This document shows, piece after piece, positions 1-53,367 of a stretch of 53,367 nucleotides of DNA (position 1 is the stretch's first letter; each line of letters opens with the position of its first letter). The DNA is from Modicisalibacter luteus DSM 23508 (lineage in GTDB: Bacteria > Pseudomonadota > Gammaproteobacteria > Pseudomonadales > Halomonadaceae). A program made the position numbers and the translations under genes. The DNA is taken from NCBI RefSeq assembly GCF_000378505.1, contig NZ_KB900008.1:1-53367 (forward strand). The letters are read 5' to 3'. A model generated the notes under the pieces. The model did no database searches, was not told where the DNA came from, and saw nothing but the letters and a program-made list of their open reading frames with translations.

Positions 1-12
1 AAGGAGGCAGAT

Positions 13-219
13 ATGACCCGAGGCGTCGGAGGGCATTCACCTGCAAACGTGACTCATCATCTAAAAGGCACCAACTTTCCTGCATCGCGGGCGGACCTTG
101 AAAAACAGGCCAAGGATAACGGCGCAGAAGAAGACGTTCTCGAAGTGATTCGAAACATGCCAGACGAGCAATACGAGGATATGGCAGGCGTTATGAAAGG
201 GATAGGAGAAGCTGAGTAA
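13..219 (+). CDS. DUF2795-family small protein
   Basis: A 68-residue soluble protein that starts with a perfect Shine-Dalgarno (AAGGAGG) at bases 1-7. The pattern of a short N-terminal leader, a central 'FPASRADL' segment and a C-terminal 'VLEVIRNMPDEQYEDM' segment is that of DUF2795, a family of small proteins often found beside stress genes; no reaction is known. It converges on the KGG stress protein at 322-672 and shares a hairpin terminator with it. The promoter lies outside the window. Family assignment is from recalled motifs. Confidence 0.85.
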   Translation: MTRGVGGHSPANVTHHLKGTNFPASRADLEKQAKDNGAEEDVLEVIRNMPDEQYEDMAGVMKGIGEAE

Positions 220-242
220 TTATTATCAGTGCTACTGGAGAA

Positions 243-278
243 GCAACAGGGGCAGATAAAAATATCTGCCCCTGTTGC
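243..278. terminator. Bidirectional hairpin terminator
   Basis: A perfect 16-bp inverted repeat (GCAACAGGGGCAGATA and its complement) around a 4-base AAAA loop lies between two convergent genes, DUF2795 on + and KGG on -. The stem is strong and the arms end in short A/T steps, so it most likely stops transcripts from both sides. Confidence 0.8.
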
Positions 279-321
279 CAGCTCGCTGCTACGTTAACAG
301 CTCTTATTGATAGCCGAACGA

Positions 322-672
322 TTAGGAATTACGGCCACCGCTGTTGCTGTTTTGCCCACCTTTCTTACCAGCTTCCGAGGCTTTTTCCGGATCGTTAGCG
401 AAATTTCCCCCGCTATGCTTGCCGCCCTTCTGGCCTGCTTCAGAGGCCTTCTCGGGATCATTAGCGAAGTTCCCCCCGCTATGCTGACCGCCCTTCTGCC
501 CAGCTTCAGAAGCTCTCTCAGGGTCATTTGCGAAGTTACCGCCACTATTCTGGCCGCCCTTGCTACCGATCTCTTCAAAGTGCTCGCGGTCATGGCTCTC
601 AGCGTTCGCCTTGCCACCTTTCTGACCCGCCTCGTTCACGGACATCCCTTCATCTTTGCGTTTATCAGCCAT
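322..672 (-). CDS. KGG-repeat general stress protein (YciG/con-10 type)
   Basis: A 116-residue, very hydrophilic, Gly/Lys/Asn-rich protein. It carries four to five copies of a roughly 20-residue unit with the core 'ASEAGQKGGxxSGGNFANDP', the KGG stress-induced motif of YciG and fungal con-10. Such proteins are intrinsically disordered and induced in stationary phase or desiccation; a structural protectant role is the usual inference. The start has a strong SD (AGGAGG) 7 bases upstream. Repeats are near-identical at DNA level, so unit number may vary between strains. Overlapping frames on both strands in this span are shadows of the repeat. Confidence 0.9.
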   Translation of the reverse strand: MADKRKDEGMSVNEAGQKGGKANAESHDREHFEEIGSKGGQNSGGNFANDPERASEAGQKGGQHSGGNFANDPEKASEAGQKGGKHSGGNFANDPEKASEAGKKGGQNSNSGGRNS

Positions 673-906
673 GATAAACCTCCTGTTATTAAATCATGGT
701 AACTCCGTTTATGCTGGATGCTTTAAGTAGACTATACGTAAGCAACCAACACTAGCGCTACGCGCCAGATAATTTCAAGATAGCTTGAATTAAGGATTAT
801 GCAAACACAGCATCTGCTGCGCTTTGTTTCGCTTAGCTCACACCGAGAATGTAAACAAACTGCAGCACAAAACATTTCAAATATTTCACTATATGTTTAA
901 CTAATA

Positions 907-1083
907 AAGAATGGTACTAGCAACACCATTGCCCGTGACAGGATGCATTCGAGTGCGCCATCGTCTCGCCACTGTCGAAAGCGCTGTAGGTCCCCTTCTA
1001 AGCGTTTAAGGACCGAAGCGATTGGGCAAAGCCCGCCATTTAGTGCCCGAGCAGAGGATCCGGAAGAAGCCGTTGAGCAGCTA
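907..1083 (+). repeat. Dispersed repeat, copy 1
   Basis: About 177 bp from AAGAAT to GAGCAGCTA. It matches the segment at 44761-44943 in the same orientation, with long identical blocks (GTACTAGCAACACC, GTGACAGGATGC, TCGCCACTGTCGA, GGGCAAAGCCCGCCATT, GCCGTTGAGCAGCTA) separated by substitutions and small indels. The reading frames across the two copies do not agree, so it is probably not coding. The two copies flank the prophage. See copy 2, which abuts a truncated gene. Confidence 0.8.
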
Positions 1084-1139
1084 CCGATGTTTCTAATGGC
1101 CGCATCTATACCTACCATTTTGCGACCAAACTGCGACCG

Positions 1140-1391
1140 ATGAGCATCACGCGGCATATCAACGGTGCCAGGTGGTATTCTGCACGCATGAAACCATCGC
1201 CCGAATTCATCGACACCGACGCCGGCCTAGTACTCATATGCCGAGCATGTAGTAAGAGAGACGTGTGGCAGCGAGACAGCACGCAGAGCACCGAGCATTT
1301 CTCGGTAGCCGTGTTCGATAATGCGCTGCTGGTGATTAGGTGCAGAGGGTGTAAGCAGGTAGGGATGTTCGATTTAAAGGAGGGGGAGTAG
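1140..1391 (+). CDS. Small CxxC/CxxC zinc-ribbon-like protein
   Basis: An 83-residue hypothetical protein with two Cys pairs, CRAC (residues 34-37) and CRGC (68-71), spaced like a rubredoxin-type or zinc-ribbon knuckle. No signal peptide or membrane segment is seen. The true start may be Met17 (base 1188), since neither start has a convincing ribosome site. It begins just after the dispersed repeat and has no obvious partner. Function unknown; metal binding is an inference from the Cys spacing. Confidence 0.5.
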   Translation: MSITRHINGARWYSARMKPSPEFIDTDAGLVLICRACSKRDVWQRDSTQSTEHFSVAVFDNALLVIRCRGCKQVGMFDLKEGE

Positions 1392-1454
1392 ATGCGCTTT
1401 GTCCTCCCCTGCTCCGAAAGGTCGCTTACGCTAGCTGCCTGCTTACTGGTCTAG

Positions 1455-2048
1455 TTAACCAACCCCAATAGCTTTGAATGCCATCCACGACCCTTGCGCA
1501 AATAGATAGTACGCGCCAAAAACAAAGCCTATGGCAGCGATATGCCCCGCGCGGCCAACTCCTTGGCTAAAGCGGCCGAACTCATTCGCATAGCCTGCCT
1601 GGGCAAAGTAGGTGGCCCCAGCGGCCATTGCTGCAGAGAGCACGCCGAAGACATAGCTCAGAAGCGCAGCGGATAAAGCGATAAGTGTTGGCTGAGTGTC
1701 GGTATTTCCCCATATTTTGCCTATGAATGCGAGTAGTGCTACGGCAGCACCACCGTTTATAAGCAGCGCGCCTTTTAATGCCGATTGGCCGACGGTAATG
1801 ATCGCCCTCAGCATTTCTAAGTCCATCTCATGCCTTTGCTGGCTCGAGGATACCCAGGAAGAGAGATTGGCCTTGTACTCTTCCAGAGCCGCTTCTCCAA
1901 GGGCTATGCCCTCTGGAGAACTGGCTACTGTCTCTTGTAACATATCGGCATAGGCTTCCAGATCTGCTATAGCTACGTGCTCAACACCCTTCCCTTTGGT
2001 GATAGCGATAGCGCTTTTCAATACTTGAGTGACTTCAGTGGATTTCAT
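1455..2048 (-). CDS. Hypothetical membrane protein with soluble N-terminal half
   Basis: A protein of 197 residues. Residues 1-85 are soluble, acidic and helical. They are followed by about three hydrophobic helices (near 90-112, 120-145 and 168-190), rich in Ala and Gly. I do not recognise the family. It stands alone on the minus strand and its start abuts the decayed nuclease on the other strand. The ribosome site is weak, so the exact start is uncertain. It may be a small inner-membrane sensor or immunity-type protein, but nothing here shows which. Confidence 0.6.
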   Translation of the reverse strand: MKSTEVTQVLKSAIAITKGKGVEHVAIADLEAYADMLQETVASSPEGIALGEAALEEYKANLSSWVSSSQQRHEMDLEMLRAIITVGQSALKGALLINGGAAVALLAFIGKIWGNTDTQPTLIALSAALLSYVFGVLSAAMAAGATYFAQAGYANEFGRFSQGVGRAGHIAAIGFVFGAYYLFAQGSWMAFKAIGVG

Positions 2049-2110
2049 TGAGAAAGCTTGTAATTAGAGAACGACAGGGCCCATTCTCCACAAAAGGCCT
2101 TGTTTGCGCT

Positions 2111-2527
2111 ATGCAAGCTATGGTCGCTGGCTTATTGCTAGCAATGTCCCTGTGCGCTGTAGCCCAAAATGAATACGGCAGCGCCACGGTGAGCGATGTT
2201 CTCGCTGTGTACGATAGCGACGCCTTTACGGCTAACGTCGATGAGTGGCCGCCCGTCATAGGCGAGCGTATCAAGTAATGGCATCCAGGCGCCGGAGCGT
2301 CGTTCACGCTGCGATACGGAAGCCGAGAAAGGCGGGAGAAGGAAATGGCATCGCAGGCCCGCATCTTCGCCGTAGAGCAGCTACGCAAGATAGAACGTGG
2401 CTCATTCTTCCGGCTGATTGCTGAGGTCTATGTGCTCGAGCTGAGCCTGGGCGATGAGATGATCAATGCCGGCCGGGCTATCTCGTATGAAGAAGGGCTG
2501 GGCGGGGAAGCCTGGTGCGGCAGTTAG
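2111..2527 (+). pseudogene. Frameshifted thermonuclease (SNase-like) gene
   Basis: Three frames together rebuild one SNase-family secreted nuclease. A signal peptide (MQAMVAGLLLAMSLCAVAQ) and the N-terminal strand 'VYDSDAFTANVDEWPPVIGE' end in a stop at 2276. The next frame reads 'GIQAPERRSRCDTEAEK' (about 2282-2330). The first frame resumes with 'REKEMASQARIFAVEQLRKI' and runs to 2527, ending with the family's 'SYEEGLGGEAWCGS'. The family core GIDTPE reads GIQAPE here, so the calcium-binding Asp is replaced as well. Two compensating frameshifts plus a lost catalytic residue argue for decay rather than sequencing error. The downstream part (2345-2527) has a good SD but cannot be active alone. 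Confidence 0.7.
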
Positions 2528-2739
2528 AAGGGGCCCCGCCATCCTGGCAGGGGGCAGTGAAACGATGCGAGACATCGTCGATACTTTCTGTAGGCGATGT
2601 CTTACGCTGGCGCAATCATGCGGCATATAGCCTCGATATGCATCAGTACACCTTCTTCGTGTATATTAATTTTAATTAGGAAATGTTAATTTCATCCCGC
2701 TGTATTAGCAAGCTAATCATAAATAGCAAGGGATGTCTC

Positions 2740-3288
2740 ATGAACGCAAAGTATCTAGTTGCTGCTGCCGCCGTATTTGTCTCATCTTCCGCACTGGCCG
2801 ACGTTCAAGCGGGCAGTTCTTATGCTGGCGGTCAGTACGCATGGGCCACCTACGATGAAAGTGGCACGTCAATCGACGTAGAACCCGCTGCTATCGTTGC
2901 TCGCTTCGGCCACTTCGTAGTGGACAACTTCGCCCTTGAAGGTCGCGTCGGCACCGGGATCGCCGATGATACCGTTAGTGTGTCAGGTATCGACGTGGAA
3001 GGTGAGATTGACCACCTGATCGGCGCATATGGCGTTGGCTACCTGCCGCTGGGAGACTCACCGGTATCACTGTACGGCCTCGTCGGCTTCACCCAGGGGG
3101 AGGCTACTCTTTCTGCCCCGGGATATGGGGTTGAGGCAAGCGAAAGTGACTCCGGTTTTTCTTACGGCGTAGGTATTGAAGGGCATTTCACTCGCCAGAT
3201 TTCAGCTAACCTTGAGTATGTGTCTTACTTGGACAAGTCAGACTACGAAGTAACCGCTGTTAGCTTGGGCATGAACTACCACTTCTAA
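2740..3288 (+). CDS. Outer-membrane beta-barrel protein (porin-like, OmpA/opacity fold)
   Basis: The start chosen is ATG 2740, preceded by AAGGGATG. It gives a clean signal peptide (MNAKYLVAAAAVFVSSSALA) and a mature protein of about 163 residues. The body has alternating hydrophobic/polar beta-strands with Tyr/Gly-rich turns ('GAYGVGYLPLG', 'FSYGVGIEGHF') and ends in Phe ('GMNYHF'), the BAM recognition signal. This fits an eight-stranded outer-membrane barrel of the OMP_b-brl group. An in-frame upstream Met (2683) would only add a polar leader and is unlikely. The gene is monocistronic with a hairpin just downstream. No substrate can be assigned. Confidence 0.85.
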   Translation: MNAKYLVAAAAVFVSSSALADVQAGSSYAGGQYAWATYDESGTSIDVEPAAIVARFGHFVVDNFALEGRVGTGIADDTVSVSGIDVEGEIDHLIGAYGVGYLPLGDSPVSLYGLVGFTQGEATLSAPGYGVEASESDSGFSYGVGIEGHFTRQISANLEYVSYLDKSDYEVTAVSLGMNYHF

Positions 3289-3306
3289 GCCAAGGTGGAA
3301 GTAAGG

Positions 3307-3324
3307 GGCCGGCAATTGCCGGCC
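3307..3324 (+). terminator. Hairpin terminator after the barrel protein
   Basis: GGCCGGCA-ATTGCCGGCC is a perfect 18-bp palindrome 19 bases after the stop codon at 3288, followed by a short TTGCT tract. The U-run is poor, so termination may be partly Rho-assisted. Confidence 0.5.
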
Positions 3325-3517
3325 TTGCTATGCCTCGATAGTTGATGTCCGCTGGAGAGGCCTACCAGACAGTAGATTCATCAGGTAGTAGCAAGCTACA
3401 TTAAGGCCAATCGGGTTGACTGGGAGTATAGCGCAACGAGCATAATATATAACGCTCGTTCTGAAGCATTCTCATGTTTAAATTAGCCTAGCAGCTTCAA
3501 GCAGCACGAACACATCC

Positions 3518-3877
3518 GTGTCTACCCGCTACGAAGTCACTCAATGGCGCAAGCGTCTTGAGCGCAAGGGCTGGAAGAATGCTAAGCGCTTCCCCGCGAC
3601 CCATAGCGACTGGATCGAGTATCACGCAGTCTGGCAGGGCCAGATCTGGTCGGGGCGCTGCCGCCTGAGCGACTGCGATATGCTCGACTGGTGGCAGCTA
3701 GGGACGCATGTCTACCTGATCAAGTGGCTATTCGAGGTTGAGGAAGCGGTGTGGCGGAGGACGCAGAATCAGGTGGCGGGGCAGGTGGTGCGGCGTCTCC
3801 AACGGCCCTCCCGAAAGCTTGGCGCGGCGGAGGGTGATACTTACGAACAGGGCGGCCCTAACTGCCGCGCAGAATAG
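3518..3877 (+). CDS. Hypothetical protein, Trp/Arg-rich
   Basis: A 119-residue soluble protein with a GTG start. The first 90 residues are dense in Trp and Arg ('WRKRLERKGW', 'YHAVWQGQIWSGRC', 'LDWWQLGTHVYLIKWLFEVEE') and look folded; the last 25 look disordered. I do not recognise it. It converges on the last tail gene of the prophage, with 20 bases between stop codons, so it may be host DNA at the left prophage junction or a phage-end accessory gene. The ribosome site is weak. Confidence 0.45.
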   Translation: MSTRYEVTQWRKRLERKGWKNAKRFPATHSDWIEYHAVWQGQIWSGRCRLSDCDMLDWWQLGTHVYLIKWLFEVEEAVWRRTQNQVAGQVVRRLQRPSRKLGAAEGDTYEQGGPNCRAE

Positions 3878-3897
3878 CTGGCCGCTAGCTCAATGGA

Positions 3898-5661
3898 TTA
3901 ACCAGCGGACATGATCGTAATTTCTAGCGCGTCCTCGGGCAAGTCTTCGACCGGGACTTGCGACACGCTGCCGTCATGCGCTACCAAAAACGCCACATAA
4001 TACAGATCGTGATGCGCCGCGTAGTTATCGCCATGACTGCCATAGTTGCGCGCTTCAATGCTGTTAATTGTTGTGCCGTAGAATCCTACCCTTATATAAA
4101 TGCCGCGATTCTCTGAGTGGTATTGAAATGTGAAATCGGCATCCGCCACTTGGATAAGTATGATTTCTTCCTTGTGACCAAGAGCATCTGAAGTTTCAGG
4201 CCAAACACGGGGCCGTGACGGATTAAGTGAGGTTCGCCGGGCGTCGTTGACTAAATCGAAAACGACACCATTCACCGTCAGCGTGTTCTCTATTGTCCAG
4301 CTTTCGATGGTGGAAATAGCATATGTCCGCTCGCCCTCTTCAACCAAACGCCAACTGACCGACGCGTTACTTTCATAATGCAATACTACGCTGATTTCTT
4401 TGGCTTCACCGTTTAGCGTGTACGGTGCACGGAAAGACACATCGTAGAACGAGCGCCCACCGTACCGGCTACCTGTCAAGGTGTCGCCATCCGTGCCATA
4501 GGTCAGCGAATACGTATCGGTGCGGCTAGTCCCTTCGCTTTCATTGGGGTAATCCACTTCTTGGGAAAGGGTGTAAGGCCAGGGGCCATGTACGGTTGAG
4601 CGGTAATAATGCATTCCGTCATGTACCCCAAAGTATTTATACTGATAAGGATTGGGGTAATGATCCGAATCCTCGTAATCGTGCCTAATGCCATCAAAAG
4701 GTGAACAGTAGTCGCTGGCGGTAGCCACGCTATCAATCGCGTTATTTATATCTGGATTAGGCCAACCAATCGAGCCACCACCAGACAACAGCAAGCACGG
4801 ACGCGGGTTGCTTTCGAAACCAATGATGCGTGGCGCTGTCGCGTCTTGGTCGAACGTCACTAATACCCGGTCGCCCACTTCAAATACCGCCACATGGCAA
4901 TACATATACTGGCACGGCACGGAACTATAGTGGCGCTGAGCATTCACGTTTAATGCTTGGGCGCTACTTGTCGCTGCGTCCAGCTCAATGCTGCAAGTGT
5001 TCAGTTCGTAGTTAATCGCGGTGATCGTGGCCAGGCGATAGGTGGGGCGCCACTTTTGCCAGCCAGGCAACATGGCCAGGTTATAAAACACGCTGGCCGA
5101 GGTGCCGGCCAGGGCGGGCTGCAAGGCACCATCGCGGGCACCGTTCCACGCTGCCCCGCCGTCAAAGCCGGGCCGAATCATGACGGCCTTTGCCTCACCG
5201 GGCACCTCGGCGGTGGCCACCTCGCCGGCCAGGTCGTCGGTGAAGTCGGCGCACCAGGCATCGACCTCGCGTTGCGCCGGCAGCACATCGATGCGCGCTA
5301 TCAGGGCTTGCGCCGCCAGGCGTTGCGCCTTGAGCTGGCCAATGGCCAAGCGTATGGCGTCGCGCTGGCTGGTAGCGGCCAGCAATGCCTCGCTGGTTGC
5401 CGCCAGGCCCACCGTAGACGTGCCATCCTCGGCAATCTCTTGCTGATAACGCGCAATAGCCCGGTCCTGGTCATTGGCGGCCTGGTCAACGCCGAGCTGC
5501 GCGGCTTGGGCCTGGTCTTCCATGCTGGCCAGGTCTACCTCGATCTGCGCTAGGCGGTCCTGCGCCCTGGCCCGCGCCGTCATGGCGCGGGTGCGATCTT
5601 CCAGCAGCTCGACGGTGTAGCGCCCCTCCCCCAGCGACGCCACGATGCGGCCCTTACCCAT
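3898..5661 (-). CDS. Phage tail-tip/baseplate-like protein with coiled-coil N-terminus
   Basis: The start chosen is Met at 5661 because its ATG overlaps the stop of the previous gene (ATGGGTAA). It gives 587 residues. About residues 25-150 are Ala/Gln/Asp-rich and predicted coiled coil. A segment near 200-280 ('ATITAINYELNTCSIELD', 'FEVGDRVLVTFDQD') resembles the OB-fold seen in spike or baseplate proteins. The remainder is beta-rich and Tyr-rich, which suits receptor contact. It is the last gene of the late operon. Family not recognised with certainty; tail-tip or receptor-binding protein is inferred from position and architecture. Confidence 0.6.
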   Translation of the reverse strand: MGKGRIVASLGEGRYTVELLEDRTRAMTARARAQDRLAQIEVDLASMEDQAQAAQLGVDQAANDQDRAIARYQQEIAEDGTSTVGLAATSEALLAATSQRDAIRLAIGQLKAQRLAAQALIARIDVLPAQREVDAWCADFTDDLAGEVATAEVPGEAKAVMIRPGFDGGAAWNGARDGALQPALAGTSASVFYNLAMLPGWQKWRPTYRLATITAINYELNTCSIELDAATSSAQALNVNAQRHYSSVPCQYMYCHVAVFEVGDRVLVTFDQDATAPRIIGFESNPRPCLLLSGGGSIGWPNPDINNAIDSVATASDYCSPFDGIRHDYEDSDHYPNPYQYKYFGVHDGMHYYRSTVHGPWPYTLSQEVDYPNESEGTSRTDTYSLTYGTDGDTLTGSRYGGRSFYDVSFRAPYTLNGEAKEISVVLHYESNASVSWRLVEEGERTYAISTIESWTIENTLTVNGVVFDLVNDARRTSLNPSRPRVWPETSDALGHKEEIILIQVADADFTFQYHSENRGIYIRVGFYGTTINSIEARNYGSHGDNYAAHHDLYYVAFLVAHDGSVSQVPVEDLPEDALEITIMSAG

Positions 5662-6259
5662 CTTCCAGCACCTCCATGAATTCGGTCTGGCCATTGATGA
5701 AATACTGGATGGTGGCCACAGGGAACACTGTGCCGTCGCTGTCGATGGCGGTATGCCCAGGCCGCAAGAACAGGTCGACGCCGGCCCGTACCCGCCTCAC
5801 GCCGTCCTGCAAGCTGCGGTAGCGCACCGCCCTCAAGGTGCGCTCCAGGGTGGTGACCACCGTAAACGCGCCATACCCCGAGATGGTTAGGCTGTCACTG
5901 GTGGGGCCATGGTCACCGCGTGCATTGTCGAAGGGCGCGGCGGCGATTATTTCCAGGGGGGATAGTGAGCCGTCCTTGTAGCGGTAGCCCTTGCGTAGCT
6001 GCATGACCTGGCCGCGCAAGCCTTCCAGGGTGGCCGCCCAGGCGTTGCCGCTGGGGATGACGGCTTGCAGGTACGACTGCCCGGTGGTGCGCATGGTGGC
6101 CTGCACGCTACTGATCGGAATGCGCGTCTCGCCCACGTCCAGCACATAGATGGTTTGGCGCTCGATGGGGGCGTATCGCTCCCAATCGCTGCCCAGGTCG
6201 GGGCCGCTATCGGCCCCGCCGTTGAGTACCGCCGTGTTGAGCGGCTGACTATTGAGCAT
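5654..6259 (-). CDS. Phage tail-tip protein
   Basis: A 201-residue soluble protein beginning 'MLNSQPLNTAVLNGG', an opening common among siphovirus distal-tail or hub proteins. The body alternates short beta-strands and includes 'LRAVRYRSLQDGVRRVRAGVDLFLRPG' (about residues 141-168, shortened here). It sits between the beta-propeller fibre and the coiled-coil tail protein and overlaps the latter by 8 bases, so the three are co-translated. It could be a hub or adaptor that joins the fibre to the tube. The exact family is not recognised. Confidence 0.6.
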   Translation of the reverse strand: MLNSQPLNTAVLNGGADSGPDLGSDWERYAPIERQTIYVLDVGETRIPISSVQATMRTTGQSYLQAVIPSGNAWAATLEGLRGQVMQLRKGYRYKDGSLSPLEIIAAAPFDNARGDHGPTSDSLTISGYGAFTVVTTLERTLRAVRYRSLQDGVRRVRAGVDLFLRPGHTAIDSDGTVFPVATIQYFINGQTEFMEVLEDG

Positions 6260-6260
6260 G

Positions 6261-9200
6261 TCACAGCTCCATCACATACCCGTGGAAGACCAGCTTCACC
6301 TCGGCGCCCAGCCCTACTGTCTCGGCGGGCGTGGCGTAAAGGCCAGCTACCCCCTTGCCTGGCTCCAGGGCGATGCGTGAGCGCGCACCCCGGCGAAAGC
6401 TACCCGGCCCTACCGTATGGGCTGCAGCCAGCGTGTCGGGGGCGGCGGAGCTTGTGCCGATATTCAGGGTTGGCCAGGGCAGATCAGGGGAATCCACGAG
6501 CATGACTTTTTCAGGGTCGTACTGGCCGCCTGCCGCCACCATTGTCCCATTGGGTGCAATGCTGCCGGAGGTAAAGTTGCCCGATATGCGACTGCCGGAC
6601 AGCTCCACCCAACTGGTCGCGTCGAGCATGAGCGCACCATTGTAGGATTGCACTGCGAACAGAGTGGCCCCGTCTGCCGTGAACTCCAGATCGACAACGT
6701 TAGCGCCCACGGTGGATTCCTCGTACACCTTGGCCCAGGTAACCACCTCATAGGCACGCAAGTAAGGGTTGCTGGTCACGCCTACCGCCAGGAATTGACC
6801 ATCAGGACTGTAGGCCAGCGAAGGGACGCGCGCCTCCTGTGACGGCACCCCCGTAACCTTCGTCCAATCGGCAACGTTGTATAGCGTGAGGCGTGGCGAA
6901 CTGGAATGCCCCACCGCCAACTGCTTACCGTCCGGGCTAAAGGTGATCGCGGTCACATAATCGCCGCTGGCGAGCGTGGGCGTGCCGGCCACTAGCGTCC
7001 ACCCGCTTGTTTCGTACAGGGTGATGGCAGGGTCATAGATACCCACCGCCAACATCGTGCCATCAGGGCTGAATGCCAGGGCGTTGGCCTGCGAGCCAGC
7101 CATCAGCGTGATGTCCACCACCTGCGTCCAGTCGGCGGTATTGAACACGTACAGGTGGCTAGCGGTGGTGGTGACGGCCAGTAGGCTGCCATCGGCACTA
7201 AAGGCTATGGCTTCGACAAATCCATCCGTCGCCAGGTCGGCAACCTGGCTCCAATCCGCCGTCGATTGCACCATGACATACTTGGTTGTCGTGCCGGCAT
7301 CATGGGTCATCGCCAACAGGCTGCCGTCAGGACTGAACTGCACCGCGATTGAGTTGCTAGTGTTCACGGCGCTGCGTCCGCTGGGCGAGGCAGTGAAGAC
7401 GGCATTCACCACCCCCACTACATCGACGGCCTCGGGGAAAAACAGCGTGCCGGCGGGAAAGTCCAGGGACGTAGTGGCCCCACTCATGCCCAGGTTGAGC
7501 GCGTCGCTGGCCACGACTTGCTGAGACGCCGCGCGGCGAGTGGCGTTTGCCGCGCCGTTGGAGGCGGGGTCTGTCACGGTGTCGGGCAGGTAGTCAATGG
7601 CATTGACCCGCTTGCCGCCTGGCACGGTCACGGTCACGTCACGGCCAATGGCCACCGCATAAGGGGCGTCGGCCATGGCGCCCTCGCCCACGGCCAGCGC
7701 ATATGGTGCGTAGCTGTCTACCGTGGCGTTGCCTAGCGCAATCGCGCCTTGGCTGTTGTACCTTACCGCCGCGCTCTCACCGATGGCCGTACTGTTCGTG
7801 GTATTCCTGGTGGCATTGCCACCGATGCGCAGCCCCGTGCCGGTCAGGTCGCCAATCACGGCCTTGGCCTGACCGCCCAGCCCTAACCGCCACTCCAGGT
7901 CTACCGTATACACACGGTTTAATTGGCGGGTCGATACCCACAGTCGTCCGTACTTCTCCAGGTACAGCGAAAACGACCATTGCGGCGATGACTCCAGATT
8001 GGTGGCCTTGATCGTCGGGTTATAGGTTTGCGACACCACCTCTCGGGTCACCATATCCACGACCACGACATAACTCCGCGTTCCCAACCATAGCCAGTTT
8101 CGGGCAGTGTCGTGGGCAATGGAGTGATAGGCGGTATCCAGGTTCTGCGCGGTCAGCGCATCATCAAAGAACACCTCGCCGGTTTCCAGGTCGATGACGC
8201 GATACAGCGGCACGCCGCTCCAAATGCCGCCCATGGTCGGAACCCAAACATAGCGCTGCGCCTGCACGGCGATACCGCCGCCATCCTGCTCATCGACGGC
8301 GTCCGCCAGGGCATTGGCCACCGTGGCGTCCAGTGTCCAGGTGCCGGCCAGGGTGTCATAGTCAAACACGGCCACCGGGTAGGTGTACCCTGGCCAAAAG
8401 CACGACACTATCGCCTTGTTGCGCGACGGCACCAGGACCACCTCGCGCGACGTGATAGCGCTGAAATCAACGCCGGTAAGGGTGGGCGCTGACACGCTGG
8501 CGTCAGCCAGGGTATACACCACCACCGGGCACACGGTCGAATCGGCCGCCCGCGTGACGGTGCCGCCTTCGGTGACGATGACCAGTTGCGCCCCGTCTCC
8601 TGTAAACGTCAGGCTTTGCGGCGCGAAGTTGCTGGTTGCGAACTCACCGCTGGCGGTGATGGCGGCAGAGTCGATGGTTTGCGCCACTGTCCAGGTGGCC
8701 GTGTCGTAGATCAAAGCCTGATAGCTGGTGTCGTAACTGATGGCCAGGCGCGTACCATCGGGCGAAAACACGGCGGTAACCGGCGCGTTGCCGGCGCCGT
8801 CATCCAGCACCGCCACTCGGCTTGAGTTAGTAGTGTCGAATACCAAGGCACCCACCTGCGAGGAACCGCCGCCGCCCAGGATGACCACGTATTGCTCGTC
8901 AGGTGACTTTACCAGGCGGTTCACCAGGTTGGTGCCCGCGCTGGTAGCAAGCTCAATCCAGCTCACCGGCTCGGGCCAGACGTGGCCAATGCTCAAATCA
9001 TCGGCCAGGCTGCCGCCATGCACCTCGCGGTCGCCGCCTGACAGTAGCACCTGGTCTTTGCCCAGCACACCCCATTGCACCATGCCCGCCTGGATAGTGC
9101 CCGCCGTGGGGCGCGCCTCTACCGTATCACCGGATGCCCAGGCCGCCACGGTGGTGCCCTCGCGTCCACGCTCCACGGCCAGCGTGTTGCCACTGGCCCC

Positions 9201-9377
9201 GGTCACATAGACGATCTCGAGCGCGCCCTCGGTGTTGGTCAGGGTCAGCGCAAAGCGCTTGTCAGCGGTGGCCTCCGAGAAACTGGCGCCGCCTTGCTGA
9301 AGGGTCAGGGTGGTGTCGCCAGTCGCCACGGCGCTGGCAAGCTGGGTCGAGAAATTGTTGATGAAATCGAAATTCAT
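6261..9377 (-). CDS. Tail fibre protein with two beta-propellers and YadA-type head repeats
   Basis: A protein of 1038 residues. Residues 1-98 are a phage tail-fibre adaptor ('EIVYVTGASGNTLAVERGRE'). Residues about 150-500 form a divergent WD40/YVTN-like propeller. Residues about 515-585 hold YadA-head repeats ('STAIGESAAV', 'GAIALGNATV', 'YALAVGEGAM', 'YAVAIGRDVT'), typical of trimeric adhesins. Residues about 675-965 hold seven regular blades marked by FSPDGxxLAV-type motifs near 681, 727, 769, 813, 857, 899 and 940. A short C-terminal beta domain follows. It takes the place where lambda has M-L-K-I-J and probably recognises the receptor. The combination within one fibre is unusual. Confidence 0.8.
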   Translation of the reverse strand: MNFDFINNFSTQLASAVATGDTTLTLQQGGASFSEATADKRFALTLTNTEGALEIVYVTGASGNTLAVERGREGTTVAAWASGDTVEARPTAGTIQAGMVQWGVLGKDQVLLSGGDREVHGGSLADDLSIGHVWPEPVSWIELATSAGTNLVNRLVKSPDEQYVVILGGGGSSQVGALVFDTTNSSRVAVLDDGAGNAPVTAVFSPDGTRLAISYDTSYQALIYDTATWTVAQTIDSAAITASGEFATSNFAPQSLTFTGDGAQLVIVTEGGTVTRAADSTVCPVVVYTLADASVSAPTLTGVDFSAITSREVVLVPSRNKAIVSCFWPGYTYPVAVFDYDTLAGTWTLDATVANALADAVDEQDGGGIAVQAQRYVWVPTMGGIWSGVPLYRVIDLETGEVFFDDALTAQNLDTAYHSIAHDTARNWLWLGTRSYVVVVDMVTREVVSQTYNPTIKATNLESSPQWSFSLYLEKYGRLWVSTRQLNRVYTVDLEWRLGLGGQAKAVIGDLTGTGLRIGGNATRNTTNSTAIGESAAVRYNSQGAIALGNATVDSYAPYALAVGEGAMADAPYAVAIGRDVTVTVPGGKRVNAIDYLPDTVTDPASNGAANATRRAASQQVVASDALNLGMSGATTSLDFPAGTLFFPEAVDVVGVVNAVFTASPSGRSAVNTSNSIAVQFSPDGSLLAMTHDAGTTTKYVMVQSTADWSQVADLATDGFVEAIAFSADGSLLAVTTTASHLYVFNTADWTQVVDITLMAGSQANALAFSPDGTMLAVGIYDPAITLYETSGWTLVAGTPTLASGDYVTAITFSPDGKQLAVGHSSSPRLTLYNVADWTKVTGVPSQEARVPSLAYSPDGQFLAVGVTSNPYLRAYEVVTWAKVYEESTVGANVVDLEFTADGATLFAVQSYNGALMLDATSWVELSGSRISGNFTSGSIAPNGTMVAAGGQYDPEKVMLVDSPDLPWPTLNIGTSSAAPDTLAAAHTVGPGSFRRGARSRIALEPGKGVAGLYATPAETVGLGAEVKLVFHGYVMEL

Positions 9378-9393
9378 ATCGGCCCCGTAGCCG

Positions 9394-9741
9394 CTACAGC
9401 GCGGCGGTTAGCAAGATGGTCAGGGTTTGCTGTTTCTCGTTGTACTCGCTGGGCACGCCGGCAAAGGTGCCCTCGCGCAGCGAGACGGTCAGGTTGCCGT
9501 GTAGACGCAGCAGCCGGCGGGCACGGTCCACCAGGGCCAGCGGCAGGCCGTCGAGCGAGAGCGTTATGGTGCGGTCAGCGGGGCTATAGCCCCGGTTGGA
9601 AATCGCGGCCCCGCCGTCTAGCGTGGCGGTGCGCGTGATGCGGCGGCTGATCGAATCGGTTTCGGTGCCGTCGCGCCAAGGCACCAGTAAGGCGCCCTCG
9701 GGGTCAAACGTCAGGGCGGCCAGGCCAATCTGGTAGTGCAT
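9394..9741 (-). CDS. Phage tail protein of unknown role
   Basis: A 115-residue, beta-rich protein. It reads like a small distal-tail or tape-measure-adjacent protein ('LAALTFDPEGALLVPWRDG', 'RTITLSLDGLPLALVDRARRL'). It lies 12 bases after the tape-measure gene and before the fibre gene, the slot of lambda gpM. No motif proves homology to gpM. It is probably a tail-tip initiator or adaptor, inferred from synteny alone. Confidence 0.6.
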   Translation of the reverse strand: MHYQIGLAALTFDPEGALLVPWRDGTETDSISRRITRTATLDGGAAISNRGYSPADRTITLSLDGLPLALVDRARRLLRLHGNLTVSLREGTFAGVPSEYNEKQQTLTILLTAAL

Positions 9742-9753
9742 GGGGAATCCTCG

Positions 9754-12624
9754 TTACAGTCCCAGCAGGAACTCGGCGCCTTCGGCGTTGGCGCGTAGCT
9801 GCACCTTTTCGATGATCTGCCACATGACCGTCTCCAGGGCCGGCTCCAGGCCGTCCGAGCTGATACGGATTAACCCGTCACCCGAGCGCAGCGCGTTGGT
9901 CTTGGCCCGTAGCTGGTCGATCTGTGCCTGTGTCAGCTCGTTTTGCAGGCGCACGGCTTCGGCGCGGCGTTCGTTTTCCTCTTTCAACACGCGCTCCAGG
10001 GCCCATTCCTGCGACATGGATAGGTTGTCGCTATCCAGCGCCGCATAGAGGCCGGTCAGGGTATCGCCCGTGCTGGTGATGGTGGTGTTCAGCGAATCGA
10101 AAACGGCCTCGACCTGGCGCACCTGCGCATCGATCTCGGCCACCTGGATCTCAGCGCCCAGCTCCAGGGTCTTTAGCCGCTCGTTGCTGGCCAGTTCTTC
10201 CCACTTGAGCGCGAATTCCTCGGCCTTGTCGGCGGCACCGCCCAGCGCGGTGTCGGTCTTCTTCACAGCCTCGGTGGCCGTATCCATCGACTTGGCCGCC
10301 GTCTCGCTGCCGCCCTTCAAGGTGCTGGCGTACTTCTCGATGGCATCGAACTGCTCTTGGGTGATTAGCCCGTTGGCCAGTTGGTCGCGGTACTCGGCCA
10401 GCACATCGTTGACGTTGGCGAAGGCGTCGCGCTGCTCATAGACACCATCGGCAACCTTCTTCCACGAGCCGGCGGATTTGTCCGTCACTGCCGCCTGGTC
10501 GAGCAAGGCCTGGCTGTTGTCGATGACCGCCTGGCTGTATTCCTCGGTTTGCTTGAACGCCCCCGCAACGGCCTGGTTCCACGCCTCCACGCCCTCGGCA
10601 TTGGCCTGCCACTGGCCGGTGCCGTCCTGCAAGGCGCCGCTGGTGGATTCCAGGTTGGCGTAGATTTCGCGCAGCCGGTTGGGCACCACGTCGAGCTGTG
10701 CCTGGTTTTCCTCCATGACGCGATTGATATGGTCGGTGGCCGTTACCACGGCGTCCGAGGCATCGACGTATCGACCCGAGGCGTAGTCCCACGTCACCGC
10801 CCCGGATTCGATCAGCTCGTTAAGCTCGCCCCAAGTAGACACTTGGCGATTCAGCCCGGCGGTCGCTTCCGCCAGGCCGTCCTGCGCCTTGGCCATGCGC
10901 TCGGCGCGGGTATCGAAGCCCAGCATTGACGCGGCCAGGTCCGCCACGGCAGGCCCGGCGGTGGCGGCGGCAATGGCTAGCCCCGCCGGGCCAGCCAGCA
11001 GGGGCAACAGACGGCCCAGCGCTGTAACCACGCCAGGGATGACGCCGCCCGACCCGGCCAGGCCGGAAATGGCAGCGGTGATGCCGCTGATGGCCGGTGC
11101 CACGATCACGGCGGCGGAGGACAGCGCGCCCACGGTGCCGATCAGGCGTTGCGTGTCGGCATCCATGTCCAGGAACGCCTCGACCAGCGGACGCACCACG
11201 GCCATGACGCCGGCAACCACTTCGCCAACCCCGGCGGTGAAGTTGGATAGGGTATTGAAGGTTTCGCCCAGGCCTTCGATGACCGCCTGCAAGTCGCTGG
11301 CGTCGATACTCAGCTCGTCCAGGTTGCCCAACAGGGCGTCCAGGCCTTCGGTAAAGCCGCTGTAGTCGGCATTGGCCAGGGCGTCGGGTAGCGCGGCGGC
11401 CACTTCGCGGGCCAGGCGCTCGATCTCGGCCAGCTTGGGGTTGATCGAATCGAACAGGGCGTCAAACGCCCCGCCGTCCGCCTCAGCCTCCATGACCTCG
11501 AATACCTCGGCCATGCCGGACACGATGCCCGCGAACTGGTCGCGGAACTGAGTGCCCAGCGTGCGCGCCAGGTTTTCGTAGGTCGCGCTCATGCGCTTGC
11601 CGGCGCCCTCGGCGCTGTTCAGCTTGATGGCCACTTCCTCGGCCACAGTGGTGGAATTGGCCAGCGCCTTGTTTACGTCCGCCGTGTTATTGGCCAGCGA
11701 TTCCATGACCGTGACCATGCGCGCCGATTGATCGATGCCGAATAGCTGGGAACTGAAGGCCAGCTTCTGCGACTCGTCCAGGCTGCCGAATTCGGCGGCT
11801 ACGTCCGCCAGTATGTCCTTGCCCTCGCGCAGCGCCCCGTTGGAGTCGCGCTGTGACACGCCGATGGAGGCCAGGGCTTCCTGCACCGGCTTGGAATCGT
11901 CCAGCAGTTTCAACAGGCCGGTCTTGAGCGCGGTTGCCGCCTCATCGCCCGAGCGGAACACCTCGATTATCGGCGTCAGCACTTCGGACGTTTCGATGAA
12001 ATCCAGGCCCATGGCCTTAGCAATCGGGGAAATGCCCGCCATGCCCTTGGCCAGCTCGCCCACGCTGGTGGCGTAGGTGTTACTGGTGGCATTCAGCACT
12101 TCCATGATGTTGCCGGCTTCGCTGGCCGGTGCCCGGAAGCCTTTCAGAATGGCCACCAGGTACTCGCTGGCTTGGGCGGCCTCCACGTCGCCGGCAATGA
12201 CCAGGTCCAGGCCATTCTTGACGAGCTGGCTTGACTCCTGCGCGGTAAAGCCGGCCTGGCGGTAGTTGGCCATGGCTTGCAGGATATTGGTTGCCGACTC
12301 GCCGTAGGTGTTGGACAGCTCGGTAACGCGCCGGGTGAATTGCTCCACCGGGCCATCGGCGTCGTCCAGGGTCTTGGCCAGGTCTTTCTGCGCGGACTCG
12401 AAAGCCACCGACGCCTGGTAGGCCTTGGTGGCATAAGCTACGCCCAGCGCGATGGCGGCGCCTTCGGCGACCAGCAGGCCTTTCGTGACCGTGGCCAGCG
12501 GCGTGGCCATGCGCTCCACCGAGCCGGTCAGGCTGTCGATGCGCCGAGTGGCGGAGTCGATGCCCGCGCCCATGCGGTCCACGCCTTCAAAGATGATCGA
12601 AACGGTATTTTCCAGCGAGGCCAT
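9754..12624 (-). CDS. Tail tape-measure protein (lambda gpH role)
   Basis: A protein of 956 residues. Residues about 70-260 match the TIGR01760 tape-measure core ('FESAQKDLAKTL', 'NILQAMANYRQAGFTAQE', 'GELAKGMAGISPIAKAMGL'). A hydrophobic Ala/Gly-rich block near 480-590 holds probable membrane-insertion helices. The C-terminal third is charged coiled coil. Tape-measure proteins set tail length at roughly 0.15 nm per residue, so a tail of about 140 nm would be expected if uncleaved. It follows the G/GT chaperone pair, as in lambda. Confidence 0.92.
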   Translation of the reverse strand: MASLENTVSIIFEGVDRMGAGIDSATRRIDSLTGSVERMATPLATVTKGLLVAEGAAIALGVAYATKAYQASVAFESAQKDLAKTLDDADGPVEQFTRRVTELSNTYGESATNILQAMANYRQAGFTAQESSQLVKNGLDLVIAGDVEAAQASEYLVAILKGFRAPASEAGNIMEVLNATSNTYATSVGELAKGMAGISPIAKAMGLDFIETSEVLTPIIEVFRSGDEAATALKTGLLKLLDDSKPVQEALASIGVSQRDSNGALREGKDILADVAAEFGSLDESQKLAFSSQLFGIDQSARMVTVMESLANNTADVNKALANSTTVAEEVAIKLNSAEGAGKRMSATYENLARTLGTQFRDQFAGIVSGMAEVFEVMEAEADGGAFDALFDSINPKLAEIERLAREVAAALPDALANADYSGFTEGLDALLGNLDELSIDASDLQAVIEGLGETFNTLSNFTAGVGEVVAGVMAVVRPLVEAFLDMDADTQRLIGTVGALSSAAVIVAPAISGITAAISGLAGSGGVIPGVVTALGRLLPLLAGPAGLAIAAATAGPAVADLAASMLGFDTRAERMAKAQDGLAEATAGLNRQVSTWGELNELIESGAVTWDYASGRYVDASDAVVTATDHINRVMEENQAQLDVVPNRLREIYANLESTSGALQDGTGQWQANAEGVEAWNQAVAGAFKQTEEYSQAVIDNSQALLDQAAVTDKSAGSWKKVADGVYEQRDAFANVNDVLAEYRDQLANGLITQEQFDAIEKYASTLKGGSETAAKSMDTATEAVKKTDTALGGAADKAEEFALKWEELASNERLKTLELGAEIQVAEIDAQVRQVEAVFDSLNTTITSTGDTLTGLYAALDSDNLSMSQEWALERVLKEENERRAEAVRLQNELTQAQIDQLRAKTNALRSGDGLIRISSDGLEPALETVMWQIIEKVQLRANAEGAEFLLGL

Positions 12625-12633
12625 GCCAGGCTC

Positions 12634-13256
12634 CTACGATGATTGCTCTTGCCGCGCCTTCTGTTCCTCGAAAAACAGCCCCCATAGCTCGGTTTCAAGC
12701 GGGGTCAGCATGGCAACGGGGAAAAGATCGGGGCGCACCCGGTACAGGAATTCGCCCTTCAAGTGGCAGAGCTGGAGGGCGGTGCGGATGTCGCCTTGCT
12801 TGAAGAGCGCTTCGGCTTTCCCGGCTCGCCACCCATGCCGGTGAGTTGGGTAATCTTGGTGGTGAGCTGGTAGAACTCCACCGGAAAGGCGCCGGCCAGT
12901 TTGGTGGCGAGCTGGTGGGTACACTCGGGCGCCACGCTACCGATCACCAGCATTTCGATGCGTTTGGCCAGGTCATCGGGCACGGCGTCGCCCTCGCCCA
13001 GCAATTCGCGCACGGCAGCCGTAACGGCCTCGCCCTGGCTGGATAACAGCCCATCGGCAATCGCTGAGCGGGCACGGTTGCGCTCCTTGGCTTCGTTGAC
13101 CTTGGCCAGCTCCGCGCCGGTCAAGCCACGCACCCGCCACACCGGCTTACCCTGGTCGCCCAGGCCTTTGAAGTACGGCGCCAGGTCGGGCACTTCCACG
13201 TCTTCCTCACGCGCCCGGAACACCGTGCCGGTGAACTTCTGAATATCGAATTCCAT
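12634..13256 (-). CDS. Tail assembly chaperone GT, -1 frameshift product
   Basis: The upstream frame (13256 down to 12816) is joined by a -1 slip at a GGGAAAG heptamer to the frame ending at 12634, giving 207 residues. The T part reads 'KAEALFKQGDIRTALQLCHL', then a short Leu-rich tail. In lambda, gpG and gpGT are made in about 30:1 ratio by the same slip and load the tape measure for tail tube assembly. A separate ATG for the second frame would start inside G in an unlikely His/Arg-rich stretch, so the fusion is preferred. Confidence 0.8.
12759..13256 (-). CDS. Tail assembly chaperone G
   Basis: A 165-residue protein starting after GAGGTATTAGCC. It begins 'MEFDIQKFTGTVFRAREEDVE' (first 20 residues or so), has a helical middle ('AELAKVNEAKERNRARSAIA') and ends in a low-complexity Ser/Ala tail, which is what remains when the ribosome does not slip. 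In this phage class the protein keeps the tape measure soluble and recruits the tail tube protein. It is the 0-frame product; most translation should yield this form. Confidence 0.8.
   Translation of the reverse strand: MEFDIQKFTGTVFRAREEDVEVPDLAPYFKGLGDQGKPVWRVRGLTGAELAKVNEAKERNRARSAIADGLLSSQGEAVTAAVRELLGEGDAVPDDLAKRIEMLVIGSVAPECTHQLATKLAGAFPVEFYQLTTKITQLTGMGGEPGKPKRSSSKATSAPPSSSAT
12816..12822 (-). promoter_or_regulatory. Programmed -1 frameshift slippery site GGGAAAG
   Basis: Read on the minus strand, the 0-frame is xxG GGA AAG and the -1 frame is GGG AAA, the X-XXY-YYZ pattern. The heptamer is the same as that of the lambda G/T junction. It sits just before the divergence of the two frames, and the downstream frame stays open for 60 codons. 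Confidence 0.8.
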
Positions 13257-13280
13257 GGCTAATACCTCAGAATAAGCAAC

Positions 13281-13305
13281 AAAAAGCCCCGCACTTGGCG
13301 GGGCT
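13281..13305 (-). terminator. Rho-independent terminator inside the tail operon
   Basis: On the minus strand it reads AAGCCCCGC-CAAGT-GCGGGGCTTTTT, an 8-bp GC stem with a run of five Ts. It lies upstream of the G gene and downstream of the micro-ORF cassette, which is an odd place for a strong terminator in a late operon. Late transcripts would have to pass it by antitermination, or G needs another promoter. Confidence 0.75.
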
Positions 13306-13406
13306 TACGGATAGGTTAGGGTTACCTGATTACGCATCCTTGTCAGCTATCACATCGGCCTTAATCTATATGGTTGCTGCAAATGACTACATCGACGCTG
13401 TGTCTG

Positions 13407-13478
13407 TCAGACCATGAAGGTGGGTGCTTCTGCATCGGTCAAAGCATAGAGAACCGATTTACGAGGCCGAATATTCAT
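13407..13478 (-). CDS. Micro-ORF 3 of the accessory cassette (23 aa)
   Basis: A 23-codon frame 'MNIRPRKSVLYALTDAEAPT...' whose ATG overlaps the preceding stop (TAATG) with a GAGG just upstream. It is the last frame before the terminator at 13281. Its size makes coding uncertain; the overlap and ribosome site are the only support. Function unknown. Confidence 0.3.
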   Translation of the reverse strand: MNIRPRKSVLYALTDAEAPTFMV

Positions 13479-13582
13479 TACCTCAATACTTCCCTATCGC
13501 AGAAACCTATTTCTAGTTCATTAGCAGCGGTGTATATCAGTTGATTTAACGACTCTTTCAGGCAGCCGGACGGCTCAGCCAA
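13478..13582 (-). CDS. Micro-ORF 2 of the accessory cassette (34 aa)
   Basis: A TTG-started frame of 34 residues ('AEPSGCLKESLNQLIYTAAN' then an acidic end). It overlaps the stop of micro-ORF 1 by 8 bases. Alternatively ORF 1 and ORF 2 are one gene of about 87 residues broken by a frameshift near 13580, because the join reads smoothly as a single helical protein. No family recognised. Confidence 0.35.
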   Translation of the reverse strand: MAEPSGCLKESLNQLIYTAANELEIGFCDREVLR

Positions 13583-13736
13583 GATAGTCAGATATTGCGC
13601 GCATCGCAGTCAGTTGCATCCGCGCTCGCTCGGCCCAGAAATCTAGAACTTCGTTATTAAATGAAGTGGAGCTAAGCTGTTCTAACGAAGGGGACTTAAG
13701 TTTTAGCGAAGTAGTTTTCAGTTTCGTGTTTGTCAT
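13575..13736 (-). CDS. Micro-ORF 1 of the accessory cassette (53 aa)
   Basis: A 53-residue frame on the minus strand. It begins 'MTNTKLKTTSLKLKSPSLEQ' and ends 'DFWAERARMQLTAMRAISDY' plus two residues. Composition is Lys/Ser/Thr-rich at the start and amphipathic at the end; the aromatic-helical end faintly recalls phasins, but this is not enough to name it. The surrounding DNA is clearly AT-richer than the flanking tail genes. A promoter-like pair lies upstream and a terminator downstream, so this looks like a transferred accessory unit (moron). Confidence 0.45.
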   Translation of the reverse strand: MTNTKLKTTSLKLKSPSLEQLSSTSFNNEVLDFWAERARMQLTAMRAISDYLG

Positions 13737-13765
13737 AAATATGACTCTTGAAGGAATACATGATC

Positions 13766-13794
13766 ACAATATTCCCAATCATGCTTCGAGGCAA
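13766..13794 (-). promoter_or_regulatory. Candidate promoter of the accessory cassette
   Basis: On the minus strand TTGCCT is followed by 17 bases and TATTGT, about 30 bases before the micro-ORF start. An A/T tract (13793-13814) lies just upstream and could act as an UP element or H-NS-type silencing target. This would make the cassette independent of the late operon. Confidence 0.4.
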
Positions 13795-14192
13795 TAAAAA
13801 AAATATTTTTTATTACCCCTTATTACCACACAAAGTTTATTGCTAATCACAACTTCATGGACGAAGAAGTTTTTCACTTCTACAACCACAACTGAACAGA
13901 GGATGCTAACACTTACTAAAAACAGCCAGCCATAGGACAGCCCAACAAAAAAACTCATTAGTCATTGGTATTAATGAACAATTTTATTACCTGCCAAGGT
14001 TTTTCACATCGCTTTGATTAAAGCCGCCATGTCACAAATAACGACACCTAATATGCAAGGCTCTCATAAGAACTTGTTGCAGATGTCAGCGCAGCATGGT
14101 GATGGAATCGCACTGCGCTGAGGCACTCCTCCATATGATGCCAGTACAGCCCGAGGCTCACGTGGTAGGTGAACAAAGAGTGACAGGCAGGG

Positions 14193-15185
14193 TTATTCGT
14201 CGAAGTCCACGGTAGCCTGCTCGGCGCTGACCGTGACGGCGATATTGACGTGATCGCCCGCCGGGTAGGTGCGTGCAACCCCGACGATGCCCTGCGTCAG
14301 CGAGTGGGCCAGCTTCGACTTGTCCTGAAACCACTTGAACCAGAGCTTTTCCCCTTTCAGCTTGATAATCGGGTCGGTGATGCCATCGTTGCCGTAGTGG
14401 GTGAATGACGCCTGGCTTAGCGAGCTGGACACGCTGCCCAGGGTGCCGCCGTAAATCTGCGTCGAGTTGACCGTATTGGACTCGTCAGCCGGCACGAAGG
14501 CGGCCACGCGGGGCAGCTCGGCGAAGATGGGCGTATAACCGCGCACCATGACTTTTTTGGGTGCGCCCCCGGTGTGAATGCCGGGCAGCTCGCTGGCAAA
14601 GGTCACGTCACCGCTGGCCGGGTCGGTATGCCATACCGGCTGGTCGTAGCGCTCGCGGTGCGTACCGACCACTTGGAAAATCTCGGTATCGGACACCGGG
14701 GCGGCGGCGCTGGTCGCCAGGCGCACCTGGCCGATTTCCACGGAATCCACCGGGATGAACGGGGGGCCGCCGGCTTCGCCGCGCGTCTCGGTGAACGCGG
14801 TACCCTCGCTGCCCTGCACCGCCACCAGGGCGCCCGAGGCGTCCACGATGATGGAGTTGATGATGTGAGTGCTGGTCGAGGCACGGGTCACGCTGACGGA
14901 ACCCGACGCCACGACTACCAGGCCCGTGCTGTCGGCACCTGCCACGGTTGGCATGTAGGCGGTCAGGGAAGCCACGCTAACGGCATCGTTGCCGCTACCG
15001 GCGCTGATCGTCCCTCCCGTGGCCAGGCCGAACGGGCGCACGTCCGTTTCGAAACCTGCGCGCCCCGACCAGGGCGCAAAAGTAGCCGAGAACGTGGTGT
15101 CATCGCCGGCATCGCTCATGGGCTCCCAGTCGTTGAACGCCTGGCCGGATTCGTATTGCAGCAAGGGGTTGCGAGTGATGGCCAT
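14193..15185 (-). CDS. Major tail tube protein (lambda gpV role)
   Basis: A 330-residue beta-rich protein. It begins 'MAITRNPLLQYESGQAFNDW' and carries Ig-like/tube segments of alternating strands and Gly/Ser turns. Its place between the U-like gene and the G/GT pair is that of lambda gpV, which polymerises as hexameric rings around the tape measure. It is longer than gpV (246 aa), and the middle (about 60-190) with Thr/Ser-rich repeats could be a surface-exposed insertion. Assigned chiefly by synteny. Confidence 0.7.
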   Translation of the reverse strand: MAITRNPLLQYESGQAFNDWEPMSDAGDDTTFSATFAPWSGRAGFETDVRPFGLATGGTISAGSGNDAVSVASLTAYMPTVAGADSTGLVVVASGSVSVTRASTSTHIINSIIVDASGALVAVQGSEGTAFTETRGEAGGPPFIPVDSVEIGQVRLATSAAAPVSDTEIFQVVGTHRERYDQPVWHTDPASGDVTFASELPGIHTGGAPKKVMVRGYTPIFAELPRVAAFVPADESNTVNSTQIYGGTLGSVSSSLSQASFTHYGNDGITDPIIKLKGEKLWFKWFQDKSKLAHSLTQGIVGVARTYPAGDHVNIAVTVSAEQATVDFDE

Positions 15186-15262
15186 GGGGCATCCTCCTAA
15201 GATGATGGTCTGGGATGGAACGGGTATCCGCCCCGGGGTTGATGGGCGGCCCAGCCAAGGGC

Positions 15263-15679
15263 CTACATGCTATTGGTGAAGGGATCACCGACATCGAAAC
15301 GGAAGCGCACGGCCAAATTGATGTCGACGCCGATGACCTCGCTGCCGTCTTCGGGGTAGTAGATCGTGCCACCGGCATAGGCGATGTCGTCGCACAGTCC
15401 GCTCAGCGTGACGTCCTGGCCGGTGGCATCGATGATCAGTTGACCGAGGATGGCGTTGCCCTGTTCGCTCCAGCGTCCCGGGTCGTTGTCCGCCTGGTGT
15501 ACGGTTTCCAGGGTCAGTGTCATGGTCACGGCCATCTGTCCGAAATCGGCACGTTCCACGTCACTGTCGTTGGAATCCCATAGCGATCGCGCGGGCAAGG
15601 CTTCGATCACGGTATTGGCGCGCTGCGCGCCCAGGCGTTGCGCCAGCGCAGCAATCACCTGCTCACGAATGGTTGGCAT
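15263..15679 (-). CDS. Minor tail protein U-like tail terminator
   Basis: A protein of 138 residues starting 'MPTIREQVIAALAQRLGAQR'. It has an N-terminal helix followed by a beta-sheet ('FGQMAVTMTLTLETVHQA', 'VIGVDINLAVRFRFDVGDP'), the typical fold of gpU-like tail terminators. It sits between the Z- and V-like genes as in lambda and should cap the tail tube at the head-proximal end. Overlaps none of its neighbours; 10 bases separate it from Z. Confidence 0.7.
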   Translation of the reverse strand: MPTIREQVIAALAQRLGAQRANTVIEALPARSLWDSNDSDVERADFGQMAVTMTLTLETVHQADNDPGRWSEQGNAILGQLIIDATGQDVTLSGLCDDIAYAGGTIYYPEDGSEVIGVDINLAVRFRFDVGDPFTNSM

Positions 15680-15689
15680 CGGGGATCCT

Positions 15690-16271
15690 TTAGCGTGCCA
15701 GCAGGCGCTCAGCTTCGTGTTGCAGACGCTGCATCAGCCGGTTGCCACCAAGAGCGTGCAAGTCATCTTTCACGTCCGTGAATACCTGACTGACGGAGGG
15801 ACCGTAGGTGATACGCAGCCCCTCGGTGCGCCCCAGGCCGGGGCCATACTGGTTACGAAAAGCAATGGCCGTGGCGCCGCTGTGCTTCAGCGGACCGATA
15901 AAGAACGCGCCCGGCATCCGCTTGTAGCCGCCGGTCGGCTTCACCTTCACGCCGATGTCGCCGTTGGCGTACTGGCGATGCGCATAGCGGGTCAGCAGAA
16001 CTCCCCGGCTCGGCGTGGCCAGGCTGCCGGTCGGCTTGCTCCGGGTGGCCTTGCTGACCTTCAAGCGCTCGCGGACATAGCCAGCTTTCAGCTTCACCTG
16101 CTTGCGGATGGCTTGGCCAGCCTCGGTGCGGGTCACCGTCAGGGTATGGTTGATGGCTCGCGCCATCGCCTGCTCATAGCCGTTCCTGATATGCGCCAGA
16201 TCGGACTGCACCCGGCGCACGCCGCTGCGGTCGATACGGATATGCAGAGACTGCGTGTCGATCTGTGCCAT
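15690..16271 (-). CDS. Minor tail protein Z
   Basis: A protein of 193 residues with the PF06763-type opening: a helix 'AMARAINHTLTVTRTEAGQA' followed by 'IRKQVKLKAGYVRERLKVSKA' trimmed here to its core. Basic residues are dense through the first 120 positions. In lambda, gpZ acts at the head-tail junction and in DNA positioning for ejection. It lies 3 bases from the FII-like gene, so translation is likely coupled. Confidence 0.85.
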   Translation of the reverse strand: MAQIDTQSLHIRIDRSGVRRVQSDLAHIRNGYEQAMARAINHTLTVTRTEAGQAIRKQVKLKAGYVRERLKVSKATRSKPTGSLATPSRGVLLTRYAHRQYANGDIGVKVKPTGGYKRMPGAFFIGPLKHSGATAIAFRNQYGPGLGRTEGLRITYGPSVSQVFTDVKDDLHALGGNRLMQRLQHEAERLLAR

Positions 16272-16274
16272 GAT

Positions 16275-16592
16275 CTACCCTCCCGTTACGATCCACGTGA
16301 CCAGGTGGCCGTCATCGGTGGACTTGCTTACCAGGCGCCACGTCTCGCGCCCCAGGCTCACCGTCTCGCCACGCTTACCCTCGCCCAATTCGCGGCTATA
16401 GCCGGTGAGTTCGGTGCGTCGCTCCATGGTGCCGGATTGCATGCCCCCCACGACACGCTCCACATCACGATCAATGATGACGCTGACCGTGAGCGGTTCG
16501 ACGTCCTGCGGGGTGTAGGTGGCTGAAGCAGAGTCGGCCAAATGAGACATGACCGCCTCATCGAGGCGGCCGGTCAGATCGGCGAAACTCAT
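16275..16592 (-). CDS. Head-tail joining protein FII-like
   Basis: A protein of 105 residues with the size and beta-rich look of lambda gpFII ('YTPQDVEPLTVSVIIDRDVE', 'RETWRLVSKSTDDGHLVTWI'). gpFII binds the portal-gpW neck and provides the tail attachment site. It overlaps the capsid gene by 4 bases at its start and precedes Z, matching lambda order. Confidence 0.8.
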   Translation of the reverse strand: MSFADLTGRLDEAVMSHLADSASATYTPQDVEPLTVSVIIDRDVERVVGGMQSGTMERRTELTGYSRELGEGKRGETVSLGRETWRLVSKSTDDGHLVTWIVTGG

Positions 16593-17578
16593 GCCGTGTT
16601 CTCGAGCAGTTTGATGATGGCCTTGGGCCGGGTGCAGAGGTGCGCAGGGTTGGACTGCGCTTCGAGTTCCACGCCCTTGTTGTGGTCGAGCAGCTTGGAT
16701 GAGCTGTAGAACGGCAGACCGAGGGTGTTCACGGTATCCATGTAATCGCCCGGCGCGAAGCGGGTAATGAACAGATCCAGCACACCGGAAGGCTCGGCAT
16801 AAGCTTCCTTGTCACCGATCTTGACCTGACCACCACCGCGGTAACGTTCCCAGTAGCATCCACCGAAGTAGAAGCCCTCCCGTGGATCGGCACGCAGCCG
16901 CGCCCCAGCTTCCCAGCGCTCGTAGGCTTCTTTCACCGCTTTATGGGTAATGAACTTACGCCAGAGGCTCTTGCCGCATAACACCGTTACCCCGGTGTAA
17001 GACAAGCCGCCCAGGGCATCTTCAATGCCTTCGTGGATGTCGAGGCAGATGCTCTGCACGTCGGTGGTGGCGGTGTCCAGCTTCATCTCGACGGTCTTCT
17101 GCGTCATGCCGAATGCCTGGAACAGATCGTACAGTACGGTGTTACCGTCGGAATCGAGTACCTTGCCTTGGATAGCGCCCAGCCGATGGTACTCATGAGT
17201 CATGTCGATGCGCTGAGCCATCTTGGCCAAACGCTTGTTGACCACGGCCTGCACCGCCTGTTGCTGGTCCTCGGCACCAAAGGCGCGAACCCCCTGTACC
17301 TCATCGGCCAGAACGGTCGCTGTCGTCGGCAAGTGTGCAGTCTGGAATGACACACCGGTGCGCTTGCTGCCGCCAACGACAGTGCCAGGCGCACCGCGCG
17401 GTTTGCTCTCTACCAGGCCGAGGGTGTCACCGTCCTTTTCGATGACAAGGCTGGTCGTGCTGATCCCCTCAGCCTCGAACAACCCCATGCCGCCGATCTG
17501 GTTGGGAACGTACTGGACCTCGTTGATGGCAGCCGTCAGGGACGAAAGGGTGAAAATATCGGAGTCAAAGATGCCCAT
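16589..17578 (-). CDS. Major capsid protein (lambda gpE family)
   Basis: A 329-residue HK97-fold capsid protein of the gpE type. It starts 'MGIFDSDIFTLSSLTAAINE' and includes the family's 'EYHRLGAIQGKVLDSDGN' loop, the 'CGKSLWRKFITHKAVKEAYE' region and the C-terminal 'RFAPGDYMDTVNTLGLPFYS' segment. The length is close to gpE (341). It follows the decoration protein and is co-transcribed with all head genes. Confidence 0.95.
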   Translation of the reverse strand: MGIFDSDIFTLSSLTAAINEVQYVPNQIGGMGLFEAEGISTTSLVIEKDGDTLGLVESKPRGAPGTVVGGSKRTGVSFQTAHLPTTATVLADEVQGVRAFGAEDQQQAVQAVVNKRLAKMAQRIDMTHEYHRLGAIQGKVLDSDGNTVLYDLFQAFGMTQKTVEMKLDTATTDVQSICLDIHEGIEDALGGLSYTGVTVLCGKSLWRKFITHKAVKEAYERWEAGARLRADPREGFYFGGCYWERYRGGGQVKIGDKEAYAEPSGVLDLFITRFAPGDYMDTVNTLGLPFYSSSKLLDHNKGVELEAQSNPAHLCTRPKAIIKLLENTA

Positions 17579-17644
17579 GATTGGCCTCTCTCTACAGGTT
17601 TCGGAACGGGTGTTTTCGCCCTGACGGGCAGCTACTGGAGGGGA

Positions 17645-18004
17645 TTAGCGGACGATCACACCGAGACCGACCAAGTCGTTGGTGGCCGTGTCGATTTGAG
17701 CCTGGCTGGCACCGTCCGGCCAGGTCAGGGCCTCTTCATGAACTTCGCAAGCCCGAACATGCACGACGCAGGGCTGCGGCGCCGTGCTGGCATCCACCGG
17801 GGCATACAGCACGGCCTTGGCGGTCTGGGTGCCGTCGGTCGCCACCGGGTCGAGCGGGACGTAATCACCGGTCGCGTTCAGGGCCAGCACGGTGCCAGCG
17901 GCACAGTTGCCGGCTGCCAGCGTGGCCTGTTCACGGGAGCGGGCTCCATTGGCCTCGGATACGACATGTTCGCCGGCTCGACGGGGTTCTTTGTGGATCG
18001 CCAT
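17645..18004 (-). CDS. Head decoration protein D-like
   Basis: A protein of 119 residues beginning 'MAIHKEPRRAGEHVVSEANG', the HDPD family pattern of lambda gpD and phage 21 SHP, with the 'GTVLALNATGDYVPLDP' and 'ASTAPQPCVVHVRACEVHEE' segments. Trimers sit at capsid three-fold axes and lock the expanded head. It is placed between the protease and the capsid gene as in lambda. Confidence 0.92.
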   Translation of the reverse strand: MAIHKEPRRAGEHVVSEANGARSREQATLAAGNCAAGTVLALNATGDYVPLDPVATDGTQTAKAVLYAPVDASTAPQPCVVHVRACEVHEEALTWPDGASQAQIDTATNDLVGLGVIVR

Positions 18005-18016
18005 GGATCAGTCTCC

Positions 18017-19201
18017 TTAGTTGGCTGGGGTCTTGCGGTTGAGCCGGGCATAGATCTTGTTGTGATCGATGCCGACACGGTGCCCGCCTTCGGGCGAATG
18101 GGAGCCGTTGATGTGCTGCTTGTTGCCGCTGGCCGCCGCGACGTCGTAGATGTATTCGCTGGCCTGCGCCTCGGCCATGCCATTGTCGATGAGCTTCTCG
18201 AGGAGCTGATTCTGACCGGTGGTCTGGCATGCCTTGACGATCGTCACGATGCGCGAGCGCTCGGCATTGACGGCCTGTCCGGGCTCGGCGCTGCGCAGCG
18301 ACTGAATGACCTGCACTGCAGTCTCAGGTGACGCCTGGATGGCCTCGACGTCGAGATCCAGCGCCTTGGCAACCAATGCTAGCGGGCTACCCTCAGCACT
18401 CGTGGGCGACTGCCGCCGCAACGCAATGATCCGGTCACCCAGGTCAGCGGCCTGTGCCTCGGCCTCCTCTGGGGTGATATCGAAGGCCAGCGCCAGCGCG
18501 CCTGAGGCCGTCATGGTCTGGTTCGAGCCGCCTAGCGCGGCAAGCTGCGCCTCGAGTTGGCGAATTTTGCCCTGCTGCTGAATCTGGCTCTGAAACAGCT
18601 TGGGATCGGCACAGGCCACCGATTTCAGCTTGGCGTCCTTGTCCGTGGCGAATCCCCATCCGATCGCCTCGTCAGCGCCCATAAAGGTGTCGCCCCGATC
18701 GAGTAATTCGGCGATTTCCTCGGCCGTCTTGCCGGTAGCCGCGACGTAGGCATCGACCATCGCTGCGTCGATTACATCGATGTTCTGGGCGTAGTCCTTG
18801 ATTTCCTGGGCGGTAAAGAATCCAATCATTAGGGAGGCTGCACGATGGGTCATGATCGTTGCGCCGACCCCCATGGTGCGGGTATCCCCAGCCATCATGA
18901 TCACGGTAGCGATGCTCGCCGCCATGCCGGTGATCCGAACGTGAACATTCGCCCGGTGATTGCGCAGATAGTTGTAGATGCGAATCCCCGAGGCGACGTC
19001 GCCTCCTGGGCTGTTGATTTCGAGATCAATATCGTCGAGCTCACCCAACGCCTCGATCTCATCGATGAACTCACGGGCTGGCTTGTCACCCATCAGGTCG
19101 TTTATCCAGTCCGGTGCCCAGTCGCTACCGATGGGCTTGTCGATGACGACCTGCGCCCGGCGGGTGTCCCCTGCTGCAGCCTTGGCGGTAAACCATTTCA
19201 T
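18017..19201 (-). CDS. Prohead protease (ClpP/S14-like) with scaffold C-terminus
   Basis: A protein of 394 residues. Residues about 40-190 form a ClpP-like protease: 'DLEINSPGGDVASGIRIYNY', Ser96 in 'GMAASIATV', His119 in 'MTHRA', and Asp171 as probable third member. The C-terminal 200 residues are Ala/Gln/Glu-rich helical and probably act as the scaffold, the counterpart of lambda C/Nu3 but with a ClpP-like rather than S49 fold. The ATG overlaps the portal stop by 4 bases. A separate internal Nu3-like start is possible, but I cannot prove it. Confidence 0.9.
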   Translation of the reverse strand: MKWFTAKAAAGDTRRAQVVIDKPIGSDWAPDWINDLMGDKPAREFIDEIEALGELDDIDLEINSPGGDVASGIRIYNYLRNHRANVHVRITGMAASIATVIMMAGDTRTMGVGATIMTHRAASLMIGFFTAQEIKDYAQNIDVIDAAMVDAYVAATGKTAEEIAELLDRGDTFMGADEAIGWGFATDKDAKLKSVACADPKLFQSQIQQQGKIRQLEAQLAALGGSNQTMTASGALALAFDITPEEAEAQAADLGDRIIALRRQSPTSAEGSPLALVAKALDLDVEAIQASPETAVQVIQSLRSAEPGQAVNAERSRIVTIVKACQTTGQNQLLEKLIDNGMAEAQASEYIYDVAAASGNKQHINGSHSPEGGHRVGIDHNKIYARLNRKTPAN

Positions 19202-20712
19202 GCGTCTTCATCCTCACTGTCTGGATCGTTGGCCAGCCCCTCAAGGGCCTGATGCAAAGCGCCGTTCTTAGCGGTCGTGCGGGGATCGGAGTCGAGCACC
19301 AGACCATGGTGGTCGGCGCTAGCGTTACCCTTGGAGATTTCGGCATCGAGCTGATCGATCGACCAGCTGCGCTCGGCTGCCGCCTCAGTGCGTGGCTTGA
19401 AACCGGCACGGACCTCCAGCAGGTCGGCGGTGACTTCCTTGAGTGGATCGACCCATTGCCACTTGGATGCGATCCAGTCGATGGCCAGCAGCCCGGCACG
19501 ACGCGCCCAGTAATCGGGAATGACCAGGGCCCCGGACGTCACGGCCACATCGAGCCACTTGGCAGCGATACGACGGCACCACTGGTGGACCATCAGTTGG
19601 GCCTGCAGGGCCTCGACCCGGCGGCGGAACTCCAGCAGGCCGGCGCGGATACTGGAGTAATTAACGCCCTTGAGGTCGCCGGTCATTTGCTCGTAGGTGA
19701 TGCCGGACCCGGCGGCCACGGCGAGCAGCTCGCTACGCAGCCACTCGGTGTAGTTGCCGCCGATGTCCGGCGGATTAGAAAACGAGACCTCCTCGTCGTC
19801 CTCGAGGTAGTGAATGCCACCCGGCGTAAATTCATTGAGTTGCTCTACACCGTCTTCGCTGGCCATGGTGACCAGCGTGCCGAACTCGGGCGTGTCGTCC
19901 TCGATGTCCGGGTTGGTCTTTCGCTTGACGAAGGCACCGAACAGTTGGGCCAGCTTCTGCCGAGCGAGCAGCGCATCCTGCATCTCGTCGATTTCGTACA
20001 GGCGCACGATGACTGAGGTGAGCTCCGGAACGCCGCGCAACTGCCCCGGGCGCTGGCGACGAAACATGTGCACCACGCTGTCGGCCGGTACCGGTACCCG
20101 CGTGTTGAGCTCGCTGGTCAGCTTTTCGTGCGGGTGGTACCGCCAAAGGTGGTAAGCGGTACGCTGACCGATGGGACCGAACTCGATACCCATCTTGATC
20201 AATCGGCCGCCGAAGGCCTGCGAATAGGCTGGATCGAGATGCTCGGACTCGATCACCTGCAGCTGCAGCGGGACGGAGAGGCCATCCGATACGCGGCGAT
20301 AGCGAAAGCGTCCCAACGCCTCGCCAGCTTCAAACTGGGACCCCGCCGCTAGCGATTGCAGACCGTAGAAGTCATCGACTCCATCAGAGTCGCACTCTCC
20401 CACCCAGCGATCCCACAGCGCCTGGGTCGTGGGATCGCCCCACTGTGGCTTGATGCCGGTGCCAACCAGGTTGGAGATGTAGGCCTCTTTCGCCTTGCGT
20501 GCGTAGGCGTTGTTGCGAATGGCGTTGTGGCTGCGCGACTGCAGCAGCGGCAACGAGCGAGCGATCGGCGCATTCGGCCCACTCGCCACAGCACCCTTGC
20601 CGGCCATGCGGTGACTGGCCGAACCACCCTCGTAGGACTGGGCTCTGACGGGTACGAGCTGACCGCCGCGCATCGTCATGCGCATGCGGGGCTTACTGGT
20701 TGTCGTGGTCAT
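19198..20712 (-). CDS. Portal protein (lambda gpB family)
   Basis: A protein of 504 residues. Typical PF05136 segments are 'SHNAIRNNAYARKAKEAYIS' near residue 58, 'RRQRPGQLRGVPELTSVIVR' near 220, and 'SGITYEQMTGDLKGVNYSSI' near 345. Twelve copies form the ring through which DNA enters and leaves the head. The start codon overlaps the gpW-like stop by one base and its own stop overlaps the protease start, so the neck and head genes are translationally coupled. Confidence 0.95.
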   Translation of the reverse strand: MTTTTSKPRMRMTMRGGQLVPVRAQSYEGGSASHRMAGKGAVASGPNAPIARSLPLLQSRSHNAIRNNAYARKAKEAYISNLVGTGIKPQWGDPTTQALWDRWVGECDSDGVDDFYGLQSLAAGSQFEAGEALGRFRYRRVSDGLSVPLQLQVIESEHLDPAYSQAFGGRLIKMGIEFGPIGQRTAYHLWRYHPHEKLTSELNTRVPVPADSVVHMFRRQRPGQLRGVPELTSVIVRLYEIDEMQDALLARQKLAQLFGAFVKRKTNPDIEDDTPEFGTLVTMASEDGVEQLNEFTPGGIHYLEDDEEVSFSNPPDIGGNYTEWLRSELLAVAAGSGITYEQMTGDLKGVNYSSIRAGLLEFRRRVEALQAQLMVHQWCRRIAAKWLDVAVTSGALVIPDYWARRAGLLAIDWIASKWQWVDPLKEVTADLLEVRAGFKPRTEAAAERSWSIDQLDAEISKGNASADHHGLVLDSDPRTTAKNGALHQALEGLANDPDSEDEDA

Positions 20713-20939
20713 CAGAGCCCCTTCGAAGTGGTCACATAGTGTGTGCGTGAGCGACGCCGGCCTCCGGCATGCTTGAGTTCGAGGGCGATCTCGCGTGCCA
20801 GGTCGCGCAGCGCATCGATGTCGGACTGGGCGTATTGAACGGTGCGGCCGTTATGGGTGACCGTCGTCACCCGCTGGCCACGCGCCAGCTCGACGATGGC
20901 CCGGCGAATGCTCGCCAGGTCGTCTGCGGTGTAGGCCAT
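20712..20939 (-). CDS. Head completion protein gpW
   Basis: A protein of 75 residues, close to lambda gpW (68). The pattern 'YTADDLASIRRAIVELARGQ', followed by a beta-hairpin around 'VTHNGRTVQYAQSDIDAL', is typical. gpW plugs the portal after packaging and receives FII. It sits between terminase and portal as in lambda. Confidence 0.92.
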   Translation of the reverse strand: MAYTADDLASIRRAIVELARGQRVTTVTHNGRTVQYAQSDIDALRDLAREIALELKHAGGRRRSRTHYVTTSKGL

Positions 20940-20948
20940 GGGATTCTC

Positions 20949-23021
20949 CTAGATACGGGGTTTGGCGACGCGCCGGCGGCGCTTCCTTGGAGCCACCTTG
21001 GGTGGTGGCAGGACATCAGAGGCTTCGCTGTCGCCATCCGGATAAAACAGCAGAGCGTTGCGCTCCCACTCCATGGCCCAGGGCGGTGGGTTATCCCAGA
21101 CGAACTTTTCCGCGCCAAGCAGGATGAACACCGTCAGGTTGTAGACGCAGAGATCGAAGGCCTCGTTGGGGCGCTTGCCGGGTTTGCTCCACTTGCCCGT
21201 GGCTGGGTCGCGCACCTCGTAGGTCAGTTCGTCGAACCACCACCGTCCCAGCCAGTTGGGCGTGTGCATGTAGCCCGCACCGGGATCGTCACGATCCATC
21301 ATCCCGACGACGGTATCCTTGAGCAGGTCAGTACCGAGGATGTACAGCGGCACATCGCCCCGGGCACGGGAGCGGCGCGATTTGCGGCTGGTGTTGTCGG
21401 GCCATGTCTTGGAGACCCGGTTGGCTGTCTTGGAGCTGCCTCCCTTGACCAGATAGGCACGCGATTGCAGGCCATCGCGGCGCAGCCGTCTGTACCAGTC
21501 ATAGGCCTGCGAGGTGACTGACTCGTCGCCATCGGATTCGCCACCGGTATCCACCGCCATGGCAGTAATGGGCATCCTGCGACCGCTGCCGTCGGCGAGC
21601 CGATACGACCGGTTCAGGACATCGCGGGTCAGCAGGTCCCAATCCTCGGGACGGGTCGCCGGGTTGATCGGTCGGGGCTCCTGATCGTTGTCCGAGCCGC
21701 GATCCTCGCTGATGTTGAAACGGTCGATGACCCACATCTCGCGATTTCGGCCCCAGCCATGAACCTGCACCACGAAGCGCCGGTTTTTGCCACCCTGCAC
21801 GTCGACGGCCGCCGTCAGAAAGCGCACGCCATGCGGCACGGTACGCCGCTCGACGTCCTCGGACCGCTCCAGCAGATGCAGGCTCGAACGCTGGGAAGTC
21901 GTGACCTTGTTCAGGTACGGACGGCCCCAGTCGACGTTAGTGACTGACTGAAGATCTTTCTGATTGCCGGTGACTTCGAACGTCTCTTCGGCCGCCTTGA
22001 GCTTGGTCAGCAGGGACTGCCACGTTTGCAGTGCCGCCGCCGGCCCCTCCATCCAGAATGAGGCGATGCGTGTCTCGCGGGGAGTGCCGATCAGTTCGCC
22101 ATCGATAGTGAGCTCGCAGCCCTCCGGCACCCACCGGCCATGTATGTTGAGGCTGCGCTTCTGGGTATGCTCCAGCTCGGCTGAACAGTGCGGACAGAAG
22201 ACGTGACCGCGTTGCATGTTGAAGTTCTCCTTGATCGGCATGAACCAGTGCCGGCAGCGTGGCTGCGGACATTGCCAATACCAGCGGCGGCGGTCGCCCT
22301 GGTTGTAGATGTCGAGGATGCCGGTGGTCGGTGGTGCCCGATGCGGTTCATCACTGGGCTGTCGCCAGTCCGGGTCGATGATTAGCCGTCCTGGAGAGGA
22401 TTCGACCAAGGTCATGCCGGTTGAACCGAACGACTGGGTACGCTTACTAGCGAGCACCCAGCCCGACCCTTCACCGCCAACGTTCTCGACCATGCGGTCG
22501 TAGTCGGTCAGCAATACGAACTGGTAATCCGAACTGGCGAAAACATTCTTAGAGGGCCATTTGATGGCCAGATAGTTGCCTGCTCGAAACGTCTTGTCGT
22601 GAACATTATTGTCGTGGCCGCGGGGGCTCAACCGGCTGGCAATATCGGGCGAGGCGTTGAAGGCTCGCTCAAGGCGCTTCTTGCTGTACTCCCTGGCTTT
22701 CTCTTCACTGATCTGAACGATCAGCCCATCACCTGGGTCGTTGATGATCTTGTAGCAAACGAAGCCATCGATCAGGCCGATCGTCTTACCGGTACGTGCG
22801 GGTCCGACGAAGACCACGGCGTCATACCGACGTGAGCCCAGGCAGTCCATTGGCTCGATGACATAGGGAGCTTTCTTGGGGTCCCATAGCGACTTGGTTC
22901 CGTTGCCGTGAACCACATACATCGACTCGGCTACCGCATCGCTGACCTTGACGCGCCGGGGTGGTCGCAGAAGCGTGGCGATGTCCCGGCGAATAGCGGC
23001 TGCATCGGCAGTGCTATTCAT
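20949..23021 (-). CDS. Terminase large subunit (lambda gpA family)
   Basis: The start chosen is Met at 23021, preceded by GAGGGGG and overlapping the small-subunit stop (ATGAATAG). It gives 690 residues. There is a Walker A motif 'GPARTGKT' at residues 73-80, a Walker B-like 'FVLLTDYDRM', and a zinc-binding pair of Cys motifs (CPQPRC and CPHC) near 235-265. A nuclease domain follows in the C-terminal half ('AAVDVQGGKNRRFVVQVHGW'). PF05876 members cut at cos and pump DNA, so this phage is predicted to use cohesive ends. The upstream in-frame Met (23039) lacks a ribosome site. Confidence 0.95.
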   Translation of the reverse strand: MNSTADAAAIRRDIATLLRPPRRVKVSDAVAESMYVVHGNGTKSLWDPKKAPYVIEPMDCLGSRRYDAVVFVGPARTGKTIGLIDGFVCYKIINDPGDGLIVQISEEKAREYSKKRLERAFNASPDIASRLSPRGHDNNVHDKTFRAGNYLAIKWPSKNVFASSDYQFVLLTDYDRMVENVGGEGSGWVLASKRTQSFGSTGMTLVESSPGRLIIDPDWRQPSDEPHRAPPTTGILDIYNQGDRRRWYWQCPQPRCRHWFMPIKENFNMQRGHVFCPHCSAELEHTQKRSLNIHGRWVPEGCELTIDGELIGTPRETRIASFWMEGPAAALQTWQSLLTKLKAAEETFEVTGNQKDLQSVTNVDWGRPYLNKVTTSQRSSLHLLERSEDVERRTVPHGVRFLTAAVDVQGGKNRRFVVQVHGWGRNREMWVIDRFNISEDRGSDNDQEPRPINPATRPEDWDLLTRDVLNRSYRLADGSGRRMPITAMAVDTGGESDGDESVTSQAYDWYRRLRRDGLQSRAYLVKGGSSKTANRVSKTWPDNTSRKSRRSRARGDVPLYILGTDLLKDTVVGMMDRDDPGAGYMHTPNWLGRWWFDELTYEVRDPATGKWSKPGKRPNEAFDLCVYNLTVFILLGAEKFVWDNPPPWAMEWERNALLFYPDGDSEASDVLPPPKVAPRKRRRRVAKPRI

Positions 23022-23514
23022 GATCGTCCCCCTCAGCATCCGTTACCGCGGCCTGGTACATCTGCTCGCGCAACGTATCGATCGTGGCCTGGACCCGCTC
23101 GAGCGCTTCCGGAGACAGACCTGCGTCGCGCTCAAGCATGTCAGGCAGCGAGTCCAGCCCCGCCGCGACCGTTTTGGCCAGCGTGCTGAGCTCACGTGCA
23201 AACTCGTCATCGGGGATCAAGCGCCGGATCTCTTTCTCGTATTTGAGGCGCTCGTTCTCTGATTGGTACCAAGCCTTGCGCATGTCAGGAAACTGGTCGA
23301 GATCGAGCCCCCCGCCCACCTCGCCTCGCTCTTGGTATAACGCCGGGCCGGCATCGGCTAGGGAGTAGACCGGATTGCCACGCTTTTTCCCGGCCGGAGT
23401 CACCCCGGCATCCTGGAGCCGTTTGGTCACTGTACGGCGATCCATGCGAAACGCCTCGGCGATCCGGCTAATGGACCAGATGTAGGCATCCTGTCGGTCA
23501 ATGACTTCACCCAT
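23014..23514 (-). CDS. Terminase small subunit, Nu1-like (DUF1441 type)
   Basis: A 166-residue protein with an N-terminal winged-helix/HTH ('WSISRIAEAFRMDRRTVTKR'), a middle segment 'LRQ/LKYEKEIRRLIPDDEF'-type linker, and a helical C-terminus. This is the layout of Nu1-like and DUF1441 small subunits, which bind cosB and recruit the large subunit. It is the first gene of the packaging operon and overlaps it by 8 bases. The cos site should lie just upstream, on its right side in this window. Confidence 0.88.
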   Translation of the reverse strand: MGEVIDRQDAYIWSISRIAEAFRMDRRTVTKRLQDAGVTPAGKKRGNPVYSLADAGPALYQERGEVGGGLDLDQFPDMRKAWYQSENERLKYEKEIRRLIPDDEFARELSTLAKTVAAGLDSLPDMLERDAGLSPEALERVQATIDTLREQMYQAAVTDAEGDDHE

Positions 23515-23747
23515 GATGCCTACCTCATACGCTCAGCCACCCCCGTTTTGACCTGTACATGAAACGGCCCGAAATGATGTTCCCGATGTACAAGTCGCTC
23601 AGGTCACGAACCGCTCAACCACTAGGCATCCTTACTACCTGTGGTGGAGCATCTAAGAAGCTCAAAAATTTGCCAACAACCGGGAGTCTGCGCCCCCGTG
23701 GGCTAGACATAGTCTTGGAAAGGACCCGTGATTATCTCGCCGACGCG

Positions 23748-23871
23748 TCAATGAGCGGCACTCATCAGCGCCAACGCATTCGCGAACGGGATTTGATCCT
23801 GTACATGGGCGGGCGGGCTGCTGGCGAAGCTCTTCGACGCCTTGCAGCTCGATGTTGGTGGCAAGCTGCAT
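23748..23871 (-). pseudogene. Remnant of a phage tail gene ('QIPFA' type)
   Basis: A strong SD (GAGGAGGTAGCC) precedes 'MQLATNIELQGVEELRQQ', which then runs out of frame. In the neighbouring frame the DNA continues 'QDQIPFANALALMSAAH' and stops at 23748. The joined text is the start of a common phage virion family (HK97 gp10 / minor tail Z-like, 'QIPFA' followed by Ala/Leu). Only about 40 residues survive. It points the same way as terminase and lies between it and the cos region, so it is likely a recombination scar. Confidence 0.45.
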
Positions 23872-23949
23872 GGCTACCTCCTCGCGGTTTGCGCATCGCT
23901 CTCATAGATACGATGCTGACAGAGCATTCATCGAGCAGGAGAGCGCTTC

Positions 23950-24174
23950 GTGGCTGACAATATCTGGGTAGTAGTACACGGTGATACCGAGTGGGCCGTA
24001 CGCAAAGAAAGCAGCAAGCAGCCAGCGCAGATCACCAAAACGCAGGAAGAGGCTATCGAGGCTGGCCGTGAAATGGCGAAGCAGTTAGGAGTAGAGCTGC
24101 TAATCCAAGGCGAGGACGGGATGATTCGAGACAAGAACAGCTACGGAAATGATCCTTACCCACCAAGTGGCTGA
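23950..24174 (+). CDS. DUF2188-type small protein
   Basis: A 74-residue protein with a GTG start and AGGAGAG upstream. The pattern 'VHGDTEWAVRKESSKQPAQI', 'TQEEAIEAGREMAKQLG' and a closing 'GEDGMIRDKNSYGNDPYPP' is that of DUF2188, small proteins common in prophages and plasmids with no known reaction. It lies on the strand opposite to the late operon in the cos-side region, so it is probably expressed from the prophage independently of lysis. Confidence 0.8.
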   Translation: MADNIWVVVHGDTEWAVRKESSKQPAQITKTQEEAIEAGREMAKQLGVELLIQGEDGMIRDKNSYGNDPYPPSG

Positions 24175-24383
24175 TCAATATTTACACGCAGCACTGCCTC
24201 GTTCCGCTCCAAAGTAATAACAATCGATAGCAATGCTGCATATAGCTGAGGTCGTCAATTCGCTGCCATAGCTCAAACGGCGCATCACTATGTGCCGCGA
24301 AAAACAATGCTTTTCAAGGGTTCATCAAAGGTTGGCCCACGAACGGATTTGATACCCTGCTTCCTCACCTTGAAGGAAGCCGC

Positions 24384-24584
24384 TTGAATATCACCTACCA
24401 TCCGACAGCCCTCGCCAACCGGACTGCCCCGAGCATGCATCGATGGGGCATTTTGATGTGTGATCCAGAGGACGATAATTGTCGTCTTTTGAGCGAGAGC
24501 TTTAAGACCTACCTAGAAGCAGAAACCAAGGCCAATGAGTTGAATCGGCAGGCTTGGAGGAAGGCTTACTGGCCTTCTGAGTAG
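24384..24584 (+). CDS. Hypothetical small phage protein
   Basis: A 66-residue protein with a TTG start and GAAGGAAG six bases before it. It reads 'HRWGILMCDPEDDNCRLLSE', then a helical part 'YLEAETKANELNRQAWRKAY'. No family recognised. Same strand as the DUF2188 protein 200 bases upstream; both may be lysogen-expressed accessory genes. The 210 bases between them show no clear gene. Confidence 0.5.
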   Translation: MNITYHPTALANRTAPSMHRWGILMCDPEDDNCRLLSESFKTYLEAETKANELNRQAWRKAYWPSE

Positions 24585-24616
24585 CCGGCGACACTCAACA
24601 TTGGCTACAAAGTGGT

Positions 24617-24724
24617 TCACCCTCCACCTAGAGCCCAGCGGCCAATGCCCCATACTGACAGCAACAGCCAAGGCAGTAATAGACCGGTTATTCGCTGGGC
24701 TATGGTTGGAGCATGGGCAGGCAT
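24617..24724 (-). CDS. Possible 35-aa membrane peptide
   Basis: The frame 'MPAHAPTIAQRITGLLLPWL' continues through one hydrophobic helix to 'GIGRWALGGG'. AGGA lies 7 bases before the ATG. The same frame stays open a further 110 bases upstream without a normal start, so this might be the end of a decayed longer gene. Orientation matches the late operon, just downstream of the lysis genes, so a small lysis or antiholin role is conceivable but unproven. Confidence 0.3.
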   Translation of the reverse strand: MPAHAPTIAQRITGLLLPWLLLSVWGIGRWALGGG

Positions 24725-24834
24725 AGCGAGGTCCTGCTCAAAGGCCGGCGTCACCTCACTAAGCCGGGTGTAGGTACGGGAGGTGGCAAGGAAAATTTTC
24801 TTGAAAGTAACATTTTGTGATCTAGAGTAAATAT

Positions 24835-24955
24835 GAGCCTACTGATTCCGCTGAAACCACTATCACCCATGGGATCTGCTGACAGTAGGCTGTAACAAAA
24901 AAAGCTTACGTGTTCAGGGCTTTCCACACTTCCCGCTTACGAGCGGGGTTTTTTT
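24835..24955 (+). ncRNA. Candidate small RNA A
   Basis: An 8-bp perfect inverted repeat (AGCCTACT at 24835-24842 and AGTAGGCT at 24885-24892) is followed by a strong intrinsic terminator, CCCGCT-TACG-AGCGGG (24932-24947), then a run of seven Ts. No frame of note crosses it. It sits 50 bases upstream of the two paralogous RNA-like units below. Confidence 0.4.
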
Positions 24956-25000
24956 GCTTATATGAATGAGCCTAGACACACCTTGCAAGCTCGAGAGATC

Positions 25001-25146
25001 GTCTACTACGTTGCCTAATGTGGTTCAGGCATTGGCAGCTAAAGTCCTCGTGGCCAAGTGTTGCTCCAAAGCTGGAGAATGCCAATGCTTAAGAGAGGCG
25101 AAATGCGTGTAAGAACGGCCCCAGCTGTGAAGCTCGGGCTTTTTTT
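25001..25146 (+). ncRNA. Candidate small RNA B, paralogue 1
   Basis: Begins with GTCTACTACGTTGCCTA. Predicted stems: GCATTGGC (25029-25036) with GCCAATGC (25081-25088); CTCCA with TGGAG (25064-25077) inside it; and the terminator stem GCCC(C)AGCT-GTGA-AGCT(C)GGGC (25118-25139) with seven Ts. A TTGCAA box lies 18 bases before TACGTT. The unit at 25271-25414 repeats the same plan with compensating changes, which supports a structured RNA rather than a coding repeat. Target or function unknown. Confidence 0.55.
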
Positions 25147-25270
25147 ATGCCTAACGCAAAAGTCCCATCGATGGCAGGGCTTTGAACAGACCGCTTTACT
25201 ACCTCACGGCAGCCGGCGTATGGCAGGCTTACAGGAAAAGAACAATCAAAACTTGATGGCACGAAGGACT

Positions 25271-25414
25271 GTCTACTACGTTGCCTAGTGTCGTTGAGGC
25301 ATTGGTAGCCAGACTCCTCATGGCCAGGCAGTCTCCAGGGACGGAGAAAGTCAATGCTTGCGGCAAGCTCAGCGTGTAGAAGAACGGCCCCAGCTGTGAA
25401 GCTCGGGCTTTTTT
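25271..25414 (+). ncRNA. Candidate small RNA C, paralogue 2
   Basis: A second copy, offset by about 270 bases from paralogue 1 and roughly three-quarters identical. The opening GTCTACTACGTTGCCTA and the terminator are near-identical. The outer stem keeps pairing through G-U wobbles (GCATTGGT at 25299 with GTCAATGC at 25350). The inner hairpin is kept as CTCC/GGAG. A TTGATG box stands at the same distance upstream. Six Ts end the unit. It lies just downstream of Rz1 on the opposite strand. Confidence 0.55.
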
Positions 25415-25501
25415 GTGCCTAACACAAAAGCTCAATCGGATGGCGGGGCTTGGCATATGGATGTCACGTTAGACTCATGAGACCGGCACAGAGCTCAGGC
25501 C

Positions 25502-25774
25502 TCACTCTTCCCCGCTGACATCATGGGCCAGAATCTCGACAATGCTAGCCCGATCGACGTTGAACCGCCGACGCTGCTGTTCGTATGCGGCCAGCAAATC
25601 CAGCAAGCCGACATTACTATTGTTGCTCAGACTCGGAGCCGGCAACGGCTTCACCAGGTGCGGCGGCACCGTGCACAGCTGCAGCACTGGCGTCGGCTTC
25701 GTCACTGAGTTGGCGCACCCAACCAGTAACGCCATCAGGAAGAGGCTGATCAGCCCAATCACGCGTCTCCGCAT
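25502..25774 (-). CDS. Rz1-like outer-membrane spanin lipoprotein
   Basis: The start chosen is Met at 25774, giving a lipoprotein signal: 'MRRRVIGLISLFLMALLVGC' with the lipobox LVGC. The mature part is Pro-rich ('KPTPVLQLCTVPPHLVKPLP'), as in Rz1. About 58% of the gene lies inside the Rz frame in another register, the classic embedded Rz/Rz1 layout. The product should bridge Rz across the periplasm and fuse the inner and outer membranes at lysis. It is longer than lambda Rz1, with an extra helical tail ending in acidic residues. Confidence 0.85.
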   Translation of the reverse strand: MRRRVIGLISLFLMALLVGCANSVTKPTPVLQLCTVPPHLVKPLPAPSLSNNSNVGLLDLLAAYEQQRRRFNVDRASIVEILAHDVSGEE

Positions 25775-26048
25775 CGTTACGCTCCAGGGTGTCGAGTAAC
25801 TGGCGCTTGTCCGCCATGCTTTGTGCGATCGCTTCCAAGCGAACATCGCGGCGGCTCAACGCTTGGCTGATTGCCTCGGTCTGCGCTTTCTGCCAGGCCA
25901 GCGCGTCCTGAGTCACCGCTGCAGCCTCTAGGGCCTGGTCCCGCTCAAGAATCAGCGCTTCGGCTCGGAGATCAGCCAGTCGCCAGGTCAAACCAGCGAA
26001 AACGACCGCTATGATCGTCACGAGCCACGGCGCCAGGCGTATCAGCAT
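25617..26048 (-). CDS. Rz-like inner-membrane spanin
   Basis: A 143-residue protein with one N-terminal membrane anchor ('LAPWLVTIIAVVFAGLTW') followed by a long periplasmic coiled coil rich in Ala, Glu, Gln and Arg (about 25-105). It overlaps the endolysin end by 77 bases and contains the start of Rz1. This is the i-spanin layout of lambdoid phages. Confidence 0.88.
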   Translation of the reverse strand: MLIRLAPWLVTIIAVVFAGLTWRLADLRAEALILERDQALEAAAVTQDALAWQKAQTEAISQALSRRDVRLEAIAQSMADKRQLLDTLERNDAETRDWADQPLPDGVTGWVRQLSDEADASAAAVHGAAAPGEAVAGSESEQQ

Positions 26049-26517
26049 TGCGCACCCCCTTCAGGCACAGTTCCCGCTCGGCGGCCCGGCGTCTCACCAG
26101 GCCACGTAAACGCTCGCCACTGGCATACACCCAGCGAGGCAGCTCGTTGCAGGCCCCCTCGATGTCGCCAGCGTTGACCTTTCGAAGCAGAGTCGAGTTC
26201 TTCAGCGCACCGGCACCGACGTTGAACACGAACGACACCAGCGCGGCCCGCGTCTCGACAGCGATCGGTACGGTTACCTGCTCATCTACCGCCTCAAGGG
26301 CCGCGCCAAGGTCGGAACGCAACAACGCCGCGCATTCCTGGGGTGACTTCACTTGGCCAGACTGAGCGGTTGCCGTGTGCCCGGTACAGACCGTCCAGAT
26401 GCCGACCGCGTCGCGGTAGCTCTGCAGCTCGGTTCCTTCGAAGTTGCTCACTACGATCGAAGCGAGAGCCAGTACTCCGCCGCCGGCCGCGGCAGCCAAT
26501 CGTTTATTCAGGCGCAT
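25972..26517 (-). CDS. SAR-type endolysin, GH24 lysozyme
   Basis: The start chosen is Met at 26517 (181 residues), since the longer frame adds a Cys-rich leader that overlaps the holin. Residues 1-26 ('MRLNKRLAAAAGGGVLALAS') form a weakly hydrophobic Ala/Gly helix typical of signal-arrest-release endolysins. The catalytic triad is seen in 'FEGTELQSYRDAVGIWTVCT': the Glu of FEG, the Asp of YRD and the Thr of WT. It cleaves the MurNAc-GlcNAc bond of peptidoglycan once released from the membrane. It overlaps the holin by 14 bases. Confidence 0.93.
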   Translation of the reverse strand: MRLNKRLAAAAGGGVLALASIVVSNFEGTELQSYRDAVGIWTVCTGHTATAQSGQVKSPQECAALLRSDLGAALEAVDEQVTVPIAVETRAALVSFVFNVGAGALKNSTLLRKVNAGDIEGACNELPRWVYASGERLRGLVRRRAAERELCLKGVRNADTPGAVARDDHSGRFRWFDLATG

Positions 26518-26791
26518 CTTTATCACCCTGGCGCCGCCGCTGGTCGAAGTGGCGCCAAACGTCGAAAGACAGCCGCAGGAACACAGCGGCCAAGCCACCA
26601 ACGCTTACCAGGTCAGCCATCAGCACCTGGACCCCACCGAACGTCACTAACGGCACATTGAGGAGAGATACCAGCCCGCTGGGCTCGGGAGTAATAGCGA
26701 AGCTGGCTGTCTGCGCTTTCGCTGCGAGACTTGTGGCGGACACGCCAGAACCGCCGCCATAGGCGATCAATCGGCCGGTATCGAGTTTCAT
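26504..26791 (-). CDS. Putative holin or pinholin
   Basis: A 95-residue protein directly upstream of and overlapping the endolysin. It has a Ser/Ala-rich first half and a hydrophobic span near 38-73 ('LVSLLNVPLVTFGGVQVLMA', 'LVSVGGLAAVFLRLSF'), then a charged C-terminus ('RRRQGDKDAPE'), as in small holins. With a SAR endolysin, a pinholin that only depolarises the membrane would suffice. Assigned by position and topology. Confidence 0.7.
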   Translation of the reverse strand: MKLDTGRLIAYGGGSGVSATSLAAKAQTASFAITPEPSGLVSLLNVPLVTFGGVQVLMADLVSVGGLAAVFLRLSFDVWRHFDQRRRQGDKDAPE

Positions 26792-26923
26792 AGACAGTCC
26801 TGAACTTCTGGCACGGTTACGCCTCGCGGCGGTGCGCGATGAAACGACAATGGGGAAAAGGAAAGGATGGCGTCCAGCCGGGTGAAAGGGAGCGCTGAGG
26901 TCGCAACCGGGGACATAACAGAA

Positions 26924-26956
26924 GCGCCTCGGCTACCGGGTAGGTAGCCGAGGCGC
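26924..26956. terminator. Strong 14-bp hairpin upstream of the lysis genes
   Basis: GCGCCTCGGCTACC (26924-26937) pairs perfectly with GGTAGCCGAGGCGC (26943-26956) across a 5-base loop. It lies in the 310-base gap between the retropepsin gene and the holin. Neither side has a full T-run. By position it resembles the tR' terminator ahead of lambda S, where late antitermination acts; it could also end the retropepsin transcript. Confidence 0.5.
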
Positions 26957-27102
26957 AAAAATGACAAGCTTAGCTGAAAGGTATCACCAACCGGTCGGAA
27001 TTACAACATATAGTACCAGCACCGAACGCAAGGCACCTTATACTGTACCCCAGCAAGAATTTCTCGAATCAACCTCAAGGCCAAGGTTAAGCGAGACATA
27101 GA

Positions 27103-27672
27103 CTAGTCACCTATATCTTCGTCATATTCCTTGTCGATGTGTTTCTGTACAGGAGAGTCTTCATTGCAGCCTGGATCACGAGTAAACGTCTTAGTGACGT
27201 CGACAGGCCCCAGACTCTGGATCGTACGGCGGCCTAACAGCACTGGGTAAATCATGTCATCACGATCCTCCAGACTGAACTGCTCCTCGTATATCTCTTC
27301 ACCTATGCAAATATTCATGAGTACGACGGCGCGTTCTTCCTTGCCACCTGCGCCGCGTACAGTTAGATCGCGGAATAAGGGTTTTTCAAAGCGTCGCTCT
27401 ACCACTTCGTTGCTGGCTTCATCTTCGACCTCTACTGTGAACCGAACCCACTCCTCGTGATTTTTCTCAAAAGCATCAATATTTTCAGCTTGCAGAGACG
27501 AGGTCAGTGCACCAGTATCCAGCTTGGCTTTTACTACAGCCCCCCATGGTACGATGCTTGCCTTCTCAACCCACCCTAAAGATTGAGCATTCTCATCTGC
27601 CTGGGCAATAGGACTAACTAGCAATACGCTAACGATGGAAAAAACCAGAGCTTTTTGCATTTCCTTATACAT
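27103..27672 (-). CDS. Secreted retropepsin-like aspartic protease (PF05618 type)
   Basis: The start chosen is Met at 27672 (AAGGA four bases upstream). Residues about 5-25 form a signal peptide ending 'VSPIAQADE'. The active-site motif 'AKLDTGALTSS' has Asp52, and the family's 'YPVLLGRRTIQSLG' appears near residue 150. The family (once called ATP-dependent zinc protease, related to RimB) folds as a single-domain retroviral-type protease active as a dimer. It lies between the Q-position gene and the lysis genes, a usual slot for lysogenic-conversion cargo. The AT-richer start region and export signal suggest a role in the host envelope rather than phage growth. Confidence 0.85.
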   Translation of the reverse strand: MYKEMQKALVFSIVSVLLVSPIAQADENAQSLGWVEKASIVPWGAVVKAKLDTGALTSSLQAENIDAFEKNHEEWVRFTVEVEDEASNEVVERRFEKPLFRDLTVRGAGGKEERAVVLMNICIGEEIYEEQFSLEDRDDMIYPVLLGRRTIQSLGPVDVTKTFTRDPGCNEDSPVQKHIDKEYDEDIGD

Positions 27673-27804
27673 AACGTCCTTATCGCAAATGGCCACAGCC
27701 ACCTAGTAGGCTATCTCAGCGTTCCGTGTCTCAAGATTGGCTAGTAAAAAAGCGAGCCAAACCACAGTATGCAATAACTCTCATATTGCTCTACCTTATT
27801 ATAG

Positions 27805-27878
27805 AGGCGAGGCGGTTCCCTTGCTCGGCTGTGTGTTCCTTCCTCGTTCTGGCACTTCCGCCTCGCCTCTCTCGATAG
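27805..27878. repeat. Long inverted repeat in intergenic DNA
   Basis: AGAGGCGAGGCGG (27805-27817) and CCGCCTCGCCTCT (27866-27878) are perfect 13-bp complements separated by 48 bases of T/C-rich sequence. No frame crosses it convincingly. It could be an RNA stem or a binding site; it lies between the retropepsin gene and the divergent small membrane gene. Confidence 0.5.
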
Positions 27879-27985
27879 GCATAGCTGCATGAAACGAGTG
27901 GTTAACAGAAAGGCCAGTTTAAGGCTTCATCCTCTCCAGCCTCTCGTGTAGCCTACCTTTTCTATCGCTATCAACAGGGGGAGAA

Positions 27986-28228
27986 ATGGATAGGCTCCTT
28001 TTATCCGCACTGACTCTGGGCTGCCTCTCCTTGGCACTCGCTTATCTATCCACGCAGGAGCTGGGCGAACCAGAAGTGATTGCAATCCAAGCAGTAGAGA
28101 GAATGCAGAAGCCAGGCACATCGGACATTAGGCGAACCTCCAATGACAAGCCTGACTCACTATTCTCGTCGCCAAGGGAGCGTGCCCCTTCGTACGTCTT
28201 ACCGAACACCAAAGTATTTGAAATCTGA
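27986..28228 (+). CDS. Small single-pass membrane protein
   Basis: An 80-residue protein with a very strong ribosome site (AGGGGGAGAA) and an N-terminal hydrophobic helix ('LLLSALTLGCLSLALAYLS'), then a polar tail. It is transcribed against the late operon and has its own terminator, so it behaves like a lysogen-expressed accessory gene. A superinfection-exclusion or signalling role is possible, but no family is recognised. Confidence 0.65.
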   Translation: MDRLLLSALTLGCLSLALAYLSTQELGEPEVIAIQAVERMQKPGTSDIRRTSNDKPDSLFSSPRERAPSYVLPNTKVFEI

Positions 28229-28236
28229 GTCTGTTC

Positions 28237-28265
28237 GGATAACCACTCTCGTGGTTATCCGTTTT
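28237..28265 (+). terminator. Rho-independent terminator
   Basis: GGATAACCAC-TCTC-GTGGTTATCC is a perfect 10-bp stem with a 4-base loop, followed by GTTTT. It lies 9 bases after the stop of the small membrane protein and 5 bases before the convergent stop at 28270. Confidence 0.85.
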
Positions 28266-28269
28266 ACCT

Positions 28270-28983
28270 TCATGCGAGCGCGCACTCGGCTTGTTGCAGC
28301 ACAAGCCCTTGCAAACGAGCCCTACCTCTTTTTCCTGTGTTTCTCAACGACTCCACCGTTTTGAACGGAGCCTGCTTGCCCGACTGCCTCAAGTCGCGCA
28401 TCAGTTCACGCTGAGCCCGGGCATCGAAGCGCCCAGGCGCCAGGCCCCAGCTCTGCAGATTGACCGCCGGCCACTCGCCTACACCGTAGCCGGCCATGGC
28501 CGACCAGCCTAGCCGCTTCAAGATCACCAGCTGAGAATCGCATACCTCCGTCAGGGTCAGCCCCCGATCACCTGCCAGCACCGCCTTGTGACGCTCGATT
28601 CCACTAATGGCCTGGCTGGCATTGCGCTGCTCAGGTATGGCGTACCCAGTCAACAATAGCGCCATCCGCTGCCGTTCGTTCACGTGCCTCAGCAAGGCCT
28701 TGGCCATGGAGCGCCAGCGGCACTCGTACCGGTACCGCTCGGCAGCCTCTCCGACATGATCCACGGCACCGGTCATCTCGCCGCGGCCCTCACCCATGTT
28801 TCCGATCGTGCTTACGTTGTGGAAGCCCACGTTCTGGTGACGTAGATCCAAGCGCCACTCAATCTCAATCTCAACCAATAAGGACAACGCGGCAGCCAGC
28901 GCACGCTCCCGGCGCTCCCCTTCCGGCAACCTGCGAATAATACCCAGCAGCTCACCGATCCCCATGTCCTCAATGTGTCGCAT
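28270..28983 (-). CDS. Phage protein in the Q antiterminator position
   Basis: The start chosen is Met at 28983 (GGGGGGAG upstream), 237 residues. Mostly helical with many Arg and Glu residues; it includes 'MALLLTGYAIPEQRNASQAI' and a C-terminal basic patch ('KTVESLRNTGKRGRARLQGL'). The place between replication and lysis genes is that of lambda Q, and the basic helical build fits a late regulator. I see no motif that proves antitermination, so the name is positional. Confidence 0.5.
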   Translation of the reverse strand: MRHIEDMGIGELLGIIRRLPEGERRERALAAALSLLVEIEIEWRLDLRHQNVGFHNVSTIGNMGEGRGEMTGAVDHVGEAAERYRYECRWRSMAKALLRHVNERQRMALLLTGYAIPEQRNASQAISGIERHKAVLAGDRGLTLTEVCDSQLVILKRLGWSAMAGYGVGEWPAVNLQSWGLAPGRFDARAQRELMRDLRQSGKQAPFKTVESLRNTGKRGRARLQGLVLQQAECALA

Positions 28984-29242
28984 CAGCTCCCCCCCATTCC
29001 CCAAGCGTTTCTAACCTGTGTTATGCCGTGTAACTTTTCTAAACATGACTGCGTTTGTGTAGGAAGGCTCAGGCCTCTAGCCTGTTGAGTACGGTAAGCA
29101 GCGGCCAAGGATGGGCTGCCAGTTCAGGAAGAGCGCGGTCAGGATGACCGGATCTTGGGAAGGCAGGCGACCAAAGGCAGGATGCCATTGACGCCAAGGA
29201 TTCCCAGAACGACTTGCCCTTTTTTGCAGCTACACGCTGCAT

Positions 29243-29282
29243 AGCCCGGCCTCCTTTTTCCCCTGGAGGTCGGGCTGTTTTA
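29243..29282 (+). terminator. Rho-independent terminator without an obvious gene
   Basis: AGCCCGGCCTCC pairs with GGAGGTCGGGCT (one G-T pair) around a 10-base loop, followed by GTTTTATTT on the plus strand. No plus-strand gene ends here: the 240 bases upstream hold no convincing frame. It may end a small RNA starting near 29050, antisense to the leftward transcript. Confidence 0.55.
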
Positions 29283-29837
29283 TTTGGCCTTGCGCCACTC
29301 CGTACCGTTCTCCATCGCCTGCCGGTCACCCAATATTTCGGTAGCCGGCCAGCTCATATACTCACGAAGCACCTCCTTGGCTTCTTCCAACCCGCGCGCT
29401 AGCACCGCGCAGTAGCCTTCCTCTTCTGCCAGCGCCAACCACTCGCGCTGAGAGACAGCCGTAGCCGCATGGTGCGGAGGCGTTGCCTTGAACTCCAGAT
29501 ACAGGCCATGCCAGCCACCGCGCGCCACTTTAACGACCAGGTCGGATACGCCCGCCTTTACGCCCTGCTGCTTGAGATCTGCCGCAGTCTTCTTGTTGCG
29601 CTGGCCGCCGTTAGGCACATGGTAGGTATGGGCATAGGCTTGGCCGACTTCGGTACCGCGCTGTTGTTCGGCGAACAACCAACGAATCAGCACCTTTTGT
29701 TCCAAGCCTTCGTGATCGACGCGAGGTTGACGTCGAGAAGTTGCCGATGAGGACGATTGAGGCGAGCCTCGCCCAGGGCCAGCTAGCGGAACCGCAGCCA
29801 ATGACCGCTGCCGCCATGCCTGCCTTGCCTTCGCCAT
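29280..29837 (-). CDS. VRR-NUC domain nuclease
   Basis: A 185-residue protein with GGGGAGG seven bases before the ATG. Residues 1-40 are basic and probably disordered. The VRR-NUC fold covers about 45-165: 'YHVPNGGQRNKK', 'GVSDLVV' with Asp99, and 'GLYLEFK' with Glu115 and Lys117 as the PD-(D/E)XK core. Phage members act as structure-specific nucleases, often on branched DNA, and may replace RusA-type resolvases. It lies in the late-early region where lambda keeps the nin genes. Confidence 0.9.
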   Translation of the reverse strand: MAKARQAWRQRSLAAVPLAGPGRGSPQSSSSATSRRQPRVDHEGLEQKVLIRWLFAEQQRGTEVGQAYAHTYHVPNGGQRNKKTAADLKQQGVKAGVSDLVVKVARGGWHGLYLEFKATPPHHAATAVSQREWLALAEEEGYCAVLARGLEEAKEVLREYMSWPATEILGDRQAMENGTEWRKAK

Positions 29838-30007
29838 CAGACAGCCTCCCCTTCAAGCGAGCCCTTCCGAGCAGCAAGGGTGCAGAACCACGCTTTGATG
29901 CTTTTTACGTGACATTTATCAAGTTCTGAGAGCCCAGACTTTGCAGGCCAATGCATCCCTCTGTAGCGTGTTGCTTCCCTATCCTCGCTGCAGGATTGAG
30001 CCTCCCT

Positions 30008-30277
30008 ATGAATATCTATACAGTTTCTTATGAGCTGAACCATCCCCAGGGATACAAAGACTTTTTTGAACGCCTCGAGTCGCATCCACACTGCCGGGTA
30101 ATGGACTCCTTTTGGCTGATTCAGTCTGAGGCCAAGGCCAGTGAGATCAGCAATGAACTTATGCGCCTGCTGAAACCAACTGACTCCGTCTTTGTAGCAA
30201 TGCTGACTCATGAGTGGGCCAGTGGTGGCGCTCACTGCGACAATTGGCTCAACGCTACCGAACAGGGCTTGGACTAA
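30008..30277 (+). CDS. SinR-family / Cas2-fold-like small protein
   Basis: The start chosen is Met at 30008, giving 89 residues. The opening 'MNIYTVSYELNHPQGYKDFF' and the segments 'DSFWLIQSEAKASEISNELM' and 'TDSVFVAMLTHEWASGGAHC' match a family annotated as SinR-like, whose members share the ferredoxin-like fold of Cas2 and VapD. No cas genes or repeats are nearby. It stands alone on the plus strand inside the leftward operon, so it has its own promoter and is probably lysogen-expressed. A nucleic-acid or nucleotide role is a fair guess only. The ribosome site is weak. Confidence 0.65.
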   Translation: MNIYTVSYELNHPQGYKDFFERLESHPHCRVMDSFWLIQSEAKASEISNELMRLLKPTDSVFVAMLTHEWASGGAHCDNWLNATEQGLD

Positions 30278-30324
30278 GCAGACCAGAAGACCGGACAGCT
30301 GAAGGGGTGCTTTGCCATAACATC

Positions 30325-30615
30325 TCATCCCGCTCTCCTCTGCGCACGCTCCCAGCGCTGATAGTCGGCCACGATCCGGTCAAGCATTGCCCGGGCCCGG
30401 TCGTTGTAGTCGATCTCGGCGCGGCTCTTAACACCACACGCCTTCCTCAGGAAATCCGCCACGTCCTGCTCGGTGTGGGTACCATCGGGCAATTGGGTTT
30501 CAGACAGGCCATGCCCGTGCCGGCAGCGATGGTCCAGGTAGAGACGGAAGCGTTCATTGGTACCGAGAAGTGCGGCCCGGCGGGATTGTGCTCCACCTTT
30601 ACCTGCTTCAGACAT
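30325..30615 (-). CDS. Hypothetical phage protein
   Basis: A 96-residue, highly charged helical protein ('GTNERFRLYLDHRCRHGHGL', 'RARAMLDRIVADYQRWERAQ'). It overlaps the upstream gene by 8 bases and is the last of the replication-side operon before the plus-strand SinR-like gene. No family recognised. Confidence 0.65.
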   Translation of the reverse strand: MSEAGKGGAQSRRAALLGTNERFRLYLDHRCRHGHGLSETQLPDGTHTEQDVADFLRKACGVKSRAEIDYNDRARAMLDRIVADYQRWERAQRRAG

Positions 30616-31210
30616 GGACGCCTCCCGCCTGCTCGATCATGCGTCCGGTGTCTTGCAGCCAGGCCAGCTCCTCGAGGCGCTCAGGTGACGGCGACTTTCC
30701 CTTGGTCTGCGCCAGCAGCTGAAGAACCATGACAGCTGCACGTTTGAGCAGCTCGTCTCGAAAATCGGGGGCGACACGCTCGAACCTCCCTAAGTTCTCG
30801 ACCGGCGGCAGCACTTCCTGTTTCGCGACATCGGCTGAGGCCAATACGTCATCGGGACATGTCACTGGACGAGGCGCACCATCCTTCACCGGGAGTAGCG
30901 TGCCATGTTTCTTCTTGGGCTCAGCGGCTTTCGCGGGCCACCATTTGATCGAACCTGACTGAATCCTCTGGGCAGCCTGGGTACCGTCGACAGTAGTAGT
31001 CCATGCCCAGCCACCATCAGATGACACCACCAGTCCTAGCTCGCGAAGCTCACCTAGTGTCGCAATCACCTTACGCTGATTTGATTCGGTACCGGCATTG
31101 GCTGCGATGCAAACCATCACTGTCGTCACGTCCCGGCGCGTCTCCACGCTTTCGGCATATAGGGCAGACAACACCTTGCCCTGGAAGGCGGTAATAGTTG
31201 GTTTTTTCAT
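30608..31210 (-). CDS. Phage protein with winged-helix-like N-terminus
   Basis: A 200-residue protein. Residues 1-70 read like a winged helix for DNA binding ('AFQGKVLSALYAESVETRRD', 'SNQRKVIATLGELRELGLVV'). The rest is linker plus a helical C-terminus. It overlaps both neighbours by 4-8 bases, so it is translated as part of the replication-side operon. It may regulate or assist replication; no specific family recognised. Confidence 0.6.
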   Translation of the reverse strand: MKKPTITAFQGKVLSALYAESVETRRDVTTVMVCIAANAGTESNQRKVIATLGELRELGLVVSSDGGWAWTTTVDGTQAAQRIQSGSIKWWPAKAAEPKKKHGTLLPVKDGAPRPVTCPDDVLASADVAKQEVLPPVENLGRFERVAPDFRDELLKRAAVMVLQLLAQTKGKSPSPERLEELAWLQDTGRMIEQAGGVHV

Positions 31211-31470
31211 TCCCCCTCCGGTAACTGTTCAGCTTCGGATCGGCCTGCGGCGGTTAATACATGAATCGGGCTCGCCACCTTGCCCATCACTTGCGAATCT
31301 CCCGCCACTTTCACCAGCCCGTCAGCCTTGAGACGGGCCAGCGTTTGGCGCACCTGGTGCAGTGTCATCGCCACCCCGCCAGCACGGAGTTCGGCGGTGA
31401 TAGTCTCTGGCGTACCTCCGGCGCGACGAAGCATAAGCAGCACGGCGTTTTGTTCATCGATCGGTTTCAC
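31207..31470 (-). CDS. Small winged-helix protein
   Basis: The start chosen is GTG 31470 because it overlaps the preceding stop (GTGA). It gives 87 residues. 'NAVLLMLRRAGGTPETITAE' and 'QVRQTLARLKADGLVKVAGD' form a helix-turn-helix with a short wing. A longer upstream frame would run into the previous gene and is not needed. Probably a DNA-binding accessory protein of the replication operon. Confidence 0.6.
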   Translation of the reverse strand: MKPIDEQNAVLLMLRRAGGTPETITAELRAGGVAMTLHQVRQTLARLKADGLVKVAGDSQVMGKVASPIHVLTAAGRSEAEQLPEGE

Positions 31471-31625
31471 GCACTCACTTCCAGCATGGTGCGCTCGGCC
31501 TCGAGGAGCCCCTTCTCGGTCAGGCATGCTGTCCCTTGCTGACGATCGAGTGCCCCGCTTTGCAGATGATCCATGAAAGCGCCGTGCCTGACCTCGTTAC
31601 CAATGGGTACTGCGATGGTCTGCAT
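31467..31625 (-). CDS. 52-aa small protein between P and the winged-helix gene
   Basis: A 52-residue frame, 'MQTIAVPIGNEVRHGAFMDH' then a helical end. It begins 2 bases after the P stop and ends overlapping the next start by 4 bases, so it fills the operon without gaps. That tight coupling is the main support. Function unknown. Confidence 0.55.
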   Translation of the reverse strand: MQTIAVPIGNEVRHGAFMDHLQSGALDRQQGTACLTEKGLLEAERTMLEVSA

Positions 31626-31627
31626 GG

Positions 31628-32473
31628 TTACACCCTCCCCGCTGCTGCTTTCAGTGCCGCCAGACCCTGGCTGGCATTCATTCGATGAGGCAAACCGGCT
31701 TCGGCCACACGTTGAGCAGCTTGCTCGGCGCTAACACGGGCCGTTAGCTCGGCACGGCTGAGCTGGCTGTCGTGACCGATCGCGGCTTGGGGGCGCATCG
31801 TCTCACCCCGAGCAACACGCTCCACCACGCAGTCGCGATTGCTGCTCGCGTAGTAGTGCTTGAACACCCGACGATGCTCGGCCAGCTGGTTGTAGGTAGC
31901 ACTGCGCATGTTATGCAGATCGACATGCCCGGCAGCTGCGGCGACGCCTTCATGAATGAATAGAGCGCCAGCAAAGGCGTGTTCTTGGACATTGCGCCAT
32001 GCTGCCTCGAGGCTCGGTAGCCCCAAGGGCTCAGGGCGCAGGCGGCACAGCTTGGCGAACAGCATCGCGCTCTCAGGCGGCCAAGCAGTGTCGCCCTTGG
32101 CCACGGCCAGTTCGGCGCGCTCATTGCAGGCGTCCAGGCCACACCGCACATGGGATTCGCTCAGGTGCTGCAGGGCGCCGTGCCATTCACCGGTGGCATC
32201 GAAGCATGCCCACTGCCCGTCGATCTGCTGCCCCCAGCCACTATCCATGCAGCGGCGACGCCAGTGGGTGCCGTACAGCTGGCCCAGCGCCACGAACACC
32301 TGATCAACCGTGCCCTGGGTAACCGGCTTCGCATTCGCCGTCGTAGACATGCCCTGCTGACGTTCCGCCTGGCTGGCCGCTGCCTTGCTGTTGAGCGAGG
32401 CGACGAGCTTCTGTGGGTGACAGGTTGGAGTACCGCTGGCGTTGGCCGGCATTTGAGTGGCGGCTTGCATGGT
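31628..32473 (-). CDS. Replication protein P-like (helicase loader role)
   Basis: The start chosen is ATG 32473 with GGAGG eight bases upstream, giving 281 residues. The conserved part begins 'GTVDQVFVALGQLYGTHWRR' and includes 'GLDACNERAELAVAKGDTAW' with 'PPESAMLFAKLCRL', a pattern shared with lambda P-type proteins, which bring the host DnaB helicase to the origin. The first 170 bases overlap the end of the O-like gene in another frame. The C-terminus is helical and Ala-rich. Confidence 0.75.
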   Translation of the reverse strand, partial: TMQAATQMPANASGTPTCHPQKLVASLNSKAAASQAERQQGMSTTANAKPVTQGTVDQVFVALGQLYGTHWRRRCMDSGWGQQIDGQWACFDATGEWHGALQHLSESHVRCGLDACNERAELAVAKGDTAWPPESAMLFAKLCRLRPEPLGLPSLEAAWRNVQEHAFAGALFIHEGVAAAAGHVDLHNMRSATYNQLAEHRRVFKHYYASSNRDCVVERVARGETMRPQAAIGHDSQLSRAELTARVSAEQAAQRVAEAGLPHRMNASQGLAALKAAAGRV

Positions 32474-33311
32474 TGGCACCTCCGGCGTTAGGGGCAGGCT
32501 TCTGGGCTTCGTGGCGAAGGTCGTTGCGGATCCAGTCCACGAGTTTGGCAGTCCACGCCATGGCGCCGTAGCGTCGGCCCTGGTCGGCATGGTGTGCGGT
32601 GAACTTGGCCAGCTGGTGTGGAGCAAGGACAGTGTCGGCAGGCAGTCCGGCACGCTGGCAGGCAACGGCGAAGTACTCGGGATCTGGTTGCCAGTCCAAG
32701 GTCATCGCGAACTGGTGGGCACCGGCGGCCAATGGTTGGCCGTCGTCGTCCTGCTGAGCTGCCCGGTCGAAGATCGACGCACCCGCGTTGAGAGAGAGAT
32801 TCTCTGTTGTAGTCTCTGTAGAGAAATCGCCGTTTGGGACAATCTGGACACTCCCTTTGGGCGTCTCTTGATTCTCCGCTTGGGCGTTTCTTGTTTCTCC
32901 CTTTGGGCGAGTCTGGTCTAGCTCGGGGCCTGCAGGCTGGGCATCACCATTTTCGGGCGACAGCACAGCGATCAATTGTAGCGCCAGCTCTTCCAGGTTG
33001 ACGCGGTACCACGTCTTGGCTGGCATGCCCCGACGCTGTTCCTCGAGCACGCCCAGACCGACCAGCTGCTTACGAGCGTTGAGCTGTTGCTTGGCGGTCA
33101 TGCCGGTCTCGGCCTGCCAGCTGTCCTCGGGGCCGGTCTGATCCTTGTAGAACCAACCACCACGGCGCTGAGCCGTCGGCGTGTTGGTCAGGAACAGCGC
33201 CTGGCTGAGGAAGATGGCTGCCGTCACGGTTACGCCTGGCAGCCGTGCGAAGACGGGCTGATAGGCTACCGGCCTGCCAAGCAGCGCTGGTAGCATTTGC
33301 GCGGTGATCAC
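32304..33311 (-). CDS. Replication initiator O-like, with DnaT-like C-terminal domain
   Basis: The start chosen is GTG 33311 with GGAGG six bases upstream, 335 residues. Residues about 1-100 form a winged-helix replisome-organiser domain ('TAAIFLSQALFLTNTPTAQR', 'MTAKQQLNARKQLVGLGVLE'). A Pro/Gln/Thr linker follows. Then comes a DnaT-like segment ('HHADQGRRYGAMAWTAKLVD', 'WIRND'). The initiator would bind origin repeats, which in lambda lie inside O itself; I did not find clear iterons here. It overlaps P by 170 bases. Confidence 0.78.
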   Translation of the reverse strand: MITAQMLPALLGRPVAYQPVFARLPGVTVTAAIFLSQALFLTNTPTAQRRGGWFYKDQTGPEDSWQAETGMTAKQQLNARKQLVGLGVLEEQRRGMPAKTWYRVNLEELALQLIAVLSPENGDAQPAGPELDQTRPKGETRNAQAENQETPKGSVQIVPNGDFSTETTTENLSLNAGASIFDRAAQQDDDGQPLAAGAHQFAMTLDWQPDPEYFAVACQRAGLPADTVLAPHQLAKFTAHHADQGRRYGAMAWTAKLVDWIRNDLRHEAQKPAPNAGGANHASRHSNAGQRQRYSNLSPTEARRLAQQQGSGQPGGTSAGHVYDGECEAGYPGHG

Positions 33312-33388
33312 GTCGCACCTCCGAATAACACGGCCCACACCCCGACAATGCCGAGCGCGGGCAAGGCAACATGAATGGCCAAACTCAT
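33308..33388 (-). CDS. 26-aa membrane micropeptide, translationally coupled
   Basis: A 26-residue frame (MSLAIHVALPALGIVGVWAV plus six) made of one hydrophobic helix. Its ATG overlaps the upstream stop (ATGA) and its stop overlaps the O start (GTGA), so three genes are stitched without spacing. It may serve only to couple translation, but the purely hydrophobic content is notable. Confidence 0.45.
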   Translation of the reverse strand: MSLAIHVALPALGIVGVWAVLFGGAT

Positions 33389-33678
33389 GCCAGCACCGCT
33401 TCGGACAGCCCGAGCCGCTCACGGCGGCATTCAGCGGCGCGCTTCAAGTAGTCCGCCCGGGTCTTGAGCATGCGTTTTGCCGAGGTTTCGTCGGTCGGCT
33501 CGGTTTGATCAAGGCGAGCCACGAAGGCATGGCAATAACGCTCCTCTAGAAGCAATGCTCGGGCCTCGTCGCCTCGGTTCTCGGCGGCTTCGATGTCCAG
33601 CGCCAGACGCGTTTCAATCGCAAACAACTTAGTCTTGGTATTTTCGTGGTAGTTTGGAATGTCGTGTGGTGTGCTCAT
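33385..33678 (-). CDS. Hypothetical phage protein, charged helical
   Basis: A 97-residue, mostly helical protein with many Glu and Arg ('LFAIETRLALDIEAAENRGD', 'RMLKTRADYLKRAAECRRER'). It is the second gene of the leftward early operon, after the Cro-like regulator, and overlaps the micropeptide start. No family recognised. Confidence 0.6.
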   Translation of the reverse strand: MSTPHDIPNYHENTKTKLFAIETRLALDIEAAENRGDEARALLLEERYCHAFVARLDQTEPTDETSAKRMLKTRADYLKRAAECRRERLGLSEAVLA

Positions 33679-33720
33679 GTGCTCCCCCTAGTTGCGTACC
33701 TGTATAAATACTCACCTCTT

Positions 33721-33966
33721 TCAAGTGACGTTCTGTTCCGACTCATTTCGTTTAGGATGTGAATCGTGTTGAGAGACGTACTTTTCTGGACACGCTTGCC
33801 TATGTATGGCCGCAAGACGGGTACCCGATTCGTATCGGGTATCAGCCCCCTTATGAACGCGTGCGATCGTGGCTTGGGAGACCCTGATTCGCTTGGCTAT
33901 CTGCTGTTGCGTCAGGCCAAATGCGATGAGATCACCGACCATTTCACGAGCGGTGTAATGCTTCAT
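33721..33966 (-). CDS. Cro/CII-position HTH regulator
   Basis: The start chosen is Met at 33966 (AAGGA upstream), 81 residues. A helix-turn-helix is clear at 'LTQQQIAKRIRVSQATIARV'. It is transcribed divergently from the CI gene, with two operator sites between its promoter and start. That is the place of cro. The small size and lack of a peptidase fold fit a Cro-like repressor; a CII-like activator is the alternative. Confidence 0.75.
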   Translation of the reverse strand: MKHYTAREMVGDLIAFGLTQQQIAKRIRVSQATIARVHKGADTRYESGTRLAAIHRQACPEKYVSQHDSHPKRNESEQNVT

Positions 33967-33978
33967 GCGTATCCTTTT

Positions 33979-33994
33979 AATACACAAACGTATT
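33979..33994. promoter_or_regulatory. Operator site 1 (CI/Cro)
   Basis: AATACACAAACGTATT fits AATACG-N4-CGTATT with one changed half-site position. It lies just upstream of the Cro-like gene, near its predicted transcription start. Confidence 0.7.
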
Positions 33995-34003
33995 AGTGCG
34001 AAG

Positions 34004-34019
34004 CATACACAAACGTATT
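34004..34019. promoter_or_regulatory. Operator site 2 (CI/Cro) inside the leftward early promoter
   Basis: CATACACAAACGTATT is 25 bases from site 1 and nearly identical. On the minus strand TTGCCG, 17 bases and TATGCT form a promoter that overlaps it, so a bound repressor would block the leftward early operon. Confidence 0.7.
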
Positions 34020-34045
34020 GGCGCCGGCAAGAAGATGTCGTTAAC

Positions 34046-34061
34046 AATACGCTTTCGAATA
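34046..34061. promoter_or_regulatory. Operator site 3, weaker match
   Basis: AATACGCTTTCGAATA has one perfect half-site and one 4/6 half-site. It lies 35 bases before the CI start, the place of OR3, where binding would limit CI expression. Confidence 0.5.
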
Positions 34062-34095
34062 AAATGCATGCGTCAGCACTTGGACTTAAGGACAC

Positions 34096-34803
34096 ATGAA
34101 TAGGGAAAAAGATGAATCGTCCGTCGGCGATCGCCTACGAAAGCTGATGCAAGACAAAGGCTTGGGGGAGAATGAGCTGGCACGTCAGTCTGGCGTAACG
34201 CAACCCACTATTCATCGTATCCTGACAGGTGAGAGCAAGTCACCCAGACATACGAACTTGGATAAACTTGCAAAGGCACTTGGAACCTCCAGTAGTTTTC
34301 TCTCCTATGGTTCGTCTGGAGAAAATGAGCCCATGCAGACCAAGGCCGATTACAACGTCAGTTCCGTAGCTCATCTCCAGTCACGTCAGCAGTACGTCTA
34401 TCCCATTATTAACTGGGTTCAGGCCGGACAGTGGACGGAAGCGGTCAATCCCTACGAGCCGGGCTGCGAGCAGGAAGTCGTGGCGACCGACTACCAGGCC
34501 AAGGGCTATGCCTTCTGGTTGGAGGTCCGCGGCGACTCGATGACTTCGCCGGCCGGCTTGAGTGTGCCCGAAGGAATGATGATCCTAGTCGATCCCGAGG
34601 AAGAAGCCCTCAACGGTAGCCTAGTCGTGGCACAGTTGGAGGGAAGCGATGAAGCCACGTTCAAGCGCCTAGTAATCGATGGCGGCCAGAAGTTTCTCAA
34701 GCCGCTCAACCCAGGCTACCCACTAATCCCCATCAACGGTAACTGCCGTCTGATCGGCGTGGCGGTCGAGATGAAGATGAGCCTACGCCCCAGGACGCAC
34801 TGA
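34096..34803 (+). CDS. CI-type repressor with LexA-like (S24) self-cleavage domain
   Basis: A 235-residue protein. The N-terminal HTH is at about 24-42 ('ENELARQSGVTQPTIHRILT'). A flexible linker follows, then the S24 domain with the Ala110-Gly111 cleavage bond ('WVQAGQW'), Ser148 in 'RGDSMTSP' and Lys190 in 'ATFKRL'. It keeps the prophage silent and should cleave itself when RecA filaments form, so the prophage is SOS-inducible. It is divergent from the Cro-like gene across three operators and ends at a terminator. Confidence 0.95.
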   Translation: MNREKDESSVGDRLRKLMQDKGLGENELARQSGVTQPTIHRILTGESKSPRHTNLDKLAKALGTSSSFLSYGSSGENEPMQTKADYNVSSVAHLQSRQQYVYPIINWVQAGQWTEAVNPYEPGCEQEVVATDYQAKGYAFWLEVRGDSMTSPAGLSVPEGMMILVDPEEEALNGSLVVAQLEGSDEATFKRLVIDGGQKFLKPLNPGYPLIPINGNCRLIGVAVEMKMSLRPRTH

Positions 34804-34881
34804 ACCTAGGCCGCCATTCTCTAGCCGCAATGCAGTTCCCCATGGAATCCCACTAGGCAAGCCCAACAACTTCTTCTCAAC

Positions 34882-34903
34882 CCGCCCCTGAGGCGGTTTT
34901 TTT
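34882..34903 (+). terminator. Rho-independent terminator after cI
   Basis: CCGCC-CCTGA-GGCGG followed by seven Ts, 79 bases after the repressor stop. It separates the repressor transcript from the early operon promoter at 34929. Confidence 0.85.
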
Positions 34904-34928
34904 ACACCCTTGCTTATGCGAAATGGTA

Positions 34929-34956
34929 TTGACAAACTAATACGTATACGTATTAT
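34929..34956 (+). promoter_or_regulatory. Repressor-controlled early promoter (pL role)
   Basis: TTGACA (34929-34934), 16 bases, TATTAT (34951-34956) is close to sigma-70 consensus. The spacer and -10 are covered by AATACGTATACGTATT (34939-34954), a perfect palindrome that matches the three sites beside cI. It should drive the rightward operon from 34993 to the integrase in the absence of repressor. Confidence 0.8.
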
Positions 34957-34992
34957 TTAATCAAGTTCGTTAGCAAAGCGCAGGGGTACAAC

Positions 34993-35379
34993 ATGGAGCA
35001 GACAATACAACAGACGATCGACTTCGCAGGGTGGCGTTGCATAATTGGCACGCAGCGGAAAGGCCTACCGACTGCCAAGCAGGCACAAGTGATCGCCGGG
35101 CTGGCGGCAGGCATGACGCAAAAGGAAATCGCCAAAGCGCGCGGCGTTTCCACGACCACCATCAAGAGCACAGCCGAAAGCCTCTACTTCTGGCTTGACG
35201 CTAATCGCGCCGCCGATGCCGTTGCCAAAGCCATATGCCGAGGCTGGATTGCTCCTCTCCTGCTTGTCCTGATCATCAGCACCTTCTTCCAGAGTACCCA
35301 GCCCCAGCCGGTACAGCGTACCCGTATGCCGGTTCGCATCGTTCGCCAGGTGCGCACCGAGTCCGGGGTAATGGCATGA
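34993..35379 (+). CDS. LuxR-type HTH protein with C-terminal membrane helix
   Basis: A 128-residue protein. Residues about 24-68 are a GerE/LuxR HTH ('LPTAKQAQVIAGLAAGMTQK', then 'EIAKARGVSTTTIKSTAESL'). A hydrophobic helix follows at about 85-98 ('WIAPLLLVLIISTFF'), then a basic tail. It is first in the repressor-controlled operon and overlaps the next gene by 4 bases. A membrane-tethered DNA-binding protein in the pL position is unusual; it may be an early regulator or may target the host. Confidence 0.75.
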   Translation: MEQTIQQTIDFAGWRCIIGTQRKGLPTAKQAQVIAGLAAGMTQKEIAKARGVSTTTIKSTAESLYFWLDANRAADAVAKAICRGWIAPLLLVLIISTFFQSTQPQPVQRTRMPVRIVRQVRTESGVMA

Positions 35380-35654
35380 CCCAGCACCGCTACGTCACCA
35401 GCGCGCAGAAAGCGCTGGTCATGAAAATCCAAGAACTTGCTATCGATGTCAGCGAGACCAGTCGTTACGACGCTTGGGTCGACTACTACGGCCATTGCCA
35501 GCAGCTCGACGTGCGCGCCTACCCCGCGGGCGGAGAAAAATCGCTATGGCGCACAACGATTTACTTGCCCAAGGCTGGCCGCCCCGAACCGGACGCTACT
35601 GATGAGTTGGCCGCTGCACTGCGTCGCCTCAAGGACCTGCTGGAAGGAGCTTAG
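35376..35654 (+). CDS. Hypothetical early protein
   Basis: The start chosen is ATG 35376, overlapping the previous stop (ATGA), 92 residues. Contains 'RYDAWVDYYGHCQQLDVRAY' and a helical end 'DATDELAAALRRLKDLLEGA'. Second gene of the repressor-controlled operon; the longer upstream frame is a shadow of the LuxR gene. No family recognised. Confidence 0.65.
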   Translation: MTQHRYVTSAQKALVMKIQELAIDVSETSRYDAWVDYYGHCQQLDVRAYPAGGEKSLWRTTIYLPKAGRPEPDATDELAAALRRLKDLLEGA

Positions 35655-35656
35655 GC

Positions 35657-35812
35657 ATGAAGCAACTAATCGTCATCGAGACCCCACGCGGCAAGAAGCG
35701 GCTGCGCTACCAGACCGGCCTGCGTGCCGTTCGACAGATCGCTGAGCGCTACGACTGGCAACTAGTCGTCAACCGTGGGCAAGTCCGCATGGAGGAGAGC
35801 CAGCATGGTTAA
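35657..35812 (+). CDS. 51-aa basic early protein
   Basis: A 51-residue frame with AAGGAG ahead of the ATG: 'MKQLIVIETPRGKKRLRYQT', then 'LRAVRQIAERYDWQLVVNRG' and a short acidic end. It overlaps the next gene by 8 bases. The early half is basic. Function unknown. Confidence 0.6.
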   Translation: MKQLIVIETPRGKKRLRYQTGLRAVRQIAERYDWQLVVNRGQVRMEESQHG

Positions 35813-36008
35813 GCAGCTGATCGAAGTAGGCCGGGGCTGTATCTACTTCTACGACGGAGAAGGTGACACCGAAACCGTTTACCCGAAGGGCAAGACAGCC
35901 GACTACCTTGCCGATCGTGCCAAGCGCCGAGCGGAGCGCCACGAGGACCGCCGCTGGCGTTACGAGCGCCACGGACTGATACCCGGCATTGAAGTCCACA
36001 CCGTGTGA
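35805..36008 (+). CDS. Arg-rich early protein just before boxA
   Basis: The start chosen is ATG 35805 with GGAGGAG upstream, 67 residues. An Arg-rich stretch at 38-56 ('DRAKRRAERHEDRRWRYERH') resembles the arginine-rich RNA-binding motifs of lambdoid N proteins, although the overall fold differs. It is the last gene before a boxA and a hairpin (36076-36126). That position and composition make it a candidate antiterminator; this is inference only. Confidence 0.6.
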   Translation: MVKQLIEVGRGCIYFYDGEGDTETVYPKGKTADYLADRAKRRAERHEDRRWRYERHGLIPGIEVHTV

Positions 36009-36075
36009 CCTCGCAGCCACCAGCGCATGGCGGCCTGTATCCGAGAGCGCCTACCGGGCGCTGCCTGATGCAGTA

Positions 36076-36126
36076 GCTCTTTAACAATTCGGACCCCCGC
36101 GGCGCCAGCAGCGCGTTATCTGCTGG
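36076..36126 (+). promoter_or_regulatory. boxA-like antitermination site with following hairpin
   Basis: GCTCTTTAACAA (36076-36087) is the rrn-type boxA that binds NusB/NusE. It is followed by CCAGCAG-N8-CTGCTGG (36105-36126), in the place of boxB. Terminators lie downstream (37421-37443) before xis and int, so a nut-like role makes sense. Confidence 0.65.
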
Positions 36127-36130
36127 CCAT

Positions 36131-36216
36131 CGGTAAGCCCTCTGGCATGAGCCGACACTCATGTTTCTGTCGGGACCACTGGAGCTTCACTGCTATGAAG
36201 GTGGAGAGGGCTTTCG
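36131..36216 (+). ncRNA. Candidate three-way-junction RNA in the early operon leader
   Basis: The outer stem AAGCCCTCT (36135-36143) pairs with AGAGGGCTT (36205-36213). Inside are CCGAC/GTCGG (36152-36156 with 36169-36173) and CCAC-CTTCA/TGAAG-GTGG (36176-36204). All stems are perfect over 5-9 bp. No frame of note crosses it. It follows the boxA hairpin by about 9 bases and precedes the Crp-like gene. It could be part of an antitermination element or a phage antisense RNA (for example a c4-type RNA). Confidence 0.5.
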
Positions 36217-36327
36217 GATGCCTCGTAGTTAGCTATTGAGTGAGCAAGGTGCTGGGCCCGTCCAGCGGGGTGTGAGTCCTGAACCAAGTCTGACACACTA
36301 ACTGTACGTCAATTCAGTAGTGATATT

Positions 36328-37116
36328 GTGGCCAAGACTTCACTCCTGCTACCGATATGGAGCCTAGATTATATGCCTGCAAACTCTTCCTCTCCCGGCA
36401 CCTTTATGGTCCGCAAGCTGAGCAGCATCTTTTCCCTCTCCGACGAGGAGAAGCAGGCGCTCCATGACCTACCCATGCAGGTCGTGCCCCTCGAGAGAGA
36501 TCAAGACATCGTGCGTGCCGGCGATCAACCATCTCAGTGCTGCCTGGTGCTGGAGGGCTTCACTTATGTCTACAAGCTGACCCTCGAGGGCCAGCGCCAG
36601 ATCCTGGCGCTGCATGTGCCCGGAGACATCCCCGACCTGCAAAGCCTGCACCTGAAGGTCGTGGACATCAGCCTCGCCCCGATCTTCCCCTGCACGGTCG
36701 GGTTCATCCAGCATGAGGACCTGCGCCGCCTGTACGAGCGCTATCCTCGCCTTACTGCCGTCTTATGGCGTGAGACGCTGGTACACGCCTCGATCCACCG
36801 GGAGTGGCTGCTCAACAACGGTCAACGGGCGGCCTATGCCCGGCTGGCCCATCTTCTCTGCGAACTCCTGATGCGCCTGTCTGCAGTGGGGCTGGTTGAG
36901 AATGACACCTTTCATCTGCCGGTCACCCAGAGTGAGCTGGCGGACGCGACCGGCATCAGCTCAGTTCACATGAACCGGGTACTCCAGGCCCTGCGTGCCG
37001 ATGGCCTGATTGAGACCCAGGGAAAGCAAGTGCATGTCCTTGATTTGGAAAAGCTGAAGCAGGCCGGCGGGTTCGATCCGCTCTACCTTCAACTGGAGGA
37101 TGGAGTGGCCACATGA
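36328..37116 (+). CDS. Crp/Fnr-family transcription regulator
   Basis: A protein of 262 residues from GTG 36328 (ATG 36373 is a likely alternative). Residues about 35-140 form a cyclic-nucleotide-binding-type barrel ('VRAGDQPSQCCLVLEGFTYV'). Residues about 165-245 hold the Crp HTH ('VTQSELADATGISSVHMNRV', 'LQALRADGLIE'). No Cys cluster for an Fe-S centre is seen, so an FixK/Crp-like rather than an Fnr-like sensor is implied. It sits in the early operon but looks like a host-type regulator, so it may change host gene expression in the lysogen. Confidence 0.9.
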   Translation: MAKTSLLLPIWSLDYMPANSSSPGTFMVRKLSSIFSLSDEEKQALHDLPMQVVPLERDQDIVRAGDQPSQCCLVLEGFTYVYKLTLEGQRQILALHVPGDIPDLQSLHLKVVDISLAPIFPCTVGFIQHEDLRRLYERYPRLTAVLWRETLVHASIHREWLLNNGQRAAYARLAHLLCELLMRLSAVGLVENDTFHLPVTQSELADATGISSVHMNRVLQALRADGLIETQGKQVHVLDLEKLKQAGGFDPLYLQLEDGVAT

Positions 37117-37198
37117 GCCCTTTCATGCCGTGGCTATCTGAGCCCCGGCATGCAGCTCATCAATAATGCCCTCGCTCGGGGCTGAGAAAACCGGGCCA

Positions 37199-37276
37199 TC
37201 GGAAATGGCTGAATGCGCGCAACAGTCAGGCATGGGAGCCGGATGAAGCTAGACACTGCCGGCTAGCCATTTCCGA
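37199..37276 (+). ncRNA. Candidate structured RNA before the terminators
   Basis: TCGGAAATGGCT (37199-37210) pairs perfectly over 12 bp with AGCCATTTCCGA (37265-37276), enclosing 54 bases that include further GC-rich pairing. The 343-base gap after the Crp-like gene holds no convincing frame. Two hairpin-plus-T-run elements follow (near 37314-37338 and 37421-37443). Confidence 0.45.
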
Positions 37277-37420
37277 CGCTCGCCCGAGCATCTCTCGCAT
37301 AGTCGATTGCCCTGGCTCCCCTTGCCGGGGCCTTTTTCGAGATCAGCGGAGTGTCGCCGCCTCGGCGCCAGCCCGCTGCTTTCATCGCGATGCAGCACCC
37401 TTCAGTTCCCTGCGTACCTC

Positions 37421-37443
37421 CCCCGGCCATGCCGGGGCTTTTT
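37421..37443 (+). terminator. Rho-independent terminator
   Basis: CCCCGGC-CAT-GCCGGGG followed by CTTTTT. A weaker hairpin with five Ts stands near 37314-37338. Early transcripts from 34929 must pass these to reach xis and int. Confidence 0.8.
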
Positions 37444-37459
37444 AAATAACCTTTGTACG

Positions 37460-37741
37460 TTAGTGCCTGAATAGCGAGCGCGGCCTCGGCGTCCTAGCAA
37501 GCCGTGGCCTGGCCAAATCGGCCCTAATTATGGACAGTTTCTCTTCTGAGTCCGTTTCCATGAACTGCGCAAGCACACGTGCCGCTTCAGCACGGACAAA
37601 GCTCTTTATGTAGTCGTCATAGGTAGTGATCGGAGAATCACAGTACCGGCAGGAGAGAACATCGTCTGGGGCTGGGTTCCCCTTCCAGAAATTATCGCCG
37701 GAACACTGAGGGCAAATGACCCTCCTGGAACGATTGAACAT
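37460..37741 (-). CDS. Zinc-ribbon small protein
   Basis: A 93-residue protein with GGAGG ahead of the ATG. The two Cys pairs CPQC (10-13) and CRYC (31-34) form a zinc ribbon; the rest is helical and basic at the end. It is transcribed against the early operon and thus probably independently. No specific family recognised. Confidence 0.65.
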   Translation of the reverse strand: MFNRSRRVICPQCSGDNFWKGNPAPDDVLSCRYCDSPITTYDDYIKSFVRAEAARVLAQFMETDSEEKLSIIRADLARPRLARTPRPRSLFRH

Positions 37742-37996
37742 TAGGCCTCCTGCCTTTCGTCATTGTTATAGACCCGTAACTTACCACCTGGTTTATGGCG
37801 CAGGAATTAAACCTAAGTCCGCTTTGCATTCTGCAAATTCTTCTTACCGATTTTCCTTACCAAGCATTACTGACTCCTAATTCATCGCAGCGGTGAGCCA
37901 TGCCAAGGCTGACCGGTGCGCTGGTCGCACCTCAGCTAGTTAGCTCTTCCCGTTCCTTGCCCGGCTCCGGTCGGGCCTCTTTCCCGGAGACCCTCT

Positions 37997-38232
37997 ATGT
38001 GGTTCAAGAACCTACACCTCTACCGCGTCCGTGACGCCCCTCCCAGCGACTCGACGCCCCTGTCCAGTGACTCGAAACCGGCTTCGTCCCCCTAGCCGGC
38101 GCACTGAGTGGCGTCATCGAGCGTCTGGTCGAGGGCCTGGGCGGCGAGACTACGCCGGCAGCGCCAACGCATGCATTTGTCGTTCGTGATGATGGTAACA
38201 ACGCCCCGCTCTGCCTGATTGCCACGCTCTGA
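37997..38232 (+). pseudogene. rdgC-like remnant, N-terminal
   Basis: ATG 37997 opens with 'MWFKNLHLYRV', the hallmark start of RdgC (recombination-associated ring protein). After about 32 residues the frame stops at 38093. In the next frame the DNA reads 'ETGFVPLAGALSGVIERLVE' and 'GLGGE', similar to RdgC ends, and stops at 38230. So it is either a frameshifted, internally deleted rdgC or a short chimera. A second remnant, of the C-terminal end, lies at 51433-51674. Confidence 0.5.
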
Positions 38233-38259
38233 TCTGTTGTCGAGGTGATTGCCTGACTC

Positions 38260-38592
38260 ATGGCCAAATCAAAATCGCCTACTTGGATGCCGCCACCGTA
38301 TGGACCATGCCCCCAGTGCGATGGATCTGGCGAATATCGAGGCATGTTCCACTCGGGGCCATGTTCCCACTGCCACGGCACCGGCTACGCCACCAAGGAT
38401 GGCGAGGCACTGCCGCTTGAGGACCTAATCGCGATGATCAGTGCCCGGCGCAACGAATGGCGCCAGCGCTACTACCAGCTACTGCATACCCCTGGGGTCC
38501 GAGAAGCGGCCGAAGCTCACGCCGAGCGTCAGCGCGCGAAAGCGCATGACCAGGCCATGGGCTACGGCATGGGAAAGTATTCTGGAGATTAA
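38260..38592 (+). CDS. Small protein with DnaJ-type zinc motifs
   Basis: A 110-residue protein. Residues 17-24 read CPQCDGSG and 35-42 read CSHCHGTG, two CxxCxGxG units of the DnaJ central zinc domain. A helical C-terminus with many Arg, His and Ala residues follows. It precedes excisionase by 6 bases and belongs to the same operon. It could bind metal and unfolded protein or DNA; the exact role is not known. Confidence 0.65.
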   Translation: MAKSKSPTWMPPPYGPCPQCDGSGEYRGMFHSGPCSHCHGTGYATKDGEALPLEDLIAMISARRNEWRQRYYQLLHTPGVREAAEAHAERQRAKAHDQAMGYGMGKYSGD

Positions 38593-38598
38593 AGAAAG

Positions 38599-38814
38599 AT
38601 GGCCACAGGTAAATTGATGGACCCCGATCAATGGCGCCGCGCCCGCTTTGCCGGTACGCCACCAGGTATGACAACAGTGCGGCGGTGGTGCCGCGACGGG
38701 GTGATCCCTGCCAAGAAGATCGGGGGGAGCTGGTATATCGATCTTGATGCTGAGCGCATGCAGACCGGCAACGAACTGGCCGATGATGTGCTCAAGAGCA
38801 TGAGGGTATCCTGA
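38599..38814 (+). CDS. Excisionase (Xis-like)
   Basis: A 71-residue protein with the winged-helix pattern of Xis/PF07825 ('MTTVRRWCRDGVIPAKKIGG', 'SWYIDLD'). It bends attachment-site DNA and directs the integrase toward excision. Its stop overlaps the integrase start by one base. Confidence 0.88.
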   Translation: MATGKLMDPDQWRRARFAGTPPGMTTVRRWCRDGVIPAKKIGGSWYIDLDAERMQTGNELADDVLKSMRVS

Positions 38815-39956
38815 TGGCAGCACGCCCGCGGACTCGCCGTAAGCGGAGCCTAGAGCCCAACCTGTACGAAAGCCGGGGATTCTATACGTACAGGAACCCA
38901 GCGACTGGCACTTGGCATGGCATGGGGTCGGACAAGGCTAAAGCGCAGGCGGCAGCACGCGTGCTGAATGCTCGCTTAGCTCACGATACCGACCTGGTCG
39001 CCCGGGTCATGGGGACTGAAGGCGTCACGCTGAAGCATGCCGCAAAGGTTTTTCTAGAGGAGCGAGTCGACGCCCATCCCAAGCTGAGCGCCAGCTCAAA
39101 GCAAAACAAGCACTATCGCACTCGCAGAATAGTGAAGGATCGAGGCGACACTCGCCTCGACCAGATCGACACCAGGTGGTGCGCCGAATACCTAGACGAG
39201 AATTACAAGGGCGATCCCTACATCCAGTATCGTTCAGTGCTGTCGCAGATATTCACCTTTGCCCAGACGAAAGGCTGGATGAACAACAACCCCGTCGCCC
39301 CGACACGTAAAAGCGATGAAGCCTACACCAAGCAGCGTGTACGCCTCACTGTCGAGCAGTACCAGGCCATTCACGCCATGGCGCCGGACTGGTTCAAGAT
39401 TGCCATGGAATTGGCCCTGACTTGCCTGTTCGGTCGCGCCGAAGTGGTCGCGGCTCGTTACGATCATATCTATGAAGGTGCACTGCACTATGTGCGCCAG
39501 AAAACGCGCGAACGATCCAAGACAGCCTTCGTAGCAATTACCATGACGCCCGCCCTAGAAGACCTGATTCAGCGCAGCCGACGATTGCCACCAGTGTCGC
39601 CTTTCATCGTGCACCGCTCACCGAAACGCATCTCGGCCGAGGCCAAAAAGAGAGAGCATTGGAGCAGCATAACGCCTGATATGATCTCGCGAGAGTTCGC
39701 CAAGTTACGCGCAAAGGTAGCCAGTATTACCGCCCTGCCCGCTGTAGCTCAGCCGACCTTTCATGAGATCAGGTCGCTGGGCTCTCGATTGCTTGAACTC
39801 AAGGGTGTGCCGGTCAGTGACATCCAGGTATTGATGGGACATGCCGATGAAGAGATGACCCAGCACTATCTCGATGGGCATGGCACTCGCTGGCAGCAAG
39901 CCAAGGGTAACGTGTACAACATGGGCGCCCTGTTAGCTGTCCCAAAACCCAGCTAG
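38814..39956 (+). CDS. int: Tyrosine integrase, lambda Int type
   Basis: A protein of 380 residues. The N-terminal arm-binding domain matches PF09003 ('LEPNLYESRGFYTYRNPATG'). The core-binding domain covers about 70-165. The catalytic set is Arg208, Lys230, His317/Arg320 (HEIR), His343 and Tyr352 ('MGHADEEMTQHYL'). It should integrate and, with Xis, excise the prophage at the tRNA-Pro 3' half located 103 bases downstream. Confidence 0.95.
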   Translation: MAARPRTRRKRSLEPNLYESRGFYTYRNPATGTWHGMGSDKAKAQAAARVLNARLAHDTDLVARVMGTEGVTLKHAAKVFLEERVDAHPKLSASSKQNKHYRTRRIVKDRGDTRLDQIDTRWCAEYLDENYKGDPYIQYRSVLSQIFTFAQTKGWMNNNPVAPTRKSDEAYTKQRVRLTVEQYQAIHAMAPDWFKIAMELALTCLFGRAEVVAARYDHIYEGALHYVRQKTRERSKTAFVAITMTPALEDLIQRSRRLPPVSPFIVHRSPKRISAEAKKREHWSSITPDMISREFAKLRAKVASITALPAVAQPTFHEIRSLGSRLLELKGVPVSDIQVLMGHADEEMTQHYLDGHGTRWQQAKGNVYNMGALLAVPKPS

Positions 39957-40058
39957 AACTCATTGATTTATATAGAGCGAAATGGCCGTTTCTGTCTCGC
40001 CTCAAAACGGCTAGTTTCCTAACCGCATCAAAGGCTTAGACTACTAACGTCGTCAAAA

Positions 40059-40102
40059 TGGGGTTGCAGAGGTCGCAGGTTCGAATCCTGTCGCTCCGAC
40101 CA
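40059..40102 (+). tRNA. tRNA-Pro(GGG) 3' half, prophage attachment site
   Basis: From U33 onward the DNA matches a tRNA: anticodon GGG (40060-40062), stem strand TGCAG, variable loop AGGTC, T-arm GCAGG-TTCGAAT-CCTGT, acceptor strand CGCTCCG, A73 and CCA. A G72 that requires C1 fits tRNA-Pro. Upstream of U33 the DNA is phage-like and does not form a 5' half. The break in the anticodon loop is a usual integrase crossover point. The complete gene should be at the other end of the element, but it is not seen in this window. Confidence 0.85.
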
Positions 40103-40113
40103 GAATTACCAAG

Positions 40114-40154
40114 AAAAACCGCCACTTCCGGATCATGCCGGGTGGCGGTTTTTT
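40114..40154 (+). terminator. Terminator of the tRNA-Pro transcript
   Basis: AAAAACCGCCAC pairs with GTGGCGGTTTTTT around a 16-base loop that can form its own short CCGG stem. It lies 12 bases after the CCA end, in host DNA, and works in both directions. Confidence 0.85.
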
Positions 40155-40379
40155 CGTTTCACCGGCAAACAGAAATTCCAGGTTCCAAATAGGTTCCAGC
40201 AGTTTGGAGCTTGGTTTCTGACCTTCGCAGCTGATATCCAAGCTGAAGCGAAACATTTTTATTAGAAGAAGTTGTAAGCCCTAAGATAACGGTATATCAA
40301 GCATGGCCCCCTACTCGATATCAGTGGGTTTCGTCGATGATGGTCGCCATGGGCCCGCTGTTGGCGAGTCCGTGATGCC

Positions 40380-41723
40380 TTAGCTCGCGCCACGCTCGCC
40401 CTGCCGATGCCGATAGAAGAAGCGCAGCATTTCCTTCGCGGCGTCGGGGCCCTTGGGGTCGGTATAGCTTCCCCTTGCACTCCCTCCCGCCCAGGCGTGG
40501 CCCGCACCGTGTATCCGCCACTGCTCCAGACGCGGCTCGCCCTTGGCATCATGATGCGAGGTACGCGTATAGGCATGGCCATTGGTTACCCGCCCCTGTT
40601 CCACTGTGACCCTGGCGTTGCCCTCTTGCTCGCTCGCCGTTTCGCCCTTTTTACGCATGGCGGCGTACTGGGCGGCAACGCGATCCGCATTGCTGGGGTG
40701 CACGGTCGTGTCACGATCGCCATGAAAGATGATGGCGGGCACCTCCGACACCCACCCGGATTCTCGCGCTGCAGCACCGCCTCCCAGGGGACCCGTGCCG
40801 CCCTGCATCGCCCCCAGGGCATCGGGGAGGCTCTGGGCCACGCCGTGGGGCAGCCCGGAGTGCACGCCCACCGCCGCAAACAGATCCGGATAGGTCATTG
40901 CCAGGGTCGTCGCCATGGCCCCACCTGCCGAGAGCCCGGCGACATAGACCCGACCCGCATCGAGCCCGTGCGTGTCGATGATCTGACGGGTCATGCCGGC
41001 AAGGATCGCTGGCTCACCACCCTCACGCTGCTGGTCTTCGGCCTTGAACCAGTTCCAGCACTTCGAGCTGTTGGCGGTCATCGGCTGGGCCGGATAGAGC
41101 ACGCAACACAGCTGCTCTTCGGCCAGTCGGTTCATGTTGGTTCCGGCAGCGAAGTCATCAGGATTCTGCGTGCAGCCATGCAGCATGACCACCAGCGGCA
41201 GTGCCTGACCGTGATGGCCGCTGGGGATGTACAGCTTGTAATCGCGCGTGCCGATCCGGTTGGTAAAGCGACCGGCCGTGAATGTGCCGGGCAGTAGCTC
41301 CTCGGTGGTGCCCCGAGCATGCTCGGACTGCGCTCCGGCGCCTCGAAATCTGAGCCACTTGTCGCGCCATGCTGCAGGCACCCCAATATCGCCGTTCGGG
41401 AAACTCCCGGTGTAAGGCTGTCTGGCCTGGTCAAACGTGGAAAAAGGCGTCGCTCGCGCTGTCGATTCACCTGTCCGGTCAGATGCCGCCTCAGCAGATG
41501 CTGGCCTGGACGCCGCCATCTCCTCGCCGAGGACCTGGCAGCTCCCCTCGAAGATATTGCCTTTGCGGTACGATTTATTCGGCGTCTCCTCACCCCTCGT
41601 GCCCTGGTTCTCCCCGGGTGTCGCGCCCTGCAGGACGGCCATGGCCTCGTGCAGCTTCCCGGCGCGGGTCAGCCGCGTCGCTTCTTCCATTCGCTTCGTC
41701 ATGGTGGCGTCAATCATCGTCAA
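40380..41723 (-). CDS. PHB-depolymerase-family esterase
   Basis: A protein of 447 residues. Residues about 1-105 are a helical, low-complexity leader without a signal peptide. The alpha/beta-hydrolase domain (about 140-445) has the oxyanion loop 'VVMLHGCTQNPDD', the lipase box 'GLSAGG' with Ser265, an acid in 'FHGDRDTTVHPSNAD' and His in 'IHGAGHAWAGG'. This is the short-chain PHA-depolymerase type 1 (esterase LpqC-like) family. Lack of a signal peptide suggests action on intracellular PHA granules or soluble esters. The RHH regulator 16 bases upstream forms an operon with it. Confidence 0.88.
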   Translation of the reverse strand: MTMIDATMTKRMEEATRLTRAGKLHEAMAVLQGATPGENQGTRGEETPNKSYRKGNIFEGSCQVLGEEMAASRPASAEAASDRTGESTARATPFSTFDQARQPYTGSFPNGDIGVPAAWRDKWLRFRGAGAQSEHARGTTEELLPGTFTAGRFTNRIGTRDYKLYIPSGHHGQALPLVVMLHGCTQNPDDFAAGTNMNRLAEEQLCCVLYPAQPMTANSSKCWNWFKAEDQQREGGEPAILAGMTRQIIDTHGLDAGRVYVAGLSAGGAMATTLAMTYPDLFAAVGVHSGLPHGVAQSLPDALGAMQGGTGPLGGGAAARESGWVSEVPAIIFHGDRDTTVHPSNADRVAAQYAAMRKKGETASEQEGNARVTVEQGRVTNGHAYTRTSHHDAKGEPRLEQWRIHGAGHAWAGGSARGSYTDPKGPDAAKEMLRFFYRHRQGERGAS

Positions 41724-41739
41724 TTTCCCTATCTATGAT

Positions 41740-42156
41740 TCAGTGGATTCGATCTGCCAGGGCGGCCTTGACCGCCGCGCTGGCATGCAGGGCGCCCAAC
41801 ACGACCACCGACTCGATGGTGGCGCGGGCAAGCTCCGGTGATACGTCGTCGGCAATGCTGGCCATGCCCAAGACCTGAATCTGCAACATCTCGCCCGCCG
41901 ACTGTCGTGCTTCTAGATCCTCGCGACTGTAATGTTCCAACCCCAGCACGAAGGCCTTGCGGGTCACGGTCTCCCTGACCACCTCGGCGTGGGTCGCCAG
42001 CTGGTTGCGGATGGCCGTACGGATCAGATCAGTGCGATTGGAATAGAACCCTTCCTGGACCAGCAGATCGATCTGCCCCAGATCGACGACCCCCAGGTTA
42101 ATGGTGATCTTCTCGCTGGAGTCGCCGGTCTTGCGGCGCAGCTCATGCACGCTCAT
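41740..42156 (-). CDS. CopG/RHH-type regulator
   Basis: A protein of 138 residues. The ribbon-helix-helix is at about 15-55 ('EKITINLGVVDLGQIDLLVQ', 'EGFYSNRTDLIRTAIRNQL'). The C-terminal part is helical and may bind a ligand or form tetramers. It is first in an operon with the esterase, and a 20-bp palindrome stands 69 bases upstream, so it probably controls its own operon and perhaps PHA mobilisation. Confidence 0.85.
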   Translation of the reverse strand: MSVHELRRKTGDSSEKITINLGVVDLGQIDLLVQEGFYSNRTDLIRTAIRNQLATHAEVVRETVTRKAFVLGLEHYSREDLEARQSAGEMLQIQVLGMASIADDVSPELARATIESVVVLGALHASAAVKAALADRIH

Positions 42157-42224
42157 GTGTTATGCCTCGTTGAACTAATAGGGGAACCATCCTTGTCGTC
42201 TTCACCATCCCATAGACATCTCAT

Positions 42225-42244
42225 TACCATCCATATGGATGGTA
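42225..42244. promoter_or_regulatory. Palindromic operator, TACCATCCATATGGATGGTA
   Basis: A perfect 20-bp palindrome. Two further direct ACCATCC half-sites at 42186-42192 and 42204-42210 lie between it and the RHH gene. Spaced half-sites are typical for RHH repressors; the RHH gene product is the likely ligand. Confidence 0.7.
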
Positions 42245-42363
42245 TAGTGAGCCGATCAGGATAAAAGTCAAGACGCGAACAATCAAACAGGAGAGAGGAC
42301 TTTCACCGCCAAGCCGTTCCGAGGCCCCTTCGGGACGGCGCCGCAACAAGGGTCAAGCTATCC

Positions 42364-42525
42364 TTAGCTTCCACAAACCAGGGTTTCCCCCTCGTTGAGG
42401 ACTTGCTGTTTGTCTCGTTCCAAGCTGAACGAGACCAGATCCTGAGAGCCGCCCTTGAAAGTGAGCCGTAGCACCTGGTCGCCGACTTCGAGCGATATCT
42501 GTGTGGTATCGGTGGGCTGGAAACT
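42364..42525 (-). pseudogene. C-terminal remnant of an unknown protein
   Basis: A frame without a start reads 'TTQISLEVGDQVLRLTFKGG', then 'QDLVSFSLERDKQQVLNEGE' and ends 'TLVCGS'. It has clear beta-strand periodicity and normal codon use, so it looks like the end of a decayed gene. A stop codon lies about 54 codons upstream. Family not recognised. Confidence 0.4.
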
Positions 42526-42559
42526 GGTTCAGCTATCGGTTGGCGAACCACTATGGAGT

Positions 42560-43863
42560 AAGAGTTCGTAAGGCGCTCTTAAGCCTACACAGCCCGGTGT
42601 TGGTAATTCCCCAGCTCTGGCTGGCCTGTATCTGGGTAGGTTCCCGACGTGAAGTTGCTGACCTAGTCTGTTGAATACGAATATCAAGTTTTCGGGCGGC
42701 TGCATTGATGCAGACACGATCAGGTGAGGATCACATCTTGTTAGATCTGGATATAGCGGCACGTTTCTCTTTCACCGAAACAGTTTGCCTTGCCATGGAT
42801 CCCGCGTCTTGATGACTGTCTTATCGTGATGCCCATTGCTGCTGATAGTAGCAATTTGATTTCAAACTCAAAGAAATTGATATGTTACATCTTCGCCTAA
42901 ATACATAATTTCTTTAATTGCAAAGCTCTCGGAACTCAAAAAAGGCACTATGATGGCACGAAACTAAGCCAATACAATCCCGACATGCCAAACGATAACT
43001 ATTTAACCATTGTGCAAAATGCACTACACCTATATAAACAAGGGGGGCATGCCCAGAATTTATTTAACTTCCCAAAAAAAGCCGTGTTTCCCCAATTGAT
43101 TACTTTCTCACCGGCTACTGTCCGAAAAGCCGCGTTACCGGGTTACTTGGCGGCCGTCGAGCACCAATGCTTGTTCGACGAGGGCGCATGATCTGATCTG
43201 ATACCGCCTCAGCGACATCCTATGCTGGCTTGAAGACAGCCTTCGGGCCATAGTACAGTTCATATCAAGTCTTCTTCAAAAACAGTCATTCTATATAAAC
43301 TAGCCAAGGGGGAAATCAGGAATTACACATATTACACATGCATCCCGATACCTATATAGTGATGCTTGCCCCGTAGGCCTCAACGGCCCCAAGGTGGAAA
43401 ATCGATAACGGAGTATAGCCATCAAAGGACATGCTATATACCACTCGACCTTGAGCTATGTTGTTTGTATGCGTGCGCTGCGCATTTTGTTATGCCTATC
43501 CGAAGCATACGGCCTGCATTGGAATAACCACGTTCCGTATTAATGAAGGCCGGATCATTACTCCTCGGGACCACACAGTTAGTCATACGAACTGGGGGGT
43601 GTAATCATAACGACTCTGCTCGATATTTTAAGGACAGCCTGGCCAGCGCTAAAATTGGGTATAATCGGGTTATCATAGGTAACATTAAAAGCATTATTAG
43701 AAGGCAGCGAGCAAGACAAAAGATTAGCTCCTCCCCTGTCAGAGGCCGGCTATGCAGAGTCCGCTTTAGCGTTCAGCGTAAGGGACATCAAGCGCGCTTG
43801 GTGGGCCTTACGCTGAATCAGGAAAATCTCCAATAACGAGGAATAGCCGGTTTGCGTTTTCAC
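42560..43863. other. Non-coding, AT-richer stretch with no clear gene
   Basis: About 1.3 kb. Short frames exist at 42985-43191 and 43543-43836 (+), but neither has a good ribosome site or family-like pattern, and AT content is higher than in the flanks. A 12-bp hairpin lies at 43772-43817. It reads like degraded or transferred DNA next to the prophage insertion side. Confidence 0.5.
43772..43817. repeat. Nested hairpin, REP-like
   Basis: TTCAGCGTAAGG (43772-43783) pairs perfectly with CCTTACGCTGAA (43806-43817), and the loop holds a CAAGCGCGCTTG palindrome (43789-43800). No T-run follows. It lies 47 bases from the stop of the membrane protein gene on the opposite strand and could protect or end its transcript. 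Confidence 0.55.
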
Positions 43864-44322
43864 TTATTTATCATCATCACGAGTCAACCTTTGGTATACA
43901 CCAAGACCGACTACCACCAGAATAGCTGAAATCAACAAGAAAGTGGGGTAGATCAATGTGGTAATATCTTCTGTCCCTGCTTTAAACACGAAGACTAGGG
44001 ATTCCAGGCTTATGGCAATGGCAATTATGACAAAAAATTTTAATAAAGCCTCTCTCTGTTTTGCGGGCGACTTTGTAGCGCTGCTGCTAAACACTTCTTC
44101 TTCCAAAAAAAACTTTGATACATCAAAGACAGCCATTCCAATCACGATCAAGCCGATGGCATTAAGAAGAGCTGCAATAAGCAAGGTTCTTTCATGTACC
44201 GAAACCCATATATCCCATAGGGCAACGCCCATCATCGTGAGGCTGATAATACCCAGGCTCAAGCTGATGAGCCCGTAAATAGCACGCCCAATCAAATTAG
44301 AAATATTTCTCGCCTTGTTCAT
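43864..44322 (-). CDS. Four-helix integral membrane protein
   Basis: The start chosen is Met at 44322 (GGAGG upstream), 152 residues. Four hydrophobic helices lie near 13-40, 45-65, 90-110 and 118-140, with a charged loop 'EEEVFSSSATKSPAKQREAL' in the middle. Family not recognised. It stands alone with a hairpin after it; AT-rich codons suggest transfer. Confidence 0.7.
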   Translation of the reverse strand: MNKARNISNLIGRAIYGLISLSLGIISLTMMGVALWDIWVSVHERTLLIAALLNAIGLIVIGMAVFDVSKFFLEEEVFSSSATKSPAKQREALLKFFVIIAIAISLESLVFVFKAGTEDITTLIYPTFLLISAILVVVGLGVYQRLTRDDDK

Positions 44323-44566
44323 CTTTCCTCCAACCATACAATTGGTTTTTTGAAATATACTACTCCGTCTCCTGCCGTAATGTTAAGTATAACTAGACGG
44401 TATAACACCAATCATAGTGCATGAGGCATAACCGGGCCGGGGTACTTGCTATCTTTGTCGAGATGGCCGCTTTGGGTCGTAGCAGGCCTATCAGCTCCTA
44501 TCGGCAGCGTGTCCCGTTTCTTCACTTTCCGATACAATTTGTCTTTTACTGCCACGCGGGGACTCC

Positions 44567-44758
44567 ATGCGCCTGCCAATCGTCGCTACATTGCTCTTTA
44601 CATTTGCTGTCCCAGCCCTGTCTGCTCCGCCAGCTTCATTCACCGCAGCCAAGCGCATCGCTGAAGCAGAGACTTGCTTCGATCGGGATATGACCTTCTA
44701 CTACGGCTGCGATTTCACCTTCGATGGCGGTCCGGATCTTAATGGCTGCAGTTATTAG
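44567..44758 (+). pseudogene. Truncated endonuclease I (EndA-like)
   Basis: A signal peptide ('MRLPIVATLLFTFAVPALSA') is followed by 'FTAAKRIAEAETCFDRDMTF' and 'YYGCDF...LNGCSY', the N-terminal motif of EndA/Dns (FxxAK...TFYCGC...SCGY). The frame stops right there, before the catalytic HxxP-type region. The stop is 3 bases before the dispersed repeat copy 2. The family Cys of 'FYCGC' is Tyr here. It is a fragment of a periplasmic or secreted DNase cut by the repeat or decay. Confidence 0.65.
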
Positions 44759-44760
44759 TT

Positions 44761-44943
44761 AAGAATAGTACTAGCAACACCGAATCCCGTGACAGGATGC
44801 GTTCGAGTGCGCCATTATCTCGCCACTGTCGAGCGCTGTTAGGCCGCCTTCTAAGCATTGAAGCGTTTAAGGGCCGAAGCGTTCGGGCAAAGCCCGCCAT
44901 TCAGTGCCCGAGCAAAGAATCCAGAAAAGCCGTTGAGCAGCTA
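44761..44943 (+). repeat. Dispersed repeat, copy 2
   Basis: About 183 bp, in the same orientation as 907-1083. It starts 3 bases after the truncated EndA frame and ends at GAGCAGCTA. It differs from copy 1 by substitutions and an extra 'GAAGC'-type insertion. A heptanucleotide array follows 19 bases later. No terminal inverted repeat or transposase is visible. Confidence 0.8.
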
Positions 44944-44962
44944 ACGGTCATCGCGCCGTGGC

Positions 44963-45039
44963 GCCCAGCGCCCAGCGCCCAGCGCCCAGCGCCCAGCGCC
45001 CAGCGCCCAGCGCCCAGCGCCCAGCGCCCAGCGCCCAGC
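44963..45039 (+). repeat. Heptanucleotide array (GCCCAGC)x11
   Basis: Eleven perfect, contiguous copies of GCCCAGC (77 bp). As 7 is not a multiple of 3, gain or loss of a unit would shift any frame that crosses it. A frame from 44797 crosses it with an RPAPSAQ repeat but is unlikely to be coding. It lies 300 bases upstream of flhD. Confidence 0.95.
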
Positions 45040-45346
45040 GAGCGTGTCAGGCGAAGCGATAACTTCAATCAATGCCCAAGCATGATCGGAATTTCGTAAC
45101 GCCTGCCATGGCAGTCCCTAGCTTGATGGGAAGAGGCAACAAAAACAGCAAGATACGCTAAAAACCTTGCGTTTCGTCAATAACATTAGAATATTCACTA
45201 CTTCTCGCGTGTTATGTGTTGCGCATCCTCACAGATATGTCTCATAATAGATACACAACGAAACATGGATGTCACCTTTTGTAGACATCTGAAAATAACC
45301 GAATGGCCTTAGGTCATCGTTTACGCAAACGCAGGGAATGACCAAC

Positions 45347-45673
45347 ATGCTGATTGATAGCCTCCTGAATGACATTCAGGACATTAATCTCTCGTACCTG
45401 TTGCTGGTGCAGCGTCTCATAAATGAAGATCGCGCCACTGCCATGTTCCGCCTCAAGATCAGCGAGCCCATGGCAGACATGCTGGCGTCGCTTTCCGTCA
45501 AGCAGCTGGGCCAGTTATCACGGACCAACCAGTTACTGTGCCGTCTGTGTTTCGATGATCCCGAGCAGCTCTTGAAGCTGACCACCGATACGCGTGAGCA
45601 GGGGCTGGGCCAGACGCATGCCGCGCTTCTGATGGCCTCGGTGTCGACTCGCTCTAACGTTCAGGCGGGGTAA
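45347..45673 (+). CDS. flhD: Flagellar master regulator subunit FlhD
   Basis: The start at ATG 45347 has GGGA nine bases upstream; ATG 45338 is three codons earlier with too short a spacing. 108 residues. 'DINLSYLLLVQRLINEDRAT' and 'MFRLKISEPMADMLASLSVK' match FlhD closely. It forms the FlhD4C2 complex that activates class II flagellar promoters. flhC follows 6 bases later. The 400-base leader contains the dispersed repeat and the heptamer array, which may affect its expression. Confidence 0.95.
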   Translation: MLIDSLLNDIQDINLSYLLLVQRLINEDRATAMFRLKISEPMADMLASLSVKQLGQLSRTNQLLCRLCFDDPEQLLKLTTDTREQGLGQTHAALLMASVSTRSNVQAG

Positions 45674-45679
45674 GCCGAC

Positions 45680-46270
45680 ATGGCCGATAAGAGTCTGGTC
45701 ATTGAAATGCAGCAGGTTCAGATGGCCATCGAGTTGATTGAACTCGGTGCCAGGCTGCAGGTTCTCGAGACCGAAACCGATTTGAGCCGTGCGCGCCTTA
45801 TCAAGCTTTATAAGGAAGTCCGCGGCATGTCGCCCCCCAAGGGCATGCTACCGTTCTCCACCGACTGGTTTGTTACCTGGTTGCCGAACATCCATTCCTC
45901 GCTGTTCTTCAATATCTATGTGCGGCTGGTGGAAGATCACGGTTGTAACCGCATGGGCGCATTCGTCAGGGCATTTCGGCTCTATCTGGAGCAGTTGGCT
46001 CTTGAAGGCGCCGAACCGGTGCTTGGATTGACGCGTGCCTGGACCTTGGTACGTTTCTTCGAAAGTGGCATGCTCGAACTCAATAAATGTACCAGTTGTA
46101 GTGGCCAGTTTGTGGCTCATGCGCACACGCCATCACGCAACTTTATCTGTGGCATCTGTCAGCCTCCGTCACGGGCTGGTAAGACCCGCAAGCGCCGTGA
46201 GGCGCTCGAAGCCGGACGTTGTGTCGAGATGGATGATGAAGTTATGTCGTTACAGGCTCGCCAAGCGTGA
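45680..46270 (+). CDS. flhC: Flagellar master regulator subunit FlhC
   Basis: A protein of 196 residues, close to the family length. 'MAIELIELGARLQVLETETD', 'LSRARLIKLYKEVRGMSPPK' and the zinc ligands Cys137, Cys140, Cys157 and Cys160 are as in E. coli FlhC. It binds DNA with FlhD to switch on flagellar genes. Same operon as flhD. Confidence 0.97.
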   Translation: MADKSLVIEMQQVQMAIELIELGARLQVLETETDLSRARLIKLYKEVRGMSPPKGMLPFSTDWFVTWLPNIHSSLFFNIYVRLVEDHGCNRMGAFVRAFRLYLEQLALEGAEPVLGLTRAWTLVRFFESGMLELNKCTSCSGQFVAHAHTPSRNFICGICQPPSRAGKTRKRREALEAGRCVEMDDEVMSLQARQA

Positions 46271-46480
46271 TAGAGGCTTTTCCCAGTATTCAAGAATACC
46301 CTGTCCCACCATACATTGAAGCTACGTGAACGTTGTCCAAGCTGCATTTCAACGCCCCACTACCCTCGCTTATTGATAAGCGTGTCCGTCGGTCTATCTT
46401 ATCGAGCAAGAGAGCATGCGGTAAGGAGAGCCCGACCACATGGGTCGGCATTGATTAAGTTCCCTAGGGACGATCGTTAT

Positions 46481-46648
46481 TCAGTTGATAGCAACAATCT
46501 GCAGCTTCGGATAAAGATTCATATCTTCCAGGTAGGAAAGTATCCAATGTCTTATCCCGGATAATGAAAAACTCTTTAACCTCTTGCCTGGGGACTCATC
46601 AACGCAATCTTCAGCAAGGCAAGGAACAACTTCATATTTCTCAAACAT
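46481..46648 (-). CDS. 55-aa hypothetical protein
   Basis: The start chosen is Met at 46648 with GGAGGTAGTA directly upstream. 'MFEKYEVVPCLAEDCVDESP' and 'SLSGIRHWILSYLEDMNLYP' give a plausible small soluble fold. No partner genes or terminator seen. Support is mostly the ribosome site. Confidence 0.45.
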   Translation of the reverse strand: MFEKYEVVPCLAEDCVDESPGKRLKSFSLSGIRHWILSYLEDMNLYPKLQIVAIN

Positions 46649-47110
46649 TACTACCTCCATGCGTTTAATCACAGTACTTCCATGCACTACCATAGGAGAA
46701 TAGCAAGGTAGATAGCGGGTATCGATATGAAAAATGTCATATATTAGGTATTAGCAATACTAAATATTAAGTCATTTTTATTACAATAACTCGGTACTTC
46801 CAGCTGGGGGACGCGTAAGCTACACGCAATGAAAGGGTGGATTGTGTTCCAGGCCACACAATGCGAGTGCCGCTCCACGTCATTCACTAGCAGAGCAGGG
46901 GTTACCCAGAAGCAAACATCATTTCCCGTCCGCGTCGGCCCCGAGTATAGCCCTGCCAGCGTGAAGCAGGTCATCACCTAACCCGCGATTCTGGCGATTA
47001 ATAATGATGCCTGCAGTCGCTTGTCTCCGTTATATCGGTTGGCTGCACCTTGCCCCACTTCACGGTTCGCAGCAGGATGTTCCCGACCTATAAGGGCAAG
47101 CGTAGCCCTA
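46649..47110. other. Intergenic region with no convincing gene
   Basis: About 460 bases between the 55-aa frame and the EAL gene. A minus-strand frame at 46744-46977 has no ribosome site and unusual composition. No clear hairpin terminator is seen. Confidence 0.4.
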
Positions 47111-48877
47111 TCAATTGCCATGCTCTATCCATTGCTGCAATTCAGCGAAAGGCATGGGGCGAGCAAACAGGTAGCCCTGTCCCGTTTCAACCTCGAGGCT
47201 AACCAGGCATTGGCATTGCTCTTCGGTCTCGACGCCCTCGGCAACCAGCTTGAGATGAAAATTTTTAGCCAGCGATACGATGGTCTGGGTGACTGCCGCA
47301 TCCGCCCTTTCGGTGACGATATTGTCGATAAAGCACTTGTCGATCTTGAGCGTGGTAATGGGCAATTGATGAATGTAGCTCAGTGAGCAGTAGCCGGTAC
47401 CGAAATCGTCAAGCGCAATGCCCACTCCCCTGTTTCGCAGTGCTCGAAGTTTATCAATATTGTCCTGGTTCAGGTCTGCCAGGGCGGTTTCGGTGAGCTC
47501 GAGCTCAAGGGCCGCCGGGGAGATGCTGAAATGTGACAGGGTCTGCTCGACGGTCGTGACGAAATCATCCTGCTCCAGATGCTGGGCAGAAATGTTGACC
47601 GCCACCCGGGCTGGACCGCCTTGGGCCTGCCAAGTCCGCATGGACTCGCAGGCTTTCTCGAGTACCCATCGGTCAATCTGGGTAATCAGGCCGTTGCCCT
47701 CGGCTATCGGAATAAACTTATTTGGCGGCACCAGGTCACCGCTCGACAGGCGCCACCGAATCAGCGCCTCCACGCTGGTCAATGATCGATCCTTCAAATT
47801 CACCTTTGGCTGGAACCACAGTTCGAACTGGTCAAGCGCCAGGGCTTCGTGTAGCCCTGCCTCGGTTCGTATCTGTGCCAGCGCCTGGCGCTGCACAGTA
47901 GGCGAATAAAATGTCGGATGCTGCATCCGTTCAGTGCGGGTCAGCGCCGAGCCCGCGCAGTCCAGCAAGGAAGCGGCGTTTGCGGCGTCGTCAGGGTAAC
48001 CGGCAATGCCCACGGCGGGGGTGATATGCACGCGCTCCCCCCTGACATCGAGGGGGCTGGCTGCAAGCTGTTGAAGGGTTTGAAACACCTCAAGTGCATC
48101 GCTGGTAGAGGCACCGGCACGCAGCATCAGGGCCCACTCGTCGGTAGAGAGCCGCGCCAGGGAATAGTTGTCGCCCAGGAGGGCCTTGAGGCGCTCGCTG
48201 CAAACGAGACCCGCCTCTTCCAATGCCCGGTTGCCCAGGGATTTTAAAACCGGCGTTAGGGGAATATGGATGACCATGGCAAACACTTGCCGCCCCAGCA
48301 CCGTCCCATCCTGGATGGCCTGGCTCAAGCGATCCAGGAATAGCGTCTTGTTAGGCAATCCTGATCCCTGATCATGACTGGTGAGATAGGCAAGCCGTGT
48401 GCTCTGGGTGAGTGCCTGGCGTCTCGCTCGTAGCAGCATGTCAACCCGCTGTGTCAGCTCACTCGGGTCAATCGGGGTGAGCAGGAACTCATCGATGAGC
48501 GAGCCACAGGCCTGCAATGCCCGGGAAAGGTCTTTGCGTGAGGCAATCAACATGGCTGGCAGGAAGACGGGTTGCGCATGGCTTCTCGCTTCAGCGAGCA
48601 CCTGACGCCAGCGTACCGCGCCCGCTGGATCGAGGATGGCAAGGTCGAACGAAGCCTCTGTTGGGCTACCCTGCCCGATATCGTCTACAGCGCCAGTCTC
48701 GTCAGGGATGAGCACGTGATAACGCGTTTTCAAGTGTTCTATCAGCTGTTTGCGGTTGCCACTGGCCCCCACCATCACCAGGATCCGCTCCCGATGAGCG
48801 ACGGATGATACTGGGTTGCTGTCTTCCTCCGCTATGCCGCGCCAGAAGACCGCTTGATTGCTGCTGCTTGTTTTCAT
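47111..48877 (-). CDS. EAL-domain c-di-GMP phosphodiesterase with REC-like and degenerate GGDEF domains
   Basis: A protein of 588 residues. An N-terminal receiver-like domain (about 30-150) has Asp83. A degenerate GGDEF (about 160-315) reads STDEW where GGDEF should be, so it is inactive as a cyclase. The EAL domain (about 335-585) has EAL 370-372, Asn428, Glu463, Asp490/Asp491, Lys511, Glu547 and Gln567, all needed for hydrolysis of c-di-GMP. It is the last gene of a three-gene operon and overlaps the REC gene by 4 bases. Lowering c-di-GMP would favour motility, in keeping with flhDC next door. Confidence 0.93.
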   Translation of the reverse strand: MKTSSSNQAVFWRGIAEEDSNPVSSVAHRERILVMVGASGNRKQLIEHLKTRYHVLIPDETGAVDDIGQGSPTEASFDLAILDPAGAVRWRQVLAEARSHAQPVFLPAMLIASRKDLSRALQACGSLIDEFLLTPIDPSELTQRVDMLLRARRQALTQSTRLAYLTSHDQGSGLPNKTLFLDRLSQAIQDGTVLGRQVFAMVIHIPLTPVLKSLGNRALEEAGLVCSERLKALLGDNYSLARLSTDEWALMLRAGASTSDALEVFQTLQQLAASPLDVRGERVHITPAVGIAGYPDDAANAASLLDCAGSALTRTERMQHPTFYSPTVQRQALAQIRTEAGLHEALALDQFELWFQPKVNLKDRSLTSVEALIRWRLSSGDLVPPNKFIPIAEGNGLITQIDRWVLEKACESMRTWQAQGGPARVAVNISAQHLEQDDFVTTVEQTLSHFSISPAALELELTETALADLNQDNIDKLRALRNRGVGIALDDFGTGYCSLSYIHQLPITTLKIDKCFIDNIVTERADAAVTQTIVSLAKNFHLKLVAEGVETEEQCQCLVSLEVETGQGYLFARPMPFAELQQWIEHGN

Positions 48878-49266
48878 GGATATCCGTTCCCGACTGACTG
48901 CATCGCTGGGGTCTCACCGGCCAGGTCCGAAAGTACCCCCAGGAGCACGGGCTTTTTCACTGGCTTTTGTAGAAAACTGGCCGCACCGTAGCGTAGCGCC
49001 TGCCCTCCCTGGCGGGTTTCCTGCGCGGTGCAGAGCACGATAAAGCGCACCTCATGGCTATTCAGGGTCTGACACATCCGCCAGTCAGCCGGGCCAAAGC
49101 CTGAAATGTCCACGAGCGCGATACGGCGGTCGCCAGATTGGGTTATCGCCGCCGTCAGGGCCTCATGGTTCGACGCACTGATCGCGGTATGACCGGTCGC
49201 CTCCAGGGCATCTGCCATCACCCGCGCATTGCCCGGCCGTTTCATCACGAGTAGGACGGTTGCCAT
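48874..49266 (-). CDS. Stand-alone receiver (response regulator) domain
   Basis: A protein of 130 residues with a CheY-like fold: Asp53 in 'ALVDISG', Thr80 and Lys101 in 'LQKPVKK'. The acidic pair that binds Mg2+ in beta-1 is missing ('LLVMKRPGN'), so phosphorylation may be altered or absent. It lies between the KaiC-like ATPase and the EAL protein, with a 4-base overlap to the latter, and probably links them. Confidence 0.85.
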   Translation of the reverse strand: MATVLLVMKRPGNARVMADALEATGHTAISASNHEALTAAITQSGDRRIALVDISGFGPADWRMCQTLNSHEVRFIVLCTAQETRQGGQALRYGAASFLQKPVKKPVLLGVLSDLAGETPAMQSVGNGYP

Positions 49267-49280
49267 CGTTCCCGCTCCGG

Positions 49281-50732
49281 TCAGCCAAGGTCTTGGGAAG
49301 GCATGCCCGACAGCACACTATGCAAACCTTCTATCGGCTCATGCACGATCAGCCCACCTTCGCCGATATCATAGGTGTGCAGGGCAGTATCAAAGCCGCT
49401 CAAGCGTTTTTTGAGCACCCCTAAGGCCTTTTTCATCTCCCCCGCCGATTCCATATAGCGCAGAAAAACCAGGTTATCGGAAAGGTAACTGAAGCCCTTC
49501 TCGGTCGCCTGGAACTCCTGGCCGGTGACGGCCTGAGTTTCATTGACCAGGATGACGGTCACGCCCATTCTCGCCAATGTCTTGGCGAACGTGTGCAGGC
49601 GTTCTTCGATTTCCTCACCGCCCAGCGTGAGACCAAACCCGGCAACACTGTCGAGAATGACTAGCTCAACGCCCCGTTGAGTGACCTGCTGGAGAACCTC
49701 AGACGTGAATTCGTCGGCCAGATAGCGCATGGGCTCGACCGGCTCGATAGCCACGGTCCCCTCGCGTACCGCCTGGTGCAGCCCCAACCCAAGGCTCTGG
49801 GTGCGGCGCAGGAAAATGGTGGCGTCTTCCTCAAACAGGAACAGGGCGCTGGCCGCTCCTTTGCGTGCAGCGGCGGCCGCAAACTGAGCGGCCAATGTCG
49901 ACTTGCCCACGCCGGCCGGCCCGGTGATCATCGAAATGGTACCGGCTTCGAATCCCCCATGCAGAATGGCGTCGATCCTCGAAGCGCCGCTGCCCCAAAG
50001 CTTGTCTTCATCGCTGGGGGTCCGGGTTAGAGGAGGAACCAACCTGGGGAAGACTTGCATCCCCGTCGTGCCAAGGCGCATGTGATGCCGTCCCTGGACG
50101 AACCCCGAGCCCCGGAACTTCGTCACTCGAATAATGGAGCCGGCCTGGCCGGTGTCGAAATTGAGCACGCCATCGGCCATGAACTGCAGATCATCGTCGG
50201 GCATGTCCTGGCTGCTCTCGGACGAGAAAAGAACGGTCGCCCCACGTTGAGTGAGGAAGCGCAGAAAAGACATGACCTGCTTGCGGTACTGGTAGGCGTC
50301 TGCAGAAAGAAAGCGCAGCTGGGTCAAGGAGTCGACAAATACCCGTTTGGGGGCAAGCTCATTCACCGCTTGAACGATGGCGTCCACCAGCGGTTCCTGC
50401 TCGACATCCCCGGAAGAAAAAATATCGTAGCCCTGCTGATCGGTGAAAAAGTGCTCGTCGGGAATCAGGCTCAGGAAATTGACGTTCGTAACATCCAGCC
50501 CCACTGACGTGGCATTGGCTTCGATCTGTGCTTCCGGCTCCTGAAAACCAATAAACAGCACCGGCTCATCTTGATTGGCGGCAGTCAGGAAATGCAAGCC
50601 AAGCGTCGTTTTGCCTGACCCCGGGCCGCCGCGAACCAGGTAGCTTCGGTTCTCGATCAACCCTCCCCCAAGAATGTCATCGACGCCTCGGACGCCAGTC
50701 GATAACCGCTGCTCAAGACTGCTCTGTGCCAT
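49281..50732 (-). CDS. KaiC-like double RecA-domain ATPase
   Basis: A protein of 483 residues with two KaiC domains. Walker A motifs are GGPGSGKT (35-42) and GPAGVGKS (271-278). The catalytic Glu pair is present in the second domain (Glu301-Glu302) but reads QE in the first. It resembles the KaiC-like proteins of non-cyanobacteria rather than clock KaiC; no kaiA or kaiB is nearby. It probably hexamerises and signals to the receiver protein that follows 14 bases downstream. Confidence 0.93.
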   Translation of the reverse strand: MAQSSLEQRLSTGVRGVDDILGGGLIENRSYLVRGGPGSGKTTLGLHFLTAANQDEPVLFIGFQEPEAQIEANATSVGLDVTNVNFLSLIPDEHFFTDQQGYDIFSSGDVEQEPLVDAIVQAVNELAPKRVFVDSLTQLRFLSADAYQYRKQVMSFLRFLTQRGATVLFSSESSQDMPDDDLQFMADGVLNFDTGQAGSIIRVTKFRGSGFVQGRHHMRLGTTGMQVFPRLVPPLTRTPSDEDKLWGSGASRIDAILHGGFEAGTISMITGPAGVGKSTLAAQFAAAAARKGAASALFLFEEDATIFLRRTQSLGLGLHQAVREGTVAIEPVEPMRYLADEFTSEVLQQVTQRGVELVILDSVAGFGLTLGGEEIEERLHTFAKTLARMGVTVILVNETQAVTGQEFQATEKGFSYLSDNLVFLRYMESAGEMKKALGVLKKRLSGFDTALHTYDIGEGGLIVHEPIEGLHSVLSGMPSQDLG

Positions 50733-51432
50733 GCCTGCTCACTCTTTGTATAGCGTCTAATTACATTGTTATTAGAAATACCATATTTTCTTATTATTCG
50801 ATATGGCTGGCCATATCTAAACATTCCATGCAGTAGTGGCAGGGCTGTATACTTGCGATAGAATTTCTATAGCATGACACTTCAATGTCAAATTTATGTC
50901 GATTCTTAGCATAGCTTTTGGTTATTGAAATAAAGGTTGCTTTAGCAAGATTTTATTTCATTAAACCTTGCGACTCATTTATAAGCTGCCCGCTTTGTGT
51001 CGAACTGTCCCCTGCTCGACACGCCGCAATCGGATGCCGGTCGGGAAAGCGCCAAGCTACCGAGGCAGACAGGTATGACTTGCAGAATAAATCAGGTGCG
51101 CTCGGTGCGCCGCTGTTACTGGTATTCGGGGGTATTCGGGGGACGAACATTCCTCGGTAAATCTGATTACTGCGCCACCATCGTTATTATAATGGTCTTC
51201 AAACGTTCGGGTTCCCGTGCGCACGAACCCAACGAAACGCTTAGCCCTTGCTGATTTGTTGTTTATTTCCAGATAAGGCAAGACGTTTAGGTGAAACTAT
51301 CCTGCCTTTCGACTAGCAATTCGCAGGGCGAACCGACCATTGCCATGTATCTGATGGCACCGCCCCTCCTTGGCCTGCCAAGCCCGGCAGACGTGGCGCT
51401 TCATATACTCTTGTTTAACTTGAATAAGCACT
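50733..51432. other. Intergenic region upstream of the KaiC-like gene
   Basis: About 700 bases, AT-rich near 50750-50960, then with short repeats (GTATTCGGGG twice at about 51121-51141). It must contain the promoter of the KaiC operon on the minus strand. ATATGGCTGGCCATAT (50803-50818) is a near-palindrome 70 bases upstream of the start and a candidate regulator site. No clear gene is seen. Confidence 0.4.
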
Positions 51433-51674
51433 GGAGAACTGAGCAATAACATCGACGAGCAGGTGTCGCTGGACCTGAGAGATGACCTGGCTCTGAAGAG
51501 CCTGCGCTTTGCCGATGCCCTCCTCGATGAGGCCAGCCAGGCCGACGATGGCGAAGATCCTGTCCTGAGGCTTGAGATGGATTTTACGCTGATGGCCATC
51601 GCCTTGGGTGCGTAATCGATATGCTGATCGAGGAGCTGGGTGGTGAGGTGCCGCAGCTGAGCGCCGTGGCATGA
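51433..51674 (+). pseudogene. rdgC remnant, C-terminal end
   Basis: One frame reads 'DEQVSLDLRDDLALKSLRFA', 'DALLDEASQADDGEDPVLRL' and 'EMDFTLMAIALG', then stops at 51613. After a one-base shift it goes on 'IDMLIEELGGEVPQLSAVA' and stops at 51672. This is the RdgC C-terminus (VSFxLDexLxLKxLxFxD...LIexLGGE). Nothing of the first two thirds is present upstream. Longer minus-strand frames here are shadows. It is unlikely to make a working protein. Confidence 0.7.
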
Positions 51675-51854
51675 ATATCGAAGCATCACGTTGACGATAA
51701 CAATTACTGAATGAGCTAATGCTTCATAAGCTGATGTTTCTCTGCCCAGAGACGGTTTCTTTGTCACGAAATGGTCACGTTGCTCTTCGCCCACTCCTGT
51801 CTGGCTTATCTTCTAATGACTCCAGCCGATAATGCATAACAATAGGAGGCACAT

Positions 51855-52073
51855 ATGGAACGGGAATTCTTGGTAGTTGATGGTTTAAAGGTCACTCCAG
51901 AAACCGTACGTGATTGGCGTTATCGCATGGATGAAATGAAGTCACAGCTTGAGCAGCGAGATGGCTATGCGCTGATAGCGCTTATCAGCCAAATCAGGGA
52001 CGCGGCAGGCGCCCCACCCTCGCTGCCTCCAGATGAGCTTCCTCAATTCATTGCGGAACTAAGAGAGAGCTGA
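51855..52073 (+). CDS. Hypothetical small protein
   Basis: A 72-residue soluble, helical protein with TAGGAGG eight bases upstream. 'LKVTPETVRDWRYRMDEMKS' and 'YALIALISQIRDAAGAPPSL' suggest a compact helical fold. No family recognised. Same strand as the next gene, 22 bases away. Confidence 0.65.
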   Translation: MEREFLVVDGLKVTPETVRDWRYRMDEMKSQLEQRDGYALIALISQIRDAAGAPPSLPPDELPQFIAELRES

Positions 52074-52095
52074 CGCTGCTACCGGAGTCTCGCCT

Positions 52096-52308
52096 ATGGG
52101 GAAGGTGCTGGAATTCAGAAACAAGATATGGCGACACCGTTCCAGCGGAGGCCGTTTCAAAGTCATGGGCATCGCCGAAGGCGTAGGCACCCTGAACGGA
52201 GACAAGGTAGTCTTCTACCAAGCCGTTGATGCTAAGAACCAGCTAGTCGAAGGACAGCTTTATGCCCGTGCGTACAGCGAATGGCTGGACCTGATGAAAC
52301 CCGAATAG
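52096..52308 (+). CDS. DUF1653-like small protein
   Basis: A 70-residue protein. 'IWRHRSSGGRFKVMGIAEGV' and 'DKVVFYQAVDAKNQLVEGQL', then 'YARAYSEWLDLM', follow the DUF1653 pattern (YxHYKGGxYxVLGxA...VVYxxL...WVRPLexF). GGAG lies eight bases before the ATG. Role unknown. It ends before a hairpin terminator. Confidence 0.65.
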   Translation: MGKVLEFRNKIWRHRSSGGRFKVMGIAEGVGTLNGDKVVFYQAVDAKNQLVEGQLYARAYSEWLDLMKPE

Positions 52309-52332
52309 CTCAGTACAGGATTTAGACCCCAT

Positions 52333-52355
52333 AGCCGCCTTTGAGGCGGCTTATT
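52333..52355 (+). terminator. Hairpin terminator
   Basis: AGCCGCC-TTTGA-GGCGGCT followed by TATTCT, 25 bases after the DUF1653-like stop. Nearly the same hairpin recurs at 52830-52848 and 53080-53098. Confidence 0.65.
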
Positions 52356-52370
52356 CTAAGAATAATCATC

Positions 52371-52532
52371 ATGGCCCGCAACTGCTCTTGGGAAGGAGCG
52401 GGCCAATACATCTTGCCTTGGCTATTGGACCTTAAGGCACCTGATGACGCCAATAGGCCCACGGCGACTCAAACTGCTAAGACTGACTCGGTTGCCAAGC
52501 TCAAGGCGCAATGGAAGCCCCTTAGCAACTAA
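52371..52532 (+). CDS. Possible 53-aa protein
   Basis: ATG 52371 opens 'MARNCSWEGAGQYILPWLLD' and the frame runs through a Thr/Asp/Lys-rich tail ('TATQTAKTDSVAKLKAQWKP'). The ribosome site is poor. It begins just after the terminator, so it would need its own promoter. Coding is uncertain. Confidence 0.35.
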   Translation: MARNCSWEGAGQYILPWLLDLKAPDDANRPTATQTAKTDSVAKLKAQWKPLSN

Positions 52533-52625
52533 CCCAAAAGTATGAGAAATTGTGACTGCATATTTCTCATTGTAGTTATAGGCTGTACATACACATTCAG
52601 AAAAAACGCAGGGAAGGGAATCTCG

Positions 52626-52790
52626 ATGCGTATAGTTTTGTTCGGTGCCTTGATCGCAGGAGCGGCAGTGTCATTCGTAGCGCTAAAGCAGGAAAACAGC
52701 GAGAATCCAAACGAGTCCGTGATGTCTCTTCAACAGCAGCTCAAGCAGGAATCCATGCAAGAGCGCGAGGGATGGGGCGGACCGAGCTAG
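52626..52790 (+). CDS. Small single-pass membrane protein
   Basis: The start chosen is ATG 52626 with GGGAAGGGA upstream; the longer frame adds a Cys-rich leader of doubtful value. 54 residues: one N-terminal helix 'MRIVLFGALIAGAAVSFVAL', then a Gln/Glu/Asn-rich tail. A hairpin terminator follows. Family not recognised; similar short proteins occur in Halomonas from memory, which I cannot check. Confidence 0.55.
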   Translation: MRIVLFGALIAGAAVSFVALKQENSENPNESVMSLQQQLKQESMQEREGWGGPS

Positions 52791-52829
52791 TCGAATACCC
52801 CCTTCTGAGAACAAAAGCACTTCTTATGT

Positions 52830-52848
52830 AGCCGCCCTCGGGCGGCTT
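52830..52848 (+). terminator. Hairpin terminator
   Basis: AGCCGCCC-TC-GGGCGGCTT, 39 bases after the small membrane protein, with a weak T-run. Confidence 0.6.
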
Positions 52849-53079
52849 CGTCATATCTAGAGGTATCAGTGGCCAGGCAGCATGGCCGGCGTACAAATTG
52901 CGATACGTCGAAGCCCAAGCCACCTATGGCTACTAGTTCGCTATCGCTTAAGCACACGGCAACGCGCCAGGCACCTACAGCCATCGGCGTTAAACGCTAA
53001 TGTGGAGCGCCGTGGGTGCTGCAACCAAGCTGGGTCCGTGAGGGTCCAGGCACCGGAAGTAAACCAGAACCAGACCATG

Positions 53080-53098
53080 CCGCCTGCGGGCGGTTTTC
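53080..53098 (+). terminator. Hairpin terminator
   Basis: CCGCC-TGCG-GGCGG followed by TTTT. The 230 bases before it hold no good frame; they may encode a short RNA or a lost gene. Confidence 0.55.
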
Positions 53099-53121
53099 CT
53101 GCCTAACGAAAGGAGAGCGAC

Positions 53122-53367
53122 ATGGATATCTTGGAAGTGAACGACGTTCAGCGTACAGGGAGCGAACAGCTGGCTCGCTTCGATAGCGAAGGGCAGGCGC
53201 GACACATGGAGTCAGCGTTGAGCAAGATGTTTCCTGAACTGGAGATAGCAGCGTTGGTATCTACGCCTGAGCCAGAGCAAGCTGAAGCCCCCCTGCCCAT
53301 TCGTGTCCGCGAGAAATCGGAATGGGATGCTGGCATGGTTCTAGAAGCATGGGTCAAAAACACGACA
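53122..53367 (+). CDS. Partial hypothetical protein, runs off the window
   Basis: ATG 53122 has AAGGAGAG six bases upstream. The frame stays open for 82 codons to the last base: 'MDILEVNDVQRTGSEQLARF', then 'MESALSKMFPELEIAALVST' and a Pro/Glu-rich linker. No family recognised from this part. Confidence 0.65.
   Translation, partial: MDILEVNDVQRTGSEQLARFDSEGQARHMESALSKMFPELEIAALVSTPEPEQAEAPLPIRVREKSEWDAGMVLEAWVKNTT

Follow-up and report, generated by a model that had tools for sequence, protein, structure and literature searches.

Between the lysis genes and the terminase genes of a lambdoid prophage in Halomonas lutea DSM 23508 lie two short and closely similar stretches of DNA, each ending in an intrinsic terminator, and the question raised by this locus is whether they are small-RNA genes and, if so, of what kind. 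The window, meaning the whole stretch of 53,367 nucleotides that was analysed, belongs to a genome of 4,533,090 bases in 42 contigs. The units are best read as a candidate strain-restricted family of paralogous prophage sRNA genes, analogous to the Pas sRNAs of Escherichia coli, and it is plausible from their sequence that both units of the window are expressed as small RNAs.

Prophage setting of the units

Protein profile searches, including Pfam and PHROGs, identify a lambdoid prophage in the window with an integrase (38814-39956), an S24-type repressor (34096-34803), O-like and P-like replication proteins, lysozyme, Rz and Rz1, together with packaging, head and tail genes (DUF1441 small terminase, GpA large terminase, gpW, lambda-family portal, Clp-type protease, capsid E and minor tail protein). 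This gene order bears out the first-pass annotation, which had assigned the units to the cos-side region of a lambda-type prophage. Rz1 and the gene for the small terminase stand about 2 kb apart, and the units occupy this interval in the orientation opposite to that of the late genes. They are preceded on their own strand by a DUF2188 gene and an orphan ORF of 66 amino acids, the homologues of which, among 275 genomes of the family, are confined to the own genome and one congener. The landmarks of the interval are:

23014..23514, minus strand: terminase small subunit (DUF1441), the left boundary of the interval (profile search)
23950..24174, plus strand: DUF2188 protein of 74 aa within the interval (71.4 bits against a cutoff of 22; phrog_3220)
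24384..24584, plus strand: 66-aa orphan ORF (homology search of family genomes)
25502..26791, minus strand: lysis cassette (Rz1, Rz, lysozyme and a small holin-like protein), the right boundary of the interval (profile searches, PHROGs)

The small protein of the lysis cassette is taken to be holin-like from its position and size. In phage lambda, the interval from Rz to cos carries cargo of the bor moron type, encoded on the other strand from the late genes; the units resemble them in strand and interval, but bor encodes a protein. Elsewhere in the window, a tail-region protein of 1038 amino acids (6261-9377, minus strand) matches WD40-type beta-propeller models (PF12894, 69.7 bits; PF00400, 51.4 bits), which seemed unusual for a phage, and a gene for a PHB-depolymerase-type esterase (40380-41723, minus strand) adjoins the integrase end of the prophage.

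Two homologous units in tandem

The two units and their terminators are as follows:

25002..25146, plus strand: unit 1 (u1), sRNA-like body and terminator (sequence, blastn, folding)
25117..25146, plus strand: u1 intrinsic terminator, GGCCCCAGCT-GTGA-AGCTCGGGC and T run (sequence, fold, one-mismatch scan)
25272..25414, plus strand: unit 2 (u2), paralogous sRNA-like body and terminator (sequence, blastn, folding)
25386..25414, plus strand: u2 intrinsic terminator with the same hairpin as u1, and T run (sequence, fold, one-mismatch scan)

As had been claimed for both units, they share an identical start, GTCTACTACGTTGCCTA, at 25001 and 25271, 270 bases apart, and each closes with a terminator hairpin followed by a run of six to seven T residues that can be read directly from the sequence. 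A simple terminator scan omits these two hairpins because their stem contains a C-C mismatch, and folds and a scan allowing one mismatch recover both. Since u1 and u2 are 79% identical (blastn, E 9e-33), their likeness is, on sequence grounds, one of homology rather than chance.

Five copies in one genome

The first-pass annotation had described a pair of duplicated units, and the duplication stands but the count does not, as blastn finds a family of five members in the H. lutea genome. Three further copies are matched by u1, on the contigs C22 (3373-3552, 93% identity), C37 (576-732, minus strand, 80%) and C17 (55150-55307, 78%), while a sixth match, on C32, covers the terminator only. The extent common to all five copies runs from TCTACTACG (TGTACTACG in C37) to the T run of the terminator, the hairpin of which is the same in four of them and carries one change in C17; the sequence 5' of u2 and of the C17 copy differs from that 5' of u1 and of the C22 and C37 copies. 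A locus of the same genome at C7:196058-196208 (27 bits) combines a stem of other sequence with a similar terminator, and its status as a sixth member is unproven, a covariance model without the terminator giving no match there at E up to 1.

The surroundings of these copies are informative about their history. The C22 copy has a lysis cassette as its neighbour (Rz1, Rz, lysozyme and a holin-like gene, at 88-99% amino acid identity), and next to the C37 copy there is a lysozyme fragment (residues 96-176, 41%, E 4e-12, six-frame tblastn). Near the C17 copy there is a diverged version of the 66-aa ORF, 1.3 kb upstream, with an integrase-core transposase gene further off. When the window is compared with C22 by blastn, its single unit aligns twice, once as u1 with the left flank (24360-25182) and once as u2 with the right flank (25271-26963), and for this reason the C22 copy has the form expected of a recombination product of the two-unit array, or else the array may have grown from one such unit. 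Because u2 is nearer to the C17 copy (84%) than to u1 (79%), the two unit types probably predate the prophage of the window.

It could be argued that such copies are neutral repeat DNA, functionless fossils of intergenic phage DNA that spread as prophages accumulated and recombined. The confinement of the family to one genome, the position of the C22, C37 and C17 copies outside recognised complete prophages and the mixed flanks of C22, as recombination between units would give, are all in line with this; the terminators have nevertheless been kept and the predicted fold exceeds that of column shuffles (see below), and we regard neutral repeats as very improbable.

Similarly, the position of the units, antisense to the late operon and between lysis and terminase genes, would suit an antisense or convergent element, the RNA of which would base-pair in cis with the spanin-terminase part of the late transcript, or in which polymerase collision would tune late expression. 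Tblastn searches with the terminase subunits of the window found nothing on C22 and C37, both taken whole, or on the part of C17 that was examined, so that on the two whole contigs the copies persist apart from these genes, and cis-antisense action needs no conserved fold; an element of this sort is, in our estimation, just as doubtful as the neutral repeats.

Several repeats of other kinds were also observed. The left end of the window (9-627) matches the start of C22 (L016 1-616) at 90% identity in an alignment of 621 bases, and this stretch of C22 encodes a KGG-repeat stress-type protein (PF10685, 125.5 bits). The right end (53073-53367) is 97% identical to a stretch of C17 (L018 9713-10007), which suggests a repeat at the end of the contig of the window. 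A run of 12 CAGCCC hexamers (L018 5810-5881) lies some 270 bases ahead of the C17 unit.

Distribution outside the genome

No full-length homologue was found in the 274 other genomes of the family. With u1 as the blastn query, three of the 275 family genomes were matched, including the own genome, and the other two by the terminator only. A covariance-model search, which the first-pass annotation had proposed for related prophages, likewise brought no full-length homologue from beyond the own genome. The model R1, built from the five sequences, matched 16 of the 275 family genomes at E up to 0.1, with only the five known copies above 150 bits and everything else at or below 37.3 bits; the matches in the 15 other genomes (22.7 to 37.3 bits) were set aside, and in the 6 loci of other genomes with an alignment, out of a set of 8 loci with one from the own genome, most of the signal comes from the terminator. 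R2, the model from which the terminator was removed, was run over an order sample of 390 genomes, among them the own genome and others of the family. At E up to 0.01 it matched two of them, the own genome and G522, and the G522 match (26 bits, with E 0.0055 for a single genome) was rejected as one expected by chance over 390 genomes.

Viral and mobile sequences gave the same picture. R1 had no match at E up to 1 in 71 viral loci around related terminases, the 72nd such locus belonging to the phage of the window; distant blastn searches of phage and plasmid records with 24780-25430 had none, and in IMG/VR only this phage was matched, by a contig that does not differ from the window in the 4,990 bases that were compared. 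A 17-base pattern of the unit start occurs once in each of six stretches of the wider genome contigs, which belong to Bacteroidota, Bacillota and other phyla, and these are taken as chance because R1 finds nothing in those loci at E up to 10. The earlier statement that the units match no known family agrees with Rfam 15, as nothing in the window reaches the gathering score of any family; with the threshold relaxed to E 10, the stretch 23900-25550 gives only two weak matches to snoRNA/lncRNA families, on the minus strand and outside the units. An identity as tRNA or tmRNA was rejected by search. In the open-licence literature on prophage sRNAs and on Halomonas sRNA, no title among the matches listed concerns these units.

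Coding potential

One open frame overlaps the first unit:

24966..25112, plus strand: 48-codon open frame overlapping u1, probably no gene (ORF list, translated comparison)

That no coding frame is shared, as had been stated, is not strictly true, given that this frame is open through the first half-unit in all five copies. A small protein gene is thus a rival explanation, in which 24966-25112 would encode a peptide and the u2, C17 and C37 copies would be decaying. The whole frame is also open in C22, at 88% amino acid identity, and variation after an alignment gap at column 62 peaks at third codon positions (5, 2 and 10 differences at the first, second and third positions between u1 and u2; 1, 0 and 4 between u1 and C22). 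This gap is a one-base deletion in u2 and C17, which puts both copies in a different frame afterwards. Before it, the comparisons between copies reveal no third-position bias (4, 5, 3 for u1-u2; 2, 6, 4 for u1-C37; 2, 4, 1 for u2-C17), and no Shine-Dalgarno-like sequence was seen by eye before the ATG. The 48-aa frame has no match in PHROGs and none by tblastn in phages, on which grounds membership of a protein family was rejected, and the own genome is the only match among 275 family genomes. Coding by the unit family appears unlikely in view of the one-base indel, the lack of third-position bias before the gap and the lack of a visible ribosome-binding site, and a small protein gene is accordingly given a low probability, although the third-position excess after the gap makes coding in u1 and C22 conceivable.

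Predicted structure and covariation

The predicted fold of each unit contains a nested stem, P2, around an inner hairpin:

25024..25093, plus strand: u1 nested stem P2, core GCATTGGC/GCCAATGC, around a CTCC/GGAG hairpin (folds)
25294..25362, plus strand: u2 nested stem P2, core GCATTGGT/GTCAATGC with two G-U pairs, around a UCUCC-AGGGAC-GGAGA hairpin (folds)

For the body without the terminator, the alignment of the five copies folds at -24.8 kcal/mol against a shuffled mean of -16.7, and 1 of 300 column shuffles was as good. The copies differ individually, with z scores for the full unit of -1.64 (u1), -2.22 (u2), -3.15 (C22), -4.07 (C37) and -1.12 (C17), and for the body alone of -0.75, -0.63, -2.63, -2.58 and -1.25 in the same order. 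Across the five copies the pairing probability is 0.90-1.00 for the hairpin P4, 0.73-0.98 for the terminator and 0.44-0.96 for P2; for P1 it is 0.98 in u2, 0.85 in both C37 and C17, 0.46 in C22 and 0.01 in u1, and for P3 it is 0.85 in u2, 0.35 in u1 and near 0 in C22, C37 and C17. The named pairs are standard in 94.4% of the 215 cells of the five-copy alignment. Variable columns make up 16 of 58 paired and 26 of 50 unpaired positions, a comparison biased towards the structure, which was derived from the same alignment.

It had been suggested that the pairing of the outer stem is kept by wobbles while the bases differ. The wobbles are real, as u2 has the two G-U pairs, but over the five copies the pair changes do not rise above shuffles: one pair with a double change was found among the homologues, a number reached in 378 of 500 shuffles in a comparison that has little power with five close sequences. 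The covariation test thus gives the predicted fold no support.

RNAs that act as CsrA/RsmA sponges are defined by several ANGGA motifs in loops. The u2, C37 and C17 copies contain two overlapping ANGGA motifs, one in the hexaloop of P4 and one running into its stem, and u1 and C22 contain none; the sponge identity was rejected, as the motifs are not in every copy.

Upstream unit and expression signals

A third element stands before the pair:

24801..24828, plus strand: promoter-like pair TTGAAA-16-TAGAGT before unit 0 (sigma-70-like scan, weak)
24835..24957, plus strand: unit 0, the upstream unit, a AGCCTACTG/CAGTAGGCT stem followed by an intrinsic terminator (terminator scan, fold)

A third terminator-ended unit just before u1 had been reported, and the simple scan does find its terminator. 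Its fold has a z score of -2.35 in the window and -1.28 in the C22 version; it also precedes the C22 copy, and the C37 copy is preceded by its 3' part only. The promoter-like pair has a counterpart in C22 (TTGTAA / TAGAGT) and none in C37 in the alignment. Over a region of 4 kb the scan returned two matches, one before unit 0 and one beyond u2, with 1.7 expected in shuffles, a count near chance, and it found no sigma-70-like pair at u1 or u2. The boxes of the form TTGNNN that had been placed at equal distances upstream are indeed there (TTGCAA at 24983, TTGATG at 25253), 18 bases before u1 and u2 and likewise in C22 and C17, but C37 has TGGNNN and the boxes have no good -10 partner. A sigma-54 promoter at the units was weighed by eye on the sequence and dropped. 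RNAs of u1 and u2 may come from transcription that reads through unit 0, from processing, or from a promoter that the scan does not recognise.

These signals also bear on the view that the units are a terminator cassette or 3' untranslated region, in which terminators would shield the lysis operon from plus-strand transcripts of the moron genes and the unit 0 promoter and the bodies would be functionless. Three successive plus-strand terminators and the lack of a promoter match at u1 or u2 speak for it, and so does a minus-strand hairpin that follows each of the four copies folded with their 3' flank (strong in C17, moderate in C22, weak after u1 and u2) and resembles the minus-strand terminators of related prophages, one of which (L156) lies just downstream of Rz1. 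On the other hand, the whole 108-nt body is conserved in five copies, with paired columns less variable, and this conservation counts against a cassette because a terminator needs the last 30 nt only. Such a cassette is unlikely, though less so than the other alternatives discussed.

Among 22 related loci (19 from the family and 3 viral, with L151 and L059 apparently the same phage), terS and Rz1 could both be located in 13; a plus-strand terminator-like site lies between them in 2 of the 13 and two sites in none, sites in the first 300 bases of a stretch being uncounted, against three in the window. The minus-strand hairpins just 3' of the units are at 25150-25190 and 25418-25455 in the window and at 1648-1690 in L005.

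A candidate family of prophage small RNAs

The sRNA reading draws on the homology of the copies, their number and location, the terminators and a predicted fold better than that of shuffles. The points against it are that the scan shows no promoter at u1 or u2, that covariation among the copies does not exceed shuffles, that the z scores of the bodies alone are weak (-0.75 for u1 and -0.63 for u2), that P1 has a probability of 0.01 in u1, that the duplexes predicted with gene starts of the window (see below) do no better than those of shuffled units, and that the copies are confined to one genome. On balance, we give an even chance to the proposal that u1, u2 and unit 0 are small-RNA genes which a lambdoid prophage carries as moron cargo between its lysis and terminase genes.

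According to this proposal, the three units would be carried on the strand opposite the late genes, and transcription would possibly start at the unit 0 promoter with partial read-through. Each unit would yield an RNA of about 140 nt with a closing helix (P1) that pairs its 5' end with a 3' part (25102-25109 in u1, 25371-25378 in u2), the central stem P2, the inner hairpin P4 and the intrinsic terminator, which may double as a 3' end of the Hfq type, its stem and poly-U protecting the RNA. The five copies in H. lutea would have arisen as units duplicated and related prophages accumulated, and would then have diverged and recombined. Action would presumably be in trans through base pairing, and the best guess for a seed is an invariant CCUC at alignment columns 45-48, in the inner region, which could pair with Shine-Dalgarno sequences; over columns 44-48 the probability of being unpaired averages 0.40-0.82. 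Predicted duplexes with 53 hand-picked gene starts of the window, calculated ignoring accessibility, were not above those of shuffled units (9, 9 and 7 of 30 as good), and the rest of the window contains no exact complement of the units longer than 12 nt.

The prophage sRNA literature is mostly enterobacterial, among the matches listed, and the nearest known parallel is that of the Pas sRNAs. PasA-D of E. coli lambdoid prophages are intergenic and typically lie beside the holin/lysozyme operon (PasA, PasC, PasD1); they occur in several copies per genome through multiple prophages, end in a 3' intrinsic terminator with poly-U, and have been demonstrated by Northern blot and through Hfq-linked interactions (PMC13192938). 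The units are likewise intergenic beside lambdoid lysis genes, multi-copy and terminated intrinsically, whereas Pas copies lie far apart rather than in tandem and their expression has been demonstrated (PMC13192938). A blastn search with the u1 body, made at the level of 20,395 E. coli records, where the Pas genes reside, gave no match; nor did this search reveal any sequence relation to AgvB. The AgvB anti-sRNAs of EHEC, two-copy phage sRNAs acting in trans against a host sRNA, and thus on host regulation, resemble the units as phage-encoded small RNAs kept in two copies (PMC4104026). The sRNA svsR of prophage NC-SV, which acts on the host, shares a lambdoid prophage origin, but is encoded at the 3' end of cI and not in the lysis-terminase interval (PMC12803456). 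As the Pas and AgvB parallels exist and no sequence relation to them was found, the units are, by analogy, orphan candidates of an already known kind, prophage sRNAs.

If they are sRNAs, the presence of this lysis-adjacent, sRNA-like family in the prophage of a halophile would suggest that the interval is a more general landing site for RNA cargo, and five paralogues in one strain would offer a compact system for studying sRNA origin and divergence. A bolder and improbable extension is that fast-diverging, strain-specific prophage sRNAs, as paralogues in co-resident prophages, regulate each other's or host mRNAs through the anti-Shine-Dalgarno (CCUC) region; if true, several phages of one bacterium would be joined in a riboregulatory network that gains new specificities by tandem duplication.
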